Assembly: GCF_018986435.1 (NCBI RefSeq)
Contig: NZ_JAHMIN010000026.1
Coordinates: forward strand, 1-64,000
Source of the DNA: Hahella sp. HN01
GTDB lineage: Bacteria > Pseudomonadota > Gammaproteobacteria > Pseudomonadales > Oleiphilaceae
DNA length: 64,000 nucleotides
Direction of reading: 5' to 3'
The position numbers and the translations under genes were made by a program. Of this stretch, positions 1 to 64,000 are shown one piece after another. The notes under the pieces were generated by a model that was not told the origin of the DNA, searched no databases, and saw only the letters and a program-made list of their open reading frames with translations. How positions within the stretch are numbered: the stretch's first letter is position 1; each line of letters opens with the position of its first letter.

Positions 1-2
1 TT

Positions 3-143
3 GCAGGTCCAGACCAATTAAGAAAGATGGCTTTAAAAATCCTTCGGAGCATGAAAAGAACGCCATCATTGATTCAAAGTTTATTTGGGCATCCAGAACT
101 TAAATATATTATGGCTTAGTGATCGGATACTTATTTACGGGTT
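3..143 (+). pseudogene. Eroded 3' end of a tyrosine recombinase (integrase)
   Basis: One frame from base 3 reads GPDQLRKMALKILRS, then a hydrophobic stretch with LFGHPELKYIMA, then two consecutive stops (TAG TGA at 117-122), then SDTYLR in the same frame. In the tyrosine recombinase family the C-terminal catalytic part has a basic HxLR or FRK region, a box LFGHxxLxxT, and often a following YIxSDPxLR. The match across the two stops suggests a decayed integrase tail rather than a live gene. The 5' part lies outside the window. The match is short and made by eye, so this is a moderate call. It would mark an old integration site next to the ATP-grasp gene. Confidence 0.42.
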
Positions 144-251
144 AGTAATGTCATATACAGCAAAACCCATGTAGCGATATATGACTTTAACTTCGAGCTG
201 TTTTTCCAGTGTAGTCATCCCAGCTTTTTTGAGTCGCCATCCCTGTGCATA

Positions 252-944
252 TTGAGGGTTGGCGCAGTCGAAAACTACGCAGAGAAGTACTCTGAGTTGG
301 CCGCAATGGGATTGCAGCCTGTAAACTCTCCAGACGAATTTCTGCGGGCCAGTGAACTGTCCCACTGGCTGCCTTATATAAAGGACATGACGCCCAAGAC
401 ACTTTGTGTGGAACAATTCCCAGTAGCTGAGAGCATAGAAGTGCTATTTGGCTGGCCTGTATTTATCAAAGGGTCACGTCAAACCAGCCGACACAACCCA
501 GAGCTATCTATCGCCCACGGGCCGGACGATTATCAACGCATCGTGGACAGTTACCAGCGGGATAAAATTCTGCATTGGCAGAAAATAGCGATACGGGAGT
601 TCATCCCATTAGAGCCGGTCTCTGGTGGTATTCCGGGGAAAATAAGTCCCTCTCAGGAGTACAGGACATTCTGGTGGCATGGCGAGTGCGTCGGCTATGG
701 CAGGTATTGGCCCTCGGATTACAGCGCCCCAGACCTGAAGCAGGGCTTACAACTTGCTCAGGAAGCCGCGGAGCGCTTGAAGGTCCCCTTTATGGTTATC
801 GACATCGCCAAAACCCGGCAAGGGCATTGGATCATCATCGAATGCAATGACGCCCAGGAATCTGGTTACGCCAGCATCCCCCCACTACAGCTTTGGCGCA
901 ATATCCTGGAGCAGGTCAAAAGCAATAGTCAGGCTGATCATTGA
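252..944 (+). CDS. ATP-grasp domain protein (DUF4343-like), 5' end uncertain
   Basis: The product (about 230 residues) has features of an uncharacterised ATP-grasp family. Near the N-terminus is a block LQPVNSPDEF followed by LPYIKDMTPKT. A lysine stands in WPVFIKGS, an arginine in IAIREFIPLE, and the C-terminal half ends in a metal-binding-type IIIECNDAQESG. These enzymes ligate a carboxylate to an amine using ATP, but the substrate here is unknown. Family members usually carry about 60 more residues at the N-terminus. Here the only plausible initiator is TTG at 252. The frame stays open back to 123, but that stretch has no usual start codon and includes the integrase remnant. The gene may be 5'-truncated or use an unusual start. 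Confidence 0.6.
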   Translation: MRVGAVENYAEKYSELAAMGLQPVNSPDEFLRASELSHWLPYIKDMTPKTLCVEQFPVAESIEVLFGWPVFIKGSRQTSRHNPELSIAHGPDDYQRIVDSYQRDKILHWQKIAIREFIPLEPVSGGIPGKISPSQEYRTFWWHGECVGYGRYWPSDYSAPDLKQGLQLAQEAAERLKVPFMVIDIAKTRQGHWIIIECNDAQESGYASIPPLQLWRNILEQVKSNSQADH

Positions 945-1023
945 GCGCCTCCCCTCTTGCAAACGCTGCAATGGTTGGCGAAGATTCCGCGTATCTGTTT
1001 AAAGGACTTTTTCAGGCAGAAGT

Positions 1024-1662
1024 ATGACAAGAAAAATATTCTGGGAAGACCCCTATCTCACGACTCTCAGCACTTACGTCACCAGCGTCCAGGGCGCGGT
1101 AGTAACGGTTGAGGAAACTATCTTTTACGCATTTTCCGGCGGTCAGGAAAGCGATCATGGGACCATTGGCGGCTTCAGAGTGATCAGCGCGCGCAAGGAA
1201 GAGCAGGAAATTTTTTACGAGCTGCCGCAAGATCATGCGCTTCAGGTTGGCGACCCAGTGGAAATCACCATTGACTGGGAAAGACGGTATCGCCTTATGC
1301 GGCTGCACTTTGCAGCCGAGCTGGTGCTCGAACTGTTCTATCGCAAGCTGGGCGGCGTGGATAAAGTTGGCGCGCATATCGCGGAGGAAAAGGCGCGTAT
1401 CGACTTTTCCTGGCCTCAAAGCATTTCTCCTCTGTTGCCGGACATCGACGCTGACGCGCAACGTCTCATCGACGAAAACCGCGACATCATCAGCGCGTTC
1501 AGTGACGCAGACGCGGAAAGACGCTACTGGCGGGTGGAGGGGTTTGCAGAAGTCCCTTGCGGCGGTACGCATCTGACCCGTACTGGCGAAGTCGGACGCA
1601 TTTCCATGAAACGCAAGAATGTCGGCAAGGGCAAAGAGCGCGTGGAGATTTACCTGAGCTAA
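1024..1662 (+). CDS. AlaX-type alanyl-tRNA trans-editing protein
   Basis: A 212-residue stand-alone relative of the AlaRS editing domain, which hydrolyses Ser- or Gly-tRNA(Ala) in the cytoplasm. Visible family signatures are FSGGQESDHG near residues 38-46 and the zinc-site segment PCGGTHLTRTGEVG (Cys179 to His183, the CxxxH motif). The upstream motif that is normally HxxxH reads H95-FAA-E99, so the second histidine is a glutamate. I recall this RLHFAAELVLEL form as typical of one proteobacterial subfamily, so it is probably not a lesion. ATG 1024 follows an AGGCAGAAGT stretch. The gene is not obviously operonic and faces the lipoprotein gene across a hairpin. Confidence 0.85.
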   Translation: MTRKIFWEDPYLTTLSTYVTSVQGAVVTVEETIFYAFSGGQESDHGTIGGFRVISARKEEQEIFYELPQDHALQVGDPVEITIDWERRYRLMRLHFAAELVLELFYRKLGGVDKVGAHIAEEKARIDFSWPQSISPLLPDIDADAQRLIDENRDIISAFSDADAERRYWRVEGFAEVPCGGTHLTRTGEVGRISMKRKNVGKGKERVEIYLS

Positions 1663-1682
1663 GCTCCGGGCGCGCCCGGAGC
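1663..1682. terminator. Perfect 20-bp palindrome between convergent genes
   Basis: GCTCCGGGCG (1663-1672) is followed directly by its reverse complement CGCCCGGAGC (1673-1682). It starts right after the stop codon of the AlaX gene and ends 12 bases before the stop of the convergent lipoprotein gene. There is no clear U-tract on either side, so a bidirectional terminator is an inference from structure and position. Confidence 0.45.
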
Positions 1683-1694
1683 CGCTGTTCATGG

Positions 1695-2444
1695 TTATTC
1701 GCAGTATTTGATTGTCTTGGTCACGCTGTGCACTTTGACATTGGCTCCGGCGCGTATGACAAACTCGCTCAACCCCACTTCCGACTCCGGGTTGCCCCAG
1801 TCATAGGTGTAACCCAACCGGGTCCAGGGATAACCGTTTTCGCCGTACGACGTTTTGCGCAGATTTTTGAACCATTCCTTGTGCTCTTTGCTTATGGTGA
1901 CAAACCGATCGGAAACCGGGTAGTCCAACTCCGCTTCATGGTCGCTGATTTCTGGATCTGGAGAGGGGCGGAACAAATCTGACGGACTCACCCACATTTC
2001 CACGAACTTGGTTTTATTATCCCCTGGCGGCAAACCCAGTAATTGCTCCAGTCGCAAAATGGTCTGTTCTGGAAACTTATAACGAGCGCGACAGAAGTTT
2101 TTCACTTCAGGAACCACCGTCACCCATACTTCTCTGGACAGAGCCTGCGTCTGGCCCACTGAGTTGTCGTAGCCGTCCCAGGATGTCCATGTCGTCACCA
2201 ACACTTTTTGCCGGTCGCCACTCCATTCCAGAGCGGGATTCAGCGGCGTAATCGCCGTCAGGTTCTTGGATATCTCATTCGGCTCTACTATTTCAGCATC
2301 CCTGACCGCATCAGCATACGCCTGGCTCAGGTTTTTCTGTATGGGAGGCTTGGCGCTCTGATGGGCGCATGCGCCTAGCGCAAGCATCGCCCCCAGGGCG
2401 AGAATTTTTTTGATATCCCTATATCCATCTCTCCTGAAAATCAT
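1695..2444 (-). CDS. Predicted lipoprotein of unknown function
   Basis: A 249-residue product with a short basic N-terminus, a hydrophobic segment and a lipobox (LALGAC, cysteine near residue 26), so it should be exported and lipid-anchored. The mature part is soluble, rich in aromatic residues (VTTWTSWDGYDN, YTYDWGNPESE) and has two further cysteines. I do not recognise a functional domain. The start at 2444 is supported by GGAGAGTGAAGA just upstream on the coding strand. It is convergent with the AlaX gene and appears to be transcribed alone. Confidence 0.7.
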   Translation of the reverse strand: MIFRRDGYRDIKKILALGAMLALGACAHQSAKPPIQKNLSQAYADAVRDAEIVEPNEISKNLTAITPLNPALEWSGDRQKVLVTTWTSWDGYDNSVGQTQALSREVWVTVVPEVKNFCRARYKFPEQTILRLEQLLGLPPGDNKTKFVEMWVSPSDLFRPSPDPEISDHEAELDYPVSDRFVTISKEHKEWFKNLRKTSYGENGYPWTRLGYTYDWGNPESEVGLSEFVIRAGANVKVHSVTKTIKYCE

Positions 2445-2579
2445 TCTTCACTCTCCGTTCTGTCCCGATTCTGTTGAGGCATGCATCTCCCTGGCCTGCG
2501 CCGAGCGCTATCGCCTATTGGGAGGCCAGCATGAAATATATATTAAAATTAACCCCTTACATAACCTTTACAGGGAAAC

Positions 2580-3032
2580 ATGCTATCATTCTCTACGCTA
2601 GCCATGATGTCTGCGCAAGACATGGGAGTCTTGGATATGATCGGCAAAGTATGCCTATTTTCAGAAGTTTACGGCGTGATTACCTACGCTGGCGAACCTG
2701 TATCAGGCGCCACAGTGACCCGCTGGGTCGAATGGCGTCAAAAATCCTCCGACAGTGTACGCACCGCTCAGGATGGGAGCTTCCGCCTGCCCGCTCTATA
2801 TAAAATTTCTTTACTGGCGACGCTGTTGCCGATCCCGTTCCGTGCGGCGCAAACCATTTACGTCGATGTAAACGGCACTGAACACCTGATCTGGAGCACG
2901 ATCAAAATCGGCTCAGAGCCCAATGACGAGCTGGCGGGACGCCCCCTGCGCTTTACCTGCGAACTGACGCGGAAGCGAAGATATGTACATCTGGGCGCAG
3001 CCAGCATTGAAAGTAACTGCGAGTGGCGCTAA
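2580..3032 (+). CDS. Small beta-sandwich-like protein (DUF6795-like)
   Basis: A 150-residue protein whose core starts at MIGKVCLFSEVYGVITYAGE, followed by PVSGATVTR and GSFRLP. This pattern resembles a carboxypeptidase-regulatory/transthyretin-like fold and a family I remember as DUF6795. That assignment is from memory of the motif KVCLFSEVxG and is moderate. Three ATGs are possible (2580, 2607 and 2637). The first has AGGG six bases upstream and is used here. No signal peptide is convincing. Its role is unknown. Confidence 0.6.
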   Translation: MLSFSTLAMMSAQDMGVLDMIGKVCLFSEVYGVITYAGEPVSGATVTRWVEWRQKSSDSVRTAQDGSFRLPALYKISLLATLLPIPFRAAQTIYVDVNGTEHLIWSTIKIGSEPNDELAGRPLRFTCELTRKRRYVHLGAASIESNCEWR

Positions 3033-3042
3033 CCGCCAGGGA

Positions 3043-4020
3043 TCAACCCATCACCCGAATCGGCGCCCCGTCCATATAAGCCTGAATCGCCTCGACGATC
3101 TGAGTGTAGTAAGTGCGGTAGTTATTCTCTGTGACATAGCCCAGGTGGGGAGTCGCCAGCACATTCGGCAGCGTACGCAGAACATGTCCTTCCGGCAGCG
3201 GCTCCTGTTCAAATACATCCAACCCCGCCCCAGCGATGCGCTTCTGCTGCAGCGCTTCCACCAGCGCCGTCTGGTCGACGATTTGAGCGCGGGAAGTATT
3301 TATCAACAGCGCAGACTTTTTCATCCGCAACAACGCCTCCGCATCAATCAGCCCCCGGCTGCGCTCACCTAACACCAGATGAATGGAGACGATATCGCTG
3401 CACGCCAGCAGAGCATCTTTCGAATCCGCAAGCGTCACGCCCATTGAGCTGGTCAGTTCCCCAGTAAGATTGGCGCTCCAGGCGACGACGTTCATGCCAA
3501 ACGCCTGGCCAATCATCGCCACTTTCTGGCCAATATGACCAAACCCCAGCAAGCCGAGCGTTTTCCCTGCGAGATCAACGCCTACCGTGTTTTGCCATGG
3601 ACCGTTGGCTTTGAATGCAGCGTCTTCTATCGCTATGTGCCGCGCCAGCCCCAGTATCAGCGCCCAGGTAAGTTCTGTCGGCGGCGCTTTCGAGGCCTGG
3701 GTGCCGCATACCGTCACGCCATTAGCGGCAGCGGCGGCAAGATCAATGGCGGCATTGCGGGGGCCGGAGGTCACCAGAAGCTTCAACCTCGGTAAACGAT
3801 TCAATAACGTGGCGGCAAAGGGGGTCCTTTCACGCATGATGACAATCATGTCGAAGTCCGCCAGTTGCGCGGCGACCTCATCTTCATTGCCAAGATGGCG
3901 GTTGAACACCTGCAGATCTATGCGCGTTTCCAGCGCACTCCAATCCGCATAGGACTTAGCTACATTCTGATAGTCGTCCAATACCGCACAGCGCGGTCTC
4001 CTGCTCATCACCTCATCCAT
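3043..4020 (-). CDS. D-isomer-specific 2-hydroxyacid dehydrogenase
   Basis: A 325-residue NAD-dependent dehydrogenase of the D-2-hydroxyacid family, which interconverts 2-hydroxy and 2-oxo acids. The Rossmann loop is GLLGFGHIGQKV. The catalytic segments are NTSRAQIVDQTAL (Arg), the AGAGLDVFEQEPLP block (Glu) and a C-terminal TPHLGYVTEN (His). The frame runs further upstream into the next gene, but ATG 4020 is preferred: it has AGGAG about ten bases upstream, gives a family-like N-terminus and avoids overlap. It lies 98 bases downstream of the SDR gene on the same strand, so the two may be co-transcribed. The substrate cannot be told from sequence. Confidence 0.88.
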   Translation of the reverse strand: MDEVMSRRPRCAVLDDYQNVAKSYADWSALETRIDLQVFNRHLGNEDEVAAQLADFDMIVIMRERTPFAATLLNRLPRLKLLVTSGPRNAAIDLAAAAANGVTVCGTQASKAPPTELTWALILGLARHIAIEDAAFKANGPWQNTVGVDLAGKTLGLLGFGHIGQKVAMIGQAFGMNVVAWSANLTGELTSSMGVTLADSKDALLACSDIVSIHLVLGERSRGLIDAEALLRMKKSALLINTSRAQIVDQTALVEALQQKRIAGAGLDVFEQEPLPEGHVLRTLPNVLATPHLGYVTENNYRTYYTQIVEAIQAYMDGAPIRVMG

Positions 4021-4118
4021 TACACGGCTACTCCTGTATATCGTATTAAGAGATATGGCGCGGCAGTATAGCAGGGCTCTCGCCGACCACGCAGCGAGCG
4101 AGCCCTGCATGAGGCGGG

Positions 4119-4886
4119 CTAATTGCGCCCCGCCATCACGCCGCCGTCTACGTCCCAAATCGCGCCGGTCACCCAGTCCGCCTGATCTGACAGCAGAAAT
4201 ATCGCCGCATTCGCCACATCCCCAACGTCGCCAATCCGACCAATAGGGTGGAATGCGTTTAACGTCGCCAAGGTCTCATCGACCTCTTCAGGGGCGATAA
4301 AGGCTTCATAGATCGGCGTTTTCACCACTGCCGGCGCGATGGCGTTGACGCGAACGCCATCATCCGCCAGCTCCATCGCCATATGCTGAGTCAGCGCGTG
4401 TAAGCCCGCCTTCGCCATGGAGTAGGCTGAGGAAGGTGTGGCTTTAACCGCCTGTTTCGCCCACATGGACCCAATGTTCAACACAGCGCCGCCGCCGTGT
4501 TTGCACATGTTCGCAGCGACCGCCTGAGAGATAAAGAACAGCGCCTTATTCAACCCCAGGTAGGCGTCGTAATCCGCTGGCGTATGCTGCAGGAACGGCT
4601 TGGGATTGAAATACCCGGCGGCGTTGACCAAATAGCGAATGGGCTCCCCCAAATCGTTCAGTTGAGATATCAAACCAGTGACTTGCTCGTCGTCATAAAG
4701 ATCCACGCTAAACGTCCTGATTTCCGCAACGTCCCGCAATGCGTCGCCAGCCAGCTGCAGTTTTTCCCGACGCTTGCCAACCAGCATGATATTCACGCCC
4801 GCCGCCGCCATCCGGCGCGCAATTTCCAACCCCATCCCACTGGAGCCGCCCACGATCAACGCCCAGGAACCTTTTACCAATTGCAT
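4119..4886 (-). CDS. Short-chain dehydrogenase/reductase (SDR)
   Basis: A 255-residue classical SDR. The cofactor loop GGSSGMG sits at the N-terminus, the structural NAAG motif is at about residue 90, an active-site Ser precedes the YSMAK catalytic Tyr/Lys pair, and the C-terminus [13 protein letters not shown] is typical of FabG-like enzymes. It should reduce or oxidise a carbonyl/alcohol with NAD(P)H in the cytoplasm, with unknown substrate. It is probably the first gene of a two-gene unit with the 2-hydroxyacid dehydrogenase. The start at 4886 is preceded by AGAGAGGTGAGACATC on the coding strand, a fair ribosome binding site. Confidence 0.9.
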
Positions 4887-5138
4887 GATGTCTCACCTCT
4901 CTAAAGTCATTCGAAACAGGCCCCAGAGTAGGCTTCCAGAGAGAGTCAAAAAAGTAAGCACAAATTGGTCAGGTAGGCACTTATCGGTATAGATAGTTGA
5001 TTCCAGACAAGAAAAAAATATTATTGCGCGACAACGCCAGTTAGGGACATACAGATAGCGCATCTCCTCCTTCGCATTGGACCTGGCTTGTACTATTATT
5101 CCGCCGGATATCCCGGGCATTATCTGATTGGACGCAAG

Positions 5139-5867
5139 ATGCTCAAACCACTCGCATTACTTATTCTCACCAGCTTAATCAGCCACCTCGCCTGTGCGGA
5201 GGGGCCGGAACGCGTGACCTGGGCCACTCCAGAGTGGGAAGGCAGCGTGGAAAAAGACGGAACAGGACTGTACAACGAAGTCATTTTCGCCGCCTTCAAA
5301 CATGTGAATATCGAGGTAAATCAGATTATCGTGCCGTGGAAGCGGGCCGAGCTGATGGTGAAAGACGGACACGCCGACATGTACGGCGGCCTCGATCCTA
5401 CTGACGAGTACCCGCAAGCGCTCTACCCTATTTCCGTTATCACTGAAGCGGTCACTTTTCTGCCGGAGCACTTTGGCGAATGGAAAGGAGTCGCGTCGCT
5501 GGAGGGGAAAAACGGTGTATGGATTCGCGGTTATACGGATTATATCGACGACAAGGTGAAGCAGTATCTACAGGGAGAAGATCTGAACTCCCGGGAAAGC
5601 GCGCTATCCAAAGTCTATTTGAAGCGGGCGGACTACTACTTCGACAACCTGCGCCAGACCAACATTACTTTCAGCAATATTCTGGTGGATAAAACCCAGT
5701 TTCGCACTGAGCCGGTAACCCGGGTCTTCTTGTACATGACCTTCGCCAAAAACGAACGTGGCGAATATCTACGCGAGAAATATAACGAAGGCGTCTCTTA
5801 CCTCATTGAAACCCATCAGCTCCTGCCGCTTTATGAGAAATACGGCAGAGAGTATCCCATTGAGTAG
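5139..5867 (+). CDS. Orphan periplasmic solute-binding protein (SBP family 3-like)
   Basis: About 242 residues with a signal peptide (MLKPLALLILTSLISHLACA, cleavage near AEG) and the fold signatures of family 3 solute-binding proteins: an N-terminal VTWATPEWEG strand, the segment VPWKRAELM, and a C-terminal helix ending KYGREYP. No permease or ATPase gene is adjacent, so it may be a sensor or stand-alone binding protein rather than an amino-acid importer. The longer frame from 5088 would prepend residues unlike a signal sequence, so ATG 5139 is chosen despite a weak ribosome binding site. Three related proteins occur at 14.7, 15.7 and 42.8 kb. Confidence 0.8.
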   Translation: MLKPLALLILTSLISHLACAEGPERVTWATPEWEGSVEKDGTGLYNEVIFAAFKHVNIEVNQIIVPWKRAELMVKDGHADMYGGLDPTDEYPQALYPISVITEAVTFLPEHFGEWKGVASLEGKNGVWIRGYTDYIDDKVKQYLQGEDLNSRESALSKVYLKRADYYFDNLRQTNITFSNILVDKTQFRTEPVTRVFLYMTFAKNERGEYLREKYNEGVSYLIETHQLLPLYEKYGREYPIE

Positions 5868-5896
5868 CGTCTCTTAACTGTCTATTAAGCAGCTGA

Positions 5897-6376
5897 TTAT
5901 TGTTCGCGCCAAAGGTGATGCGAGGAGTAGCTGTAGAGATATAACGCTTGCGCTATCCCCAGGGTAAACAACAGATCTATCGCCAGCGTCCAGTCCAGCG
6001 CAGGCGGCTCATTAAACGGAAACACTCCAAATACAAATGGCAGGATAAAGGCATACAGGACAAACCAGACCACATACCCCGCCAAAGCGATTTTCCATAG
6101 GACCCGGCCGCCGATACGCTTGGAGAAAGCATACCCAAACATTCCGATCAACATCACCCACTCTATCAGCGAGTCAAGGTAGTCCTGTAAGCCAGCGTTC
6201 AAGTCTATTTCCAGATAATCTTCACCAATGAAAGACATAATCAGAAATGGCGCCGTAACCAAATTCAACAACACATAAACCACAAAGAATATTTTCCATA
6301 TGACGTTGGGCTCTTTTATCGAGATAACGTCTTCAGACACCTGACTTTTCGGCGGAGCGTACAAATCACTCATCAT
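5897..6376 (-). CDS. Four-helix membrane protein, paralogue of next gene
   Basis: A 159-residue protein with a polar N-terminus of about 25 residues and four predicted hydrophobic helices. The centre carries GYAFSKRIGGRVLWK and YVVWFVLYAFILPF, which match GYAFHKRFGRAGFWK and YPVWSLLYLFVLPF in the neighbouring gene at 6403-6831. The two are therefore tandem paralogues. The function is unknown and no enzymatic motif is visible. The start could be either of two consecutive ATGs, with AAGGATC upstream. Confidence 0.65.
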   Translation of the reverse strand: MMSDLYAPPKSQVSEDVISIKEPNVIWKIFFVVYVLLNLVTAPFLIMSFIGEDYLEIDLNAGLQDYLDSLIEWVMLIGMFGYAFSKRIGGRVLWKIALAGYVVWFVLYAFILPFVFGVFPFNEPPALDWTLAIDLLFTLGIAQALYLYSYSSHHLWREQ

Positions 6377-6402
6377 TGATCCTTAATTAATCTCTTCCCA
6401 CT

Positions 6403-6831
6403 TCAAGCTACCGACGCCCCATCGAGATGGCGCGTCCACAGACGTTGCGACTTAAATCCATAGTTATAAATACAACGGGAGCTGACGGCGATAACGCCCA
6501 ACGGGAATATCATTGTCCAGTTAGCGTGAGCCCGCATGCCCATCTGCGGGAAGTCATATCCAAATGGCAAAACAAACAGATATAACAGCGACCAGACAGG
6601 GTAAACCCAGAGCAGGCATTTCCAGAACCCGGCGCGCCCGAATCTTTTGTGAAAGGCGTAGCCATAAATCGCCAGTAAGTTGATGTAGAAAAACGCTAAA
6701 TCCACATAGTCATGCCAGCCAAAAGACGTTTGCGTGACAATCACCGCAAACACGACTGCAATCAGCGCGCATAGGCAAAAATAAAGTTTCCACCCCAGAC
6801 GCCACTCGGCCAGTTTCGCCGTCAATTTCAT
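6403..6831 (-). CDS. Four-helix membrane protein, tandem paralogue
   Basis: A 142-residue predicted inner-membrane protein sharing the central GYAFxKRxGxxxxWK and VWxxLYxFxLPF pattern with the gene at 5897-6376, which lies just downstream on the same strand. It has four hydrophobic stretches and a basic C-terminal tail. It follows the lipoprotein gene at 6849-7352 by 17 bases, so lipoprotein and both membrane proteins probably form one operon. No function can be assigned. Confidence 0.65.
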   Translation of the reverse strand: MKLTAKLAEWRLGWKLYFCLCALIAVVFAVIVTQTSFGWHDYVDLAFFYINLLAIYGYAFHKRFGRAGFWKCLLWVYPVWSLLYLFVLPFGYDFPQMGMRAHANWTMIFPLGVIAVSSRCIYNYGFKSQRLWTRHLDGASVA

Positions 6832-6848
6832 GTGAGCGCCGCACCCAG

Positions 6849-7352
6849 CTACTTGTCAGCGCCTTTGACGGCGATGGGTTTGATCGCTTCCGCCTTACTG
6901 GCGACCTCATCAATTCCTTGCTTGACGAGTCGGTCGATCGACTCACTGTTATAGTGATGGTACAGCACCTTATATTCTGGATTGTCGTCATTGCTGAACA
7001 AAATCAGCGTCTCCACGCCCTCCCCGTTTGTATAGGTCGTCTTGTAAGTGAGCGTCACAAACATACCGGACAGCCCATTTGTCTGCACTTTGTCCTGCGC
7101 GCGCCATGTATCAAGGGAGTAGCTACGCAAGTCGCCATTGGCCTTTTGCACCAACCGACGAATGCTCTCCCACTCTTCAGGGTCAACGGAATCGATAAAG
7201 TGCGGCGAGTAGAAGCGGTCCGCTCCGGGCCCGCCCTCTTTGATTCTGTCGTCAAAAAAAGTCGCGGCGGCGGCCTTGGCGTCATCAACGCCTTCCACAA
7301 AACCGCAACTGGTCAGCGACAGCAATAATAGAATCCCCAAAATACGCAACAT
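6849..7352 (-). CDS. Small predicted lipoprotein
   Basis: A 167-residue protein with a short signal sequence and lipobox (LLSLTSC, cysteine at about residue 16). The mature part holds FFDDRIKEGG, a YSPHF segment and an antiparallel-strand-like GMFVTLTYKTTYTNGEGVETLIL, a pattern reminiscent of NTF2-like or DUF4019-type periplasmic domains. That is only a resemblance. It is the first gene of a probable three-gene unit with the two paralogous membrane proteins. Confidence 0.65.
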   Translation of the reverse strand: MLRILGILLLLSLTSCGFVEGVDDAKAAAATFFDDRIKEGGPGADRFYSPHFIDSVDPEEWESIRRLVQKANGDLRSYSLDTWRAQDKVQTNGLSGMFVTLTYKTTYTNGEGVETLILFSNDDNPEYKVLYHHYNSESIDRLVKQGIDEVASKAEAIKPIAVKGADK

Positions 7353-7441
7353 CTTTATCTCTCATTACTGGTTCTCAACGTTGGCTCGCATTATTGCTGG
7401 ATTTGGGCCGAAGAAGAACCTTTTTGGCGGCGCGCCGCTGA

Positions 7442-8329
7442 TCAAACCAATGGCAAATAGATATCGATGATCGCTTCATGCTCAGGAACGTCTGGATACA
7501 TTGTCACGCGTTGGAGAAAACAAGGCGCGTCGCGTAATGTTTCCCCACTCCCAGGCAGCCACTCGCCATATAAGAAGTGGAAAGCCGCCCGCATGCCGGC
7601 GTCGGGGCCAATATGACGCAGCACGGCATAACGTCCCGCCGGGATTGTTTTAGCAATGACGCCGTACGGATTTTCCTCAACCGCTGAGTTGACGCCTGCG
7701 CACAAGTCCATGCGGAACGCCTCCGCTGACGTAGACTCAGGATCGTTGTGCAGAATGTTATAAGTGGCGCTGACTGAGGGAGGCCGTTTGTTGGCTTTAC
7801 GCCATTCGATAAAGCGTCGAATGGACTCGCCGAGACGCTCTGGAGCGCCGTGATGTTCCAGCGCCGCAACAGGAATGGCCTCCTGTTCCAGGAGATTGAC
7901 TGAATAGTTCGAGTTATCCGTCTGCATAATGTCCGCCCTTGCTTTGAAAAGAAATTCATCATGATCTCGCCAAGGCTCCCACCGCGGTTGTCGCCGAAAT
8001 TGGGAAGGCGTTTGTCCGCATGCTTTCTTGAAGGCTCGGGAAAAGGCTTCCAGGCTGTCAAACCCGGTATTCAACGCAATATCCGTCACGCTGTAACGAC
8101 TGCGATAAGCCAGCTCATGAGCGGCTTTTTTCAACCGTCGCCATTGCACATACTTGTATACGCCCATTCCCATGCTCGCAGAAAACTGCCGGTGGAAATG
8201 AAATTTGGAGAAGTGAGCGACCTGACTCAACTCTTCGACGCTCAAGTCATCCAACAAATGCTGATCAATGTGCGCCAGCACGCGCCGCAGTCTGTTTTGA
8301 TACTTGGTTACAGTCGTCTCATTCGCCAT
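7442..8329 (-). CDS. AraC-family regulator with GyrI-like effector domain
   Basis: A 295-residue transcription factor. Residues about 10-110 form the double helix-turn-helix of the AraC/XylS family (VEELSQVAHFSKFHFHRQFS, then VTDIALNTGFDSLEAFSRAF and the closing GQTPSQFRR). Residues about 140-295 match the GyrI/BmrR-type small-molecule-binding domain (AIPVAALEHHG, AGRYAVLRHIGP, DIYLPL at the end). Such fusions with the DNA-binding part first are common (Rob/SoxS-like, ligand unknown). No target gene is obvious. It stands alone between the lipoprotein operon and norR. Confidence 0.88.
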   Translation of the reverse strand: MANETTVTKYQNRLRRVLAHIDQHLLDDLSVEELSQVAHFSKFHFHRQFSASMGMGVYKYVQWRRLKKAAHELAYRSRYSVTDIALNTGFDSLEAFSRAFKKACGQTPSQFRRQPRWEPWRDHDEFLFKARADIMQTDNSNYSVNLLEQEAIPVAALEHHGAPERLGESIRRFIEWRKANKRPPSVSATYNILHNDPESTSAEAFRMDLCAGVNSAVEENPYGVIAKTIPAGRYAVLRHIGPDAGMRAAFHFLYGEWLPGSGETLRDAPCFLQRVTMYPDVPEHEAIIDIYLPLV

Positions 8330-8449
8330 ATTCGCCTCAACGAGGAGCAGTGTGGCAGCGCGGGCGCAGATTCGCCTGATTGATCTTGCTGACTATCGCT
8401 GACGGCGGCAGTCTGGGCTTAACCAGCAAAAACGCCGCCGAAAACTGGC

Positions 8450-9979
8450 TCACTTCAGCCCCAGTTTCTTGGCCATTTTATGCAGATTGCTCGAATCCAC
8501 CTCCAGCTCACGAGCGGCGGCGGCCCAGGAGCCATCGTGACGATTCACCGACTCGCGGATAACTTCGCGCTGACAGTCCTCCACGGCGGCGCGCAGGGAG
8601 CGGACACGCGGATAACTCAGGCTTTCCGACGGCGCGCTTTCTCTGGGCGCCGACACCGCGTCGCCATAATCCAGGTCCAGTAACGCCGCATCCAGCGTCA
8701 CAATGTCATTTCTATTAGCGCCCCGACTGATCGCCTTAAGCGCCGCGCGACTGATGACATGTTCCAACTCCCGCACATTACCCGGCCAGGAGTATGCGCA
8801 CAGCGCCTGCTCCGCCGCACGCGACAGCCGCAGACTGCGTACGCCCAGACGGGAGCGGTTAAGTTCAAGGAAGTGCCCCGCCAGCACCAGCACGTCTGAG
8901 CCCCGCTCGCGCAACGGTGGAATCCATACAGGATAGACGGACAGGCGGTGATACAGATCCGCCCGAAAGTCGCCGGCGCGAACGCTGTCTTTCAACTGTC
9001 GGTTGGTCGCGGCGATGACCCGCACATCCACCTGCCTGGGTTTGTCCTCGCCCAGGCGTTGAATCTCGCCGTTCTGCAGCGTCCGCAACAACTTCGCCTG
9101 CACGCTGAGCGGCAGCTCTCCCACTTCATCCAGGAAGATCACTCCGCCTTGCGCCGCCTCAAAACGGCCTGCGCGATCCGCCGAAGCCCCCGAGAAGGCG
9201 CCTTTGCTATGACCGAACAGCTCACTCTCCACCAGCGATTCCGGCAGCGCCGCGCAATTCACGTGGATCAACGGCCGTTCCCGACGCGGCGAGCGACTGT
9301 GCAGCCGCCGCGCAAACAGCTCTTTACCCACCCCGGTTTCCCCCATCAGCAGCACCGGTAGTTCTGAGTCCGCCACCACGTCCAGTTCCCGCAGCAGGTT
9401 TCGGATGCTGTCGCTGGAGCCAATAATTTCGCCTTCCTCCTGCGCTACGCCCTGCCGATCGCCATCCTGCCGCATCAGCGCCAGATTTCTGCGCTCCTGC
9501 TCCAGTCGGGTCACTCTTACCGACGCTTCGATGATCAGCGTAAAACGCGCCAGATCCTGCTGCGCCTGGGCGTCAAAAGTGCCTTCCTGCAACGCATCCA
9601 GGGTCACCGCTCCCCACAGGACGCCATCCACATAGAGGCTCACGCCCATACAGTCATGTACGGGCAAAGGCTCGCCGACGCAGCTCTCCAGCAGACCGTC
9701 GTAAGGATCGGGCAAGCTCGAATCGCAGGGGAAACACACTGGCCGTCGACTGGCCAGAATCGCCGCAAGCCGGGGATGCTTTGCGATAATAAAACGGCGT
9801 CCCAGGGTTTCCACCACCAGCCCCTCCGCCGCCAGCGGCCGCAAACTGTCGCCATCAAGCCGTAGTAGCGCCACCGCGCCGCAGTGGAAATATTCCCGCA
9901 TGGCGTTCATTAAGCGCTGATAACGCACCGCATGGGGCAACTCCGTCACCAGGTCCGCCAATAGACTGGCTTCAATCAT
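8450..9979 (-). CDS. norR: NorR, nitric oxide-sensing sigma-54 activator
   Basis: About 509 residues: an N-terminal GAF domain (non-haem iron NO sensor in the known protein; SELPDPYDGL-type segment present), a central AAA+ domain with Walker A GETGVGKE and the sigma-54 contact loop written GAFSGA instead of the usual GAFTGA, and a C-terminal Fis-type helix-turn-helix (AAAARELEVDSSNLHKMAKKLGL). ATG 9979 is chosen over an in-frame GTG at 9991 because AAGGTG lies about nine bases upstream and the N-terminus then matches NorR. It is divergent from norA-norB, its expected targets, with four NorR-type sites between. One site abuts its own start, suggesting autoregulation. Confidence 0.93.
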   Translation of the reverse strand: MIEASLLADLVTELPHAVRYQRLMNAMREYFHCGAVALLRLDGDSLRPLAAEGLVVETLGRRFIIAKHPRLAAILASRRPVCFPCDSSLPDPYDGLLESCVGEPLPVHDCMGVSLYVDGVLWGAVTLDALQEGTFDAQAQQDLARFTLIIEASVRVTRLEQERRNLALMRQDGDRQGVAQEEGEIIGSSDSIRNLLRELDVVADSELPVLLMGETGVGKELFARRLHSRSPRRERPLIHVNCAALPESLVESELFGHSKGAFSGASADRAGRFEAAQGGVIFLDEVGELPLSVQAKLLRTLQNGEIQRLGEDKPRQVDVRVIAATNRQLKDSVRAGDFRADLYHRLSVYPVWIPPLRERGSDVLVLAGHFLELNRSRLGVRSLRLSRAAEQALCAYSWPGNVRELEHVISRAALKAISRGANRNDIVTLDAALLDLDYGDAVSAPRESAPSESLSYPRVRSLRAAVEDCQREVIRESVNRHDGSWAAAARELEVDSSNLHKMAKKLGLK

Positions 9980-9980
9980 G

Positions 9981-10052
9981 GTATAAATCACCTTAAAAGG
10001 GTTTTTATCACCCTATTCGATTTGGGTAAAAAACACCATATGTAATTTTTAC
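9981..10052. promoter_or_regulatory. Array of four NorR enhancer sites (GT-N7-AC)
   Basis: Four exact matches to the NorR core GT-N7-AC occur in the norR-norA intergenic region: 9981-9991, 10001-10011, 10026-10036 and 10042-10052, all with A/T-rich centres. In E. coli three such sites upstream of norVW bind NorR hexamers. The array lies 27-98 bases upstream of the sigma-54 promoter and the first site touches the norR start codon. The matches are seen directly. Binding is inferred from the adjacent norR gene. Confidence 0.85.
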
Positions 10053-10078
10053 TCTATAAATATCAATAACCTAATCAA

Positions 10079-10094
10079 TGGCACAAAGGTTGCG
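10079..10094 (+). promoter_or_regulatory. Sigma-54 promoter of norAB
   Basis: TGGCACAAAGGTTGCG places GG and GC exactly ten bases apart, the -24/-12 hallmark of RpoN promoters (consensus TGGCACG-N4-TTGCW). Transcription would start about 12 bases after the GC, near 10105, leaving a leader of about 30 bases before norA. With the upstream NorR sites this makes a complete enhancer-dependent promoter. Confidence 0.88.
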
Positions 10095-10134
10095 ATGGCT
10101 ATGGCGAGTTAATCACTATCAAAGGAAAACCGCC

Positions 10135-10803
10135 ATGACCTTACTGGATCGCCCCGTCGGCTGGATCGCTCGCAACCTCCCCGGCTCCACCCGCCTCTTT
10201 CGTGAATACCAACTGGATTTTTGTTGCGGAGGCGCGAAGAAGTTACGTGATGCGCTGGCTGAAAAAGAAATAGAGCCGGACCTTGTGCTGCAGCGGCTCA
10301 ACGCCTTGCAGGAAGAGCCTGCGGACACTTGGAGCCAGGCCGGTCGTCCTGAACTGATCGACCATATCCTCACCCGCTACCACGCCCGCCATCGCGAGCA
10401 GCTTCCGGAGCTGATACACCTCGCTCGCCGCGTGGAGCATGTTCATGGGGAACGAGAGGAATGTCCCAATGGACTCGCCCAGCACCTGACGGAAATGCTC
10501 CAGGAGCTGGAAAGCCACATGATGAAAGAGGAGAACATTCTATTTCCGATACTGCTGGCGGGAATGAGCGGGATGCAGGCGCAAGGCCCTATTTCCGTCA
10601 TGCGTATGGAGCATGATCAGCACGGCGACGCACTGGCGCATCTGGAGGCGTTGACTAACAACATCACGCCCCCCAAAGGCGCCTGCAACACTTGGCGCGC
10701 GCTATACGCCGGACTCGCCCAACTGCGCGACGATCTGATGCAGCACATCCACCTGGAAAACAACATATTGTTCGCCGACGCCGTGGAGAACGCCCATGTC
10801 TGA
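10135..10803 (+). CDS. norA: NorA/YtfE-type di-iron protein for Fe-S cluster repair (RIC)
   Basis: About 222 residues. The N-terminal ScdA_N-like part contains RLFREYQLDFCCGGAKKL with the paired cysteines, followed by a hemerythrin-like four-helix domain with iron-ligand histidines (YHARHREQLPEL, HMMKEENILFP, MRMEHDQHGDAL, HIHLENNILF). RIC proteins repair nitrosylated iron-sulfur clusters and bind NO in the cytoplasm. ATG 10135 follows AAAGGAAAACCGCC and gives the normal N-terminus TLLDRPVGW. The gene overlaps norB by eight bases, so translation is probably coupled, as in the Ralstonia norAB operon. Confidence 0.93.
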   Translation: MTLLDRPVGWIARNLPGSTRLFREYQLDFCCGGAKKLRDALAEKEIEPDLVLQRLNALQEEPADTWSQAGRPELIDHILTRYHARHREQLPELIHLARRVEHVHGEREECPNGLAQHLTEMLQELESHMMKEENILFPILLAGMSGMQAQGPISVMRMEHDQHGDALAHLEALTNNITPPKGACNTWRALYAGLAQLRDDLMQHIHLENNILFADAVENAHV

Positions 10804-13066
10804 CTATCGTAAACTCTGGTGGCTGCTCATCGCCGTATTGGGCGTCACCTTCTGCTTGCTTGGTTTCTTTGGCCGCGAGGTTTACCGGCAGGCGCCGCCG
10901 ATTCCGGAGCGTTATGTCACCACTACGGGAGAGACCATTTTTACCCAGGAAAATATCCTCGATGGGCAAACCGCCTGGCAGTCCGTTGGCGGCATGCAAC
11001 TGGGTTCAATCTGGGGGCACGGCGCCTATCAGGCGCCGGACTGGACTGCAGACTGGCTTCATCGCGAACTGGTGCGCTGGCTGGAGCTGGCGGCGCAGGA
11101 GGTCTATGGCTCCACTTACACGGACCTGGATGACGAACGGCAAAACATCCTGCGCCATCGCCTGAAAAACGAATACCGCACCAACACCTACAACACAGAC
11201 AGTGGAGCGGCGACAGTGAGCCCTCGACGCGCTCAGGCCATGGCGGATATCTCAGATTACTACAGCCGTCTGTTCAGCGACGCAGTGGAGTTACAGGGAA
11301 CTCGCGAAAGTTACGCCATGAAGGAAAATACCCTGCCCGACGCCCAACGCAGAGAAAAACTCGCCGCCTTTTTCTTCTGGACCGCCTGGGCCGCCGCCAC
11401 GCAAAGACCTGACAGCGACGTCACTTACACCAACAACTGGCCCCATGAACCCTTGATAGACAACCGTCCCACCGCTGAAAACATCATGTGGTCCATTGTC
11501 AGCGTCGCCCTGCTGATCGCCGGCGTCGGCCTGCTGATTTGGGGCTGGGCGTTCCTGCATAAACATGATGAAGCGGAGCCCGTGGCGCCGCAATCAGATC
11601 CACTGACCCGTTTCGCGCTGACGCCTTCTCAACTGGCGCTGGGCAAATACCTGTTCCTGATTGTCGCCCTGTTCGCCTTTCAAGTGCTGGTCGGCGGCTT
11701 CACCGCCCACTACACCGTTGAAGGCCAGCATTTTTACGGTCTTGATGTCTCCCAGTGGTTTCCCTATTCGCTGGTGCGCACCTGGCATATTCAGAGCGCG
11801 CTGTTCTGGATCGCCACCGGCTTTCTTGCCGCAGGCTTGTTTCTGGCGCCCATTATTAACGGCGGCAAAGACCCCAAATATCAGAAGCTGGGCGTCGACA
11901 TCCTGTTCTGGGCGCTAGTCGTGGTGGTGGTCGGTTCCTTTGTCGGCAACTGGCTGGCCATCGCACAGATTATGCCGCCAGAGCTGAATTTCTGGCTCGG
12001 CCATCAAGGGTATGAGTATGTGGATCTGGGACGGCTCTGGCAGATCGGTAAATTCCTCGGTGTCGCGTTCTGGCTGGTATTGATGCTGCGGGGCATCGTC
12101 AATGGCCTGCGACGTCCCGGCGATAAAAATCTGCTAGCGTTGTTGACCGCGTCCGTGATCGCTATTGGTCTGTTTTACGGCTCCGCCTTTTTCTACGGCG
12201 AACGCACGCATCTTTCCATCATGGAATACTGGCGCTGGTGGGTGGTGCACTTATGGGTGGAAGGCTTCTTCGAAGTATTCGCCACAACCGCGCTGGCGTT
12301 TATTTTCTCCACCATGGGACTGGTGTCGCGGCCCATGGCGACCACCGCCAGCCTGGCTTCGGCCTCACTGTTTATGCTTGGGGGCGTTCCCGGAACGTTT
12401 CACCACCTCTACTTCGCCGGCACCACGACGCCCGTGATGGCTGTCGGCGCCACCTTCAGCGCGCTGGAAGTGGTTCCTTTGATTGTGCTGGGCTACGAAG
12501 CCTGGGAGAACTGGCGTTTAAAAGCGCGAGCCCCATGGATGGAAAACCTGAAATGGCCGCTACTGTGCTTTGTCGCCGTCGCCTTCTGGAACATGCTGGG
12601 AGCAGGCGTGTTCGGTTTCCTGATCAACCCGCCGATTTCGCTGTATTACATCCAGGGGTTGAACACCACGCCCGTACACGCTCACTCGGCCCTGTTTGGC
12701 GTCTACGGCTTCCTGGCCCTGGGCTTCACTCTGTTGGTGCTGCGTTATATCCGTCCCCATATGGTCTTTAGCGATCGTTTGATGAAAACCGGCTTCTGGT
12801 GGCTGAACGCAGGATTGGCGTTGATGGTCGTCGTCAGCCTGGCCCCAATCGGACTGCTGCAATTCCACGCCAGCGCCAGCCAGGGCTTGTGGTACGCGCG
12901 CAGCGAGCTTTTCATGCAACAGGACATCATGGAAACTCTACGCTGGGCGCGCACTTTCGGCGACGTCATCTTTATCGTCGGCGCTTTCGCCATGGGCTGG
13001 CAGGTGGTGCGTGGTTTGTTCGGCGAATCAGGGGAATCGCTACAGGCTGACGCAGTGGCGGAATAA
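10796..13066 (+). CDS. norB: Quinol-dependent nitric oxide reductase (qNOR)
   Basis: A 756-residue single-subunit NO reductase that reduces 2 NO to N2O with quinol electrons in the inner membrane. After one N-terminal helix (residues about 5-28) comes a periplasmic domain of about 190 residues related to NorC (SVGGMQLGSIWGHGAYQAPD). It is followed by a haem-copper-oxidase-like core of roughly 12 helices with ligand histidines in RTWHIQSALFW, WWVVHLWVEGFFE, PGTFHHLYF and HAHSALFG. The length fits the qNOR class, not the two-subunit cNOR. It overlaps norA and is followed by a good terminator. Confidence 0.95.
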   Translation: MSDYRKLWWLLIAVLGVTFCLLGFFGREVYRQAPPIPERYVTTTGETIFTQENILDGQTAWQSVGGMQLGSIWGHGAYQAPDWTADWLHRELVRWLELAAQEVYGSTYTDLDDERQNILRHRLKNEYRTNTYNTDSGAATVSPRRAQAMADISDYYSRLFSDAVELQGTRESYAMKENTLPDAQRREKLAAFFFWTAWAAATQRPDSDVTYTNNWPHEPLIDNRPTAENIMWSIVSVALLIAGVGLLIWGWAFLHKHDEAEPVAPQSDPLTRFALTPSQLALGKYLFLIVALFAFQVLVGGFTAHYTVEGQHFYGLDVSQWFPYSLVRTWHIQSALFWIATGFLAAGLFLAPIINGGKDPKYQKLGVDILFWALVVVVVGSFVGNWLAIAQIMPPELNFWLGHQGYEYVDLGRLWQIGKFLGVAFWLVLMLRGIVNGLRRPGDKNLLALLTASVIAIGLFYGSAFFYGERTHLSIMEYWRWWVVHLWVEGFFEVFATTALAFIFSTMGLVSRPMATTASLASASLFMLGGVPGTFHHLYFAGTTTPVMAVGATFSALEVVPLIVLGYEAWENWRLKARAPWMENLKWPLLCFVAVAFWNMLGAGVFGFLINPPISLYYIQGLNTTPVHAHSALFGVYGFLALGFTLLVLRYIRPHMVFSDRLMKTGFWWLNAGLALMVVVSLAPIGLLQFHASASQGLWYARSELFMQQDIMETLRWARTFGDVIFIVGAFAMGWQVVRGLFGESGESLQADAVAE

Positions 13067-13082
13067 TCCCTTCCGATGACGG

Positions 13083-13120
13083 AAGACCCGGAAATCTTAT
13101 TTAGGTTTGCGGGTCTTTTT
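13083..13120 (+). terminator. Rho-independent terminator of norAB
   Basis: AAGACCCG (13083-13090) pairs with CGGGTCTT (13110-13117) and is followed by TTT, beginning 16 bases after the norB stop. Stem and T-tract make this a confident intrinsic terminator on the + strand. Confidence 0.85.
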
Positions 13121-13182
13121 GTTTATTATCTGTGGTCGTTGCAGCCCTGACGCCATCGTCGTCCGTTTATGGTTTCGAGTCT

Positions 13183-13536
13183 ATGTCCGAAGATACCGTC
13201 CCCTTGAAAACGCCCCCATTGGAAAGCGCCCGTATGGTGGAAACCATTTATGGCTGCAAATGGTCGCTGACCGTCTTCAGTCTGCTGGCGAACGGCGTCA
13301 ATCGCCCCGGTGAGATGGTGCGTCGGGTGGATGGCCTGACGACCAAAGTGCTTAACGACTGCCTGCGCAAAAACCAGAGCTTCGGCATTATCAAACGCAT
13401 CGCCTACCCGGAAATCCCGCCGCGTGTGGAATATGAAATCACCCCATTCGGGCGCAAGTTCATCCGCATTCTGGACGACCTGGAAAAGCTGCAGGACGAA
13501 ATACTGGCCGCCAGCAAGGATGCGCATCAGCAATGA
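13183..13536 (+). CDS. HxlR-family transcriptional regulator
   Basis: About 117 residues matching the HxlR winged helix-turn-helix family: ETIYGCKWSLTVFSLLANG at the N-terminal helix, the recognition region DGLTTKVLNDCLRKN and the wing with YPEIPPRVEYEITPFGRKF. These regulators respond to small electrophiles or redox changes. ATG 13183 (MSEDTVPLK) is preferred over the longer frame from 13132. The stop overlaps the start of the following hydrolase gene (ATGA), so the pair is an operon and the hydrolase is a likely co-regulated partner. Confidence 0.85.
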   Translation: MSEDTVPLKTPPLESARMVETIYGCKWSLTVFSLLANGVNRPGEMVRRVDGLTTKVLNDCLRKNQSFGIIKRIAYPEIPPRVEYEITPFGRKFIRILDDLEKLQDEILAASKDAHQQ

Positions 13537-14248
13537 AGTCACAACCCAAATTAGTGATGTTGCCGGGCATGGACGGGACCGGGGATTTGTTTGCGCCATT
13601 TCTGGAGTGTATCCCTCAGATTGAGACGCAGATTATTCCGCTGCCGCAGACTGGCGCCCAGGACTATGACTCGCTGGCCGCTTACGTTCGCGAACAGCTT
13701 CCTGACGGCGACTTCTATCTGCTGGCGGAGTCTTTCTCCGGCCCCATCGGCGCGCTGTTGGCGGCGGATGGCGTCCCGGGCCTGCAAGGCGTCATCTTCG
13801 TCGCCACGTTTTTATCGATACCCAGTCCTTGGGCAGTATGCGTCGGTCGACGGCTGCCGCTGCAAGGAGTGATGCGTCTGCCTTTTTCCAGTTGGACGCA
13901 GCGACGCCTGTTGCTGGGCCCGGATGTCGGCGATGACTTCCTGCAACATTTCACTGCCGCAGTGCGCTCTATACCGACGGCGACGCTCAAGGCGCGCCTG
14001 GAGACGCTGCAACACCTGCACTGGCGTCACGAGCCGGTCTCTTCGCCCTCTATCTACCTGCAAGCCACCGACGATTATTTAGTGTCGCCGGCAAAGCGCT
14101 GGAAATCCAACAGCATTTCCCAGACAACCGTCTGGTGCGCATCCAGGGCCCTCACTTTCTGCTCCAGGCCAACCCCGCCGCCTGCGCCCGCACCCTGCTG
14201 GACACCTTATCCATTTGGGAAAGCCGCCGGCGCGCAGCCAGGTCCTGA
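13533..14248 (+). pseudogene. Alpha/beta hydrolase, single-base frameshift near 14090
   Basis: The reading frame starts MKSQPKLVMLPGMDGTGDLF and holds a nucleophile elbow LLAESFSGP and an acid-loop candidate LQATDDYLV, all typical of alpha/beta hydrolases. After VSPAK (about 14096) the frame turns into proline-rich nonsense, while the next frame continues with LEIQQHFPDN, then LVRIQGPHFLLQANP, which supplies the expected catalytic His, and ends at TGA 14246-14248. Restoring one base around 14088-14097 (GCCGGCAAAGCG) would give a 238-residue enzyme. It is either real decay or a sequencing error. The original frame continues to 14372 and overlaps the next gene, which supports the frameshift reading. 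Confidence 0.85.
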
Positions 14249-14304
14249 CGTCATCCGCCACAAAGGCGTATACTCGGATGAAGTCCATGGGATAGAGGCC
14301 GCTC

Positions 14305-14637
14305 ATGTACAAACTTATAAGCTGGGTCGCTTTGGCGACTCTATGCGTATCGCCCTGGTTAGGCGGGTGTGACGCTCAGTTCCACATCGCCGTCAATTCA
14401 GGTTGCGATGATCCTGCGCCGCTGGAAGGCGACATTGCAGGCCCTAAAAGCGGCGCTACCGTGTTTCTGAAGTCTGGGAATGACGCGCTGAGCGAGGCGA
14501 ACCGCATGTCCGAACAGTTCTCCATAGAAGTGGCGGCGATTGATGTGGATGGCGGCAGCTTCTTTATCTACACCTCCAGCTCCACTCTGGGCTCTTTGCG
14601 CTGCGAGGGCGTGGTCGCCAGCGTCCGCATATCCTGA
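14305..14637 (+). CDS. Small predicted lipoprotein
   Basis: A 110-residue protein with a signal peptide and lipobox (PWLGGC, cysteine at residue 22) and a short mature part with two more cysteines (SGCDDPAP and LRCEGVV). It lies in a different frame from the failed hydrolase frame and is followed by the convergent solute-binding protein gene. No domain is recognised. Confidence 0.6.
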   Translation: MYKLISWVALATLCVSPWLGGCDAQFHIAVNSGCDDPAPLEGDIAGPKSGATVFLKSGNDALSEANRMSEQFSIEVAAIDVDGGSFFIYTSSSTLGSLRCEGVVASVRIS

Positions 14638-14659
14638 CCGGCTCAATCTGACTGCCGTC

Positions 14660-15508
14660 TCACCCTGGCCAAGCGGAGCCGCCCTCCACAGTTCTTTCCA
14701 CTTCCAATAGCGCGTCCGCCGGCGGCTCCACGAAGTAGCGGCGCATCAGTTCTTTATCCCGTCCCGCCGCTTTCAAACGATCAAAGCTTTTCTGCAACGC
14801 CTGTTTGACGGCGTCAGACGTTTTCGGACTCACCACCGCCCACAAGCGTCCAGACAGTTCTTCGATTCTGAACAGTTTCTCGAAGTTGGACGGGTTGAGA
14901 TTCACCTCTTTCAGACGAATCGGAAAGCTGACTTCGACCTGCATCATGAGATCTGTAAAGCCGCGATACTCGCGCATGATGTTCTGCGAGTTATGCACCA
15001 CCGTCTCCACCATCGTATTGTCCGGCGGGAAGCCAATGCCCTTGCGTTTCAGCAGCTCTTCAAAGTTACTGCCGCTTTGTACGCTGATGCTGTAGCCCTT
15101 GCCAAGGATATCCTCCCAGCCCTTCGCTTGAATGTCTTCCCGGGAGCTGAGTTTATAGAGATAGACGTCGTAAGGCGCCACCCAGCCCAACCAGTGGAAT
15201 TTGGTCTCACGCTCAGGGGTGCGCGACAGGGAAAAGAAGATGACGTTCGGCTGACTCTCCGCCAACAGCATCGCCCGCTTCCAGGGCGCGAACATAATGC
15301 TGCTCTCAATGTCGTTTTCTTTGGCGACATCCGCCATCACTTCCTTCATAAAGTCGATCACGAAGCCAGTGTACTCGCCATGCCCCGTCATCACCTGCAA
15401 TGGAGGAAAATCCTGGGTCACCAGCAAAATCTTTTCTTTCGCCATCGCGCCGTCAATCATGGCGATAAGAGCAAGGGTAAATAATAGTCTTTCCGTCAGG
15501 CGCCTCAT
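14660..15508 (-). CDS. Orphan periplasmic solute-binding protein
   Basis: A 282-residue SBP family 3-like protein with signal peptide (MRRLTERLLFTLALIAMIDG, then AMA cleavage), the first strand KILLVTQDFPPLQ, the helix APWKRAMLLAESQ and the hinge motif GYSISVQSGSNFEELL. No transporter genes are adjacent. A GGAACCCTG stretch precedes ATG 15508. It is divergent from another SBP gene at 15720, with about 210 bases between them. The ligand is unknown. Confidence 0.8.
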   Translation of the reverse strand: MRRLTERLLFTLALIAMIDGAMAKEKILLVTQDFPPLQVMTGHGEYTGFVIDFMKEVMADVAKENDIESSIMFAPWKRAMLLAESQPNVIFFSLSRTPERETKFHWLGWVAPYDVYLYKLSSREDIQAKGWEDILGKGYSISVQSGSNFEELLKRKGIGFPPDNTMVETVVHNSQNIMREYRGFTDLMMQVEVSFPIRLKEVNLNPSNFEKLFRIEELSGRLWAVVSPKTSDAVKQALQKSFDRLKAAGRDKELMRRYFVEPPADALLEVERTVEGGSAWPG

Positions 15509-15719
15509 CAGGGTTCCTTAGATAGCAATTGAGCCGCACCGGGCGACGCTTTATTGAGTATAGTCTCGGTCGCTGCCCGCCATTGCGTTCCGTGCTTGCG
15601 TTTGCGAACTGGGACAATTCGCATACACTTAATCTATTAGCGGATTGTCATGATGACATAACGGGAAAGACTCAAAGTCTTTCGCAGGATATGTTTTTCA
15701 CTTGCGCGGCCGTCTAACC

Positions 15720-16505
15720 ATGAATACCTGTCTCTGGCGCTTCTTGCTTCTTGGGTGGGCTTTGAGCCTGATGTCCTTCGCTCACGCCGCCGACGCCAAA
15801 CGCGTCGTCCGCCTCACCAATGGCGAATGGCCGCCCTATGTCTCTCAGGAACTCAAGTACGATGGCGTCGTATCGCTGATCGTCAAAGAGGCCTTCGCCA
15901 GTGAAGGTTACGAAGTCAAATTCACCTTCCTGCCCTGGAAGCGCGCCCTGCAGAGCGCACAGGACGGCGAGTGGGACGGCTCCATCCTGTGGGCCTATCG
16001 CGAAGAGCGCACCCAGTACTTCATCTATAGCGACCCGATCTCCAGCACCCAGTATGTATTTTTTCATCTGCGCAACGCCGAGTTTGACTGGAAAGATTTC
16101 AGCGACCTGAAAAAATACCGTTTCGGACTGACCCTGGGTTACAACTACAACGACAAATTCATGGACATGGTGCGCAATGAGGAAATTGCCCACGACTACG
16201 CCAGCGACATCGTCAGTAGCTTCAAAATGATGTTCAAACACCGGGTGGATGTGGTGCCGGAAGATGTCGAAGTGGGTTACTTCATCTTATCCAGCGAATT
16301 CGCCCCCGGCGTCGACCGCATGGTCACCAGCCATTTGAAGCCGTTGTCCGAGGAGAAGCACTATCTTTTGATGTCCCGTCGCACTCCCGACGCCAATGAG
16401 TTAATCGAGGCGTTCAATCGCGGCTTGAAGAAAATGCGTGCAAGCGGACGCCTGGAGTCGCTGTTTGAAAAGTCCCGCATGGGCGACTTCATTCAGAAAA
16501 AATAG
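15720..16505 (+). CDS. Orphan periplasmic solute-binding protein
   Basis: A 261-residue SBP family 3-like protein. The signal peptide (NTCLWRFLLLGWALSLMSFA) ends near AHA. The mature part begins VVRLTNGEWPPYVSQ, contains FLPWKRALQSAQDGEWDG and the hinge KYRFGLTLGYNYN. ATG 15720 is preferred over an in-frame TTG at 15702. It lacks neighbouring permease or ATPase genes. It is convergent with the MocR gene, whose stop lies three bases away. Confidence 0.82.
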   Translation: MNTCLWRFLLLGWALSLMSFAHAADAKRVVRLTNGEWPPYVSQELKYDGVVSLIVKEAFASEGYEVKFTFLPWKRALQSAQDGEWDGSILWAYREERTQYFIYSDPISSTQYVFFHLRNAEFDWKDFSDLKKYRFGLTLGYNYNDKFMDMVRNEEIAHDYASDIVSSFKMMFKHRVDVVPEDVEVGYFILSSEFAPGVDRMVTSHLKPLSEEKHYLLMSRRTPDANELIEAFNRGLKKMRASGRLESLFEKSRMGDFIQKK

Positions 16506-16508
16506 GCG

Positions 16509-17921
16509 CTACCTCACTGCCTCCCGGCAGATTTCCCCCAGCCTGCGCACCGCCGCCTGCATCATTTCATCAAACGGCCAGCCCGCGTTCAATCGGATGC
16601 AGTGACGATAGCGTTCTGTAATGGAAAAAACCGTCCCAGGAGAAATACTCAGACCTTCCTGCGCCGCCCGTTGAAACACTCGCCAGCCGTCGCATTGCGG
16701 CGGCAGGGTCACCCATAGCACATACCCGCCTTCCGGTTCCGTGACGGTGGAGCCGGCAGGAAAAGACTGCAATATGGCCCGGCTCATGGCGTCCACCTGT
16801 TGCGCCAGACTCAGGCGCAACTTGCGCAAGTGGCTGCGATATTCTCCGCAGTGCATGAAGTCCGCCAAGGCCGCCTGCAAAGGCAGGTTGATACTGATCG
16901 TGAGCGCCCGGCGATGCTGCAACGCAGCCTGTCGCCATTTACCCGGTGCGCACCAACCCAGGCGATATGCCGGCGTCAGCGTTTTCGATACGGAGCCGCA
17001 CCAAAACACCCAGCCCTCGTCATCCCAGGATTTAATGGGCAGCGGTCGCTGGCGGCCATAGCCGCACTCTCCGAAAATATCATCTTCAATCACCGGGCAT
17101 TGGTACGCCGCCGCCCAGGCGGCGATGTCCTTTTTCTCCTGCGCTGACAGCGTAAACCCAAGCGGGTTATGGTTATTGGCGCTCAACAGACAGGCCTTCA
17201 CCTCCGGCCGCGCCATCGCTGCACGCAAACGCTCCGGGTATATGCCCCGGTAATGCAACGGAATCTCCAGCACCTTGCGTCCGAGGCTTTCTATCACCTG
17301 CAACAGTCCACTGAAACAGGGGGTCAACACCGCCACCGTTTCTCCCGGTTGCGTACACAACTGTAACCCCAAACTCACCGCATCCATGCCGCCATTGCAG
17401 ATCATCAGATCATCCGGCGAGAACGCCATGCCGTCTTCCTTGAAATGCCGCGCCAATGCCTCCCGCAGCCCCACGTCACCTTGCGCGGGACCGTAATGAA
17501 ACAAACGCTCGCCCAGGCGCCGGGAAGCGCGGATCAGGCTGCGCTGCAGCAAGTCGGAAGGAACTAGCGAAGGCGCTAACAGGGAAACCCCGAAAGGCGC
17601 AAAACCCCGACGGCTGGACACAGCCTGCACTTCTTCGATCGCCCCAATGTTGGCGACCCGCGCAGAGCGCCCGGTGAATACCGGCAACTCGGGTCCCGCA
17701 GGAGGCTTTTCTTTATGCCTGACGTAAAAACCAGATTGCGGCCGCGCCTGGACAAAGCCCTCCGCCTCCAACTGGCGGTAGCACTGCAGCGCCGTTGTCA
17801 GGCTGACCTCACGCTGACGGCTGAAGCGCCGCACCGAGGGCAGGCGCTCCCCGGGTTGCAGGCGACCGCTATGGATATCTTGCATCAGGCTTTCCGCCAG
17901 GGTTTGATATAACGCAGGCAA
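16509..17921 (-). CDS. MocR/PdxR-type GntR regulator with aminotransferase domain
   Basis: A 470-residue chimera. Residues about 1-70 are a GntR winged helix (LQPGERLPSVRRFSRQ, CYRQLEAEGFVQARPQSGFYV). The remainder is a fold-type I aminotransferase domain with SANNHNPLGFTLS, the PLP lysine in CGSVSKTLTPAYRLGW and a terminal RLNAGWPF. MocR proteins sense PLP or its adducts and usually regulate a neighbouring PLP- or amino-acid-related gene. Here the divergent neighbour is a PLP decarboxylase. The start is TTG 17921, since the GntR N-terminus (ALYQTLAESLMQDI) is complete from there. Confidence 0.9.
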   Translation of the reverse strand: MPALYQTLAESLMQDIHSGRLQPGERLPSVRRFSRQREVSLTTALQCYRQLEAEGFVQARPQSGFYVRHKEKPPAGPELPVFTGRSARVANIGAIEEVQAVSSRRGFAPFGVSLLAPSLVPSDLLQRSLIRASRRLGERLFHYGPAQGDVGLREALARHFKEDGMAFSPDDLMICNGGMDAVSLGLQLCTQPGETVAVLTPCFSGLLQVIESLGRKVLEIPLHYRGIYPERLRAAMARPEVKACLLSANNHNPLGFTLSAQEKKDIAAWAAAYQCPVIEDDIFGECGYGRQRPLPIKSWDDEGWVFWCGSVSKTLTPAYRLGWCAPGKWRQAALQHRRALTISINLPLQAALADFMHCGEYRSHLRKLRLSLAQQVDAMSRAILQSFPAGSTVTEPEGGYVLWVTLPPQCDGWRVFQRAAQEGLSISPGTVFSITERYRHCIRLNAGWPFDEMMQAAVRRLGEICREAVR

Positions 17922-17940
17922 ATTGTACTCTTTTTATGGA

Positions 17941-17954
17941 AGTGAATTGTCACT
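17941..17954. promoter_or_regulatory. Possible MocR operator (AGTGA-N4-TCACT)
   Basis: A five-base inverted repeat AGTGA ATTG TCACT lies in the 99-base gap between the divergent MocR regulator and PLP decarboxylase genes. A third half-site-like TTTCACT follows at about 17961. MocR operators are often short repeated half-sites at such positions. This is positional inference from a short motif. Confidence 0.3.
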
Positions 17955-18020
17955 GTTATGCTTTCACTCCTGCTCCGATAATGCAATGCATATTTAGCAA
18001 CCTTACTCAGGAGCGCCGCC

Positions 18021-19403
18021 ATGTCGCAGCTACACGACGATTTTCACGACCTGGACAGATTGACCACTGACGTTCGCCAATGGTGTCTGGACTTCATCCG
18101 TTCCGCCGACGATCGTCCTGCGGCTATGACCGCCGACATCACTCCCCCCGCATTAGCGGCGCCGGAGCTTGGTGAGGGCGCGGAGGCAGCCGTCACGCGC
18201 TTCATCAAGGAGGTCAGCCCCCATCTTGCCGCCGCCATAGGCCCCAGATACTGGGGCTTCGTTACCGGTGGAGTGACTCCAGCCGCGCTGCTGGGAGACT
18301 GGATCGCAGTAGCGGTGGATCAGAACCTGTCCACCCCGGGAGACTCCATCGCCTCAGCCCTGGAGGTACAGACCATTGAGTGGCTGCTCAGCCTTTGCGA
18401 TCTACCGGACAGTTTTTCCGGTTGCCTGACCACCGGCGCCACCGCTTCCAATCTATTGGGGATTCTCTGCGGTCGTCAGTTCGCAGGCCAAAGACAAGGC
18501 GTGGATATCGCCGCTGACGGGTTATCCGGCGTTGCGGTGGAAGTGTTCTCCGCCACGCCTCACGCCAGCGCTCTAAAAGGCATGGCGATCACCGGACTGG
18601 GGCGCAAGCGCCTGGTTCAGGTAGCGCGGCTCGCCGACAGTGAAGCTATGGATGTGGACGCCTTGCGTACTGCTCTGGAGAACAGCGACTGTGCGGGGAA
18701 AGTCGTACTCGCCAGCGCCGGTACGGTGACAGGTACGGATTTTGACGACCTTGAAGCCATCGCCGACCTGTGTGAGCAACATGGGGCCTGGCTGCATGTG
18801 GACTGCGCTTTCGGCTTGTTCTCCCGCTTGCTGGAAGATCGACGCGGTTGGACCAGGGGGCTGGAGCGCGCCGACTCCATCACCTCCGATGCGCACAAAT
18901 GGCTGAATACGCCTTATGATTGCGGCATCTTCTTCTGTCGTCATATGTCAGTGTTACAGACCTGCCTGGAAGTGCCCGCGCCTTATCTGGCGGTAAACAG
19001 CGTCACGCCGTCGTTCATGAATCTGGGAATCGAGAACTCGCGCCGTTTTCGCGCTCTGCCCTTGTGGATCAGCCTGTTAGCTTACGGCAAGGCAGGCATC
19101 CGTCAGATAGTTAAAGACAATTGTTCGCAGGCTGAACGCCTGGCTCAATGGCTGGAACAGTCACCTGACTACGAATTGCTCAAGCCGGCCAAACTCAATG
19201 TGGTGGTGTTTCGTCCTCAAGGAATAGATGACGCAGAAGTCGCCCCTTTCCTGCAGCGACTCAACGCCACCGGGGAAGTCTTTATGACGCCGGGCCAATG
19301 GCGGGGACGCAGCGCCATTCGGGCGGCATTCAGCAACTGGCGCACCACGCGGGACGATGTTGATCATGTCTGCGCCTTGCTGGAGAGAAACGCCCAGCGA
19401 TAA
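18021..19403 (+). CDS. PLP-dependent group II decarboxylase/aminotransferase-like enzyme
   Basis: A 460-residue fold-type I PLP enzyme of the aromatic/glutamate decarboxylase group. Key segments are TTGATASNLLGI, VLASAGTVTGTDFDDL, the PLP aspartate region HVDCAFGLFSR and the Schiff-base lysine in TSDAHKWLNTPYDCG. It would decarboxylate an amino acid or, as in some relatives, act on an unusual amine substrate. A GGAGCGCCGCC sequence precedes ATG 18021. The divergent MocR gene is its likely regulator. Confidence 0.85.
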   Translation: MSQLHDDFHDLDRLTTDVRQWCLDFIRSADDRPAAMTADITPPALAAPELGEGAEAAVTRFIKEVSPHLAAAIGPRYWGFVTGGVTPAALLGDWIAVAVDQNLSTPGDSIASALEVQTIEWLLSLCDLPDSFSGCLTTGATASNLLGILCGRQFAGQRQGVDIAADGLSGVAVEVFSATPHASALKGMAITGLGRKRLVQVARLADSEAMDVDALRTALENSDCAGKVVLASAGTVTGTDFDDLEAIADLCEQHGAWLHVDCAFGLFSRLLEDRRGWTRGLERADSITSDAHKWLNTPYDCGIFFCRHMSVLQTCLEVPAPYLAVNSVTPSFMNLGIENSRRFRALPLWISLLAYGKAGIRQIVKDNCSQAERLAQWLEQSPDYELLKPAKLNVVVFRPQGIDDAEVAPFLQRLNATGEVFMTPGQWRGRSAIRAAFSNWRTTRDDVDHVCALLERNAQR

Positions 19404-19430
19404 TCAGCGTCCGGAGCGCCAACAGGCCCA

Positions 19431-19574
19431 AGGGAACCTCTGAAAAACTACCTGCGTTGCCATTGCTGCGTCAAAAGTCGTCTCAAAATGCTCATTTATT
19501 CACGATAAACTGCGCTTTTTCAGCGACTTTTTCCTTGCACTGGCGGCCTCGCCAACGTTTTTCAGAGGTTCCCT
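19431..19574. mobile_element. MITE-like 144-bp element with 18-bp terminal inverted repeats
   Basis: The left end AGGGAACCTCTGAAAAAC (19431-19448) is the exact reverse complement of the right end at 19557-19574. Inside, the two arms remain loosely complementary (AAAAGTCG...CTCAAAATGC against a region that reads AAAAAGTCGCTGAAAAAGC on the other strand), so the whole element can fold back. It has no coding capacity. It sits exactly between two convergent genes, and its right end supplies two bases of the stop codon of the downstream gene. No clear target duplication is visible. Confidence 0.75.
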
Positions 19575-20322
19575 AGGCCTGATATCGGGTCATGCGTTTG
19601 ATGAAGGGCGCCAGGGAGAAGCCCAGCTGCGGCGACAGCTTTTTCGCAGCGGCGGTCAGCTGTTTTTCGGTGAACTCCACAGCGGGCTTGCCCGCCAGGA
19701 TAATCCAGTTGCCTTCCTGGGTGGCGCATAGATAGACACTGCGAAAGCGCCGCCCCAACTCCGCCAGCATGACTTTTTCCAGGCGATGATCCACCCAGCA
19801 GTTCATCACCAGCCAGCCATCGTCGCTCAACAGGCGGTCGCTCTGCTCAAGAAAGTCCGGTTGCAGCAGGCGGCCGTCCAATCCCTCTCCGGTAAATACG
19901 TCGCACAGAAGCAGGTCTGCGGAATGCGCCGGGGCCGTCTCCAAATAGGACGCAAAGTCAGCAATGGTAACCTGAACCCGTTCGTCCCGCGGCAACTGGA
20001 AAAAGCGCTGCGCCACCCGCATCACTTCCGCCCGCAGCTCCACCGCCTGCAACTGCAGGTCAGGAAGCCGATGATACAGACAGTTGATCAGGCTGCCGCC
20101 GCCCAAGCCCAACATGACCGCCCGCCTCGGCTCATGCAGCAATAGACACAACAGCATGGCGCGGGTATAGCCGTGCGCCAGCAAAGAGGGGTTGTCTTTC
20201 AGCAGACAGCTTTGTTCATCGTTCGAGCCGAATCCCAGATAGCGTTTCTGGCCGTCGTCAAACACCTGAATGCACCCGAATTCGTCATAGGTGCGAAATA
20301 TTTCTCTACCGGGAATCGCCAT
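19573..20322 (-). CDS. Spermidine synthase-like methyltransferase-fold protein
   Basis: A 249-residue protein of the polyamine synthase/Rossmann methyltransferase superfamily: AVMLGLGGGSLIN is the nucleotide-binding loop, LQAVELRAEVMRVAQRFF places the acidic residue after strand 2, and LLLCDVFTGEGL matches the catalytic-aspartate region. It lacks a full SpeE N-terminal beta domain. True SpeE enzymes are about 280 residues, so a role in polyamine synthesis is uncertain. The stop codon TAG overlaps the MITE end by two bases. Confidence 0.75.
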   Translation of the reverse strand: MAIPGREIFRTYDEFGCIQVFDDGQKRYLGFGSNDEQSCLLKDNPSLLAHGYTRAMLLCLLLHEPRRAVMLGLGGGSLINCLYHRLPDLQLQAVELRAEVMRVAQRFFQLPRDERVQVTIADFASYLETAPAHSADLLLCDVFTGEGLDGRLLQPDFLEQSDRLLSDDGWLVMNCWVDHRLEKVMLAELGRRFRSVYLCATQEGNWIILAGKPAVEFTEKQLTAAAKKLSPQLGFSLAPFIKRMTRYQA

Positions 20323-20751
20323 AAAAAGTACGCCAGGGCGTCATCTTCGTCTTAAAAAATCGCGCAAAGTGTAAATTGCGCCGGGGACAAAAAACAGTAG
20401 TCGGCGCCCCGGACACTATCGCCTTAATGGGAACTTAAATTAAGCGTTATGGCCATATACCCTCTTTCGCCCCGTTTTGATACGCCCAGCATGGTCGGCG
20501 CCCCACATCAATACGTAGATATACAAAAAGTACATATAGGTATACGGCATTTCGATTGACCAAGTTAGCGCCTCTCTCCACACTCGTTGTCCAATGACTG
20601 GCATGATGCGTAATTAACAATAACTTAAAACTGATGCTGTACCATCACAGAGGCCTCGTGCGCTCTGAAAACGGGTCAGCCTCGTAACCAGTCCGCTATG
20701 GAAAAAACAATAAAACCATTGAGGACATCAACATTAAGACGAGAGGATTTT
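20323..20751. other. Intergenic leader region upstream of oppA
   Basis: About 430 bases between the divergent spermidine-synthase-like gene and oppA. It is A/T-richer than its surroundings, with short palindromic runs around 20512-20555 (TACGTA, GTATAC). I found no open frame with a plausible start, no tRNA-like fold and no confident promoter. A weak TTGTCC/TAATTA pair at about 20588-20617 could be a sigma-70 promoter for opp. Confidence 0.4.
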
Positions 20752-22344
20752 ATGAGTTTTAAATCTCGCACAGGGAAAATATTTTCCGCCTTAACGCTGA
20801 CACTTTCTCTGCTGGGAGCGCCCATCGCCCAAGCTGACACAACACTAAGAATCGGCAACCAGGGTGAGCCGGCGTCACTGGACCCTCATTTCCTCAGCGG
20901 TGACTGGGAGAACCGCATCGCTGGGGATCTTTTTATGGGCCTGACGACCGAAGACCCTGAAGGCAACGCCATCCCCGGCGCCGCAGAGAGCTGGACCGTT
21001 AGCGACGACGGACTGGTTTACACATTTAAAATCCGCGACCACAAATGGAGCGATGGCCAACCTGTTACCGCACAGGATTTTGAATACGCCATGCGCCGGA
21101 TCCTGTTGCCGGAAACGGCGGCGGAATACGCTTCACTGCTGTATATCATCAAAAACGGCGAAGAGCTGAACACCGGCAAAGCCAAGCCTGAAGACCTGGG
21201 CGTACACGCGCTGGACGACAAAACCCTGGAAATCACGCTGAAAGGACCTGCGCCTTTCCTGATCAGCATGCTGACCCACTACACCGCTTTCCCTGTGCCC
21301 AAGCATATCGTTGAAAAATACGGTAAGGACTGGACCAAGAAAGAACATATCGCCACCAACGGCCCCTACAAGCTGGTGGAATGGCTGCCTAACACCCACG
21401 TCAAAGTGACCAAGAACGAACTGTTCTGGGACGCGGCGAACGTGAAAATCGACAACGTCATTTTCTATCCACAGGAAGACGCTGCGGCGCTGATCAAGCG
21501 TATGCGCGCCGGCGAGATCGACTGCATCTACAAATTTCCTTCCGGCCAGATCGATTGGCTGCGTCAAAACATGCCAGAGGAAACCAAGATCGCGCCTTAC
21601 CTCGGCACTTACTACTATCCGATCAACACCAAGCGCGCGCCGTTCACTGACAAGCGCATTCGTCAGGCCCTGTCCATGGCTATCGACCGTGAAATCATCA
21701 TGGACAAAGTGCTGAAAACCGGCGAGCTGCCTGCCTACAGCATGGTTCCCCCTGGCACCAGCAACTACAAAGAGCCTTCTTACGTCACCTGGAAAAGCAT
21801 GCCGATGGCGGACCGCATCACTAAAGCCAAAGAGCTGATGAAAGAAGCGGGTTACGGCGACGACAAACATTTGAAAGTGCAATTGCGCTACAACACTGAC
21901 GACAACCACAAGCGTATCGCTATCGCTGTTGCGCAAATGTGGAAGAAGATCGGCGTTGAAACTGAACTGTTCAACAGCGAAGTTAAAGTTCACTACGCTG
22001 AACTGAAGCAAGGCAACTTCGAAGTCGCTCGCGCTGGCTGGGTGGCTGACTACAACGATCCGCAAAACTTCCTGTTCCTGCTGGAGAGCACCTCCAAATC
22101 GTTGAACTACGGTAACTACGACAATCCTGAGTACGATAAGCTGATGGAAGACGCTTACCTTGAGTCTGACCTGAAGAAACGCGCGCAGATCATGGGCAAA
22201 GCAGAAGCGATCGCCATGGAAGACGCTCCTATCATTCCTATCTACTACTACGTGTCCAAGAATCTGGTCTCCACCAAAATCAAAGGCTGGAAAGACGCTA
22301 TCAACGATACGCACCGCACTCGCTGGTTAAGTATCGAGAATTAA
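20752..22344 (+). CDS. oppA: Oligopeptide ABC transporter substrate-binding protein
   Basis: About 530 residues in SBP family 5. The signal peptide (SFKSRTGKIFSALTLTLSLL) ends at AQA. The mature part begins LRIGNQGEPASLDPH and contains GAAESWTVSDDGLVYTFKI and IRQALSMAIDREIIM, all conserved in OppA/DppA. It binds peptides in the periplasm and delivers them to OppBCDF. ATG 20752 is chosen because GAGAGG lies 6-11 bases upstream and the signal peptide then starts normally. It is the first gene of the oppABCDF operon. A strong hairpin separates it from oppB. Confidence 0.92.
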   Translation: MSFKSRTGKIFSALTLTLSLLGAPIAQADTTLRIGNQGEPASLDPHFLSGDWENRIAGDLFMGLTTEDPEGNAIPGAAESWTVSDDGLVYTFKIRDHKWSDGQPVTAQDFEYAMRRILLPETAAEYASLLYIIKNGEELNTGKAKPEDLGVHALDDKTLEITLKGPAPFLISMLTHYTAFPVPKHIVEKYGKDWTKKEHIATNGPYKLVEWLPNTHVKVTKNELFWDAANVKIDNVIFYPQEDAAALIKRMRAGEIDCIYKFPSGQIDWLRQNMPEETKIAPYLGTYYYPINTKRAPFTDKRIRQALSMAIDREIIMDKVLKTGELPAYSMVPPGTSNYKEPSYVTWKSMPMADRITKAKELMKEAGYGDDKHLKVQLRYNTDDNHKRIAIAVAQMWKKIGVETELFNSEVKVHYAELKQGNFEVARAGWVADYNDPQNFLFLLESTSKSLNYGNYDNPEYDKLMEDAYLESDLKKRAQIMGKAEAIAMEDAPIIPIYYYVSKNLVSTKIKGWKDAINDTHRTRWLSIEN

Positions 22345-22359
22345 TCGCTAAACCTTTTC

Positions 22360-22388
22360 GCGGAGGCGCCCTTATGGGCGGCCTCCGC
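22360..22388 (+). repeat. Strong hairpin between oppA and oppB
   Basis: GCGGAGGCGCCC, a TTAT loop, and GGGCGGCCTCCGC form a long GC stem just after the oppA stop. No U-run follows. In SBP-first operons such hairpins partly terminate or protect the 3' end of the binding-protein mRNA, giving it higher expression than the membrane genes. That role is inferred. Confidence 0.6.
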
Positions 22389-22411
22389 TCAGCCTATTCT
22401 GCGTAACCGTT

Positions 22412-23338
22412 ATGTTGAACTATTTCATTCGGCGGGTGTTGGCGTCTATTCCAACCCTGCTCATCGTTATTACTATCGCTTTTTTCATGATGCGGATCGC
22501 ACCCGGCGGTCCCTGGGATAAAGAACGTTCGCTGCCTCCGGAAATCGAAGCGAACATTATGAAAGCCTACGACATGGACAAACCCTTGGTGGAGCAATAC
22601 TTCATCTACCTCGGCAAGATCCTGGTGGGCGATTTCGGGCCGTCATACAAATTCCGCGACTTCAGCGTCACCGACCTGCTCATGGGAGGTTTCCCGGCAA
22701 GCTTACAGATAGGCGGTATGGCGATTTTCCTCGCGGTCATATTCGGCACTTTATTTGGAGCGATGGCCGCCTTGCGCAAAAACAGCGCAGCCGATTACTC
22801 CGTGATGACCATGGCCATGACCGGCATCGCCATCCCCAACTTCGTCATGGCGCCGGTGCTCACTCTGATTTTCGGCGTATATCTATCCTGGCTGCCGGTG
22901 GCGGGCTGGGGCGACGGCTCATTCCAATACAAAATTCTGCCAGTGCTCGCCCTGGCGTTGCCGCAGATCGCTTATATTGCGCGACTGACCCGCGGCAGCA
23001 TGATTGAAGTCCTGCATTCCAACTATATTCGCACCGCCCGCGCCAAAGGTCTGCGCGAGCGTCTGGTGCTGCTGCGTCATGCTCTGAAAGGCGCCATGTT
23101 GCCCGTCGTTTCTTACCTTGGTCCCGCCACCGCCGCCGTTATCACCGGCTCAGTCGTTATCGAAACGATTTTCGATATTCCCGGCATCGGTCGTTACTTC
23201 ATCCAAGGCGCCCTTAACCGGGACTACCCCCTGGTAATGGGAACCGTCATTTTCTACGGCGTGCTCATTATCGTTCTGAACCTCATTGTCGACATGCTGT
23301 ACGGCCTGCTCGACCCTAAAGTCCGTCTTCACGACTGA
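22412..23338 (+). CDS. oppB: Oligopeptide ABC transporter permease
   Basis: A 308-residue inner-membrane permease with six predicted helices. The N-terminus MLNYFIRRVLASIPTLLIV and the RIAPGGPWDKER segment are typical of OppB, and the coupling loop reads IRTARAKGLRERLVLLRHAL (EAA-type motif). It ends with VDMLYGLLDPKVR. It pairs with OppC to form the peptide channel and follows oppA after a 67-base gap carrying the hairpin. Confidence 0.93.
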   Translation: MLNYFIRRVLASIPTLLIVITIAFFMMRIAPGGPWDKERSLPPEIEANIMKAYDMDKPLVEQYFIYLGKILVGDFGPSYKFRDFSVTDLLMGGFPASLQIGGMAIFLAVIFGTLFGAMAALRKNSAADYSVMTMAMTGIAIPNFVMAPVLTLIFGVYLSWLPVAGWGDGSFQYKILPVLALALPQIAYIARLTRGSMIEVLHSNYIRTARAKGLRERLVLLRHALKGAMLPVVSYLGPATAAVITGSVVIETIFDIPGIGRYFIQGALNRDYPLVMGTVIFYGVLIIVLNLIVDMLYGLLDPKVRLHD

Positions 23339-23350
23339 TGGGAGGCGCAG

Positions 23351-24280
23351 ATGAATCAATCCCAGGATCAAGCAATGTACAGTCAAAAAAGTAAGCTCGC
23401 CGCCATGATGCCCGATGCGGAAAACACCATCGAAGGGCGCAGTTTGTGGCAGGACGCCAGACGCCGTTTGTTCCAGAACAAGGCGGCGGTGGTGTCCATG
23501 GCGATTCTCGCCATCATCGCGCTCATGGCCATTTTCGCGCCTTTCCTGAGCCCGCACCCACTCGATGAAATCTATTGGGACCGCATTCAGGCCGCTCCGG
23601 ATTACGCCAACGCGCACTGGTTCGGCACCGACAGCAGCGGGCGCGACCTGTTTATCCGCGTTCTCTACGGCGCTCGCGTGTCTTTGATGGTAGGCATTCT
23701 CGCCACCGGCGTGAGTCTGATTATCGGCGTCACCTATGGCGCTATTTCCGGCTACTTCGGCGGCAAGGTGGACAACTTTATGATGCGCTTCGTCGACATC
23801 ATGTACTCCCTGCCGTTCATGTTCTTCGTCATCCTGTTGATGGTGGTGTTCGGCCGCAATATATTCCTTATCTTCGTCGCCCTGGGGGCGGTGGAGTGGC
23901 TGACCATGGCGCGTATCGTGCGCGGTCAGACGCTGTCCATCAAGCGCAAGGAATACGTGGAAGCGGCGCATGCAGGCGGCGTCAGCAACCTGAAAATTAT
24001 CTTCCGTCATATCATTCCGAATGTTCTGGGCCCGGTGATCGTTTACGTCACTCTGACAGTGCCCCAGGTCATTCTGACCGAGAGTTTCCTGTCGTTCCTG
24101 GGCTTAGGGGTGCAGGAGCCGCTGACCAGCTGGGGCGTGCTGATTTCCGAAGGCGCCAAGCTGATGGAAATGGCTCCCTGGATGCTGATTTACCCGGCTA
24201 TTTTCCTGGCCACCACCCTGTTTTGCTTCAACTTCATCGGCGACGGGCTGCGTGACGCGCTCGATCCCAAAGACAGATAA
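23351..24280 (+). CDS. oppC: Oligopeptide ABC transporter permease
   Basis: A 309-residue permease of the OppC type: a cytoplasmic N-terminus followed by SLWQDARRRLFQNKAAVVSM, the periplasmic HWFGTDSSGRDLFIRVLYGAR motif, and the EAA-like loop RKEYVEAAHAGGVSNLKIIF. It ends with GDGLRDALDPKDR. It lies 12 bases after oppB with GGGAGG upstream, within the opp operon. Confidence 0.93.
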   Translation: MNQSQDQAMYSQKSKLAAMMPDAENTIEGRSLWQDARRRLFQNKAAVVSMAILAIIALMAIFAPFLSPHPLDEIYWDRIQAAPDYANAHWFGTDSSGRDLFIRVLYGARVSLMVGILATGVSLIIGVTYGAISGYFGGKVDNFMMRFVDIMYSLPFMFFVILLMVVFGRNIFLIFVALGAVEWLTMARIVRGQTLSIKRKEYVEAAHAGGVSNLKIIFRHIIPNVLGPVIVYVTLTVPQVILTESFLSFLGLGVQEPLTSWGVLISEGAKLMEMAPWMLIYPAIFLATTLFCFNFIGDGLRDALDPKDR

Positions 24281-24297
24281 CGGCGGAGATTTTCATC

Positions 24298-25266
24298 ATG
24301 CAACCCTTATTGGAAGTAAGCCACCTGGAAACCAAGTTCAACACCCCGGATGGGAAGGTGAATGCGGTTAACGACGTGAGCTTTCAGTTGTTTCCCGGGG
24401 AAAGTCTGGGCATCGTGGGAGAATCCGGTTCCGGCAAAACCCAGGTGTTCATGTCAATCATGGGACTGCTGGCGGATAATGGTAAGTCCACCGGCAGCGT
24501 GCTTTTCAAGGGAGAGGAAATTCTCGGCCTGTCGAAAGAAAAGCTGAACAAAGTGCGCGGCAGCGATATGTCACTGATTTTTCAGGACCCAATGACATCG
24601 CTGAACCCATTCCTGAAAGTTTCCAAACAATTGACGGAAGTACTGGTGGAGCACACTGGCGTCTCAATGCAGGAAGCGCGCGCCCGTTGTATTGAGATGC
24701 TCAGCAAAGTCGGTATTCCCGAACCCGCCAAGCGCTTCGATATGTATCCCCATGAGTTCTCCGGCGGCATGCGTCAGCGTGTGATGATCGCCATGGCCCT
24801 GCTGTGTCAGCCGGACCTGCTGATCGCCGACGAGCCCACCACAGCTTTGGACGTGACCATTCAGGCGCAGATTCTCAAGCTCATGGCGGAGCTGAAGCGA
24901 GAAATGAATACCGCGATCATCATGATCACGCACGATCTGGGCGTCGTGGCGGGGCTTTGCGATCGCGTGCTGGTGATGTATGGCGGTCGGATTGTGGAGT
25001 CAGGCACCGTACGGGAGATTTTCTACAATCCCAAGCACCCGTACACCATGGGACTGCTGGCCTCCATGCCGCGTCTGGACGGCGCCGGACACAGCTCTCT
25101 GCAGGCGATTCCCGGGCAGCCGCCCAACCTGCAGAACCTGCCTCAGGGATGTTCTTTTCATCCCCGCTGTCCGTACGCCCAAGACCGCTGCAAGCTGGAT
25201 GATCCGCCGTTGCGTAAAGTCGGCGAGAATCGCTTGAGCGCCTGCCTTCTGGAGACTCATTCATGA
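24298..25266 (+). CDS. oppD: Oligopeptide ABC transporter ATPase
   Basis: A 322-residue ABC ATPase with Walker [10 protein letters not shown], signature FSGGMRQRV, Walker [13 protein letters not shown] and switch histidine in ITHDLGVVA. The C-terminal oligopeptide-type domain has four cysteines in [14 protein letters not shown] and SACLLE, the usual iron-sulfur-type ligands of OppD/DppD. It drives peptide import at the inner membrane. Its end overlaps oppF by four bases. Confidence 0.94.
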
Positions 25267-26306
25267 CCCAAGCCAACGCAATTGAACAAAGCGCGGGAAA
25301 TAGCGCCATTCCCACAGGCAAGACCATACTGACCGTCAACGATCTGAAAGTGCACTTCCCTCTCGGCAGTGACGGCTTTTTCAAGAAAAACGACCGCTTT
25401 GTAAAAGCCGTCGACGGCGTCTCCTTTGAAGTGCGCGAAGGGGAAACACTGGGCATTGTGGGCGAATCCGGCTGCGGCAAGTCCACACTGGGGCGGGCCG
25501 TATTGCAGTTAATTTCGCCAACAGACGGCAAGGTCGTCTGGCTGGGACAGGACATCGCGGGACTGGACAGTAAAACCATGCGTCCTCACCGCAAGTCCAT
25601 GCAGATTATCTTCCAGGACCCACTGGCCAGCCTTAACCCGCGCCGCACTATCGGCGATATCATCGCTGAGCCGCTGATGACGTTCTATCCAGAACTCAGC
25701 AAGCAGCAGCGTCGCGACAAAGTCAAAGCCATGATGGACAAAGTGGGTCTGCTGCCGCAGATGATCAACCGCTATCCGCACGAGTTTTCCGGCGGCCAAT
25801 GTCAGCGTATCGGCATTGCCCGGGCGATGATTCTGCAGCCCAAGCTGATTGTCTGCGATGAGCCGGTTTCGGCGCTGGACGTCTCCATCCAGGCGCAGAT
25901 CATCAACCTGCTGACGGAACTGCAAAAAGAATTCGGCATGTCGCTGCTGTTTATCAGCCACGACCTGTCGGTGGTTCGCCACGTGAGCCATCGGGTGATG
26001 GTGTTGTATCTGGGCAAGGTGATGGAGCTTGCGGACAAAGAGTCGATCTATCGGGAGCCCAAGCACCCTTACACCAAGGCTCTGATTTCCGCGGTGCCGA
26101 TTCCGGACCCGGATATCGAGCGCCAGAAAGAACAGATCGTTTTGAAGGGCGACCTGCCCTCCCCGATCAACCCGCCCAGCGGCTGCGTCTTTCGCACGCG
26201 CTGCAACTACGCAGAAAGCCGCTGCGCGGAGAAGATCCCGGTGCTTGAACATACCGGCGCGGACCATCAGGTCTCGTGCCTGAAATGGAAGGAAATCACC
26301 GACTAA
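25263..26306 (+). CDS. oppF: Oligopeptide ABC transporter ATPase
   Basis: A 347-residue partner ATPase: Walker [10 protein letters not shown], signature FSGGQCQRI, Walker [13 protein letters not shown], and the C-terminal cysteine cluster ([15 protein letters not shown]). The insertion [21 protein letters not shown] near the N-terminus marks the OppF/DppF type. It completes oppABCDF and is followed by two hairpins. Confidence 0.94.
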
Positions 26307-26317
26307 TCTTGTGGCGC

Positions 26318-26345
26318 CCGCTTCCACTTACCCAGGCGGAAGCGG
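26318..26345 (+). terminator. Hairpin after oppF
   Basis: CCGCTTCC (26318-26325) pairs with GGAAGCGG (26338-26345). Only AATTT follows, so termination would be weak. A second and better terminator-like structure lies 40 bases further on. Confidence 0.45.
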
Positions 26346-26384
26346 AATTTCCAACAAGTCCTGCAACAAAAGTTTATTCCACTC

Positions 26385-26420
26385 TCGCCGGCGTCGCAGT
26401 TTGACTGCCGGCTCTTTTTT
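26385..26420 (+). terminator. Rho-independent terminator of the opp operon
   Basis: GCCGGC at 26387-26392 and GCCGGC at 26407-26412 form a stem (the hexamer is self-complementary) followed by TCTTTTTT. The T-run makes this the likely transcription end of oppABCDF. Confidence 0.7.
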
Positions 26421-26597
26421 GCGTGTTGCTTAAAGTTTGGCTTGTCTTGACGCCCCATAGAATACTTCACAAAAAAGCTAATACTATCCTTTCATTTAAA
26501 ACAGCGCTGACAGCGGTACAAGTGTTCCACTTACATCATTTGCAGGGTATTATGCCCGCCCTTTTTTTCAGTTTGACTATTCACAAGGACTAACTTA

Positions 26598-27314
26598 GTG
26601 AACGCAGTATTCAAGTTCATTTCTCTAGCTATTTTTCCTGTTTGCACTTTTGCTGCTGAAGGCGGCGTCGCTAACACCAACTTCGAAGCAGGCATCAATT
26701 ACTCCCAATCTCGAGACTCTGAAAATTATTCAGTAGGGGGTAGCGTCACTCTACCGGTATATAGTTTTGTGGGCGCTAACCTCAACGCAAACGCCAGTCA
26801 TCAGGACGGTAAAGACGACCAAATTGATTCCGACAGCCATGGTCTCGGCGGAAATTTATTTCTGCGAGATTTCAATATAGGCAAAATCGGCTTGGGCTAC
26901 AGTTACAGCAAAACGTCATTCGACTTACCTAGCTGGCTTAGCCCATACGTCGATGATGACTCGGAATCGGATCATTATCGTATATTTGGGCAATACTACC
27001 TTGGCGACTTTACCTTATCCGCAATTCGCTATGTTTCAGAGGCTAAGGAAGCGGATGAGCGCTTCAATGGGCTTGCACTTAGCGCAGCGTGGTACGCAAC
27101 TGAAAACGTACGTACATCGCTTGATGCTTCCGCCATGGATTCAAAAGACAACTACGGTATTACCGTCGAATACCAGCCAGAGTTGTTTCAGAATGCAGCA
27201 AGCGTCAGTTTTTCCTACGCCGATGGTAGAAAAGATGACACCTTTTCTGTGGGCTTCAATTACTTCTTCGGAACCAAAGTCAGTCTGAAAGACAGAGACC
27301 GTAAGTACCGTTAA
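26598..27314 (+). CDS. Predicted outer-membrane beta-barrel protein
   Basis: A 238-residue protein beginning at GTG 26598 (AAGGACTAACTTA upstream), with a signal peptide ending CTFAAEGG. The mature sequence alternates polar and hydrophobic residues in repeated strands (SVGGSVTLPVYSFVGANLNA, GLGYSYSKTSFDL, VSFSYADGRKDDTFSVGF), typical of small beta-barrels. No specific family is recognised. It is convergent with the response regulator gene. GC content is lower than that of the neighbours in the first 200 bases. Confidence 0.65.
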   Translation: MNAVFKFISLAIFPVCTFAAEGGVANTNFEAGINYSQSRDSENYSVGGSVTLPVYSFVGANLNANASHQDGKDDQIDSDSHGLGGNLFLRDFNIGKIGLGYSYSKTSFDLPSWLSPYVDDDSESDHYRIFGQYYLGDFTLSAIRYVSEAKEADERFNGLALSAAWYATENVRTSLDASAMDSKDNYGITVEYQPELFQNAASVSFSYADGRKDDTFSVGFNYFFGTKVSLKDRDRKYR

Positions 27315-27322
27315 GCCTTTGA

Positions 27323-27350
27323 GCTGGACGTCGCCTCCGCAACGTCCAGC
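27323..27350. terminator. Bidirectional hairpin between convergent genes
   Basis: GCTGGACGT (27323-27331) pairs with ACGTCCAGC (27342-27350). It lies between the stops of the beta-barrel gene and the response regulator gene, with CTTT just before it on one side. A shared terminator is likely. Confidence 0.55.
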
Positions 27351-27352
27351 GC

Positions 27353-28714
27353 TCATCCCCCCACGCCATATCGCGCCATTTTCTTCAGCAACCCCTGTCT
27401 TGTAAGCCCTAATTGCGCAGCGGCCCGGGTTTTGTTGCCTTGTTGTTCGCTCAGGGCCTGCTGGATCAGGTGGATCTCCAGTGAGCTGACTTGTTCATCC
27501 AGCGTGTCGCCTTTTATCTGCGCGACCGGTGCGGAGGCGGTTCCGCTGATCAGGTTGACCTCTTGCATAGTCAACACGTCTCCCATGCAGATAGCGGCGG
27601 CGCTTTCCAAAGTGTTCTTCAGTTCCCGAACGGCGCCAGGCCAGGGTTGCGCGCAGAACCAGCGCATGGTTTCTCCATCCACTTGTAATTCGCGCCCGCT
27701 CTTACGCGCCATTCCCTGCAGAAAGTGTCGCACCAGCAGCGGAATGTCGGAGCGTCGTTCCTGCAATGGCGGCGTCATCAGCGTGAGGCCCTTGATGCGA
27801 TAGTACAGATCGTCACGGAAGCCGCCTTCCTGAACCGCTTTGGGCAGGTTGCGGTTAGTGGCGCTGACCAGACGCACATCAATATGCTCCACTTCCCGAC
27901 TGCCAACCGGGTAATAACATCCCTCCTGCAGCACCCGCAGCAGCTTCACCTGCATGGGCAGAGGCATCTCCCCTATTTCGTCGAGAAACAGAGTGCCTTT
28001 ATCCGCCAGGAACAACAGTCCTTTACGGTCTTTATCCGCGCCGGTGAACGCGCCTTTTTTATAGCCGAACAACTCGCTTTCCAACAGTTCACCTGGAATC
28101 GCGCCGCAGTGAACGGAAATAAAAGCTTCCGCCGCGCGCTGACTGAGACGATGCAGCGCCTGAGCGATCACTTCTTTACCTGTGCCGCTGGGGCCCTGGA
28201 TCAGGACAGGCACGTCAGTGGGCGCAATACGCCGGATCAATTCGCGCAGAGAATCCATGCTGGCGCTGGCGCCGATCAGACCCAAGTCATCGGACTCCGT
28301 TGGACGCCCCACCACCCGCCGCAGACGCTCCACTTCCTTCGCCAGACGTCGCCGCTCAATAGCCCGTTGCACCACCACCCGCAGCATATCCGGGTCGACA
28401 GGCTTACCGATAAAGTCCCAGGCGCCCGCCTGCATCGCTTTAATCGCCAGCTCCTTTTCATCATGCCCGGTCAACACCACCACCGGGGTATCCGCGTACA
28501 GGGCGATCAGTTGCAGTCCCTCTTCCGGCAAAAAAGTCGGCGGCAACGCCAGATCCTGCAACACCAGATCAAAATCCTGCTCATTGAACAGACGCCGCGC
28601 GGACTCTGCGTCGCCGCAACTGCTGACCTTGTATCCCGCTTGCTCAAGCCATAATGCGCACAGCTCGCAAAAGGCGCTTTCGTCATCCACTATCAAAATT
28701 TTCGCTGCGCTCAT
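27353..28714 (-). CDS. Sigma-54-activating response regulator (PrsR-like)
   Basis: A 453-residue NtrC-family regulator. The receiver (residues 1-120) has the acidic pocket IVDDES, a phosphoacceptor in [10 protein letters not shown] and the lysine in GKPVDPD. The AAA+ domain has Walker A GPSGTGKE and the intact GAFTGA loop. The C-terminal Fis-type helix reads [20 protein letters not shown]. The QDLALPP and LTRQGLL features resemble PrsR of exosortase/PEP-CTERM systems, but no exosortase genes are nearby. It overlaps the kinase gene by four bases. Its likely target is the divergent bd oxidase operon, which has a sigma-54 promoter and two palindromes. Confidence 0.9.
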
Positions 28715-30579
28715 GCTGTTTCCTTCTCATCATGTTCAAGGGGAAGATGGATCATAAAACTCACCGGCCATCCCTCCTCATCGCTATGCCAGACATCGCC
28801 GCCATGGGCGTCGACAATACGCCGGACGATCGCCAGTCCCAGCCCGCTACCGCCGGCTCGCTTGCTGACAAAGGCCTGAAACAGGCGCGGCTTCATCGCG
28901 TCAGGCACCGCCGGCCCATTGTTGTGAATCGCAATCAGAGCCCCACGCTCATCCTGTGCAAGCGCCACCAAAATTTTGCCTTGAGGCGTCTGCCTGACAA
29001 AGGCGGCGGCGTTATCCAGCAGGTTGATCAACACTTGCTGCAGACGTTGTGGGTCAACGGATAACCAGACTTCGTCGGGGGACTCCAGCTCTATCTCCAC
29101 CTCATGCAATTGCCGAATTTGCGCTACTGTGGCGGCCGTTAACGCGCATAAATTGGTTGGCTTGAGGTCCAGGCGAATCTGTCCGGCGTAGGTAAGCACG
29201 TCCTTGATCAAGAGCTCCGCCCGCTCTACTTGTTTGGAAATATGCTCGCGGATACGTGGGTCGGTCTGCGCCGCCGCCATGGTGATGATATTAAGAGGAT
29301 TGCGGAGTTCGTGGGCAATCGCCGCCGTCAGGCCGCCCAGCTCCACCAGATGCTGCTGCTCCAGGCGTTTGCGCTCCGCCTCCGCCAGCAACAGCGAACG
29401 CTCCAGCGTAGCGCAGGCGGACGGCAACAGTTTCGCCATAAATTCCGCCAGACGCTGGTGCGATGGAGCAATGTCCTCCCAGCCTTGCAAACGACAATCC
29501 CACTGATCGCGCTTCTCGCACACAAACACCGGGCCTGACGGGGAGTCGAAGCGACCGTCAATATTCACGCTGGCGGTCACTCCGCTCTTTTTCAGCCAGA
29601 GCTGTTCGGCAGTCTGACGCAACTCCCCCCATCCTCTCACAGCATTAAGACGGGTAACCCACTGGTCCAGCGTGGACTTATCCAGCACCGCGCCCGGATA
29701 CACCAGACGATCGGCGAATTCTTTGGCGGGCCCATACGCCAGCCAGGCGAATGCCAGCAAAATGCCGGAGTACACCACCAGCTGACTCAACGGCGCCTGC
29801 GCCAGCTCAGCCAGCCCCAACGGCGCCAGTAGCGCCAAGATCAACGACATGGCCAGCATGCTGGTGGCGAGCAAGGCCAGCCAGATCACCGCCTGATTCA
29901 CCCAACGGTTCACCTCCACCAGGCGATAACGCACTACGCTGTATACCACCAGCACGGCGTAGCTGGGCAGGGCCAGCATGGCGTAGGGGAACAGGTTGAT
30001 ATCCAGGGAGGGAAAGATAAAGCTGGTAGAAAGGGTGAATCCCCAGCCGCCGGTAATGAACATGGCGGTAATGGAACGTCTCAAGTTGCCCTTGCTGCGC
30101 TGAAACGCCATTAACAGCAGTAAGTGCCCGATTACGCCAATCGCTACGGTATATGCAAGATTCAGCCACCCCGTGAAGGCCAGATGAAAAAATCCATCGA
30201 ACTGCATCCAGGGAGCGATATAACCGCCCCCTGTCAACCAACTGGCCAGCACAACCGCAACAGCGGTGAAGTAGAAGAGCGGAGCCAGCCTTCGCAATTG
30301 CTGCGGCAGCTCCAGCGGATCACCCAGCCACAACAGAACGAAGTGCAGGAAAGCAGTAGGCATCAATGGGTTGCCCAACAGGATCAGCGTTCCTATCCCC
30401 TGATGATCTTCCAGCACCAGAATATGGCCAAAACACCAGATTGCCATCGACAGACAAAACCCGGACAATGCCCTTAGCGCAGGCTCTTGCCGCCGTCGCG
30501 ACCATAACCATAGTGAAACGCCCCCGGCGGACAGCACCGTGGTCCACATGGAAACGGAAAAAAGCTGAATCGTATTCAT
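28711..30579 (-). CDS. Membrane sensor histidine kinase (PrsK-like)
   Basis: A 622-residue kinase. The N-terminal half (residues about 5-290) holds 8-9 hydrophobic helices like the 7TM-type sensor region of PrsK. It is followed by a cytoplasmic linker of about 100 residues, the HisKA box AIAHELRNPLNI with the phospho-histidine, and an HATPase domain with NLLDNAAAFV and GGSGLGLAIVRRI. A membrane-embedded sensor suits detection of quinone state or membrane conditions, but the signal is unknown. It overlaps the response regulator gene and is divergent from the bd oxidase operon. Confidence 0.88.
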   Translation of the reverse strand: MNTIQLFSVSMWTTVLSAGGVSLWLWSRRRQEPALRALSGFCLSMAIWCFGHILVLEDHQGIGTLILLGNPLMPTAFLHFVLLWLGDPLELPQQLRRLAPLFYFTAVAVVLASWLTGGGYIAPWMQFDGFFHLAFTGWLNLAYTVAIGVIGHLLLLMAFQRSKGNLRRSITAMFITGGWGFTLSTSFIFPSLDINLFPYAMLALPSYAVLVVYSVVRYRLVEVNRWVNQAVIWLALLATSMLAMSLILALLAPLGLAELAQAPLSQLVVYSGILLAFAWLAYGPAKEFADRLVYPGAVLDKSTLDQWVTRLNAVRGWGELRQTAEQLWLKKSGVTASVNIDGRFDSPSGPVFVCEKRDQWDCRLQGWEDIAPSHQRLAEFMAKLLPSACATLERSLLLAEAERKRLEQQHLVELGGLTAAIAHELRNPLNIITMAAAQTDPRIREHISKQVERAELLIKDVLTYAGQIRLDLKPTNLCALTAATVAQIRQLHEVEIELESPDEVWLSVDPQRLQQVLINLLDNAAAFVRQTPQGKILVALAQDERGALIAIHNNGPAVPDAMKPRLFQAFVSKRAGGSGLGLAIVRRIVDAHGGDVWHSDEEGWPVSFMIHLPLEHDEKETA

Positions 30580-30589
30580 GTCCCCAAGC

Positions 30590-30638
30590 GTAAACTTTGT
30601 TTACGCCAGCCTCCCCAAAAACAGTAAACGAAGTTTAC
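30590..30638. promoter_or_regulatory. Two copies of a 15-bp palindrome (GTAAAC-N3-GTTTAC)
   Basis: GTAAACTTTGTTTAC at 30590-30604 and GTAAACGAAGTTTAC at 30624-30638 are the same perfect 6-3-6 palindrome, with centres 34 bases apart, about three helical turns. They lie just upstream of the kinase gene and 64-112 bases upstream of the sigma-54 promoter of the oxidase operon. Position and symmetry fit enhancer sites for the sigma-54 response regulator and possibly autoregulation of the kinase operon. Confidence 0.75.
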
Positions 30639-30701
30639 ACCCAGAACCATAAATTAGGAAAAATTTGCCGCATATCAAGGCGTCTCAGCGCGTTTTGTGA
30701 T

Positions 30702-30717
30702 TGGCGCGCATGTTGCT
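30702..30717 (+). promoter_or_regulatory. Sigma-54 promoter of the bd oxidase operon
   Basis: TGGCGCGCATGTTGCT matches TGGCACG-N4-TTGCW with one mismatch in the -24 box, and has GG and GC exactly ten bases apart. Transcription should start near 30728, giving a leader of about 120 bases before the first small gene. No competing sigma-70 promoter was evident by eye. Confidence 0.82.
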
Positions 30718-30847
30718 CTTATTACTGCATAGCGAATTTCGTACCCAGCCGCCTTCGGGGTGACAAACGATCACCTCAGCCGACGCGGCGAAGTCAAAGT
30801 TGTGAAGTCATAGAACGTTTGAAGTAATAAGAGATAGGAGTATTCGT

Positions 30848-31006
30848 ATGAGCGCCTGGTTAATCGATCTGCTTTCCGTATCCGCTGTCATCCTGTTGGC
30901 TTGTGGCATGACTCTCGCCCCAGTGCTGCAGCGCAATCGACGCTCCCGCAAAACCGCGCTCAGAACCGCACGCCTGCAATTCGAGGGAGGAGAGCAAAAT
31001 GCCTGA
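30848..31006 (+). CDS. Single-helix 52-residue peptide at the start of the bd oxidase operon
   Basis: ATG 30848, with AGGAG seven bases upstream, opens a 52-residue frame: one hydrophobic helix (WLIDLLSVSAVILLACGMTL) then a basic stretch (QRNRRSRKTALRTAR). Its stop codon overlaps the cioA start by eight bases, and the cioA ribosome binding site GGGAGGAG lies inside it, so translation is coupled. It does not match CydX or CydS as I know them. A role in assembly or stability of the oxidase is inferred from position. Confidence 0.7.
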   Translation: MSAWLIDLLSVSAVILLACGMTLAPVLQRNRRSRKTALRTARLQFEGGEQNA

Positions 31007-32360
31007 TCCCGCGTTACTGTCACGCATCCAGTTCGCATTCACAATTAGTTATCACATCATTTTTCCCACCATCACCATCGGGCTGTCGCTGTATCTGGCC
31101 CTGATGGAGGGGCTCTGGCTTAAAACCGGTCGTCAGGTCTACCTGCAACAGGCCCGTTTCTGGCAGAAGCCCTTCGCCATTACGTTTGGTATGGGCGTCG
31201 TCTCCGGCGTCGTGCTGTCCTATGAATTCGGAACCAATTTCAGCCGCTTCTCAGAAATCGTCGGACCGGTACTGAGCCCACTACTGACCTATGAAGTGCT
31301 CACTGCGTTCTTTCTGGAAGCGGGCTTCCTCGGCATCATGCTGTTCGGCTGGAAAAAAGTTTCCCCGAAAGTGCATTTCATCGCGACCTGTGTAGTCTGC
31401 GTCGGCACCATGATATCCGCATTCTGGATTCTGGCGGCCAACTCCTGGCTCCATACTCCGGCGGGTTATGAAATCGTTGACGGCGTATTTCATCCGACTG
31501 ATTGGTGGGCGGTGATTTTCAATCCCTCATTTCCCTATCGCCTGACTCATATGCTACTGGCCAGTTTCCTGTCCGCATCGCTGTTGTTCGCCGGCGTCAA
31601 CGCTATTTACCTGTTGCGGAAGCAGCATACCGAGTTCGCCAAAAGCGGTTTTTCCATCGCCATGTGGGCGATCCTGGTTCTGGCGCCGCTGCAGATCCTG
31701 GCGGGCGACATGCACGGCCTCAATGTGCATGAACACCAGCCAGTAAAAGTCGCGGCGATGGAAGCAGTATGGGAAACTGAACAGGGCGCGGGATTTCGCT
31801 TGTTCGCTCTGCCCAATCAAAAAGAAGCCAAGAACGATTTCGAGATTGTCATTCCCAAGGCCGCCAGTCTGATTCTGACGCATGACATCAACGGCGAAAT
31901 CGCCGGACTGGATCAAGTGGCGCCGGAAAACCGGCCGCCTGTGGCGGTCGTGTTTTTCTCTTTCCGCATCATGCTGGCGCTGGGCGGGCTGATGCTGCTG
32001 CTTGGAGTATTGGGTGTGTGGGCGCGCAGCAAAGGTCGTCTGTTCGACAACCGTCTGCTATTGAACCTCTCCCGCCTGATGATTCCTGCGGGTGTCATCG
32101 CGACTCTGGCGGGCTGGTATGTCGTAGAGGTGGGTCGTCAGCCCTGGCTGGTGCAGGGGCTGGTGCGCACAGTGGATGTGACGTCGCCGCTGCCGGCCTC
32201 GCAAGTCTTGTCTACGCTGATTCTTTTTGTAGCAGTGTACTCCCTGTTGTTCGGCGTCTATCTGTACTTCATGCGTAAGCTGATCCGTCAGGGTCCTGCT
32301 GACGTCTCCGGCGCAGCTCAGGATGAAGAGCTGCCCACTACGCTAAACCCCGCACACTAG
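30999..32360 (+). CDS. cioA: Cytochrome bd-type quinol oxidase subunit I (CIO type)
   Basis: A 453-residue subunit I that oxidises quinol and reduces oxygen in the inner membrane. Haem ligand His19 sits in ISYHIIFPT and the second ligand histidine in RLTHMLLAS. The Q-loop motif is GDMHGLNVHEHQP followed by VKVAAMEA, and the GRQPW box is present. At about 450 residues it has the short Q-loop of the cyanide-insensitive CioA branch rather than the long E. coli CydA form. It is the second gene of the operon, after the 52-residue peptide. Confidence 0.93.
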   Translation: MPDPALLSRIQFAFTISYHIIFPTITIGLSLYLALMEGLWLKTGRQVYLQQARFWQKPFAITFGMGVVSGVVLSYEFGTNFSRFSEIVGPVLSPLLTYEVLTAFFLEAGFLGIMLFGWKKVSPKVHFIATCVVCVGTMISAFWILAANSWLHTPAGYEIVDGVFHPTDWWAVIFNPSFPYRLTHMLLASFLSASLLFAGVNAIYLLRKQHTEFAKSGFSIAMWAILVLAPLQILAGDMHGLNVHEHQPVKVAAMEAVWETEQGAGFRLFALPNQKEAKNDFEIVIPKAASLILTHDINGEIAGLDQVAPENRPPVAVVFFSFRIMLALGGLMLLLGVLGVWARSKGRLFDNRLLLNLSRLMIPAGVIATLAGWYVVEVGRQPWLVQGLVRTVDVTSPLPASQVLSTLILFVAVYSLLFGVYLYFMRKLIRQGPADVSGAAQDEELPTTLNPAH

Positions 32361-32370
32361 GAGAATCGCC

Positions 32371-33366
32371 ATGGACATTGCGCTTATATACCTGTTACTC
32401 ATCGCCATCGGCGTTCTGATGTATGTATTGCTGGATGGCTTTTCTCTGGGCGTAGGCATCCTGTCGCCCTGGCTCAACAAAGCGGAAGACCGCGCTATCG
32501 CCATGAAGAGCCTGTCTCATCTCTGGGACAGCAATCAAACCTGGCTGGTGTTCGGCGGCGTGGTGCTGTTCGCAGGCTTTCCCAAGGCGTACGCAACAGT
32601 ACTGTCGCAGCTGTATCTGCCGATTATCCTGATGCTGATTGCGCTGATATTTCGCGGCGTGGCGTTTGAGTTTTACTTTAAATCCCATACCAGTCGCGGC
32701 TGGTGGGACTTCAGTTTCAGCTTCGGGTCCACGTTGGCGACCTTAAGCCAGGGCATTGTTCTCGGTTCGCTGGTGCAGGGATTCACTCTCACGCCTCATG
32801 CATCCGAGCAAATTGCCTGGTTTACGCCATTCTCGCTGATGACCGCCATCGCCCTGGTTTGCGGATACGCCCTGCTCGGCAGTTGCTGGCTGGTGCGCAA
32901 GACATCAGGTCGCCTGCAAGTGTCTGCCAGACGCCTGGGCATCATCAGCCTGTTCGCCGTCATGTTCTTTCTGGCGCTGGTCAGCGTCTGGATGCTGCTC
33001 GCCCAGCCTCAGGTGTTCCAACGCTGGCTGACCTGGCCCACCGGACTTCTGTTGGCGCCCGTTCCATTGTTGAGCGCTTATGCAGGTCTCCGTCTGTGGC
33101 AAACCCTGCGCAGCGGCGAAGGCAATGATTTGAAGCCTCTGGGTCTGGCCATGGCGTTGTTCGGGCTTTCCTTCATTGGATTAGCCGCCGGCATGTTTCC
33201 TTACATCATTCCCGGACAGCTCACTATCTGGGAGGCTATTGCTCCCGAGCGCAGCACCACGTTCACCCTGGTGGGAATCGTGCTGTTCCTGCCAGTGATC
33301 ATCGCTTACAACATCTACAACTATCGGGTGTTCAGCGGTAAAACCACTACTCAGGACGGCTACTGA
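32371..33366 (+). CDS. cioB: Cytochrome bd-type quinol oxidase subunit II (CIO type)
   Basis: A 331-residue membrane subunit with about eight helices. The N-terminus LLIAIGVLMYVLLDGFSLGVG and the segment SHLWDSNQTWLVFGGVVLFAGFP are characteristic of CydB/CioB. It stabilises the haem-bearing subunit. AGGAGAATCGCC precedes ATG 32371. Its stop shares one base with the start of the following 37-residue gene (TGATG). Confidence 0.94.
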   Translation: MDIALIYLLLIAIGVLMYVLLDGFSLGVGILSPWLNKAEDRAIAMKSLSHLWDSNQTWLVFGGVVLFAGFPKAYATVLSQLYLPIILMLIALIFRGVAFEFYFKSHTSRGWWDFSFSFGSTLATLSQGIVLGSLVQGFTLTPHASEQIAWFTPFSLMTAIALVCGYALLGSCWLVRKTSGRLQVSARRLGIISLFAVMFFLALVSVWMLLAQPQVFQRWLTWPTGLLLAPVPLLSAYAGLRLWQTLRSGEGNDLKPLGLAMALFGLSFIGLAAGMFPYIIPGQLTIWEAIAPERSTTFTLVGIVLFLPVIIAYNIYNYRVFSGKTTTQDGY

Positions 33367-33479
33367 TGAACAAATGGCGTCAGACTCGCAATGCCGTGCT
33401 GCTTTACCTGGCGGGAGTCGTCGCTCTGACGCTCGCCGCCGGCGCAGTGCGTATGGCTCTACAGGCATTATCTGCTTGA
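33366..33479 (+). CDS. DUF2474/CydX-like single-helix peptide
   Basis: A 37-residue peptide (MNKWRQTRNAVLLYLAGVVA, then a hydrophobic run ending ALSA) with one transmembrane helix. Its start overlaps the cioB stop. Peptides of this kind, including CydX and DUF2474 proteins, commonly follow cydB/cioB and bind the oxidase. The assignment rests on size, position and the basic-then-hydrophobic pattern. Confidence 0.75.
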   Translation: MNKWRQTRNAVLLYLAGVVALTLAAGAVRMALQALSA

Positions 33480-33927
33480 GAGCCCGGGGAGTTGAGTGAT
33501 GAATGAATTAGCGGACATTTGTTGTCATTTACTCCGTTGGTAAGCGTCGTTTATAGGGTTGGCGGCGCTCTGCCTATGCTCTTGCTCAGGTTAATGTGGC
33601 GCTAATCTCTCTTTTAAGCCTCATATACCAGGAAACGATGGGCCTTGCCTTTCACGTTTTCCTGGTCATGTTTTCCTGATGCGATAAATTCCCTGAAGTC
33701 CGCTCTATCTCCATGTAAGCCTTACAAATTCTTGGAATAATTACCCCTAGACACTCGCATTCCACGCGACTCGTCAAACGTTTAATTCTCTCTAATCCAA
33801 CGCGTCCCAAGGGCTTCAGCAAATCGGCACACTTTCTGCGTTTTAGGATCAGGCAGCCGCGCAAAATTGTTAGCGCGGCGATGAACATCATTCATTGAGT
33901 CACTAAAAACGAAAAGGAAAAGTAGCC
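33480..33927. other. Intergenic region with an inverted repeat (33628-33665)
   Basis: About 450 bases between the oxidase operon and a beta-barrel gene. The only clear structure is CCAGGAAACG (33628-33637) opposite CGTTTTCCTGG (33655-33665), a near-perfect stem with one bulged base and followed by TCATGTTTTCC. It could be the oxidase operon terminator. A short frame on the minus strand (33652-33891) lacks any recognisable feature and is not called. Confidence 0.4.
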
Positions 33928-34437
33928 ATGAAACACTTAATTACCGCCATCAGCCTGATCGCCATCCCCGTCGCCGCTTACTCCGCCCCTGATGTGGGAA
34001 CACAGGAATTTTCGATTTCCGGCTCGGGCTCCAGCGATAAAGACTTTGATAGCAACATCTTCTCCATGGACGGCGCTTACGGACAGTATCTTTCTCCAGA
34101 CGCAGAAATAGGGGTGCGCCAGTCGGTCAGCGTCTCTGATAACGAAGGAGAAGAGAGCGTTTGGAACGGCTCCACCCGCGTTTTTTACGACTACCATCTG
34201 GGCCGCGACAATCTGAGACCTTATCTGGGAGCCAACCTCGGCTACATTTACGGCGAATCGGTGGATGAGAGCTTCATCGCCGCCCCCGAAGCCGGCCTGA
34301 AATATTATGTGGCGGACAACACCTTTGTGGTCGGTCAGGTGGAATACCAGTTCTTGTTTGAAGATGCGGACGAGGCGGATAACCGCTTCAGCGACGGCGT
34401 ATTCGTCTATAGTGTCGGTATGGGCTACAACTTCTAA
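33928..34437 (+). CDS. Small outer-membrane beta-barrel protein
   Basis: A 169-residue protein with signal peptide (KHLITAISLIAIPVAAYSA) and repeated beta strands: AEIGVRQSVSVSD, STRVFYDYHLG, LRPYLGANLGYIYG, GLKYYVADNTFVVGQVEYQF. The final residues VGMGYNF end in phenylalanine, the usual BAM-recognition signal. The pattern matches OmpA-like/OmpW-size barrels of unknown function. AAGGAAAAGTAGCC precedes the start. It may be transcribed with the MgtC gene eight bases downstream. Confidence 0.75.
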   Translation: MKHLITAISLIAIPVAAYSAPDVGTQEFSISGSGSSDKDFDSNIFSMDGAYGQYLSPDAEIGVRQSVSVSDNEGEESVWNGSTRVFYDYHLGRDNLRPYLGANLGYIYGESVDESFIAAPEAGLKYYVADNTFVVGQVEYQFLFEDADEADNRFSDGVFVYSVGMGYNF

Positions 34438-34445
34438 TTCCAGAT

Positions 34446-34922
34446 ATGGAAAGCTTTATTACCGAATATCAAGGGCAGTTGTGGGTGCTGATGCATGTCT
34501 GCATCGCCCTTGTCCTGGGTGGCGCCATCGGCTTTGAGCGGGAAATGAAAAAGCGACCCGCCGGGTTTCGCACCCACATGCTGGTGGCCGCTACCGCAGC
34601 GCTGTTTACGGATTTGGCGACCCTGCTGACGTCGTCTATCGACGCCAACCTCACTTCCACCATCAATGCCGATCCGACCCGGGTGATCGTCGCCATCGCC
34701 ACGGGCATCAGTTTTCTCGGCGCCGGCACTATCTTCCGTAGCGAAGACGGCGTCACCGGACTCACCACCGCAGCGACATTGCTGATGGCCAGCGCGCTGG
34801 GCGTCGCAGCCGCACTGGAGCAGTATGTGCTGGCGGTCGGACTCACCATTATCGTATTGATTGTCTTGAGAACCCTGGGATGTATCAGCAACCGCTGGAC
34901 GGATAACGGCGACAAACGCTGA
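34446..34922 (+). CDS. MgtC/SapB-family membrane protein
   Basis: A 158-residue inner-membrane protein with about four helices: LGGAIGFEREMKKRPAGFRT, HMLVAATAALFTDLA, GISFLGAGTIFR and VTGLTTAATLLMASALG are the conserved MgtC blocks. It lacks the C-terminal ACT-like domain of virulence-type MgtC, so it belongs to the short SapB class. It has no strong ribosome binding site and follows the beta-barrel gene closely, suggesting coupled expression. The family affects magnesium or acid tolerance; the exact role here is unknown. Confidence 0.85.
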   Translation: MESFITEYQGQLWVLMHVCIALVLGGAIGFEREMKKRPAGFRTHMLVAATAALFTDLATLLTSSIDANLTSTINADPTRVIVAIATGISFLGAGTIFRSEDGVTGLTTAATLLMASALGVAAALEQYVLAVGLTIIVLIVLRTLGCISNRWTDNGDKR

Positions 34923-34947
34923 CGCCCAAACCCGCAAGGAGGATACT

Positions 34948-35481
34948 ATGAACAGCAAACCCGGCTTTCAGGTGCGTGAAGAAGAGCGAGGCGCGCACCT
35001 TTCCGACTATCGCCCCCTATTCGCTTTACTCGCCGTCTCCGCTCTCGCCGCGTTAGCGGCGTCCTTACCCGGACCTTTCACCGCAATGGTCTGGATGCAC
35101 TACTTCATGGGATTCTTCCTGTGCATTTTCGCCATGCTCAAGCTGTTTCACCCCGGCTCCTTCGCCAACGGCTTTGAAATGTACGACCTGCTGGCCAGAC
35201 GGTTTCGCGGCTACGCGTACATTTATCCTTTTATAGAGCTGGGACTGGGCCTGGCCTACTTATCCTTCGCTGCGCCTTATCTCACCTATGCTTTGACGAT
35301 TATCGTACTGTCCTTTGGGGCAGCCGGCGTACTCTCCGCTTTGCGTAAGGGGCTGGACATCAATTGCCCCTGCATGGGCACCGTACTGGACGTTCCCCTG
35401 AGCACGGTGACGTTAACGGAAGATCTGGGCATGGCGGCGATGGCGCTAATGCTCATCCTGATGCGCAGCGGCGTCATATAA
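34948..35481 (+). CDS. MauE/DoxX-type redox-associated membrane protein
   Basis: A 177-residue protein with four helices, the segment MHYFMGFFLCIFAMLKLFHP and the dithiol motif INCPCMGTVL in a loop before the last helix. This combination is typical of MauE/DoxX-family membrane proteins proposed to handle disulphide chemistry. AAGGAGG precedes ATG 34948. It is probably the third gene of a unit with the beta-barrel and MgtC genes, and is convergent with the phosphoribosyltransferase gene. Confidence 0.78.
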   Translation: MNSKPGFQVREEERGAHLSDYRPLFALLAVSALAALAASLPGPFTAMVWMHYFMGFFLCIFAMLKLFHPGSFANGFEMYDLLARRFRGYAYIYPFIELGLGLAYLSFAAPYLTYALTIIVLSFGAAGVLSALRKGLDINCPCMGTVLDVPLSTVTLTEDLGMAAMALMLILMRSGVI

Positions 35482-35499
35482 ACGCCGCCGCACCAGGCG

Positions 35500-36531
35500 C
35501 TACGCCCGCGCTTTGGCGATCGCGTAGGTTTCGCTGAAGCCCAGCAGGATACTGCCGCCTTCGTCGGTATCAATCTGTAGCGATGCGCTACTGGCGCCAT
35601 GAGGCGATTCAGCCAGACGCTTGGGACAAAAAATGGAGATTTCATGAGGTTTGCCGGTGTCGAGCACGCTGAGCTGAAAGACATCGTCCCGCGCGTCATA
35701 ATCCAGGCTCTCCAAAGGCAGGTTCTGAAACTTCATTTCCTTGTTACGCCGCGCCTCCACAGGCGCAGGCGTTTCTTCTCGAAAAGAGACTAACCAGCCA
35801 TGATGCTCATGGCTGAATTGCCGACAGTATTCAGACCAGTCTGTCTTCTCCAAAGTATGAGGCTCCTCGTCTGAGCTTTTCGACTCTTGCGCCCAGGCCG
35901 CCTTTAAAATATCAATGACCTCGTTATCTGAGGTCTGGCCAAAGTCCGTGTAACAACCGCCAATGGCGTAAAAGGGCTCCGGCGTCGCCAGACACACCAC
36001 CTCATCGACCATCCCCTGTAACTCCGTTACCGTTTCGCTGGGCGCGACAGGGATAGCCGCCACAATCGCCTCCGGCTGCATTTGTCGTAACGCAGCGACG
36101 CCGGCTTTCATCGTGGCGCCAGTAGCCATTCCGTCATCCACCACAATCACACAGCAGCCTCGAATCTCTGGCGCAGGCTTATCGCCGCGATAGGTCTGTT
36201 CTCGTCGGCGCAGCTCCTTCTCTTCTCTCTTCCTGACGCTGGCGATTTCCTCTTCACTGATTTGATGAACGTTAACAACATCTTCATTCATAACGATCGC
36301 GCCGCCGCTGGCGATTGCCCCCATAGCCAGTTCTGGATATCGGGGCGCGCCGAGTTTGCGCACCAATAGCAGATCCAGCGGAGCCGAGAACGCCACAGCG
36401 ATTTCATTGGCGACCGGAACGCCGCCTCTGGGTAAAGCCAAAATAAGAAGATTGTTGCGGGAACGATAGGCATCAAGCGCTTGCGCCAGCATCCGGCCGG
36501 CGGAGACGCGGTTTTTGATCGGGAGGTCCAT
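35500..36531 (-). CDS. Phosphoribosyltransferase with C-terminal extension (DUF5335-like)
   Basis: A 343-residue protein. Residues about 1-220 form a type I PRTase with ILALPRGGVPVANEIA and the PRPP loop VIVVDDGMATGAT. Residues about 235-343 are an added domain starting WSEYCRQFSHEHHGWLVSF, with DVFQLSVLDTGKPHEISIF and GGSILLGFSETYA, which resembles DUF5335. The fusion is unusual; the PRTase part alone is common in stress clusters. ATG 36531 is chosen because AGGGGG lies about six bases upstream. The frame extends another 33 codons upstream without that support. Confidence 0.75.
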   Translation of the reverse strand: MDLPIKNRVSAGRMLAQALDAYRSRNNLLILALPRGGVPVANEIAVAFSAPLDLLLVRKLGAPRYPELAMGAIASGGAIVMNEDVVNVHQISEEEIASVRKREEKELRRREQTYRGDKPAPEIRGCCVIVVDDGMATGATMKAGVAALRQMQPEAIVAAIPVAPSETVTELQGMVDEVVCLATPEPFYAIGGCYTDFGQTSDNEVIDILKAAWAQESKSSDEEPHTLEKTDWSEYCRQFSHEHHGWLVSFREETPAPVEARRNKEMKFQNLPLESLDYDARDDVFQLSVLDTGKPHEISIFCPKRLAESPHGASSASLQIDTDEGGSILLGFSETYAIAKARA

Positions 36532-36639
36532 GATTATCCCCCTGCAAGACGATGAATTGAGAAAGTAAATATCGGGAGCGACCATACCGCTCCTGATAAT
36601 AACTGTAACGCGCTCAACCCAGGTCTGCACAAGGAAACA

Positions 36640-37053
36640 TCAAATTTCCCCAGCATTCTTGGCGACAGTAGCCAGCAGGCTCTGCAACTGCTCCCGATCA
36701 TTGGCGGAGAAACCGGCGGCAAAGGCGATCGCCACCGACTCCAGAGGGTATTTTTTGACTAAAACAGCGGCGCTGGCATAAGGGTCATGGGCTTCCGCGC
36801 TTGCCGCAAGGGCTGGCCGTCGCGCTTTTCTGCGCATTCCAATCCACATCAACAGGCATGGCGTCGCCAGTAAAACAAAGCAGGCCAGCCCTGTCAGGGA
36901 ATAGGCCGCCGCGGCGCCCAGCATGGGCTGCAGCACCATGACCAACGCCTTAAACTGTAGAGCCAGGCCGCCAAGAATCAACGCCAGCGCCAACAACCAT
37001 ATTCCCATTGCCGTCAGCACATAGAACAATAGCCATCGCACTGCTTCTTTCAT
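36640..37053 (-). CDS. YqjE-like small membrane protein
   Basis: About 137 residues with two hydrophobic regions (WLLFYVLTAMGIWLLALALIL and AYSLTGLACFVLLATPCLLM) and a basic/polar C-terminal half ending in a predicted helix. The position downstream of a YqjD-like gene and the size recall the yqjD-yqjE pair of E. coli. Sequence similarity is weak by eye. ATG 37053 has GGAGG eight bases upstream and is preferred to ATG 37059. Confidence 0.55.
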   Translation of the reverse strand: MKEAVRWLLFYVLTAMGIWLLALALILGGLALQFKALVMVLQPMLGAAAAYSLTGLACFVLLATPCLLMWIGMRRKARRPALAASAEAHDPYASAAVLVKKYPLESVAIAFAAGFSANDREQLQSLLATVAKNAGEI

Positions 37054-37073
37054 GGTCATTTCCTCCGGGCCGG

Positions 37074-37098
37074 AAAAAACAAGGCCGCCACAGCGGCC
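37074..37098 (-). terminator. Intrinsic terminator downstream of the YqjD-like gene
   Basis: On the minus strand GGCCGC-TGTG-GCGGCC (37098 to 37083) is followed by TTGTTTTTT. It lies between the YqjD-like gene and the next gene on the same strand, so it ends or attenuates the first transcript. Confidence 0.75.
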
Positions 37099-37138
37099 TC
37101 TTTACGCCCATTAAACGTGAGCGGGGCTCTTTGGCGCA

Positions 37139-37432
37139 TCAGGAGTGCTTTCTTGAATCCAGCACCTTCGCCATCACCAATCCCAATACAAAGCTCATCA
37201 GCAGACTCAGAAACGGACGTTCGCCGATCTTTTCTTCCGCCACGTGCACCGCTTTGTTGGACTTTTCACTGACCGCGTCAATGGCTTCTCCTGCGCGAGA
37301 TTTGGTGTCGTTGTAGACGCCGGCGGACAGCTTGGCGATATCTTTACGCAGAGCGTCCAGATCTCTTTTCAGGTTGGTGTAATCTGGGTTTTCAGTTCTA
37401 TCGCGAACAAATGCTTCTTCTCTGACACTCAT
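37139..37432 (-). CDS. ElaB/YqjD-type membrane-anchored protein (DUF883)
   Basis: A 97-residue protein with a long amphipathic helical region (LKRDLDALRKDIAKLSAGVY to HVAEEKIGERP) and a C-terminal hydrophobic helix (FLSLLMSFVLGLVMAKVL). This is the layout of ElaB/YqjD proteins, which anchor to the inner membrane by the C-terminus and bind ribosomes in stationary phase. AGGAGACTGAAA precedes the start. It is followed by a terminator and then the YqjE-like gene. Confidence 0.8.
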   Translation of the reverse strand: MSVREEAFVRDRTENPDYTNLKRDLDALRKDIAKLSAGVYNDTKSRAGEAIDAVSEKSNKAVHVAEEKIGERPFLSLLMSFVLGLVMAKVLDSRKHS

Positions 37433-37804
37433 TTTCAGTCTCCTTGTTGATTAGCAGGCGTCGCCTTACGCTCGCCTGTCTGCAACAGGGAAACGGCAAT
37501 AATCATGCCGCCATGTCGAGACCACGGTAATCGCGCCGAAGGACTGGAGATTCATGAATATCATCTGGGGGACACGAGAAATCACAGGTTTCTCTCAACG
37601 TAATTTTTGCAACGCTTTTGCGTAAAATTGCATATTTTGCAAAACCGGTAGCGTGTAACGTTCTATTACAGCGAAAGAGAATTGCCTCTGCGTCAAACTT
37701 GGACCAAGCTTAAATCTATCCCGAGTCTTTTCCGGACCAGTCCAGGGAGGCGCGGTGGAAACTTCCGGTTGCTCTTAAAACGCATCTATATCGGGGGTGG
37801 GATT
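37433..37804. other. Intergenic region, divergent promoters expected
   Basis: About 370 bases between the divergent YqjD-like and GH19 genes. It has an A/T-rich stretch at 37590-37650 with repeated TTTTGC and the palindrome TTTTGCAAAA at 37635-37644, which may contain the promoters. I see no gene, RNA or classified motif here. Confidence 0.35.
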
Positions 37805-38631
37805 ATGGTCGACACCTTACACGACACACGCAACATTCCTTCCGTCGTTCGCGAGGCGCCCGCCGCCGAACGAACTTCCAGATTCCAGGAACTGACAGAA
37901 ATCGCCTTTGCAAGGCCATTGGAAACCCTTAGTGCGGAGCAACTGCGTGAATTGCAGATCGCGCTGCATCGCCTGGGTTATCCGGTGGGCGACATTGACG
38001 GCCTGTACGGACCGAAAACCCGCAGCGCCTGGGCTGAATTCAAAATTGACGTGTTTCCAGGCAATCCAACGCTGGTGGGCCCCCAATCCCTGGCGGAATT
38101 GATCCGACGCGCCACGCAGTGCTACGAGTCCGCACACTATGACTTCTCCAGCATGGCTCAGGTCAAGCAGGCCATCTGCGACGAATGTAAAAAGCAAGGC
38201 ATAGGTCTGCCGCAACAAATCGCCTACGTGCTGGCGACCGTGCAATGGGAAACGGCTCAAACCTTCGAACCGGTCAAGGAAGCTTTCTGGTTAAGCGAGG
38301 AATGGCGCAAACACAACCTGCGCTATTTTACCCCTATTACGGCCGCGGCTATGTGCAACTCACCTGGGAGAATAATTACCGCAAATATCAGCAGCTCCTG
38401 GGCGCGCCACTAGTGCAGGAACCTGACCTCGCCATGCAGCCGGAAATCGCCCTGTTTGTGCTAACTCACGGCTTCATGACCGGCGCCTTCACCGGTCACA
38501 AAATCTCGGACTACATCAACGAGAACAAGAAAGACTTCCTCAACGCCCGCCGCTGCATCAACGGACGCGACCGCGCCCATGAGATAGCGGAAATAGCGCG
38601 TGGGTATCTGGCTAGTGGAGATATCACTTAA
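37805..38631 (+). pseudogene. Peptidoglycan-binding GH19 enzyme (endolysin/chitinase-like), frameshifted
   Basis: The first frame (ATG 37805) encodes a PG_binding_1 domain (LRELQIALHRLGYPVGDIDG, YGPKTRSAWAEF) and the start of a GH19-like catalytic domain (IAYVLATVQWETAQTFEPVK with a candidate catalytic Glu). At the TTTT run 38324-38327 it leaves the family pattern (RYFTPIT), while the next frame continues YPYYGRGYVQLTWENNYRKY to the stop at 38631. One missing T explains it. Whether this is real inactivation or a homopolymer error cannot be decided here. The intact enzyme would be about 275 residues and cut peptidoglycan or chitin. Confidence 0.82.
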
Positions 38632-38678
38632 GAGTATAGGGAAATTAAGTTGGCGCGATTTCTAGCCGCGCCAATGCC

Positions 38679-39377
38679 CTAACGCGTCGCCCCACGCAAT
38701 ATGGCGATCCAGCGCCATAGGCGGAACATGTCCGCCAGGGTGTTGGCGACGTAGGTGAAAGATTCCGCTCTGAGTATGCGACGCACGGCGGCTTCCTGTC
38801 GGGGAGTGATGTATTCGCCGTCCACCAAAATCGGCAGCGCTTTGTTAAAGCTGGCGTCCCATTCCAGCGGCAATACGACCATCTGCGCCGCCACGGAAGC
38901 CAGTAAGGCGATCAGGCCGGTGGCGATGGTCAGCAACACCAGTTGCGGGACGTGCAGCACCGCCAGAATGACGGGGGAAAACATGAAAATAGTGAGAGCC
39001 AGTTTTTCCGCGGACTGAGCCGCCGGGGAGTATTTCGCGCGCAGTTTGGTGATGTTTTCGCCGCGAGCGTATTGGATTGCGTGGCCGACTTCATGGGCGG
39101 CGACAGCGACGGCGGTCAGGGATTTGCCACGGAATGTCTCAGGGCTCAGACGAATGGTTTTTTCTTCCGTCGAGTAGTGGTCGCCGCCGGATTGCGCCAT
39201 AACCACTCTGACGTCATCCAGTCCGAAGCGTTGAACCAGATGAGAAGCCAACTCGCCGCCGGTACCTGGCATATCGACGATATCAGCAGAATACTTTTTC
39301 TTTACATGGCGGACCCACAGGTGCGGACCAGCGATGACGACGACTAATACAGATGCGATTATTATTATCAGGTGCAT
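38679..39377 (-). CDS. YugP-family membrane zinc metallopeptidase
   Basis: A 232-residue protein with an N-terminal helix, a zinc motif HEVGH at residues 95-99 followed by AIQYARGENITKLR, and two or three further helices (LALTIFMFSPVILAVLHVP, LVLLTIATGLIALLASVAA). The DxxxF-like strand PLEWDASFNKALPIL completes the Zn-peptidase_2 pattern. It should cleave substrates at or in the inner membrane; the targets are unknown. It is transcribed alone. Confidence 0.85.
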   Translation of the reverse strand: MHLIIIIASVLVVVIAGPHLWVRHVKKKYSADIVDMPGTGGELASHLVQRFGLDDVRVVMAQSGGDHYSTEEKTIRLSPETFRGKSLTAVAVAAHEVGHAIQYARGENITKLRAKYSPAAQSAEKLALTIFMFSPVILAVLHVPQLVLLTIATGLIALLASVAAQMVVLPLEWDASFNKALPILVDGEYITPRQEAAVRRILRAESFTYVANTLADMFRLWRWIAILRGATR

Positions 39378-39734
39378 ACTATTACGCTCTCACAAAAACC
39401 AAGCCTACATTCACTACATCCGCACCGGTTATCCGATGCATTTCGTGCAGCAGTTTCTGCTTCGCCTGGGAGCCCTTCGAGCCAGACGAGTTTCGGGCTG
39501 TCTTCGCCAAGCCGGCTTCCTGCCGCCTTCTTAGTAAGGAGTTCAGCGTAGGCGCGCTGCGCCGTCGCAAAAGAAAGTTATTTCAACCCACTTTTTTATT
39601 CCTTAGACAGGGATAGAGTGTAGCGTCAATATTCAGCTTAGGCAAAAAAGACTACTTGATGAGAATTATGGGCTAATCCCCTCTTATTTACCCATAGCGT
39701 CATCTTGCCGCCAGAGGCCTCAATGAATGTTTCT
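39378..39734. other. Non-coding or degenerate region
   Basis: About 360 bases between the YugP gene and the chemotaxis-like kinase operon. On the + strand a frame from 39353 to 39616 ends in a basic peptide (RLLSKEFSVGALRRRKRKLF) that I have a vague memory of seeing annotated in other gammaproteobacteria, but it has no domain, no good ribosome binding site and a composition unlike the neighbours. It may be a small RNA or repeat remnant. No call is made. Confidence 0.3.
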
Positions 39735-41030
39735 TCATTCTTCTCCCGCCTCTTCTTCAGGCTGGGTGACGGGAAGCCAGATCGTGAATGTCGTCCCTTC
39801 TCCCGGCTTGCTGGTCACCTCCATACGCCCGTGATGTTTCTGCACAATACTGTAGGACACGGACAGTCCTAATCCGGTTCCCTTACCCACGGGTTTGGTC
39901 GTGAAGAACGGTTCGAAGATGCGGTTAAGATTCTCGGTCGAGATGCCGGAGCCGGAGTCAGAGACTCGAATGAACACCATGTCGCCCTGCAGACCGGTGG
40001 AGATTTTGATGACGCCCTGTTTTTCAATCGCATGCGCCGCATTGACGATCAGGTTCATGAATACCTGATTGATCTGCGATGCGATGCATTGCACCCGGGG
40101 AATATCGCCATAGTCTTTTTGAACTTCGGCTTTGTATTTCACCTCGTTCCAAACCACATTGAGCGTGCTATCCATGCCATTGTGCAGATCCGCCAACTGC
40201 CAGTCGGATTCGCCGACGTGCGAAAAGCCTTTCAAATCCTGCACGATGCGTTTGACTCGCTCAATGCCATCCTTGGATTCATTGACCAGCGTCACCAGAT
40301 CCTCTTTCAGATAATCAAAGTCATACTCTTCTTTCGCCTTGTTGACGGCGTCCCGAACCGCTGCGTCGCCAACCTTCTCAAACTGTTGTTCATAAACTTC
40401 TATAACCGCCAGCAGGTCATTCACCATATGTCCCAGAGATCCCATGTTGGAGTACACGTAGCCGGTAGGGTTGTTGATCTCATGGGCTACGCCCGCCGCC
40501 AACTGGCCGATGGCCGCCATCTTCTCTGACTGCAGCAGTTGATTCTGCGCCTCTTCCAGCTTGACGATGAGTTTCTTCTGCTCTTGCTTTTCGTGCTCCA
40601 GACGGGCGGTCAGCTGCTCCAGTTGCAGGGTTTGCTCCGCTACCTCAGTGACATCTGTGATCATGATCAAGACGCCGGTGACCTCGCCTTTTTCATCTGT
40701 CAGCGGGGAGAAAGTGGCGTTCTGATACATCACATCAAGCCCTCCGGTCATCGGACGGCTGGTAGGGAAACGAAAGACGTAGGGGCGTTTTTTCCAGTCG
40801 GTGAACGCCATGTTCTGAATGGTGTACACCGTGTCGATTTTTTTCTTGAACCAGCTTCGCGGCAGGTCGGGAAATACGTCAAAGATGCTTTTGTCGATCG
40901 CGTTCGCTTCGCCGCTGTTGATCTGCATGAATTCGTTCCAAAAGCAGATCCGGCAGTCCTGATCCAGAATGACGATTCCCATGCTGATTTGCTGCAGCAC
41001 ATTCTCCAACAGCTTTTGTTCGAACGACAT
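39735..41030 (-). CDS. PAS-containing soluble histidine kinase
   Basis: A 431-residue kinase without membrane segments. Residues about 8-130 are a PAS domain (MGIVILDQDCRICFWNEFM, VTGVLIMITDVTEVAE), then a coiled coil, HisKA with GQLAAGVAHEINNPTGYV, and an HATPase domain (NLIVNAAHAIEKQG, GKGTGLGLSVSYSIV). ATG 41030 has AGGAGTGGGG upstream. It lies 61 bases downstream of a CheC-like gene and a receiver gene on the same strand, so it probably acts with them in one phosphorelay. Confidence 0.88.
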   Translation of the reverse strand: MSFEQKLLENVLQQISMGIVILDQDCRICFWNEFMQINSGEANAIDKSIFDVFPDLPRSWFKKKIDTVYTIQNMAFTDWKKRPYVFRFPTSRPMTGGLDVMYQNATFSPLTDEKGEVTGVLIMITDVTEVAEQTLQLEQLTARLEHEKQEQKKLIVKLEEAQNQLLQSEKMAAIGQLAAGVAHEINNPTGYVYSNMGSLGHMVNDLLAVIEVYEQQFEKVGDAAVRDAVNKAKEEYDFDYLKEDLVTLVNESKDGIERVKRIVQDLKGFSHVGESDWQLADLHNGMDSTLNVVWNEVKYKAEVQKDYGDIPRVQCIASQINQVFMNLIVNAAHAIEKQGVIKISTGLQGDMVFIRVSDSGSGISTENLNRIFEPFFTTKPVGKGTGLGLSVSYSIVQKHHGRMEVTSKPGEGTTFTIWLPVTQPEEEAGEE

Positions 41031-41091
41031 CCCCACTCCTTCCCGCAAGTCCTTTACTTACGCGCGTCTTTCGCCAAACGCGCGCCATGGG

Positions 41092-41700
41092 TCAAACGCC
41101 TTTGAGCAACTTATCCACTGCGGTGACGACAGTGGCGATGGATTCATTCGCAATACAGATCAGCAATTCACAGAAAAAGGCGTGCGCTTCAATTTTGAAC
41201 TGGATTTCCACCAGCAGCGCTTCTGAATCCTGAGGCAAGCGTTGGTTTTCGAGAGCTTCCGCCACGGTTTTTCCTTCCACCAACAGCCCGGGGGTGGAGA
41301 ATGACGATTTAGTGAAATTCAGCTGCTGGCTCAAGCCAGTAATACAGGCGCCCACCAGAATATTGGTAACGTCGAGAATCAGCTCTTCCTTAATTCTTTG
41401 AGCATCGCCGCCGTCCTGAGAGTATCCCATTAATTCAGCCAGCTCATTGGCGCCGTTCATGCCGAAAAATATCACCACTTCGCCCCGCAAGGGCCCCACA
41501 AACGACTGTCGGGTGGCGATGATGGGCGTATCGCCAAGTCGCTTGCTCAGTTCCGGATCGGCCTGGGATTTAAGGGAGTAGAGCTTCGGCGCGGACAGGA
41601 CAACAAAGGTTTCAATCAGGCGAGCAAGCCTGTTAGCGCCCTGCCCCATGGCGATATTGAATATTTCCTGCAGCGCGTCTAACTGGTCTCGAGTAAACAT
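41092..41700 (-). CDS. CheC-like phosphatase
   Basis: A 202-residue CheC/CheX-type protein that in known systems dephosphorylates CheY-P. The first active-site helix reads LDALQEIFNIAMGQGANRLA with the E-x-x-N motif (EIFN). The second reads LILDVTNILVGACI, where the glutamate is an aspartate (DVTN). The GEVVIFFGMNGANELAELM strand-helix is also conserved. It sits two bases after the receiver gene and before the kinase gene, so it probably sets the lifetime of the receiver's phosphate. Confidence 0.85.
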   Translation of the reverse strand: MFTRDQLDALQEIFNIAMGQGANRLARLIETFVVLSAPKLYSLKSQADPELSKRLGDTPIIATRQSFVGPLRGEVVIFFGMNGANELAELMGYSQDGGDAQRIKEELILDVTNILVGACITGLSQQLNFTKSSFSTPGLLVEGKTVAEALENQRLPQDSEALLVEIQFKIEAHAFFCELLICIANESIATVVTAVDKLLKGV

Positions 41701-41702
41701 CT

Positions 41703-42071
41703 TTAAAGTAAACCGATATCGTGAATACGCTTTCTCAACAATTCCGTGGTGACGGGTTTACCGATAAAGCAGGCCGCCCCCAACGCCAGCACTCTCTGCT
41801 GCGCCTCGGGCTGAATATCGGCGCTGATGACGCAGACAATTGTGTTCGCTTCCGCTTCCTTCAGCTTTTTTAGCACGGTGTAGCCGTCCATTTCCGGCAT
41901 GGTTAAATCCAGAAACATAACATCAGCCTTACCGGCATAATAGGCGTCCATCGCTTCTTTACCATTACGGGCGAACGTGATTTCCACATCGCTAAGCTGC
42001 GGAGGCAGAGCGTTCATCACCATTCTCCGTGACAGTGACGAGTCGTCTGCAATAACAATATTCATTGTCAT
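41703..42071 (-). CDS. CheY-like single-domain response regulator
   Basis: A 122-residue receiver with acidic residues in IVIADDSSLSRRM, phosphoacceptor Asp in VMFLDLTMPEMDGYTVL and the lysine in FIGKPV. It has no output domain, so it acts by protein binding, as CheY does. ATG 42071 is preferred because GGAG lies eight bases upstream. It is the first gene of the receiver-CheC-kinase operon. Confidence 0.9.
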   Translation of the reverse strand: MTMNIVIADDSSLSRRMVMNALPPQLSDVEITFARNGKEAMDAYYAGKADVMFLDLTMPEMDGYTVLKKLKEAEANTIVCVISADIQPEAQQRVLALGAACFIGKPVTTELLRKRIHDIGLL

Positions 42072-42169
42072 AGGCATTCTCCATTGCGGGCCGTACCGTT
42101 TAAGTATAGACAATGAAAAACAGCTGGTGCGGAATCGCCTCTAGCTGAGGGAAATAAGCGTTTGGGAAG

Positions 42170-42757
42170 CTACAGAGAATGGGTGTCGATGTTTTCGACG
42201 TAGTCCAGCAACTGAGGGTAAAAGCCCATAAAGCAGGCTTCCAGCGCCTGATAGTGCAGTTCCACTTCCTCGCCTGCGCCATACATCGTGGTGCGCCGGC
42301 TCAGTCTGGCGGCGATGTTGTCCAGCGATCGGTAGATATTCGGCAGGCGCGCATAGCCGTTCAGCCAGTCATGTTCGGTCATATGGCTCACAGTGCGTTG
42401 CGCCCTTGGCGGCATCAGCTCATATTCTTCCAGAAGTGACGCATAGACGCCGCCAGCGAACGCTTCCAGTGAATCGGCATGCCAGTCTCGCCAGCTCCGA
42501 GCCAGGTAATGATCAAACGCCACATCCACAATAATTCCAGCGAAACGGCGCCGGGCGGGAGAAATCAACGCCATGGCCTCTTTGACCAAAGCATGATTAT
42601 CCGTATACAGGTCGATAGCCCGGTGCAGACGTATTCCTGTGGCTACCGACGCCGGCAAATAATGCAGCTCCGCGCCCTTTACGAAATCGCCAAGTAAGTT
42701 ACCGGTGAATGATGTCGCGGAAACATCCGCCAAATGGAAGTGCGCCAGGAAGTTCAT
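42170..42757 (-). CDS. acpH: Acyl carrier protein phosphodiesterase
   Basis: A 195-residue HD-superfamily-like enzyme matching AcpH: MNFLAHFHLA, TGNLLGDFVKG, GIRLHRAIDLYTDNHAL and VDVAFDHYLARSWRDW carry the metal-binding residues. It removes the phosphopantetheine arm from holo-ACP in the cytoplasm. The gene stands alone, about 100 bases upstream of the receiver operon on the same strand. Confidence 0.9.
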   Translation of the reverse strand: MNFLAHFHLADVSATSFTGNLLGDFVKGAELHYLPASVATGIRLHRAIDLYTDNHALVKEAMALISPARRRFAGIIVDVAFDHYLARSWRDWHADSLEAFAGGVYASLLEEYELMPPRAQRTVSHMTEHDWLNGYARLPNIYRSLDNIAARLSRRTTMYGAGEEVELHYQALEACFMGFYPQLLDYVENIDTHSL

Positions 42758-42816
42758 AAGAAGCTAAGTAGAAAGGAACAACGGTATACGGGAAGCCCTC
42801 CCTGGCCTCCATGCGG

Positions 42817-43587
42817 TTAACGATAGCGGGCGATAATTTCGTCGATTTTACCTTCGCTGCGCATCTTCGCCAGCGTCTCGTTGAGCAAGTCAACGTACTG
42901 TTGCGGCGTATCCACATTCAACGCCAGATACATCTCCGCCTGGTTGAAAACATAGGCCGGCTGCGGAGAGGGATATCCCGCCTGTTTCGCATAATACGGG
43001 CCGGAATAAGGGCCGGAGATCCACAAGTCGATGTACTTGCCATAAAGACGCTTTAGGTTCAGCGTATCATCATCGATCAGGCTGACGTTCACGCCTTTCT
43101 CAATCAGATACTCGCTGGCGATATCGCCTTTGTATCCGCCCACCCGGTACTTCTTCAGATCCTCAATGCTGGTGATGCTCATGGACTCATTGGGGCGACT
43201 GAACGCCACCCAGGAATCCTCCACCAGCGGCCCCACCCATTTGAACATGCTCTCGCGCTCTTCTGTACGAGTGGTGGAGAATACGCCGCGATAGGCCTTG
43301 CGCTGGGCGTGTTCAAAGGCGTAATGCCAGGCGCGCAGCTTCATGTTGTAAGGCAGTTTGGTGCGTTCGAACAACATTTTCACAATATCCGCCGAGACGC
43401 CGTATATCTGGTCGCCGGAGTGTTCGTACTCACTATTGTTCATGCTCATGTTGTACGGCGGGTAGTTTTCCGTAACTAGAAGAAATGTCTCCACTTTTTC
43501 CGCTGCAGACGCGGCGCCCGCGCACAGAGTCAGCGCCAGCAGTAGAGATTGAAAAGAATGTGCGATCAAAAATTTAAAGACCCGCAT
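42817..43587 (-). CDS. Orphan periplasmic solute-binding protein
   Basis: A 256-residue SBP family 3-like protein. The signal peptide ends at CAGAASAAEK. The mature part begins FLLVTENYPPYNM, has the helix RAWHYAFEHAQRKAYRGVFS (in place of the PWKRA form seen in its three relatives in this window) and the hinge KYRVGGYKGDIASEYL. No transporter genes are adjacent; it may serve sensing. The ligand is unknown. Confidence 0.82.
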   Translation of the reverse strand: MRVFKFLIAHSFQSLLLALTLCAGAASAAEKVETFLLVTENYPPYNMSMNNSEYEHSGDQIYGVSADIVKMLFERTKLPYNMKLRAWHYAFEHAQRKAYRGVFSTTRTEERESMFKWVGPLVEDSWVAFSRPNESMSITSIEDLKKYRVGGYKGDIASEYLIEKGVNVSLIDDDTLNLKRLYGKYIDLWISGPYSGPYYAKQAGYPSPQPAYVFNQAEMYLALNVDTPQQYVDLLNETLAKMRSEGKIDEIIARYR

Positions 43588-43907
43588 TTCGAACAGATGC
43601 TCCCCTTTTGGAAATAGTTTTGCTCAAACTAGTTTGGTTCTTGTTTGGAAGATTCGCCAGTATATCAGCTAATTAGCATAGGAACGCGGAAATAGCGCTG
43701 ACGCGCCGCAATTTCAGCGTTATGATGATCACCTGAAGAGACCGGAAACACCCGAATCCCCCTGACATGCAAAGACAGGGCGAAAATGAATTTAATCGTG
43801 TAAAATTAATTGGCCCAAAGTTGATAAGTACAGCCACATGGGCTATTTACGATAAAGGGAAAGCAGAGCAAACTACTCGGAAATAAAATGGATTTAAGGT
43901 GATGGAC
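43588..43907. other. Intergenic region between divergent genes
   Basis: About 320 bases between the divergent solute-binding protein gene and an unrecognised gene at 43908. It holds a short symmetric AAACTAGTTT (43626-43635) and A/T-rich sequence that should contain both promoters. I found nothing else that can be named. Confidence 0.35.
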
Positions 43908-44597
43908 ATGCCGACTCTGGTGCAAGCAATATTCGGAAGGGGACAAGCCAAACTCAAACGGCTGCTGAAGGACTACCCGCCCTATCAGGCCCCGCATTCA
44001 CAGGAACCGTTTTCCTTAACGATTGAGCAAGCCTACGCCAATCTCAACTACCTGATCGCAGAAAAAGCCAACCGTCTGGTTATTTACGGCGAACTGCTAC
44101 GCAAGTTCGGTCTGGACCTGGACGAAGGGCTGCACAACGCTTCGCCGGAAGCCTTCTTGCGCGATCTTCACGCCTGGGCCTATAAACACTGGCCGGAAGT
44201 CTACGAACCGCATCTGGCGCGAAAAGACATATGGTTGAATTCCAAACGGGACGGCGATCATATTGTTTTCTCCATGTTGATGGACACCGCTATCGCCCTG
44301 GGTGAAATCGTGGTGAAGCATCGCCCGCGCACTTATTGGGGCCTGGATCTAAGCAACAGCAGCTGGCGCCTGCGTTACGTCAGCTATCAGCGGCCGGTAT
44401 TGCTGGGCGTTCCCGACCCATACCAGAATAATGCATTCATGGCGCTGGACTTCGAGAACACCGCCTTCTTCCATTATTCCAATATTCTGGCCACGCCCCA
44501 GCCGGCGCAGCCATTGGGCGTCAAAGTCCTGTACGCCCTGCGCGAAGAAGAAACCCTGACCCAGGACCCCGCCGGCTTGTTCGGCAGACGGGCGTAG
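43908..44597 (+). CDS. Conserved-looking protein of unknown function
   Basis: About 229 residues, soluble, with a helical first third (SLTIEQAYANLNYLIAEKAN) and a C-terminal part rich in aromatic residues and strands (HRPRTYWGLDLSNSSWRLRY, FENTAFFHYSNILATP). No signal peptide, membrane helix or catalytic motif is evident, and I do not recognise a family. ATG 43908 (AAGG eight bases upstream) is preferred to ATG 43902 or GTG 43899. It is followed by a hairpin shared with the convergent esterase gene. Confidence 0.6.
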   Translation: MPTLVQAIFGRGQAKLKRLLKDYPPYQAPHSQEPFSLTIEQAYANLNYLIAEKANRLVIYGELLRKFGLDLDEGLHNASPEAFLRDLHAWAYKHWPEVYEPHLARKDIWLNSKRDGDHIVFSMLMDTAIALGEIVVKHRPRTYWGLDLSNSSWRLRYVSYQRPVLLGVPDPYQNNAFMALDFENTAFFHYSNILATPQPAQPLGVKVLYALREEETLTQDPAGLFGRRA

Positions 44598-44615
44598 CTT
44601 GCGCCGTACGCCCGT
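44588..44615. terminator. Hairpin between convergent genes
   Basis: ACGGGCGTA (44588-44596) pairs with TACGCCCGT (44607-44615). The left arm overlaps the stop codon of the upstream gene, and the convergent esterase gene ends 12 bases beyond. There is no T-run, so termination is inferred from position only. Confidence 0.45.
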
Positions 44616-44626
44616 AGCGTTGTGAG

Positions 44627-45898
44627 TTAGTCGCTGTTCAGGGGTTTCTCCAGGTCAATGACATACAGGGTGTTGGCGTCTACGCGCCCTGTAGCTGGTA
44701 TTATTTTTTGCGCTACATTCCCATTCTGCTCAGCCACCGCGAAATCATCGTCATTGATCACCGCCACTTTGTTGGCATCCATAATCCACAACCCTTCCAG
44801 CTTATCGTGCGGATAATTCATCTGCGCCAGCAAGTCGACCACCAGGGTCTTGCGCACGGGTTGCACGCCCGCCGCCGCAAGCTCGTCCCAGCTTAGCTCC
44901 TCCAACGCCTTACCATTGATTTGCATGCCGGTCTGCGAATCAAAGTCTCCGCTGACGTCCGTCGCCCCACGCAGATCAATTTTATATAAACGCTTATATT
45001 TGGCTTTTTCACCCGCGAACCCGCCGTCCCTTTCCACCATCAGAAACTCATCTTTGGAAATCGCGGCGATTTCCGAGTTGGACAGGTTGTCCGCTTCCTG
45101 ACGATACAGATACTGATGGGCCTCACCTGTCGCAATATCCAACGTCAGAATGCGCGTCAGGGTTTTATTCTTCACCGCTTTTTTAGAGGGATTGAACAGC
45201 GTGGATTGCATGACGCCTACAAGACGTTGCTCATCCGGCGTAATCGCCAGTCCTTCCATGCCGCGATTAGGTCTTCGATTGGCGAACACTTTCGGCAGTT
45301 TACGACCGCCCGTCCCTGTTCCGAACGGATTAAGACGCTCCAGCTCATAGCCTGCAGAAGAGTAATGCACGATATGGGGGCCATATTCATCGCTCACCCA
45401 AAAGCCCCCATCCTTGAGCGCTGCGATACCCTCAGGATCAAGTCCGTAGGGATCGAAACCCAGTACGCGACCAGCGTAATCATAAGGCGTTTCCCCCGTC
45501 GCCCCCATGCCTTCCGGGTTAGGCAGCCCCGTAATAGGCTCACCGCCGGGCGCATGCAGGGTCAGCGTGCGTGCAATTCGCAGCTCGCCATTGCCGAGGC
45601 GCTCCACTTCAGCGATACGTGGCGAGTAACCTGGCACAGGGAACTTTTTACCTTTCCCCTCTGGCCCATCAAAGTCCACATTGGGACCACGATCCGTCAA
45701 GACATAGAAATGGTTGGGTTTAAGGGGGTGTCCCGTCATGGCGGAGCCAAATCCGCCATTGCGTACTTCCACGCCATTATCCAGTTTCTTTATTACCGAA
45801 TAGGCGAGCGCGCCGACCAGTTCTTCCTGCGCTGACGCGGTGGCGACAATAGCGCTCAAACAGAACGTAAATGCGCCCTTACTGAGAAATGTTCGCAT
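44627..45898 (-). CDS. Secreted phytase-like esterase domain protein
   Basis: A 423-residue periplasmic or secreted protein: signal peptide RTFLSKGAFTFCLSAIVATA, then a beta-propeller-like phytase-type esterase domain (GGFGSAMTGHPLKPNHFYVL, TDRGPNVDF, PNPEGMGATGETPYDY, DGGFWVSDEYGPHIV, GMEGLAITPDEQRL). The family is calcium-dependent in the propeller phytases, but many members have no known substrate. It is divergent from the di-heme cytochrome genes with about 260 bases between. Function beyond the fold is uncertain. Confidence 0.82.
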   Translation of the reverse strand: MRTFLSKGAFTFCLSAIVATASAQEELVGALAYSVIKKLDNGVEVRNGGFGSAMTGHPLKPNHFYVLTDRGPNVDFDGPEGKGKKFPVPGYSPRIAEVERLGNGELRIARTLTLHAPGGEPITGLPNPEGMGATGETPYDYAGRVLGFDPYGLDPEGIAALKDGGFWVSDEYGPHIVHYSSAGYELERLNPFGTGTGGRKLPKVFANRRPNRGMEGLAITPDEQRLVGVMQSTLFNPSKKAVKNKTLTRILTLDIATGEAHQYLYRQEADNLSNSEIAAISKDEFLMVERDGGFAGEKAKYKRLYKIDLRGATDVSGDFDSQTGMQINGKALEELSWDELAAAGVQPVRKTLVVDLLAQMNYPHDKLEGLWIMDANKVAVINDDDFAVAEQNGNVAQKIIPATGRVDANTLYVIDLEKPLNSD

Positions 45899-46161
45899 AG
45901 TGATTCCTTAAAGAAGACGTTAAGCCCTCTTCTGATATCAACCTTGCATGACAAATTCATGAAAATTTATCATTTTTTGAACAACTCTCTGAAAAATAAG
46001 CAATAAACTCTCACGGTTTCACAGAAACATGAACTATAGTTAATGCGTGCGCGAAGGACATTCATTTTGCGTGCGGCCGATCAGTACCTCGTTAGCTAAC
46101 TGGCGGCGATAACAACTAAAGATACCAATCCGCTTTTCAGGGACATCCAGGACTGTACACA

Positions 46162-47916
46162 ATGCTTTGCTGTTCATTCGGCCGCGGTTTACTGCGCGCC
46201 TTGCCCAGACATTCCTTATTACGCGGCGACGCCAAATCGCCACTCTCCAGTTCTCCCACTCTGCGTGCGCGGCGCTTGGTTCTGGCGGTATGCGCGCCGG
46301 CGTTGCTACTCAGCGTCGCCGCCTGCCGGCAGACTGAGGAGGCCACGGACACAACGCCAGATGCGCCTAATACAGGTAGGCCAGAGGTGGTTCATTTGCA
46401 ACAAGGCTGGTCCAACGCCACCCGGGACCAGGCTCAGTTCGCCTCTTTCGGTTCGCGCATCGTTCCCTATGACTGGCTTCTACATCTGGAACAGGCGGAT
46501 AACGCAGCGCCGTTCCTGGCCGCTGCGCATATGGATGAACTGGGATTCCTGAGCGCGCCGGCGTCCGAACACAACCCTGACGCACTGCCTGTAGGCTTCG
46601 CCAAAGATGTGGACGCCAACGGAGTCGCCTGGGCGGGATTGGGATGCGCCGCCTGCCATACGGCGGAAGTGCGTTATCAGGGAAAAAGCATCCGTATTGA
46701 CGGCGGCTCAGCGCTGATCAACTACAGCGGCCTGGAATTCGCTATTCGCGACAGCATACAAGCGACGCTGGCGCAACCCGAGAAATTCTCCCGCTTCGCA
46801 AAAGCGTTATCAGCCGAATCAGAAGCACAACTGAAAGCAGCCCTACAGCAGCGCCTGGACTATTTCTCAGAGCGTTTCGCCATGAACAGCACCGAGGTCC
46901 CCTACGGTCGCGGAAGGCTGGATGCATTCGGGCAGATCTTTAACGTGGTCACCTCTGAAATCACTCATCAACCGGAAAACCGCCGCTCGCCCGATGCGCC
47001 AGTAAGCTTTCCCGTACTCTGGGGCACTCCACGCATGGATCTGGTGCAATGGAACGGCTCCGCCAGCAACGCCGCTCCAGGACCATTGGCGCAAAACGTG
47101 ACTACCGCGTTAGCGGTATATGGCGCAGCGACTGTAGATGGCCACAGCGAACTGCCCGGTTATCCCAGCAGCGTCAATTTCGGCAATCTGGGCGATATTC
47201 AAAAGCGCAATGAAGCCCTGCTGGCGCCGAAGTGGCCGGAATCGATTCTTGGCAAGTTGGATACGCAGCGAGTAGAGCAAGGGCGCAGTCTATACGCGGA
47301 ACGCTGTCTCTCCTGCCATACGCTGACGGACCACAACGCGCCTGACGCGAAGATCAATGTCGCTCTGACGCCGCTTGATGAAGTCGGCACCGACCCGAAA
47401 ATGGCCATGAATTTCCTGCTCGCCAGCGCACAAAGCGGACCTTATCAGGGACGAAAGCTGATGGTATTCGGCGGCGCGGCGCTCGGAGCGACGGAGCCCA
47501 GCATCAAGCTGGTCATTCACGCCGCCATCGGGGCCATCGTGCGTCATCCCATCGCCGCCACTCTGGATGTCGCGGAAGCCTCACATCCCAGCGGCAAACC
47601 CAGCGCGACGGCGATCCCACGCTATTACAAAGGGCGCCCGCTGGATGGCGTCTGGTCGTCCGCTCCCTATCTGCATAACGGCTCCGTTCCCAACCTGCAA
47701 TCACTGCTGTCGCCGCCGGAACAACGCCCGCAAACATTCTATGTCGGCGATCGTGAGTTCGATCCCGTTAAGGTTGGCGCCAGCACACAACAGGTTCCCG
47801 GCGCGACGCTGTTCGACACGCGTCTGCCCGGAAACAGCAATGCAGGGCACGTATTTGGCGTGGATCTGAGCGCTGACGAAAAGCAGGCGCTGCTCGAATA
47901 TCTGAAATCTCTATAA
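46162..47916 (+). CDS. RoxA-like di-heme cytochrome c, predicted lipoprotein
   Basis: A 584-residue protein. After a basic start comes a hydrophobic segment with a lipobox (LLSVAAC, cysteine near residue 55), so it is probably a lipid-anchored periplasmic protein. Two haem c motifs are visible: CAACH (162-166) and CLSCH (382-386). Late in the sequence comes the MauG/RoxA-type block RPLDGVWSSAPYLHNGSVPNL, with LPGNSNAGHVFG near the end. RoxA proteins are rubber dioxygenases, while most relatives are annotated as di-heme peroxidases; the substrate here is unknown. It is followed by a second member of the family. Confidence 0.82.
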   Translation: MLCCSFGRGLLRALPRHSLLRGDAKSPLSSSPTLRARRLVLAVCAPALLLSVAACRQTEEATDTTPDAPNTGRPEVVHLQQGWSNATRDQAQFASFGSRIVPYDWLLHLEQADNAAPFLAAAHMDELGFLSAPASEHNPDALPVGFAKDVDANGVAWAGLGCAACHTAEVRYQGKSIRIDGGSALINYSGLEFAIRDSIQATLAQPEKFSRFAKALSAESEAQLKAALQQRLDYFSERFAMNSTEVPYGRGRLDAFGQIFNVVTSEITHQPENRRSPDAPVSFPVLWGTPRMDLVQWNGSASNAAPGPLAQNVTTALAVYGAATVDGHSELPGYPSSVNFGNLGDIQKRNEALLAPKWPESILGKLDTQRVEQGRSLYAERCLSCHTLTDHNAPDAKINVALTPLDEVGTDPKMAMNFLLASAQSGPYQGRKLMVFGGAALGATEPSIKLVIHAAIGAIVRHPIAATLDVAEASHPSGKPSATAIPRYYKGRPLDGVWSSAPYLHNGSVPNLQSLLSPPEQRPQTFYVGDREFDPVKVGASTQQVPGATLFDTRLPGNSNAGHVFGVDLSADEKQALLEYLKSL

Positions 47917-47955
47917 CAACGCAATAAGAACGAAATAGGTGCGAAAGGAAAGGAT

Positions 47956-50274
47956 ATGACCTCCAAGGGAAGTATGAAGTTTGTCCAGCAAAAACGCAGC
48001 GCGCCGCTGCGACTGATCAAATGGCTAACGCTCGCCGTTATCGTATTGGTCGTCGCCGCATGCGCCGGGTTCGCCTGGTTTGTGCTGTATCCCAATAACA
48101 GCCTGCCGGCAGCGGAGCCTGTCGATAAATATGTGTATCTGGATCAGGGCTGGGATGGGGACAACGCGTCCTTGCGGGAACTTTACTATTACACTCCGCA
48201 GGGGGTTTCCATGCCCCAGGGCGCATCCGCTGGGGCGGTGCGCTATAACTGGTTCATACACTTGGAGGAGCCATTCAGCGAACAACGTCTGGCGGACCCG
48301 GAACGCATGCGACTTTTCCGCTTTGTCGTCGACCCTGTTCCCAGCGCGGCCAACCCTGATCAACTTCCGTTGGGCTTCAGCAAACACCTTGATCCAGCAA
48401 TCGGCGAGGAAGTACTGGATGTCTCCTGCGCCGCCTGCCATAGCGGCGAACTGCACTATCAACGCGATGGCGTCCGTTATGCCGTGCGCGTCGATGGCGG
48501 TCCCGCCATGCACGCGCTCACCAGCATGGAGCGCGGCGCGTTTGCGCCGACTTTGGTGGCCTCTCTGTTTTATACCGCCGTCAATCCCTGGAAATTCGAC
48601 CGCTTTGCGCAGAAAGTGCTGAGCGATCGCTACCCGGAAGGCAAAGATGAGCTGCGCTCCGCCTTGTGGAGCAGTGTCGGCGGGTTTGTCGGCGCAGGCC
48701 AGAACAACCCTCTGCGTAAACTCTACCCGGTGAATGAAGGCTACGGCCGCACCGACGCCCTGGGCCGCATCGGCAATACACTGTTCGGCGACCACCTGAG
48801 CGCGTCCAACTATCAAGTCGGCGCAGCGCCAGTCAGCTATCCCTACCTGTGGGATATCTGGAAATTCAACTGGGTGCAGTATAACGGCTCGGTGGCGCAG
48901 CCTCTGGCGCGCAATATTGGCGAGGCGCTTGGCGTCGGCGCGCGCATTGATCTGGTCAACGCCGACGGCTCCCCCGTCCCTCCCGGCGAGCGCTTCCACA
49001 GCGCCGTGCGTATCGAAGATCTCGCCCGTATCGAAAGCGCATTGCAAACGCTCAAGGCGCCCACCTGGCCGGAAGAAGTATTCGGTCCCGTGGATCAAGA
49101 CCTCGCCGCCCAGGGCGAAGGATTGTTCCGACGCTATTGCCAGGGTTGTCATGGTCCTCATGAAGCCAATGTCGCCGATCTGGAGATCAATGCGCCCCTG
49201 AAACCCGCTCCCTGGTCGGAATGGATGATTTCCGTAGCGCCGCTCAGTGTGGTCGGCACCGATCCCAGCGCCGCCCAGGCCTTTATCGACAAGCACTATG
49301 ACCTGTCAGCGACCGGATTGAGCAATCAGGATATCGACGACGCTTTACGCCCTTTGTTTACGCAACGCCTGATCCGTGAGGTGCGCGCCGGACTGAGACA
49401 GATCATCGCACTGCGCCAGGAGCGGGAGTTGCCTCTTGGCGACCTGCCGGAGCTGCTGGCGGCTTACCCCGCCAACGACGTCGTTCCCGTCGTCGCGCCG
49501 ATTGGCGATTTCTCCGCTATTGCCGCAGCGCTTAACAGTCTGTCCACACAAGAAGATAGCGCTTCCTCGAAAACGTCCTATCGTCCCCATTACGTGGAAA
49601 GCTGCGACTTGCTCTGCCTTAACGGGAAATTGTTAAGACTCACCCAACAGGGAACCAAAGACATCGACAACCTGCTGGCGAAGCAGGACATCCACAGACT
49701 GTCGGAAGGTTTGGCGCTAAATCTCATTGGCGTCCTGGTGAAAAACCGTTACTACGCCGACAACAATATCGACTATGCGCAGCGCCAATGCCTGGAAGGC
49801 TTCGGCACGCTTGACCTGCCGCAGGAAGTCGCAGGTTATAAGCCACGCCCTCTGGCGGGAGTCTGGGCGACGCCGCCCTTCCTGCACAACGGCTCGGTGC
49901 CAAATCTCTATCAGCTGTTATCGCCGCCCGAGCAGCGGGAAAGCCGTTTTCAGGTGGGCTACAGAGATTTCGATCCCCAACGCGTCGGCTTCGTTTCACA
50001 GCCGCCACAGGGCGCAGACGCCAACGGCTTTTGGTTCGACACCCGTTTGCCCGGCAACAGCAACAGCGGTCACGCGTTCTCCGCCTCCGTGACGGATTGG
50101 CGCGCGTTCCTGCGGGACTCGGAGGCGAATCCGCTGCCCAAAGGCGTCATCGGCCCCATGCTCACGGAGAAGCAGCGCATGGCGATTATCGAGTATCTGA
50201 AAGTGCATCGTGATGCGCCGGAAACGCCTCTGGAATTCAGGCCTCCCGGATGCGCGACAGCCTCGGCAAACTGA
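47956..50274 (+). CDS. RoxA-like di-heme cytochrome c, membrane-anchored
   Basis: A 772-residue protein with an N-terminal transmembrane anchor (LIKWLTLAVIVLVVAACAGF), haem motifs CAACH (158-162) and CQGCH (394-398), and the diagnostic RPLAGVWATPPFLHNGSVPN and LPGNSNSGHAF blocks. It has an extra region of about 190 residues compared with the preceding gene, including a CDLLCLNGK cysteine pair. The tandem placement 39 bases downstream suggests one operon. Electron transfer between the two, or a shared oxidative substrate, is an inference. Confidence 0.82.
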   Translation: MTSKGSMKFVQQKRSAPLRLIKWLTLAVIVLVVAACAGFAWFVLYPNNSLPAAEPVDKYVYLDQGWDGDNASLRELYYYTPQGVSMPQGASAGAVRYNWFIHLEEPFSEQRLADPERMRLFRFVVDPVPSAANPDQLPLGFSKHLDPAIGEEVLDVSCAACHSGELHYQRDGVRYAVRVDGGPAMHALTSMERGAFAPTLVASLFYTAVNPWKFDRFAQKVLSDRYPEGKDELRSALWSSVGGFVGAGQNNPLRKLYPVNEGYGRTDALGRIGNTLFGDHLSASNYQVGAAPVSYPYLWDIWKFNWVQYNGSVAQPLARNIGEALGVGARIDLVNADGSPVPPGERFHSAVRIEDLARIESALQTLKAPTWPEEVFGPVDQDLAAQGEGLFRRYCQGCHGPHEANVADLEINAPLKPAPWSEWMISVAPLSVVGTDPSAAQAFIDKHYDLSATGLSNQDIDDALRPLFTQRLIREVRAGLRQIIALRQERELPLGDLPELLAAYPANDVVPVVAPIGDFSAIAAALNSLSTQEDSASSKTSYRPHYVESCDLLCLNGKLLRLTQQGTKDIDNLLAKQDIHRLSEGLALNLIGVLVKNRYYADNNIDYAQRQCLEGFGTLDLPQEVAGYKPRPLAGVWATPPFLHNGSVPNLYQLLSPPEQRESRFQVGYRDFDPQRVGFVSQPPQGADANGFWFDTRLPGNSNSGHAFSASVTDWRAFLRDSEANPLPKGVIGPMLTEKQRMAIIEYLKVHRDAPETPLEFRPPGCATASAN

Positions 50275-50482
50275 GCGCCGAGCGGCGCTTGCAGCGTCTG
50301 ACGGTGAAGAAAAGAGGCCTACAAAGGGGGCTTGCAACAGCCTGCTGTTAAGTCGACAATGCGGCCTTTATTGGTAATACTAACCGACTATTGCGCCTTT
50401 CCTCCGGCGTACGCTAGGAGAGGGCATGGAAGCTATTTCTTCCAAAGGAACATAAGTTAGTCAACTTTTTGGAGATGGCCAA

Positions 50483-52225
50483 ATGCCTCGCCATAGCTAT
50501 ACGCTAGCTTGCTTAGTGTTTGTGTTGCTTTTTGCCCGAAGTTTGGAGGCGGCCGATGGCGTGCCTCCGTTCAACGTGGACAAAGGCCTCGACATGGCAG
50601 GGCTGACGCCGCATCTGGCGTTGCTGGAGGACCCATCGCAATCCCTGCGCTTTGAAGAAGTCAGCTCCCCTGAATTCGCCGACCGCTTTAAATCCACGGG
50701 AGGCCAATCCCCTAATTTCGGCTTTTCAGAATCCGCCTGGTGGGTCAAATTCACGCTGCATAACACCACTGCGGAAGAGTTAGCGGTCACGTTACGCCAG
50801 GACTATCCTCTGATCGATCACCTGACGCTTTGGGAGCCACTGGCTGACGGTTCCTGGAAACGCCACGCCACAGGCGACCGCCTCTCTTTCTACTCCAGAG
50901 ACGTCGAGCACCGCGACTACTTATTTCCTCTGAAGCTGCCAGCCAATGCGTCCTACACCTACTACATGCGCTTCAGCAGCGACGGCTCCATGAACATCGG
51001 CCTGTCCCTGTATGCGCCAGATGCTCTGCTGGAACATATCGGCAAGGAGCAACTCGCCTACGGCGCTTACTACGGCGGCTTCCTGGTCCTCGTTATCTAT
51101 AATTTTTTCATGTTTATCGCGGTTCGCGACCGCACTTTCGCTCACTATCTGCTGTACGTCACCAGTTATGGCCTGTATATGGCGGTGCATAACGGACTGA
51201 CGTTCCAGTTTTTGTGGCCGAATTTTCCCTGGTTCGCCAATCACAGCCTGTTGATCCTGCTGATTCTTTCCTTGCTGGGAGCGTTACAGTTCGCCCGCTC
51301 GATTCTGGTGACGCAGCAAATTGCGCCCCGAACCGACTTCGCCGCCAGAGTGTTGGAGTGGCTGATGCTGATCAGCCTGGCCTGTACGCCGTTCTTTACC
51401 TACCACACGATGATCGTGCCGATATCCCTGCTGACCTTCGTCATCGCCGCCCAATTACTGTTGATGGGCGTACTGGCGTTAATGGCGGGATCGCGCCCTG
51501 CGCGCTATTACATGACCGCCTGGACGGCGCTGTTGATCGGCGTGCTGGCCTACATGCTGAAAACCTTTGGCCTGCTGCCCCATAACGTGCTGACCCAGAA
51601 CGGCTTTCAGATCGGCTCACTGACGGAAATGGTGTTGCTGTCTCTGGCGCTGAGTAGCCGGGTCAACGAACTGCAGCGTAAAACCTACACGGACGCCCTG
51701 ACCGGCCTGTTCAACCGCCGCCATTTCGATGACAAGTTCGCAACGGAATTTCATCGCGCTCAACAAAGCAAACAGCCGCTGACTCTGCTGGTCATCGATA
51801 TCGACTGCTTCAAGCAGTTCAACGACACTTACGGCCACAACGTCGGCGACCATGCGTTGAAGGAGGTCGCCCGCATACTGGCGAAAGGCGTACGTAAGCC
51901 GAACTGTCCCTGCCGTTACGGCGGCGAAGAGTTCGCTGTCATCCTGCCCAATACCGACCACGAAGCCGCCATGAGCCTGGCCAATCGCCTCAGAGTCAAA
52001 GTGGCGGAAGAAACCGAGTCTGGCTACAAGCTATCCATCAGCGTTGGTGTGGCGAGTATGAATCACGATGAATTCGACTGCCCCAACAAACTGTTCGAAC
52101 GCGCGGACTACGCGCTGTACACGGCGAAACAGCAGGGCCGCAACAGAGTGGTGGATTATCGCTCCTGCGCCCCGCGCCGGGAGTCGGATACATCGAAAGA
52201 AGGTCTGGTGGGCGCTGAGAGCTGA
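50483..52225 (+). CDS. 7TMR-DISM diguanylate cyclase
   Basis: A 580-residue protein: signal-like N-terminus, a periplasmic 7TMR-DISM extracellular domain (WWVKFTLHNTTAEELAV, then ASYTYYMRFSSDGSMNIGL), seven membrane helices (residues about 190-395) and a GGDEF domain with TDALTGLFNRRHFD and the active-site motif RYGGEEFAVIL. The cyclase makes c-di-GMP. The residue that should complete the product-inhibition RxxD site reads RKPN, so feedback inhibition is probably absent. It lies about 210 bases after the cytochromes, with its own upstream region. Confidence 0.9.
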   Translation: MPRHSYTLACLVFVLLFARSLEAADGVPPFNVDKGLDMAGLTPHLALLEDPSQSLRFEEVSSPEFADRFKSTGGQSPNFGFSESAWWVKFTLHNTTAEELAVTLRQDYPLIDHLTLWEPLADGSWKRHATGDRLSFYSRDVEHRDYLFPLKLPANASYTYYMRFSSDGSMNIGLSLYAPDALLEHIGKEQLAYGAYYGGFLVLVIYNFFMFIAVRDRTFAHYLLYVTSYGLYMAVHNGLTFQFLWPNFPWFANHSLLILLILSLLGALQFARSILVTQQIAPRTDFAARVLEWLMLISLACTPFFTYHTMIVPISLLTFVIAAQLLLMGVLALMAGSRPARYYMTAWTALLIGVLAYMLKTFGLLPHNVLTQNGFQIGSLTEMVLLSLALSSRVNELQRKTYTDALTGLFNRRHFDDKFATEFHRAQQSKQPLTLLVIDIDCFKQFNDTYGHNVGDHALKEVARILAKGVRKPNCPCRYGGEEFAVILPNTDHEAAMSLANRLRVKVAEETESGYKLSISVGVASMNHDEFDCPNKLFERADYALYTAKQQGRNRVVDYRSCAPRRESDTSKEGLVGAES

Positions 52226-52302
52226 TCAAAGCCTGTCACCGCAGCGGCGATGATGGTTACGCCAAGGAATAGGAACTATTCATGAGAACAGTTCCTGACG
52301 AT

Positions 52303-53124
52303 TTAAAGACTCTCAATAAACTGACTGATCGCGCGCCAGTATTCGGGATACATGCTGATGTCGTTGTGATCCGCTCTATCCAGCGTGACTGTCCGTTGCG
52401 GACCGCCCCAGGCCGCCATCAGCCGCTGCCCGTGCTCCATCGGCACAACCCGGTCCCTCCCCGCCAGCAAAGCCAGCGCAGGCGCTTTGATCGTCGCCGC
52501 ATGAGCCAATGAATTAAAAGGATGACGCACCAGCAGACCGACCGGCAACCAGGGGTAATGTTGCTTGCCAACGGCAGCCAGACTGTCAAATGGCGTGGTC
52601 AACACCACCGCCCGCACCGGACGGCGATCCGCCAGCTGCACCGCCACGCCGGAACCCAAACTACGTCCCAGCAGAACGATATGTTGGGGGTCGATTTTCA
52701 GCTTGCGCGTGAGATGGTCATATAAGGAGACGGCGTCGCCCACCAACGCCTCTTCTCCCGGAGAGCCCTCGCTGTCGCCGTAGCCCCGGTAGTTCATCAG
52801 CAGAAAGGACTCCACCGGTAACTTTTCCATTTCCCAGGCGTTCCAGGACACCTCTTCGCCATTGCCGCCAAAGTACAGCAGCAACGGCTTGCGTGCGGAA
52901 ATCTCTCCCCGTTGAAACCAACCGGACAAGGTCACGCCATCATGCTCAAACTTAAACTCTATGGACTTCAACCTGCTGCGATTGCCTGCGTCCACCGCCT
53001 GCGGGAAAAAGATCATCCGGTCCTGATATAACCAGAAGAACGCTACGCCGGAAAAGCAGATAAGCAGAAGAGTGCTGATAAGAGCCCACATGAATGTTCG
53101 CGCCTTAGCCCAGGATTGTCTCAT
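52303..53124 (-). CDS. Membrane-anchored alpha/beta hydrolase
   Basis: A 273-residue protein with an N-terminal helix (TFMWALISTLLLICFSGVAF), the oxyanion region LLYFGGNGEE, the nucleophile elbow LLGRSLGSGVAV, the acid in LLAGRDRVVP and the histidine in RADHNDIS. This matches the YfhR/BEM46-type hydrolases. Its start overlaps the permease stop (ATGA), placing it last in the zinc-type operon. It has no established counterpart in the known zinc systems and may be an added function. Confidence 0.85.
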   Translation of the reverse strand: MRQSWAKARTFMWALISTLLLICFSGVAFFWLYQDRMIFFPQAVDAGNRSRLKSIEFKFEHDGVTLSGWFQRGEISARKPLLLYFGGNGEEVSWNAWEMEKLPVESFLLMNYRGYGDSEGSPGEEALVGDAVSLYDHLTRKLKIDPQHIVLLGRSLGSGVAVQLADRRPVRAVVLTTPFDSLAAVGKQHYPWLPVGLLVRHPFNSLAHAATIKAPALALLAGRDRVVPMEHGQRLMAAWGGPQRTVTLDRADHNDISMYPEYWRAISQFIESL

Positions 53125-54374
53125 GTTCTAATTGTCATTCCGTCCGCCAGAGAATAGCGATAAGCCCGATAGGCCGGCGCTGCTCCGATTAATACGCCCG
53201 CCAGGATGATGCCGCCCAGGACGGCCAGGTTATCCACGGTCAGCGGGTCCACGCCGATAAACAGACCGAAGTAACTCTCCAGCGCCGGCTGAGCGGCGAA
53301 CAGCGTCAGAAACAGCATTGCGACGCCGACCAGCACGCCGCAAACCGCCATCAAACCGGCTTCGATCATCAGTAGAACGAAAATATGACGCGGCTTGGCG
53401 CCAACGGAACGCAGGATAGCCATTTCCCGGCGGCGTTCGTTCAACCCTGACCAGATTACCGTCAACATGCCGATCAAGCCAGTCGCGACGACAAATGCCG
53501 ACACGGCGAGCAAGGCGACCTCCGCCACGCCCATCATGCTCCACAGCTCCTGCAGCGCTACGCCGGGCAGGATAGCCAGCAACGGCTCTCCGCGATAATT
53601 ATTGATCGCACGTTGCAGAGTGAAGGTGGCGAGTTTGGAGTCCAGTCCAACCAGAAAGGCGGTTATCAGCTTGGGTTGTAAATCCGCATGCCGCGCCTGC
53701 TCCGCGCTAATCGAACCACTGGGCGCGCCGCTGTCCCATCCCAAATGGATAGCTTCAATGCCTTCCAGGGAGACGTGCACGGTGCGATCCACCGGAGTGC
53801 CGGTCTTCTTCAAAATGCCGACGACTTTGAAAGGCTTATCATCATGATTGGCGAAACTCACTTCGCCGGCGCCGTGAGAAATCACAACGGACTGACCAAG
53901 TTTATAACCCAGTTTCTCCGCCACTTCCGCGCCTAATACGGCGTCGTATACATCCTCAAAACGGCCGCCGTCGCTAAACGCCAGCTCACGTTTGGCCCCG
54001 TAGCGGAAGTGCTCAAAGTAATCCGTATTGGTGCCCAGCACGCGAAAGCCGCGATGTGAGTCGCCTAACGATAACGGGATGGTCCATTTCACCCGTTTCA
54101 TGCCGGCCACTTCCTGGTAGCTATGCCAGGAAATATTGTTAGTGGCGTTGCCGATGCGGAAAACCGAGTACAGCAAGAGCTGCACGGAACCGCTGCGAGC
54201 GCCCACAATCAGATCGGCGCCGGATATGGTGTTGGCGAAGCCGGCTTTGGCTTCCCGACGAATGTTGTCCACGCCCAACAGCAGCATAACGCTGACGGCG
54301 ATGGAGAAAATAGTCAGCAGCGCCGTGGTCTTGCGATTCAACAGGCTGCGTAACGTCAAACTGTAAATAGACAT
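53121..54374 (-). CDS. MacB/FtsX-type ABC permease of zinc-type cluster
   Basis: A 417-residue permease: an N-terminal helix after MSIYSLTLRSLLNRKTTALL, a periplasmic domain of about 220 residues and three C-terminal helices, with the coupling segment RRREMAILRSVGAKPRHIF. This is the FtsX/MacB layout used in efflux and lipoprotein transport. Here it partners the ATPase next door. The start is taken at ATG 54374. In Vibrio the zrg cluster combines such a permease with a DUF2796 protein for zinc uptake, which is the basis for the role inferred. Confidence 0.85.
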   Translation of the reverse strand: MSIYSLTLRSLLNRKTTALLTIFSIAVSVMLLLGVDNIRREAKAGFANTISGADLIVGARSGSVQLLLYSVFRIGNATNNISWHSYQEVAGMKRVKWTIPLSLGDSHRGFRVLGTNTDYFEHFRYGAKRELAFSDGGRFEDVYDAVLGAEVAEKLGYKLGQSVVISHGAGEVSFANHDDKPFKVVGILKKTGTPVDRTVHVSLEGIEAIHLGWDSGAPSGSISAEQARHADLQPKLITAFLVGLDSKLATFTLQRAINNYRGEPLLAILPGVALQELWSMMGVAEVALLAVSAFVVATGLIGMLTVIWSGLNERRREMAILRSVGAKPRHIFVLLMIEAGLMAVCGVLVGVAMLFLTLFAAQPALESYFGLFIGVDPLTVDNLAVLGGIILAGVLIGAAPAYRAYRYSLADGMTIRT

Positions 54375-54394
54375 CGAAAAGCGGCTCCTGCAGG

Positions 54395-55168
54395 TCAAGA
54401 TTCCGGTGGCTGATAAGCGCGATTGATTTCCGCCAGGCTGACAGTGCGATCAAACAGGTCCTGCAAAGCAGGATCATGGCTGACGAACACCAGCGTCGAT
54501 CCACTGGCGGCCACTTCCTGAAACAGCAGCTCGATAAACGCCACACGGGCGTCCGTATCCAGGGCGGAGGTAGGCTCATCGGCGATAATCAGCCCTGGCG
54601 AGCCGATAAGGGCCCGCGCCACGGCGACCCGTTGTTGCTGCCCCACACTCAGGTCAGTCACCGGCCTGCGCCCGAGTTTGGCCACATCCAGACGCAAATG
54701 AGAAAGCAGGCGCTCCGCTTCCTGCGTCAGACTCGCGCCGCGGGCGCTCACTCTTTGCCGCCGCGCCTTGGAGAAGCGGCAGGACAATGTCACGTTATCC
54801 ACCAGTGACAGGTAAGGAATCAGATTAAACATCTGAAAAATGAAGCCGATGTTGTCCGCCCTGAAACCGTCCCGGCCTGAAGCGCCAAGCGCGCTCAGTT
54901 CGGTATCCATCACCCTGATGCTTCCCTCCCTGGGCTGGATCACGCCTCCAAGCAGGCTCAGCAGCGTCGTTTTGCCGCTGCCGCTGGCGCCGCGCAGAAA
55001 GATGCGTTCCCCCTCCCGCACCTGCAGCTCGGGAATATCCAACACATCATCATCGCTCCCTGGCCAACGAAACTTCAGACCTTCCAGCTGCACAAGGGCG
55101 CGGGCCGGCGCAGGTTTAACCGTCGCGTCTCGCTCAGGCGCGATGGCGGGTTCGCTCACATTCTGCAT
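54395..55168 (-). CDS. MacB/LolD-type ABC ATPase of zinc-type cluster
   Basis: A 257-residue ATPase with Walker A GASGSGKTT, signature LSVGQQQRVAVARAL, Walker B LIIADEPTSALD and switch region VFVSHDPAL. This is the LolD/MacB subclass. It lies between the DUF2796 gene and the permease gene, on the same strand with short gaps, and should power the permease. Confidence 0.9.
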   Translation of the reverse strand: MQNVSEPAIAPERDATVKPAPARALVQLEGLKFRWPGSDDDVLDIPELQVREGERIFLRGASGSGKTTLLSLLGGVIQPREGSIRVMDTELSALGASGRDGFRADNIGFIFQMFNLIPYLSLVDNVTLSCRFSKARRQRVSARGASLTQEAERLLSHLRLDVAKLGRRPVTDLSVGQQQRVAVARALIGSPGLIIADEPTSALDTDARVAFIELLFQEVAASGSTLVFVSHDPALQDLFDRTVSLAEINRAYQPPES

Positions 55169-55185
55169 GACGCCATTCTCACTAC

Positions 55186-55785
55186 TTACAAATTAATCTG
55201 ATGTTTTTCCGGGCTCAGTTCTATGGCAGTCTGCCCCTTCGGCCCGATCACCTGTACGTCCAGATCTTTCAGGCCAGGGAAATACTTGAACAACAAAACG
55301 TCCACTGCGGTAAGCTTGCCCGCGTCGCCGCACTCGAAGATGTAAGAGGCGTCGATATCGGAGTGGCCGTGCTCATGATGGTCATGATCATCTTCGTCAT
55401 CACCGTGTTCATGCTCATCATGAGCCGCTTCCTCGTGCTTGCCGCCGTCTTCGTCGTATTCGAAAACATCGCCGTCCACTTCCGCCGACAGCAGCTTACA
55501 ACCTGCGGCCGGGGTCAGGCCAAACAGTTCTTCACCCTTATTGAGCAAGACCGCCGCCTTCTCCACCTGCTGACGTTCCGCCTCAGTAGCGGGAGCATGT
55601 TCAAAACCCACTAGGTTCATCGCGGGGCTTTCCAGCTCAACGACCAGATTTCCCTCTTCCAGCGCCAGCTTCATCGTCGCCGCGCCATGCACATGCGCCC
55701 CATGCTGCTCAAATTCTTCGGCGTGCGCGAACTGGCTGGCCGCTAACACCATCATACCGACCCACAGGCGATTTCTATAACTCAT
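55186..55785 (-). CDS. zrgA: ZrgA-like periplasmic zinc-binding protein (DUF2796)
   Basis: A 199-residue periplasmic protein: signal peptide SYRNRLWVGMMVLAASQFA with AHA cleavage, then HGAHVHGAATMKLAL (conserved start of DUF2796), a histidine- and acid-rich stretch HEHGDDEDDHDHHEHGHS, and SYIFECGDAGKLT. DUF2796 protein ZrgA of Vibrio cholerae binds zinc for uptake. ATG 55785 gives a normal signal peptide; the frame extends further upstream without one. It is the first gene of a four-gene operon preceded by a Zur-like site. Confidence 0.85.
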   Translation of the reverse strand: MSYRNRLWVGMMVLAASQFAHAEEFEQHGAHVHGAATMKLALEEGNLVVELESPAMNLVGFEHAPATEAERQQVEKAAVLLNKGEELFGLTPAAGCKLLSAEVDGDVFEYDEDGGKHEEAAHDEHEHGDDEDDHDHHEHGHSDIDASYIFECGDAGKLTAVDVLLFKYFPGLKDLDVQVIGPKGQTAIELSPEKHQINL

Positions 55786-55836
55786 AAATTTAATGCTCCT
55801 GAACTTAGAGAGTGATTCTTCCGCTTGGTTTTTTAT

Positions 55837-55849
55837 GTTATAACATAAC
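55837..55849. promoter_or_regulatory. Zur-like operator
   Basis: GTTATAACATAAC is a 5-3-5 inverted repeat matching the gammaproteobacterial Zur core GTTATANTATAAC at all but one defined position, and it lies within the perfect 14-bp palindrome TATGTTATAACATA (55834-55847) plus two bases. It is 52 bases upstream of the zrgA-like start, in the gap to the divergent DUF3299 gene. Outer flanks do not match the full 23-bp consensus. Confidence 0.65.
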
Positions 55850-56030
55850 GAAACGAAATTGTTATAGGGCGAATTAAATTCAAAAAAGTTAATCTTGGGT
55901 TCGCGCAGCCATACAGTATGTTGCACTTGCTGTTGCGTGGTGTTGCGCCTGGCCAGGGTTGGGAACGGCTGTCAGCGGTCTGGATCGCCTTTCCACGTTT
56001 TGACGAAACTACTGATTCCATAGGATATTT

Positions 56031-56528
56031 ATGAACAGATTGCTCTCGACGCTGATCGCGCTCGCATTCTCCTCCCTGCTTTCCAGCGGCGTACTCGCGG
56101 AGGATTTCAAGACCGTACAATGGCAGGACCTGATCCCCAAGTCCGCGCAGCAAAAAACTGTTAGCGGAACCGTGGAGCATGGCCAGATCGCCATGGAGCC
56201 GCCGCCCCAGGCCAGCGCGCCAATCGTCCCGGAGCTGAACAAACAGAAAGTTCGCATAGCGGGCTTTGCAGTGCCTTTGGAAGGCGACGAAAGCGGGGTG
56301 ACCGAGTTCCTGTTGGTGCCGTACATGGGCGCATGCATCCACGTACCGCCGCCGCCCTCTAACCAGATCGTTTACGTCAAAGCCAAAAAGAAACCGTTAC
56401 CGTTGGACTACCTCTACGACGCGTTCTGGGTATCCGGGGCGATCAGCGTGGAGACAGTAAGCAGCGAGCTGGCGGAGAGCGGCTACAGCATGCAGGCGGA
56501 CGCCTTCGAGCCTTATCAGTACAACTAA
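56031..56528 (+). CDS. DUF3299 periplasmic protein
   Basis: A 165-residue protein: signal peptide NRLLSTLIALAFSSLLSSG, AEDF after cleavage, then the DUF3299 hallmarks WQDLIP, IAGFAVPLEGDESGVTEFLL, YMGACIHVPPPPSNQIVYV and WVSGAISVET. A cysteine and a histidine in GACIHVPPPP suggest metal binding. DUF3299 genes often accompany DUF2796 genes in zinc uptake clusters, and here they are divergent with the Zur-like site between. A role in zinc handling is inferred. Confidence 0.85.
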   Translation: MNRLLSTLIALAFSSLLSSGVLAEDFKTVQWQDLIPKSAQQKTVSGTVEHGQIAMEPPPQASAPIVPELNKQKVRIAGFAVPLEGDESGVTEFLLVPYMGACIHVPPPPSNQIVYVKAKKKPLPLDYLYDAFWVSGAISVETVSSELAESGYSMQADAFEPYQYN

Positions 56529-56631
56529 GCGGCCAGACATAATTCCAGAGCCAGCTCCTGATCTCGACTACACTTTAAGTATCCGCGCTCCTGCGGAGCT
56601 TTAATGGAAGTTGCATCGACAAACCGGGAGA

Positions 56632-57780
56632 ATGTTTGTGGCCAGCGAGTATCAGCCGGATTCTCTGGATATCCTCAACCATCAGGGCAGCGTACAGCAA
56701 AAACTGGAATATCTGCTGGAAAATCTCCAGCAGACCTACCCTTATATCTGCCGCATCGCCATCGCCATTTACGACGCCTTGCAGGATCAGCTCAAAACCT
56801 TCGCCTCCGCCGGCTCCAGCCATCCCCTGCTGGAGCACTATCAGACGGCGCTGCACGAAGTCTCCTCCCTGCAACATATGAAAGACAACAGGTTCATCCG
56901 CGTCATCAATGACATCGGCGATGAACTGGGCGGTGGAGAGAGTCCAACCCAGCACACGGAAGCCCTGCTGAAAGCCGGGTTTCACGCTTCTTACACCTTT
57001 CCCATGCGCTACAACGAGCGCTTTCTCGGCTTCGTGTTTTTCAACGGCGCGGAAAAGGACTGTTTTCAGGGCCGGGCGCTGGTGGATATGGATATGATCG
57101 GACACATGATCACTCTGATCGTGTACAACGAGCGCAGCAATATCCGCACGCTGATCGCCACGGTCAAATCAGCCATGCTGCTGACCCACTCCCGCGACCC
57201 CGAAACCGGCGGCCATCTTGAACGCATGGCGCGCTACTCCAGACTGATCGCCGCGCGTCTGGCGCCGAAACACGGCTTCTCCGACGAGTATGTGGAGCAC
57301 ATTTGCCTGTTCGCGCCCTTGCATGATCTCGGCAAAATAAAAGTGCCCGACAGCATTTTGCTCAAACCAGGTCGGCTGGAGGAAGAAGAACTGGATGAAA
57401 TGCGTCGCCATCCGATGTACGGACATGAATTAGTGGACGCCTTGATTAATAACTACGGCCTCAATGGCGTCAGTCATGTGAACATGCTGCGCAATATCGT
57501 GCTGTATCACCATGAGACTCTGGATGGTGGAGGCTATCCCGAGCATTTGCGCGGCGAAGATATTCCCATTGAATCCCGAATTGTCAGCGTCGCCGACGTC
57601 TTCGACGCGCTTACCAGCGCCCGTCCCTACAAGCCAGCCTGGGACAATGACAAAGCCTTCGCCGAACTCAAGCGTCTGGCGGGAAACAAATTAGACAGGG
57701 GGTGTGTGGTGGCGCTGATGGATTGCCGCAAACAAATTGAAGAAATCCAACAGCGCTTCCGCGAGAACGAATACGGTTAA
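56632..57780 (+). CDS. GAF-HD-GYP c-di-GMP phosphodiesterase-like protein
   Basis: A 382-residue cytoplasmic protein: an N-terminal GAF-like sensor domain (residues about 20-180) and an HD-GYP domain with HDLGKIKVPD, HHETLDGGGYPEHLRGEDIP and SVADVFDALTSARPYKP. The HD and GYP motifs are intact, so hydrolysis of c-di-GMP is expected. The start may be ATG 56632 or GTG 56638; GGGAG is better placed for the latter. Its stop TAA shares bases with the convergent thiI stop within TTAA. Confidence 0.88.
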   Translation: MFVASEYQPDSLDILNHQGSVQQKLEYLLENLQQTYPYICRIAIAIYDALQDQLKTFASAGSSHPLLEHYQTALHEVSSLQHMKDNRFIRVINDIGDELGGGESPTQHTEALLKAGFHASYTFPMRYNERFLGFVFFNGAEKDCFQGRALVDMDMIGHMITLIVYNERSNIRTLIATVKSAMLLTHSRDPETGGHLERMARYSRLIAARLAPKHGFSDEYVEHICLFAPLHDLGKIKVPDSILLKPGRLEEEELDEMRRHPMYGHELVDALINNYGLNGVSHVNMLRNIVLYHHETLDGGGYPEHLRGEDIPIESRIVSVADVFDALTSARPYKPAWDNDKAFAELKRLAGNKLDRGCVVALMDCRKQIEEIQQRFRENEYG

Positions 57781-59228
57781 AGTGGTCGATACACCAGCAC
57801 TTTGCGCCCGTTTCCGTTGAGATGACTGGCGTGCAACTGACTCATAACGCCTTTGTCGCAGAACAGCAGGTAACGGGTTTCTCCGTCCAGCTCCGCCATG
57901 CGGATTTCCAGCTCGTAGAAAGGCACCTGCAGAATTCTGTTGTTGGTCAGCATCAACGGCGCCTTTTCCTGCTCGTTGGGGTGACGAATGTCGATAATCA
58001 CGTCGTCCAGCGAAGGCGTCGACACCACTTCCACTTCATCCACGGTCAGTTCCGACTGCATGATCTCGTCGATGTTGATCGCCCGGCGGTTGGCCAGCGC
58101 CTGTTCCAGCACTTGCATATCGAAGCGCTTCTCATCGTTCTCAATGCGATAATCCCGCGCTTTGGTGGTGGGGCGGTCGGAGATGACGCCACAGTATTCC
58201 GGCATGTTGCGGGCGAACTCTTCCACGCCAATCTGGCTGGCCATGCGGATAATGTCCTGTTTATCGGTAACGATCAGCGGACGCAGCACCAGCATGTCAG
58301 TGGCGGAATCAATCACATTCAGGTTGGTCAGAGTCTGACTGGACACCTGCGCCACACATTCGCCGGTAACCAGCGCCGTGGCGGACAGATCACGCGCGAC
58401 CTGGGTCGCCGCCCGCAACATCATGCGCTTCAGTACTACGCCCATGTTGGAGTGATAGATCTTGTCCAGAATTTCCGCCACCACGCCTTCAAAGGGAACA
58501 GTGATGAATTTGACCCGCTGGCCGCCGCCGTACTTCTCCCACAAATACAGCGCCGCCTGCTTCACTCCCACTTCGTGAGCGGTTCCGCCCAGATTGAAGA
58601 AGCAAAAGTGCGTGCGCATGCCCCGCTTCATGGTCAGGTAGCTCGCGACGCCGGAATCGTAGCCGCCGGACATCAGGGACACGACCGGCTCCAGACCGCC
58701 GACGGGATACCCGCCCAGGCCTTCGTAGCGTTTCTCCACCAAGTAATATTTATCGTCGCGCACTTCGATGGAAATAATGACTTCCGGATTCGACAGGTCC
58801 ACCCCCGCCGCCTTGGTGTGCTGGCGCAGTCCTCCGCCGACGTAACGCTCCAGATCCATGGAGGTGAAATCATGCTTGCCGGCGCGCTTGACCCGCACCT
58901 GGAAGCGTTTGCCTTCCAGTTGCTCTTCGTACAACGCCTTCGCGTTCAGGTAAATAGTGTGGAAGTCCGCCAGGGGATATTCATGCACCACCAGGAAGTT
59001 GGTGATTCCGGACACCCTTTGCAGGGCTTCAATCGCCCGTTTACTGGTGCGCTCGTCGGCGTCCGGCAGCAAGACTTCAATTTTGTCCCAAGATCCTTCA
59101 ACCACCACGTTTTCGTCAATTTGACGCAATACGCGACGAATATTTATGCGTAACTGCTTGACCAGATCCTTACGCACCGGTTTACTTTTAATTGTGATTT
59201 CGGGAAATAATTTGACGAGAAACTTCAT
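57777..59228 (-). CDS. thiI: tRNA 4-thiouridine synthase/thiamine sulfurtransferase ThiI
   Basis: A 483-residue enzyme, the E. coli size. It has an N-terminal ferredoxin-like/THUMP region (VKLFPEITIKSKPVRKDLVK, VRVKRAGKHDFTSMDLERYVG), the PP-loop MSGGYDSGVASY, the conserved cysteine in NMPEYCGVISD and a C-terminal rhodanese domain with LLFCDKGVMSQLHA. It transfers sulfur to U8 of tRNA and to the thiamine precursor carrier ThiS. ATG 59228 gives the canonical N-terminus. The frame extends further upstream. Confidence 0.95.
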   Translation of the reverse strand: MKFLVKLFPEITIKSKPVRKDLVKQLRINIRRVLRQIDENVVVEGSWDKIEVLLPDADERTSKRAIEALQRVSGITNFLVVHEYPLADFHTIYLNAKALYEEQLEGKRFQVRVKRAGKHDFTSMDLERYVGGGLRQHTKAAGVDLSNPEVIISIEVRDDKYYLVEKRYEGLGGYPVGGLEPVVSLMSGGYDSGVASYLTMKRGMRTHFCFFNLGGTAHEVGVKQAALYLWEKYGGGQRVKFITVPFEGVVAEILDKIYHSNMGVVLKRMMLRAATQVARDLSATALVTGECVAQVSSQTLTNLNVIDSATDMLVLRPLIVTDKQDIIRMASQIGVEEFARNMPEYCGVISDRPTTKARDYRIENDEKRFDMQVLEQALANRRAINIDEIMQSELTVDEVEVVSTPSLDDVIIDIRHPNEQEKAPLMLTNNRILQVPFYELEIRMAELDGETRYLLFCDKGVMSQLHASHLNGNGRKVLVYRPL

Positions 59229-59610
59229 AATCTGGCCTGATCCAAATCTCAGCGGGGGCGCTATTCTACTATCATTCCCCCTGTCATGCATGGGCCGATC
59301 GCCAAAAATCCCCCTGCGCGGACAACGCCAGGGAGTGATAGCCAACTTCGCCCAGACGACTTACTATTTAGACTCCATCCGGAAAACCCGCTTACCTGCG
59401 CCGCGCCGGTCATCCTTACATTACCCTGCTCCCGGATGGGCTCTTATAAATGATAACAATAGCAGATTAGGCTCTATTGGCATTGCAGCGTCGCCACCGT
59501 CACGCCTGCATACGCCGTCAGGCTCTGGCTTGCTCCCACAGCCGTCCGCCGGAATCGGAACCGCCGGCCCCGCCGGCAAGTAGAAGTATTAGAAAAGGAA
59601 AGATATAGAT
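59229..59610. other. Intergenic region between divergent thiI and ppnN
   Basis: About 380 bases that should hold both promoters. TATAAATGATAACA at 59446-59459 is a possible -10 area for ppnN. A GC-rich self-complementary GCCGGCCCCGCCGGC lies at 59563-59577 just before the ppnN ribosome binding site. No gene is evident. Confidence 0.35.
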
Positions 59611-60978
59611 ATGAGTAACAAAATAACCGCACGCATCGCCCCGGAAGGCAGCCTCGATCTGGTCTCACAACACGAAGTCAACCTGTTGAAGGACCGCAGC
59701 AATCGCGGCGTGTATCGCCTGTTCCGACAATGCGCCCTGGCCGTATTGAACTGCGGCAACGAGTCCGACGATCCCAACACCATTCTGGCTGAATTCGCCG
59801 ATTTCGATATCCAGCTGATCCAACAGGCCCGCGGCATCAAGCTGGAGGTGATCAATGCGCCTCACAACGCTTTCGTCGACGGCAAGATGATCAAAGGGAT
59901 TCAAGAGCACCTCTACGCCGTGCTGCGCGACATCATCTACGCCAACAACGTGCTGTCTCACAACACCCAGCTGAACCTGAACAACGGCGAGGATATCACC
60001 AACTTTATTTTCCATATGCTGCGGAACGCCGGCGTATTGATTCCCCGTCGTTACCCCAACATCGTCGTGTGCTGGGGAGGCCACTCCATCAGCCGGGACG
60101 AGTATGACTTCACCAAAGAAGTCGGCCACTCCCTGGGTCTGCGCGGACTGGATATCTGCACCGGATGCGGCCCCGGCGCCATGAAGGGACCGATGAAAGG
60201 CGCCACCATCGCTCACGCCAAGCAGCGCATTCAGACCGGACGCTACATCGGTTTGACCGAGCCGGGCATCATCGCCGCCGAGTCGCCAAACCCCATCGTC
60301 AACGAGCTGGTGATTCTGCCAGATATCGAAAAGCGTCTGGAAGCCTTCGTGCGACTCGGCCATGGCATCATCGTCTTCCCCGGCGGCGCTGGCACCGCAG
60401 AGGAGATCCTGTACCTGCTGGGCATTCTGCTGAACCCGGAAAACGATTCACTGCCTTTCCCGGTAATTTTCGCCGGAGCCAAGAAAAATGAAGAGTACTT
60501 CGGCCAGATCAACGAATTTATAGGCCTGACCCTGGGTAAAGCCGCTCAACGTCGTTATCGCATCATCATCGACGACCCCGAGCTGGTCGCCCTGGAAATG
60601 AAGAAAGGCATCCAGGACGTCACTTATCATCGTAAAGGCTCCAGCGATGCGTACTACTACAACTGGTTGCTGAAGGTTCAACCGCAGTTCCAGCACCCCT
60701 TCCAGCCGACCCACGAGAGCATGCGCGCGCTGGCGCTGCACCGCGAACAGCCCATTCATGAGCTGGCGGCGAACCTGCGCCGGGCGTTTTCCGGCATCGT
60801 ATCCGGCAACGTCAAGGAAGAAGGCGTACAGCTGGTGGAACGTCTGGGACCATTCGAGATCAGCGGCGATAAAACTATCGTCGGCTCTTTCGGATCATTG
60901 TTAGAGTCTTTCGTGAAGCAACAGCGGATGAAACTGCCAGGCAGCAAATACGTGCCCAGCTATCGCATTGTGGATTAA
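59611..60978 (+). CDS. ppnN: Nucleotide 5'-monophosphate nucleosidase PpnN (YgdH)
   Basis: A 455-residue enzyme of the LOG/YgdH family, which cleaves the base from purine and pyrimidine 5'-monophosphates and in E. coli is modulated by (p)ppGpp. The Rossmann core shows VVCWGGHSISRDEYDFTKEV, CTGCGPGAMKGPMKGATIAH, VNELVILPDIEKRLEAFVR and the family motif VFPGGAGTAEEIL. GAAAAGGAAAG precedes ATG 59611. It is convergent with hemB. Confidence 0.94.
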   Translation: MSNKITARIAPEGSLDLVSQHEVNLLKDRSNRGVYRLFRQCALAVLNCGNESDDPNTILAEFADFDIQLIQQARGIKLEVINAPHNAFVDGKMIKGIQEHLYAVLRDIIYANNVLSHNTQLNLNNGEDITNFIFHMLRNAGVLIPRRYPNIVVCWGGHSISRDEYDFTKEVGHSLGLRGLDICTGCGPGAMKGPMKGATIAHAKQRIQTGRYIGLTEPGIIAAESPNPIVNELVILPDIEKRLEAFVRLGHGIIVFPGGAGTAEEILYLLGILLNPENDSLPFPVIFAGAKKNEEYFGQINEFIGLTLGKAAQRRYRIIIDDPELVALEMKKGIQDVTYHRKGSSDAYYYNWLLKVQPQFQHPFQPTHESMRALALHREQPIHELAANLRRAFSGIVSGNVKEEGVQLVERLGPFEISGDKTIVGSFGSLLESFVKQQRMKLPGSKYVPSYRIVD

Positions 60979-61007
60979 GAATGCGTCTTTGCTAGAAAGG
61001 AGAAGCA

Positions 61008-61028
61008 CTGGCGGCGGCGAGCCGCCAG
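61008..61028. terminator. Hairpin between ppnN and hemB
   Basis: CTGGCGGC (61008-61015), loop GGCGA and GCCGCCAG (61021-61028) lie 29 bases after the ppnN stop and 24 bases from the hemB stop. No T-run, so this is a probable shared terminator rather than a proven one. Confidence 0.5.
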
Positions 61029-61052
61029 CGCCCAGGGATCAGAAGTCAGCGA

Positions 61053-62036
61053 TCAGGTTTCCTGCAGCCAACGCGCCGCATCCAGGGCGTGGTAGCTGAT
61101 AATCATGTCCGCGCCCGCCCGTTTCATACTCAACAAGGTTTCCAACACCACGCTGCGTTCGTCGATCCAACCGTTGGCCGCCGCGGCTTTCACCATGGCG
61201 TATTCGCCGCTGACGTTATAAGCCGCCATCGGCAGATCGAAGCGATCGCGAAGTTTGCGCAACACATCCAGATACACCATCGCCGGCTTCACCATCAGGA
61301 AGTCCGCGCCTTCTGCTGCGTCCAGCTCCGCCTCCCGCATCGCTTCACGCAAGTTGGCCGGGTCCATTTGATAGTGCTTGCGGTCGCCGCCGGCGGGCGC
61401 GGAATCCGCTGCATCCCGAAAGGGTCCGTAAAAGGCGGACGCGTATTTCACTGCGTAGGACATGACGGATACGTTCTGGAATCCGTCTGCGTCCAGCGCA
61501 CGCCGAATCGCCGCCACCTGACCGTCCATCATGGCGGCGGGAGCGACCACATCCGCTCCTGCTCGCGCGTGACTCAACGCCACCTTGGCCAACAGCGCCA
61601 GGGTGCGATCATTATCCACGCCATCGCCGCAGAGCACGCCGCAATGGCCATGTTCCGCATACTGGCATAGACATACATCCGTGATCAGCGTCAGCCCTGG
61701 CGCCGCCTGCCTGATCAACCGCAACGCCTGCTGCACCGGCCCGTCTTCCCACGCGCTGCGCCCCTGAGAGTCTTTAACTTCAGGCAGCCCGAACAGCAAC
61801 ACCGCCTTGATGCCGCTGCGCCAGGCGCCGACGCAAAGCTCTACCGCCAGATCCGGCGACAGGCGCTCAACCCCGGGCATCGACGCAACCGCTTCACGCT
61901 GCTGAACGCCAGGGATGACAAACAGGGGATACACCAAATCCTCCACCCGCAACGCAGTCTCCCGCACCAAATCGCGTATGGAGTTATTGCGACGTAGACG
62001 CCGGGGACGAGCCACTGGAAAAGAAGCCTGCGCCAT
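61053..62036 (-). CDS. hemB: Delta-aminolevulinic acid dehydratase (porphobilinogen synthase)
   Basis: A 327-residue enzyme that condenses two 5-aminolevulinates to porphobilinogen in tetrapyrrole synthesis. Active-site lysines are in MSYAVKYASAFYGPFRDA and FLMVKPAMVYLDVL. The metal segment DVCLCQYAEHGHCGVLC has the cysteines of the zinc-dependent class rather than aspartates of the magnesium class. It starts at ATG 62036 and follows the pcaF-type gene by 41 bases on the same strand. Confidence 0.95.
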   Translation of the reverse strand: MAQASFPVARPRRLRRNNSIRDLVRETALRVEDLVYPLFVIPGVQQREAVASMPGVERLSPDLAVELCVGAWRSGIKAVLLFGLPEVKDSQGRSAWEDGPVQQALRLIRQAAPGLTLITDVCLCQYAEHGHCGVLCGDGVDNDRTLALLAKVALSHARAGADVVAPAAMMDGQVAAIRRALDADGFQNVSVMSYAVKYASAFYGPFRDAADSAPAGGDRKHYQMDPANLREAMREAELDAAEGADFLMVKPAMVYLDVLRKLRDRFDLPMAAYNVSGEYAMVKAAAANGWIDERSVVLETLLSMKRAGADMIISYHALDAARWLQET

Positions 62037-62077
62037 GATCCGTTTTCCTCTCTTCGATTATTAAATTTCAGAGCGGG

Positions 62078-63280
62078 TTAAACCCGCTCCAGCACCATTG
62101 CAACGCCTTGCCCTACACCAACACACATGGTGCACAATGCATAGCGCAAATTATGCGCTTGCAAATAGTGGGCGGCGGTTCCCACGATGCGCGCGCCGCT
62201 CATGCCTAGAGGATGTCCAAGGGCGATAGCGCCGCCATTCGGGTTCACATGCTCGGCGTCTTCCTTCACGCCCAACTCCCTCAACACCGCGATGCCCTGG
62301 GAAGCAAACGCTTCATTCAGCTCGATCAAATCCATGTCTTCGATGCTCAGCCCAGCCAGCGCCAATGCTTTGTTCACCGCCGGAATCGGGCCGATCCCCA
62401 TTACCCTGGGTTCGACGCCTGCGCTGGCGAACGCCACGATTCTGGCCAACGGCCGCAAGTGCTGGCGGTCCACCATCGCTCCTGAAGCAAGCAAAATAGC
62501 CGCCGCGCCATCGTTAACGCCGGACGCATTGCCAGCGGTGACAGTGCCGCCCTCGCCAAACAACGGTCTCAATTGCGCCAGCTTTTCAAGAGTTGTCGCT
62601 CGCGGATGTTCGTCGCTGTCCACGATTAAAGCAGGCTGCTTACGACGCTCAACCATGACAGGAACAATTTCACGATCAAAAGCACCTCGCGCCCTGGCGT
62701 CGGCATAACGTTCCTGACTACGCAACGCAAACGCGTCCTGGTCTTCCCTGCCAACGCCATACTGCACCGCCACGTTTTCCGCGGTCTCAGGCATAGAGTC
62801 GACGCCGTACTGCGCTTTCATCAACGGGTTCACAAAACGCCAGCCGATAGTGGTGTCGTATACCTCCATGTTACGGCTGAATCCTTGCTCAGACTTGGGC
62901 AAAACAAAAGGCGCCCGCGACATGGACTCAACGCCGCCGGCAATCCCCAGCCCTAGCTCTCCACATTTGATCGCCCGCGCCACACTGGCCACAGCTTCCA
63001 TACCAGAACCACATAGACGGTTAACCGTCATAGCCGGCGTCGTAACGGGGAACCCGGCCAGCAATGCGCTCATTCTGGCGACATTGCGGTTATCTTCTCC
63101 CGCCTGATTGGCGCAGCCGAATACAATTTCTTCGACAACGCCTTCATCCAGGCCTGCGTTTCTTTCCAGGATGGCGCGTAAAGGAATCGCGCCAAGATCA
63201 TCCGCCCTGACTCCGGCCAAAGCGCCCGCGTATCTTCCAATCGGCGTACGTACGGCGTCACAGATATAAGCTTCGCTCAT
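62078..63280 (-). CDS. pcaF: Acetyl-CoA acyltransferase, beta-ketoadipyl-CoA thiolase type
   Basis: A 400-residue thiolase: nucleophile in TVNRLCGSGMEAVASVA, NEAFASQ, GGAIALGHPLGMSGAR and catalytic CTMCVGVGQG. The N-terminus EAYICDAVRTPIGRYAGAL and the KSEQGFSRN region match 3-oxoadipyl-CoA thiolase (PcaF/PaaE), which ends aromatic catabolism, but a fatty acid thiolase cannot be fully excluded. ATG 63280 overlaps the upstream gene's stop by one base (TAATG), so translation is coupled. Confidence 0.8.
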   Translation of the reverse strand: MSEAYICDAVRTPIGRYAGALAGVRADDLGAIPLRAILERNAGLDEGVVEEIVFGCANQAGEDNRNVARMSALLAGFPVTTPAMTVNRLCGSGMEAVASVARAIKCGELGLGIAGGVESMSRAPFVLPKSEQGFSRNMEVYDTTIGWRFVNPLMKAQYGVDSMPETAENVAVQYGVGREDQDAFALRSQERYADARARGAFDREIVPVMVERRKQPALIVDSDEHPRATTLEKLAQLRPLFGEGGTVTAGNASGVNDGAAAILLASGAMVDRQHLRPLARIVAFASAGVEPRVMGIGPIPAVNKALALAGLSIEDMDLIELNEAFASQGIAVLRELGVKEDAEHVNPNGGAIALGHPLGMSGARIVGTAAHYLQAHNLRYALCTMCVGVGQGVAMVLERV

Positions 63281-63939
63281 TATGCGCACTCCACGGCGGT
63301 TTCCTGGACGAGCATCTTCGACAACATCGCCCTTGCAGCCTCCAGTTCATCCCGATTGACTTTGTGCTCCATGCCTGGATAGACGCGCATATCAACACTC
63401 GCCCCCATATTTATGAAGACCTCCGCGGAGTCGCGCACACGCTCCAGCGGCACCCAGCTGTCAACATCGCTGGTTCCCAGGAATACGGGCATCTCGTCAA
63501 AGCTTCCCACGCCTTCCCAAATCATGCCTTTAGGTCCGAACAGACCGCCGGTAAAGGCCACCAAACCGCCCCAACGATCAGGATTGCGGTAAACGAACTC
63601 CGCCGCCAGACAGGCGCCTTGCGAGAAGCCCATAAACACGATCTTGTAACGGGAAAATCCTCGCTCTTCCAAGGCTGCAACGGTCGCCGCCAAGGTCTCC
63701 AGGCCGTAATTCAGCCATGGTTGGTTGTCTTCCAGCGCCGCCATAAAGCCGTGGGGATACCAGGTTCTTTCCTGCGCCGAAGGCAAGGCGTACAGCACGT
63801 TATCCAAGCCGATGCGCTCGCCCACGCGGAATGTGTCTTCTTCGGTTTGCCGACGCCCATGCAGCAACACTACGGCGACTTCCGCCTCACCGGACGTATC
63901 GCCTAAGAAAGTGACTGGGGTTTTCATATGTGGATTCAT
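63280..63939 (-). CDS. Phospholipase/carboxylesterase-type alpha/beta hydrolase
   Basis: A 219-residue cytoplasmic hydrolase with VVLLHGRRQTEEDTF, the nucleophile elbow VFMGFSQGACLAAEF, the acid in FLGTSDVDSWVP and the histidine in YPGMEHKVN. It resembles YpfH/EstB-like carboxylesterases and dienelactone hydrolase relatives. AAGGGAGTAAAC precedes ATG 63939. It is coupled to the thiolase gene, so a role in aromatic or acyl-ester breakdown is inferred. Confidence 0.85.
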   Translation of the reverse strand: MNPHMKTPVTFLGDTSGEAEVAVVLLHGRRQTEEDTFRVGERIGLDNVLYALPSAQERTWYPHGFMAALEDNQPWLNYGLETLAATVAALEERGFSRYKIVFMGFSQGACLAAEFVYRNPDRWGGLVAFTGGLFGPKGMIWEGVGSFDEMPVFLGTSDVDSWVPLERVRDSAEVFINMGASVDMRVYPGMEHKVNRDELEAARAMLSKMLVQETAVECA

Positions 63940-63961
63940 TGTTTACTCCCTTAAACTAGCG

Positions 63962-64000
63962 TTAGGCGACTGAAGCCGCTGCGTTTTGCGGAACCTTAAT
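63962..64000 (-). CDS. C-terminal end of an upstream gene (partial)
   Basis: On the minus strand the last 39 bases read IKVPQNAAASVA followed by TAA, 22 bases before the start of the hydrolase gene. This looks like the tail of a gene lying mostly beyond the window and possibly part of the same operon. The product cannot be named. Confidence 0.35.
   Translation of the reverse strand: MKVPQNAAASVA

Follow-up and report, generated by a model that had tools for sequence, protein, structure and literature searches.

Co-inherited RoxA-fold di-heme proteins beside a 7TM diguanylate cyclase in Hahella, with a possible role in lipid oxidation

Described relatives of the pair

The closest described system is the FadCcp pair (ODS system) of Pseudomonas aeruginosa, a tandem di-heme pair made up of PA2077, an oleate 10S-dioxygenase, and PA2078, a 7,10-diol synthase, which act on oleic acid and yield 10-H(P)OME and 7,10-DiHOME. 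Such enzymes work in the periplasm, where they oxygenate unsaturated fatty acids, and their products are oxylipin signals that act on motility and biofilm (PMC6377657, PMC5155153). The regulator of the system is the LysR-type OdsR, and other Pseudomonas oxylipin receptors are still to be identified (PMC6377657). In a literature search on links between di-heme proteins, patatins and oleate, the FadCcp paper alone proved relevant.

The window analyzed here (64,000 nucleotides of Hahella sp. HN01, positions 1–64,000 of contig NZ_JAHMIN010000026.1) contains two di-heme genes side by side, ORF1 and ORF2, separated by 39 bp (Table 1). The first-pass annotation had called them a RoxA-like pair with two heme motifs and an LHNGSVP block in each protein, which we could confirm at exact coordinates. 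With FadCcp they have in common two adjacent genes for RoxA-like di-heme proteins of the same family (NF040606), export to the periplasm, an inter-heme Trp present in one partner and lost from the other, and a predicted membrane helix in just one partner. They differ in that PA2077 and PA2078 are mutually close paralogs and keep the equivalent of the RoxA residue F317 (F269/F260), whereas ORF1 and ORF2 come from two deep clades, are non-orthologous to PA2077/PA2078 and lack that residue.

Table 1. Features of the di-heme pair and the adjacent cyclase gene.
Feature	Coordinates	Strand	Description
ORF1	46162..47916	+	584 aa di-heme protein, NF040606, predicted lipoprotein (lipobox VAAC, C55)
ORF1 heme-1 motif CAACH	46645..46659	+	residues 162–166; catalytic heme by RoxA analogy
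ORF1 W297	47050..47052	+	inter-heme Trp; = RoxA W302 / PA2077 W251; kept in 11/11 orthologs
ORF1 T315	47104..47106	+	column of the conserved Glu of ordinary di-heme peroxidase
ORF1 heme-2 motif CLSCH	47305..47319	+	residues 382–386
ORF1 LHNGSVP block (MauG motif)	47671..47691	+	
ORF2	47956..50274	+	772 aa di-heme protein, NF040606, N-terminal membrane anchor, helical insert
ORF2 heme-1 motif CAACH	48427..48441	+	residues 158–162
ORF2 Y309	48880..48882	+	replaces inter-heme Trp; Tyr in 11/11 orthologs
ORF2 heme-2 motif CQGCH	49138..49152	+	residues 395–399
ORF2 helical insert	49264..49815	+	~residues 437–620; conserved CxxxC (C550, C554) and C612; non-heme
ORF2 LHNGSVP block (MauG motif)	49882..49902	+	
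7TMR-DISMED2 / 7TM / GGDEF protein	50483..52225	+	NicD-type diguanylate cyclase; ortholog adjoins the pair in 10/11 loci

Family, fold and heme surroundings

Both proteins scored above the 26.7-bit cutoff of PF21419, RoxA-like_Cyt-c (61.7 bits for ORF1 and 58.5 for ORF2), and far above the curated whole-protein cutoff of 150 bits for NF040606, the 'di-heme-cytochrome C peroxidase' subfamily (546 and 470 bits). Orthologs of the PA2077/PA2078 enzymes, which we recognized by a heme spacing of 245/235, the sequence GSHFNLPHD and the residues QW..KF / QS..VF (PMC4496055), scored 529 and 488 bits against the same model. Because NF040606 includes these orthologs, it offers a characterized precedent for a hydrophobic substrate, namely unsaturated fatty acids giving oxylipin signals, as would suit the oxidative route on a hydrophobic, non-rubber substrate that had been proposed for the pair; a polymer substrate, also proposed, found no support. 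Should the lipid-oxygenation reading given below be right, the label 'peroxidase' would be misleading for some members, at the least, of what is a widespread family.

The best structural match of both models was RoxA (Z of 17.8 for ORF1 and 15.7 for ORF2), compared with Z of 10.5 and 11.3, respectively, for the best peroxidase or MauG structures. Placement among ordinary di-heme peroxidases was the outcome that the first-pass annotation had named as fatal to its reading; structure and profiles both side with RoxA. With RoxA, RoxB and RoxC the proteins share the fold, two c-type hemes, the MauG motif and the conserved C-terminal axial His (RoxA H641), and RoxC proteins are also lipoproteins, with a proposed fatty-acid role. 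Nonetheless, membership in the RoxA/B/C group did not hold up: the corresponding models gave 38–65 bits against NCBIfam equivalog cutoffs of 900–1000, and our tree strongly supported a split between the Rox clade and those of ORF1 and ORF2; on these two grounds we rejected a rubber oxygenase identity. In the alignment, moreover, the distal-pocket loop was shortened in both proteins, with no Phe at the position of F317, a residue essential in RoxA.

Ordinary di-heme peroxidases share the core fold and the Trp...Glu region with the window's proteins, which are much larger (the ordinary bCcP/MauG core is ~35–40 kDa). With columns set by alignment to one ordinary peroxidase, neither protein combines the inter-heme Trp with the catalytic Glu: ORF1 has W297/T315 and ORF2 has Y309/E323, in all 11 orthologs of each. 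The Thr of ORF1 extends to five of five sister sequences, and the Glu of ORF2 is kept by many relatives.

The different anchoring of the two partners was upheld by prediction, with a lipobox in ORF1 (not in all orthologs; that of Marinobacterium is without one) and a membrane helix at about residues 16–48 of ORF2. A cell-surface location had been envisaged for them, although the periplasmic face fits better. The helical insert, with its CxxxC, sets ORF2 apart from RoxA, RoxB and RoxC and, within the whole-protein model, had weak helical-bundle matches at most. The CDLLC pair noticed earlier does lie in this insert and is not a third heme site, as no His follows it and the CxxxC is conserved with two further Cys (among ORF2 orthologs, C550 in 11/11, C554 in 10/11, and C612 and C766 in 11/11).

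Co-inheritance and gene neighborhood

ORF1 and ORF2 fell into two deep clades (support 99 and 100) with the same genome content, 11 of 11 genomes, and their distance matrices were strongly correlated (Mantel r 0.96). The word 'tandem', used of them at first, applies to adjacent genes and not to tandem duplicates, as an origin by recent tandem duplication was rejected (AU p 1e-58). AU tests likewise rejected orthology to PA2077/PA2078, with either ORF1 (p 6e-7) or ORF2 (p 3e-4). Both genes are under strong purifying selection (dN/dS in same-genus comparisons of 0.09–0.12 for ORF1 and 0.05–0.08 for ORF2), as is the cyclase gene.

Unlike OdsR, the regulator of FadCcp, the protein encoded beside the pair here is a 7TM cyclase, with DISMED2, 7TM and GGDEF domains and an intact GG(D/E)EF motif in the form GGEEF. 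The domain layout is that of P. aeruginosa NicD, which senses nutrients such as glutamate and whose DISMED2 reportedly has small nutrients rather than lipids as ligands; we know of no link between nicD and di-heme genes. Orthologs at the other loci were 50–57% identical to the window's cyclase over its length, compared with 30% for the nearest paralog in the same genome. In the eleventh pair-bearing genome the ortholog is present but lies away from the pair, and the sole same-genus genome without the pair has no cyclase ortholog. Among 126 other loci of the NF040606 family, we found just three remote cyclase homologs (<30%). The cyclase is not exclusive to the pair, as four genomes of family f16 have an unlinked copy and no pair; in these four, a related di-heme and catalase-like locus is located elsewhere.

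A gene for a patatin-like phospholipase overlaps or abuts ORF2 in seven of the 11 loci, whereas no patatin is reported for the FadCcp system. This gene is lost in the window's subgroup, with no match to a patatin query in the window or the rest of its genome. The paired enzymes have travelled together through distant bacteria, with a membrane sensor that produces the biofilm messenger c-di-GMP and often with a phospholipase. The clustering of Marinobacterium with genomes G004 and G006 in both enzyme trees suggests transfer of the entire block between lineages, and in principle the cyclase and patatin could be tied to the pair merely by co-inheritance in a mobile block, with no functional link. 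We regard this alternative as somewhat unlikely, given that the cyclase remains next to the pair even where the genes differ in order and orientation (Dokdonella and a gamma MAG versus the other loci) and that ORF1, ORF2 and the cyclase are all strongly constrained. An upstream phytase-like gene (44627–45898) was dismissed as part of the module, since its cluster comprises three loci, all from the window's subgroup.

A possible lipid-oxidation route

From fold, motifs, family, phylogeny, co-inheritance and gene neighborhood, we infer a substrate, an order of steps and a role for the cyclase. About as likely as its negation, in our judgment, is a reading in which the pair represents conserved two-enzyme, periplasmic-side RoxA-fold oxygenases of NF040606, probably acting one after the other on unsaturated lipids, be they fatty acids or of another kind, with the cyclase probably functionally linked; this suggests a locus for lipid-oxidation signaling rather than a rubber-type degradation pathway. 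ORF1, a lipoprotein that keeps the inter-heme Trp and has Thr in place of Glu, would be the better candidate for an O2-using dioxygenase step, and ORF2, with its inner-membrane anchor, Tyr in place of Trp, retained Glu and own insert, the better candidate for hydroperoxide processing, a division of labor that might resemble that of PA2077 and PA2078. The patatin-like phospholipase could free fatty acids in most lineages, and the substrates in the window's subgroup would be lipids that are free or exogenous. The 7TMR-DISM cyclase, for its part, may read the product or the lipid state and convert it to a c-di-GMP output. In favor of this reading we counted, among other things, the neighbors of the wider family, with P450 genes beside eight loci (all within 500 bp) and catalase-like genes beside 26. 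Against it we counted the non-orthology to PA2077/PA2078, the missing F317 equivalent, the lack of a patatin match in the genome, the unlinked cyclase in four pair-less genomes and the nutrient-binding DISMED2 of NicD.

The proteins could instead be periplasmic di-heme peroxidases that remove H2O2 or lipid hydroperoxides with electrons from the respiratory chain, as the NCBI family name, the catalase-like neighbors at 26 loci of the wider family and the Glu retained by ORF2 and many relatives would favor. We consider this unlikely, because the Glu is missing from ORF1 in 11/11 orthologs and the inter-heme Trp from ORF2, the structures are far nearer to RoxA, the characterized family members are a fatty-acid oxygenase and isomerase, and H2O2 removal would not call for a phospholipase partner. 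Modification of partner-protein residues instead of a small molecule, as by MauG, MbnH or BthA, would fit the MauG motif that they have in common and the likeness of the core (Z ~9–11) but appears improbable, as the MbnH-family model gave 11 bits against a cutoff of 363 and we saw no conserved small substrate-protein gene beside the pair, where the conserved neighbors are the lipase-like protein and the cyclase. Cleavage of polyisoprene, or of a polymer or terpenoid of similar unsaturated kind, as the fold, the PF21419 match and a pairing reminiscent of RoxA/RoxB synergy might invite, is highly improbable in view of the model scores, the tree, the missing F317 equivalent and the lack of rubber activity in the closer RoxC proteins themselves (PMC10837239).

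If the lipid-oxygenation reading is correct, oxylipin-type chemistry on the RoxA fold would be recurrent in bacteria rather than an oddity of P. aeruginosa, and two-enzyme di-heme pairs would have been put together independently more than once, one of them linked by neighborhood to a c-di-GMP receptor-enzyme; this enzyme would be a specific oxylipin-receptor candidate from bacteria other than Pseudomonas. A more ambitious version, which we think quite doubtful, is a self-contained cassette in which a phospholipase would supply unsaturated fatty acids, two non-orthologous di-heme oxygenases would turn them into a periplasmic oxylipin, and a 7TMR-DISM receptor-cyclase would relay it as c-di-GMP; this would constitute a second bacterial oxylipin signaling system, wired to c-di-GMP and independent of the Pseudomonas ODS in origin.

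The tandem proteins and their fold

The first-pass annotation had reported two open reading frames, each with two haem motifs and a late LHNGSVP block, and we recovered both frames at the same positions and lengths (see table), with two CXXCH motifs and the block in each. Low dN/dS in same-genus comparisons (0.09–0.12 for ORF1 and 0.05–0.08 for ORF2) indicates that both are maintained proteins. A VAAC lipobox in ORF1 and an N-terminal membrane helix in ORF2 agree with the different anchoring proposed earlier. The reported CDLLC pair of ORF2 is also present, as a CxxxC motif in which C550 is kept in 11 of 11 orthologues and C554 in 10 of 11. Because the next residue is Leu, not His, we rejected it as a heme site; these cysteines, together with the similarly conserved C612 and C766, could possibly form disulfides or bind metal.

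Coordinates of the pair, its neighbors and related loci
Feature	Coordinates	Strand	Remark
ORF1, 584 aa	window 46162-47916	+	39 bp before ORF2
ORF2, 772 aa	window 47956-50274	+	same strand as ORF1
DISMED2-7TM-GGDEF protein (NicD-type cyclase)	window 50483-52225	+	adjoins pair in 10/11 loci
Phytase-like esterase-domain gene	window 44627-45898	-	just upstream, divergent from pair
ORF2 orthologue in same-genus genome G006	L071:4698-7013		two frames, one in-frame TGA
FadCcp (PA2078-PA2077 type) operon	G794:C1:3319014-3322829		in 1/25 sampled species of that genus
Third NF040606 paralogue of the window's genome	G000:C62:14088-15725 (L072:8876-10732)		single gene
Separate RoxA-like gene pair (about 490-600 aa)	L081:8019-11007, L082:3069-6368, L230

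The RoxA-like assignment held, with both proteins above the cut-off of PF21419 (RoxA-like) and with RoxA as the best structural match of their AlphaFold models (pLDDT 85). The ORF1 model gave Z 17.8 (391 residues) and the ORF2 model Z 15.7 (400 residues) against RoxA, versus Z 10–11 and about 220–240 residues against MauG and ordinary di-heme peroxidases. When their profiles were compared with those of Rox proteins, 385 columns aligned, starting shortly before heme 1 and running through to the end (E 1e-38). RoxA H641, its C-terminal axial histidine, aligns with H563 of ORF1 and H706 of ORF2. Both proteins score far below the RoxA, RoxB and RoxC models, and reach 546 (ORF1) and 470 bits (ORF2) on NF040606 'di-heme-cytochrome C peroxidase' (cut-off 150).

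Shared inheritance and the FadCcp pair

Two trees (186 and 108 proteins) placed ORF1 and ORF2 in two deep clades, each made up of an identical set of 11 genomes. The set comprises the window's genus (six of seven sampled species), Marinobacterium nitratireducens, two Dokdonella, one gammaproteobacterial MAG and genome G727. AU tests rejected ORF1 and ORF2 as one clade (p 1e-58), as well as the grouping of the FadCcp pair with either. Together, the matching clades and these rejections show that ORF1 and ORF2 are long-standing partners of dissimilar type, distinct from PA2077/PA2078. The distances for the two proteins agree (r 0.96, a figure dominated by close species pairs). Because similarity to ORF1 set the ranking of the named loci, which took in only part of the RoxA-like matches of the order search, ORF2 may occur without ORF1 in some genome. 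The split ORF2 orthologue of G006 reflects either assembly error or real decay.

PA2078 and PA2077 are likewise di-heme RoxA-like proteins encoded in tandem, and they convert oleic acid to 10-H(P)OME and 7,10-DiHOME (PMC4496055). Three published features identified an orthologous operon in genome G794: the spacing of the hemes (235 and 245), the GSHFNLPHD signature, and which residues occupy the W302/F317 positions. The encoded proteins reach 488 and 529 bits with the NF040606 model, so this family also contains fatty-acid dioxygenase/diol synthase orthologues.

Alignment with an ordinary di-heme peroxidase showed that the family in general has an inter-heme Trp followed by a mostly conserved Glu. 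ORF1 orthologues keep the Trp and have Thr for Glu (11/11, and likewise 5/5 sisters); ORF2 orthologues keep the Glu and have Tyr for Trp (11/11). Each partner thus lacks one element, whereas PA2077-like proteins have both and PA2078-like proteins neither. Moreover, the loop carrying the F317 equivalent is shortened in ORF1 and ORF2, unlike in RoxA and FadCcp, so their chemistry cannot be taken as that of either.

Neighboring genes and a putative lipid-oxygenation cassette

Across lineages, cyclase orthologues share 50–57% identity with the one in the window, while among the 69 matches that the window's genome gave, no paralogue exceeds 30%. G727 carries the cyclase elsewhere in its genome, away from the pair; the same-genus genome without the pair (G003) has none at E 1e-60, and 126 other family loci yielded only three remote homologues (<30% identity). 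The cyclase is not exclusive to the pair, however, because four pairless genomes in the order sample of 382 carry it at 46–50% identity. Directly after ORF2 in 7 of 11 loci, and usually overlapping it, is a gene for a patatin-like protein that is predicted to have several membrane helices and whose Pfam patatin scores are borderline (21–33 bits, cut-off 27.7); the window's subgroup has none, and a search of the window's genome gave no match. The window's subgroup is the only one in which the phytase-like gene adjoins the pair.

The interpretation given in the first-pass annotation is partly supported: its hydrophobic substrate is likely, but a polymer is not, and neither is rubber. We give lipid oxygenation an even chance. 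Family, phylogeny, neighbors and active-site residues, taken together, lead us to infer that ORF1 and ORF2 might act in sequence on unsaturated lipids in the periplasm; less securely, O2 would be used first, more likely by ORF1, and the hydroperoxide then processed, more likely by ORF2. Fatty-acid oxidation was suggested independently for lipoprotein RoxC proteins in a 2024 review (PMC10837239). Given the steady link to a cyclase of the NicD type, a c-di-GMP read-out is plausible. Oxylipins of P. aeruginosa serve as quorum signals, and they inhibit flagellar motility while promoting biofilm formation (PMC5155153, PMC6377657), the kind of behavior under c-di-GMP control. The full cassette, joining lipid oxygenation to such a read-out, we consider rather unlikely.

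Other loci of the family

Catalase-like genes recur as neighbors in the wider family (26 loci, 24 within 500 bp), and this di-heme/catalase-like pair is conserved, mostly in Pseudomonas (e.g. L132, L147, L160, L166, L253, L085, L086). A cytochrome P450 recurs at eight loci, all within 500 bp, in Nitrosomonas and other proteobacteria (L076, L079, L083, L118, L129, L131, L133, L140), and lies between two di-heme genes in L076 and L131; the arrangement recalls fungal dioxygenase-P450 diol synthases. The third paralogue of the window's genome groups with Nitrosomonas, Thiotrichaceae and a cyanobacterium, and carries Phe close to the site equivalent to F317 (GPFDFGAL). The two members of the separate gene pair form parallel clades, an independent two-gene assembly. 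In the order search, four genomes (G588, G668, G608, G648) each had 5–10 chromosomally clustered RoxA-like genes; many of these encode a third CXXCH at the N-terminus, and they are similar to the RoxC group.
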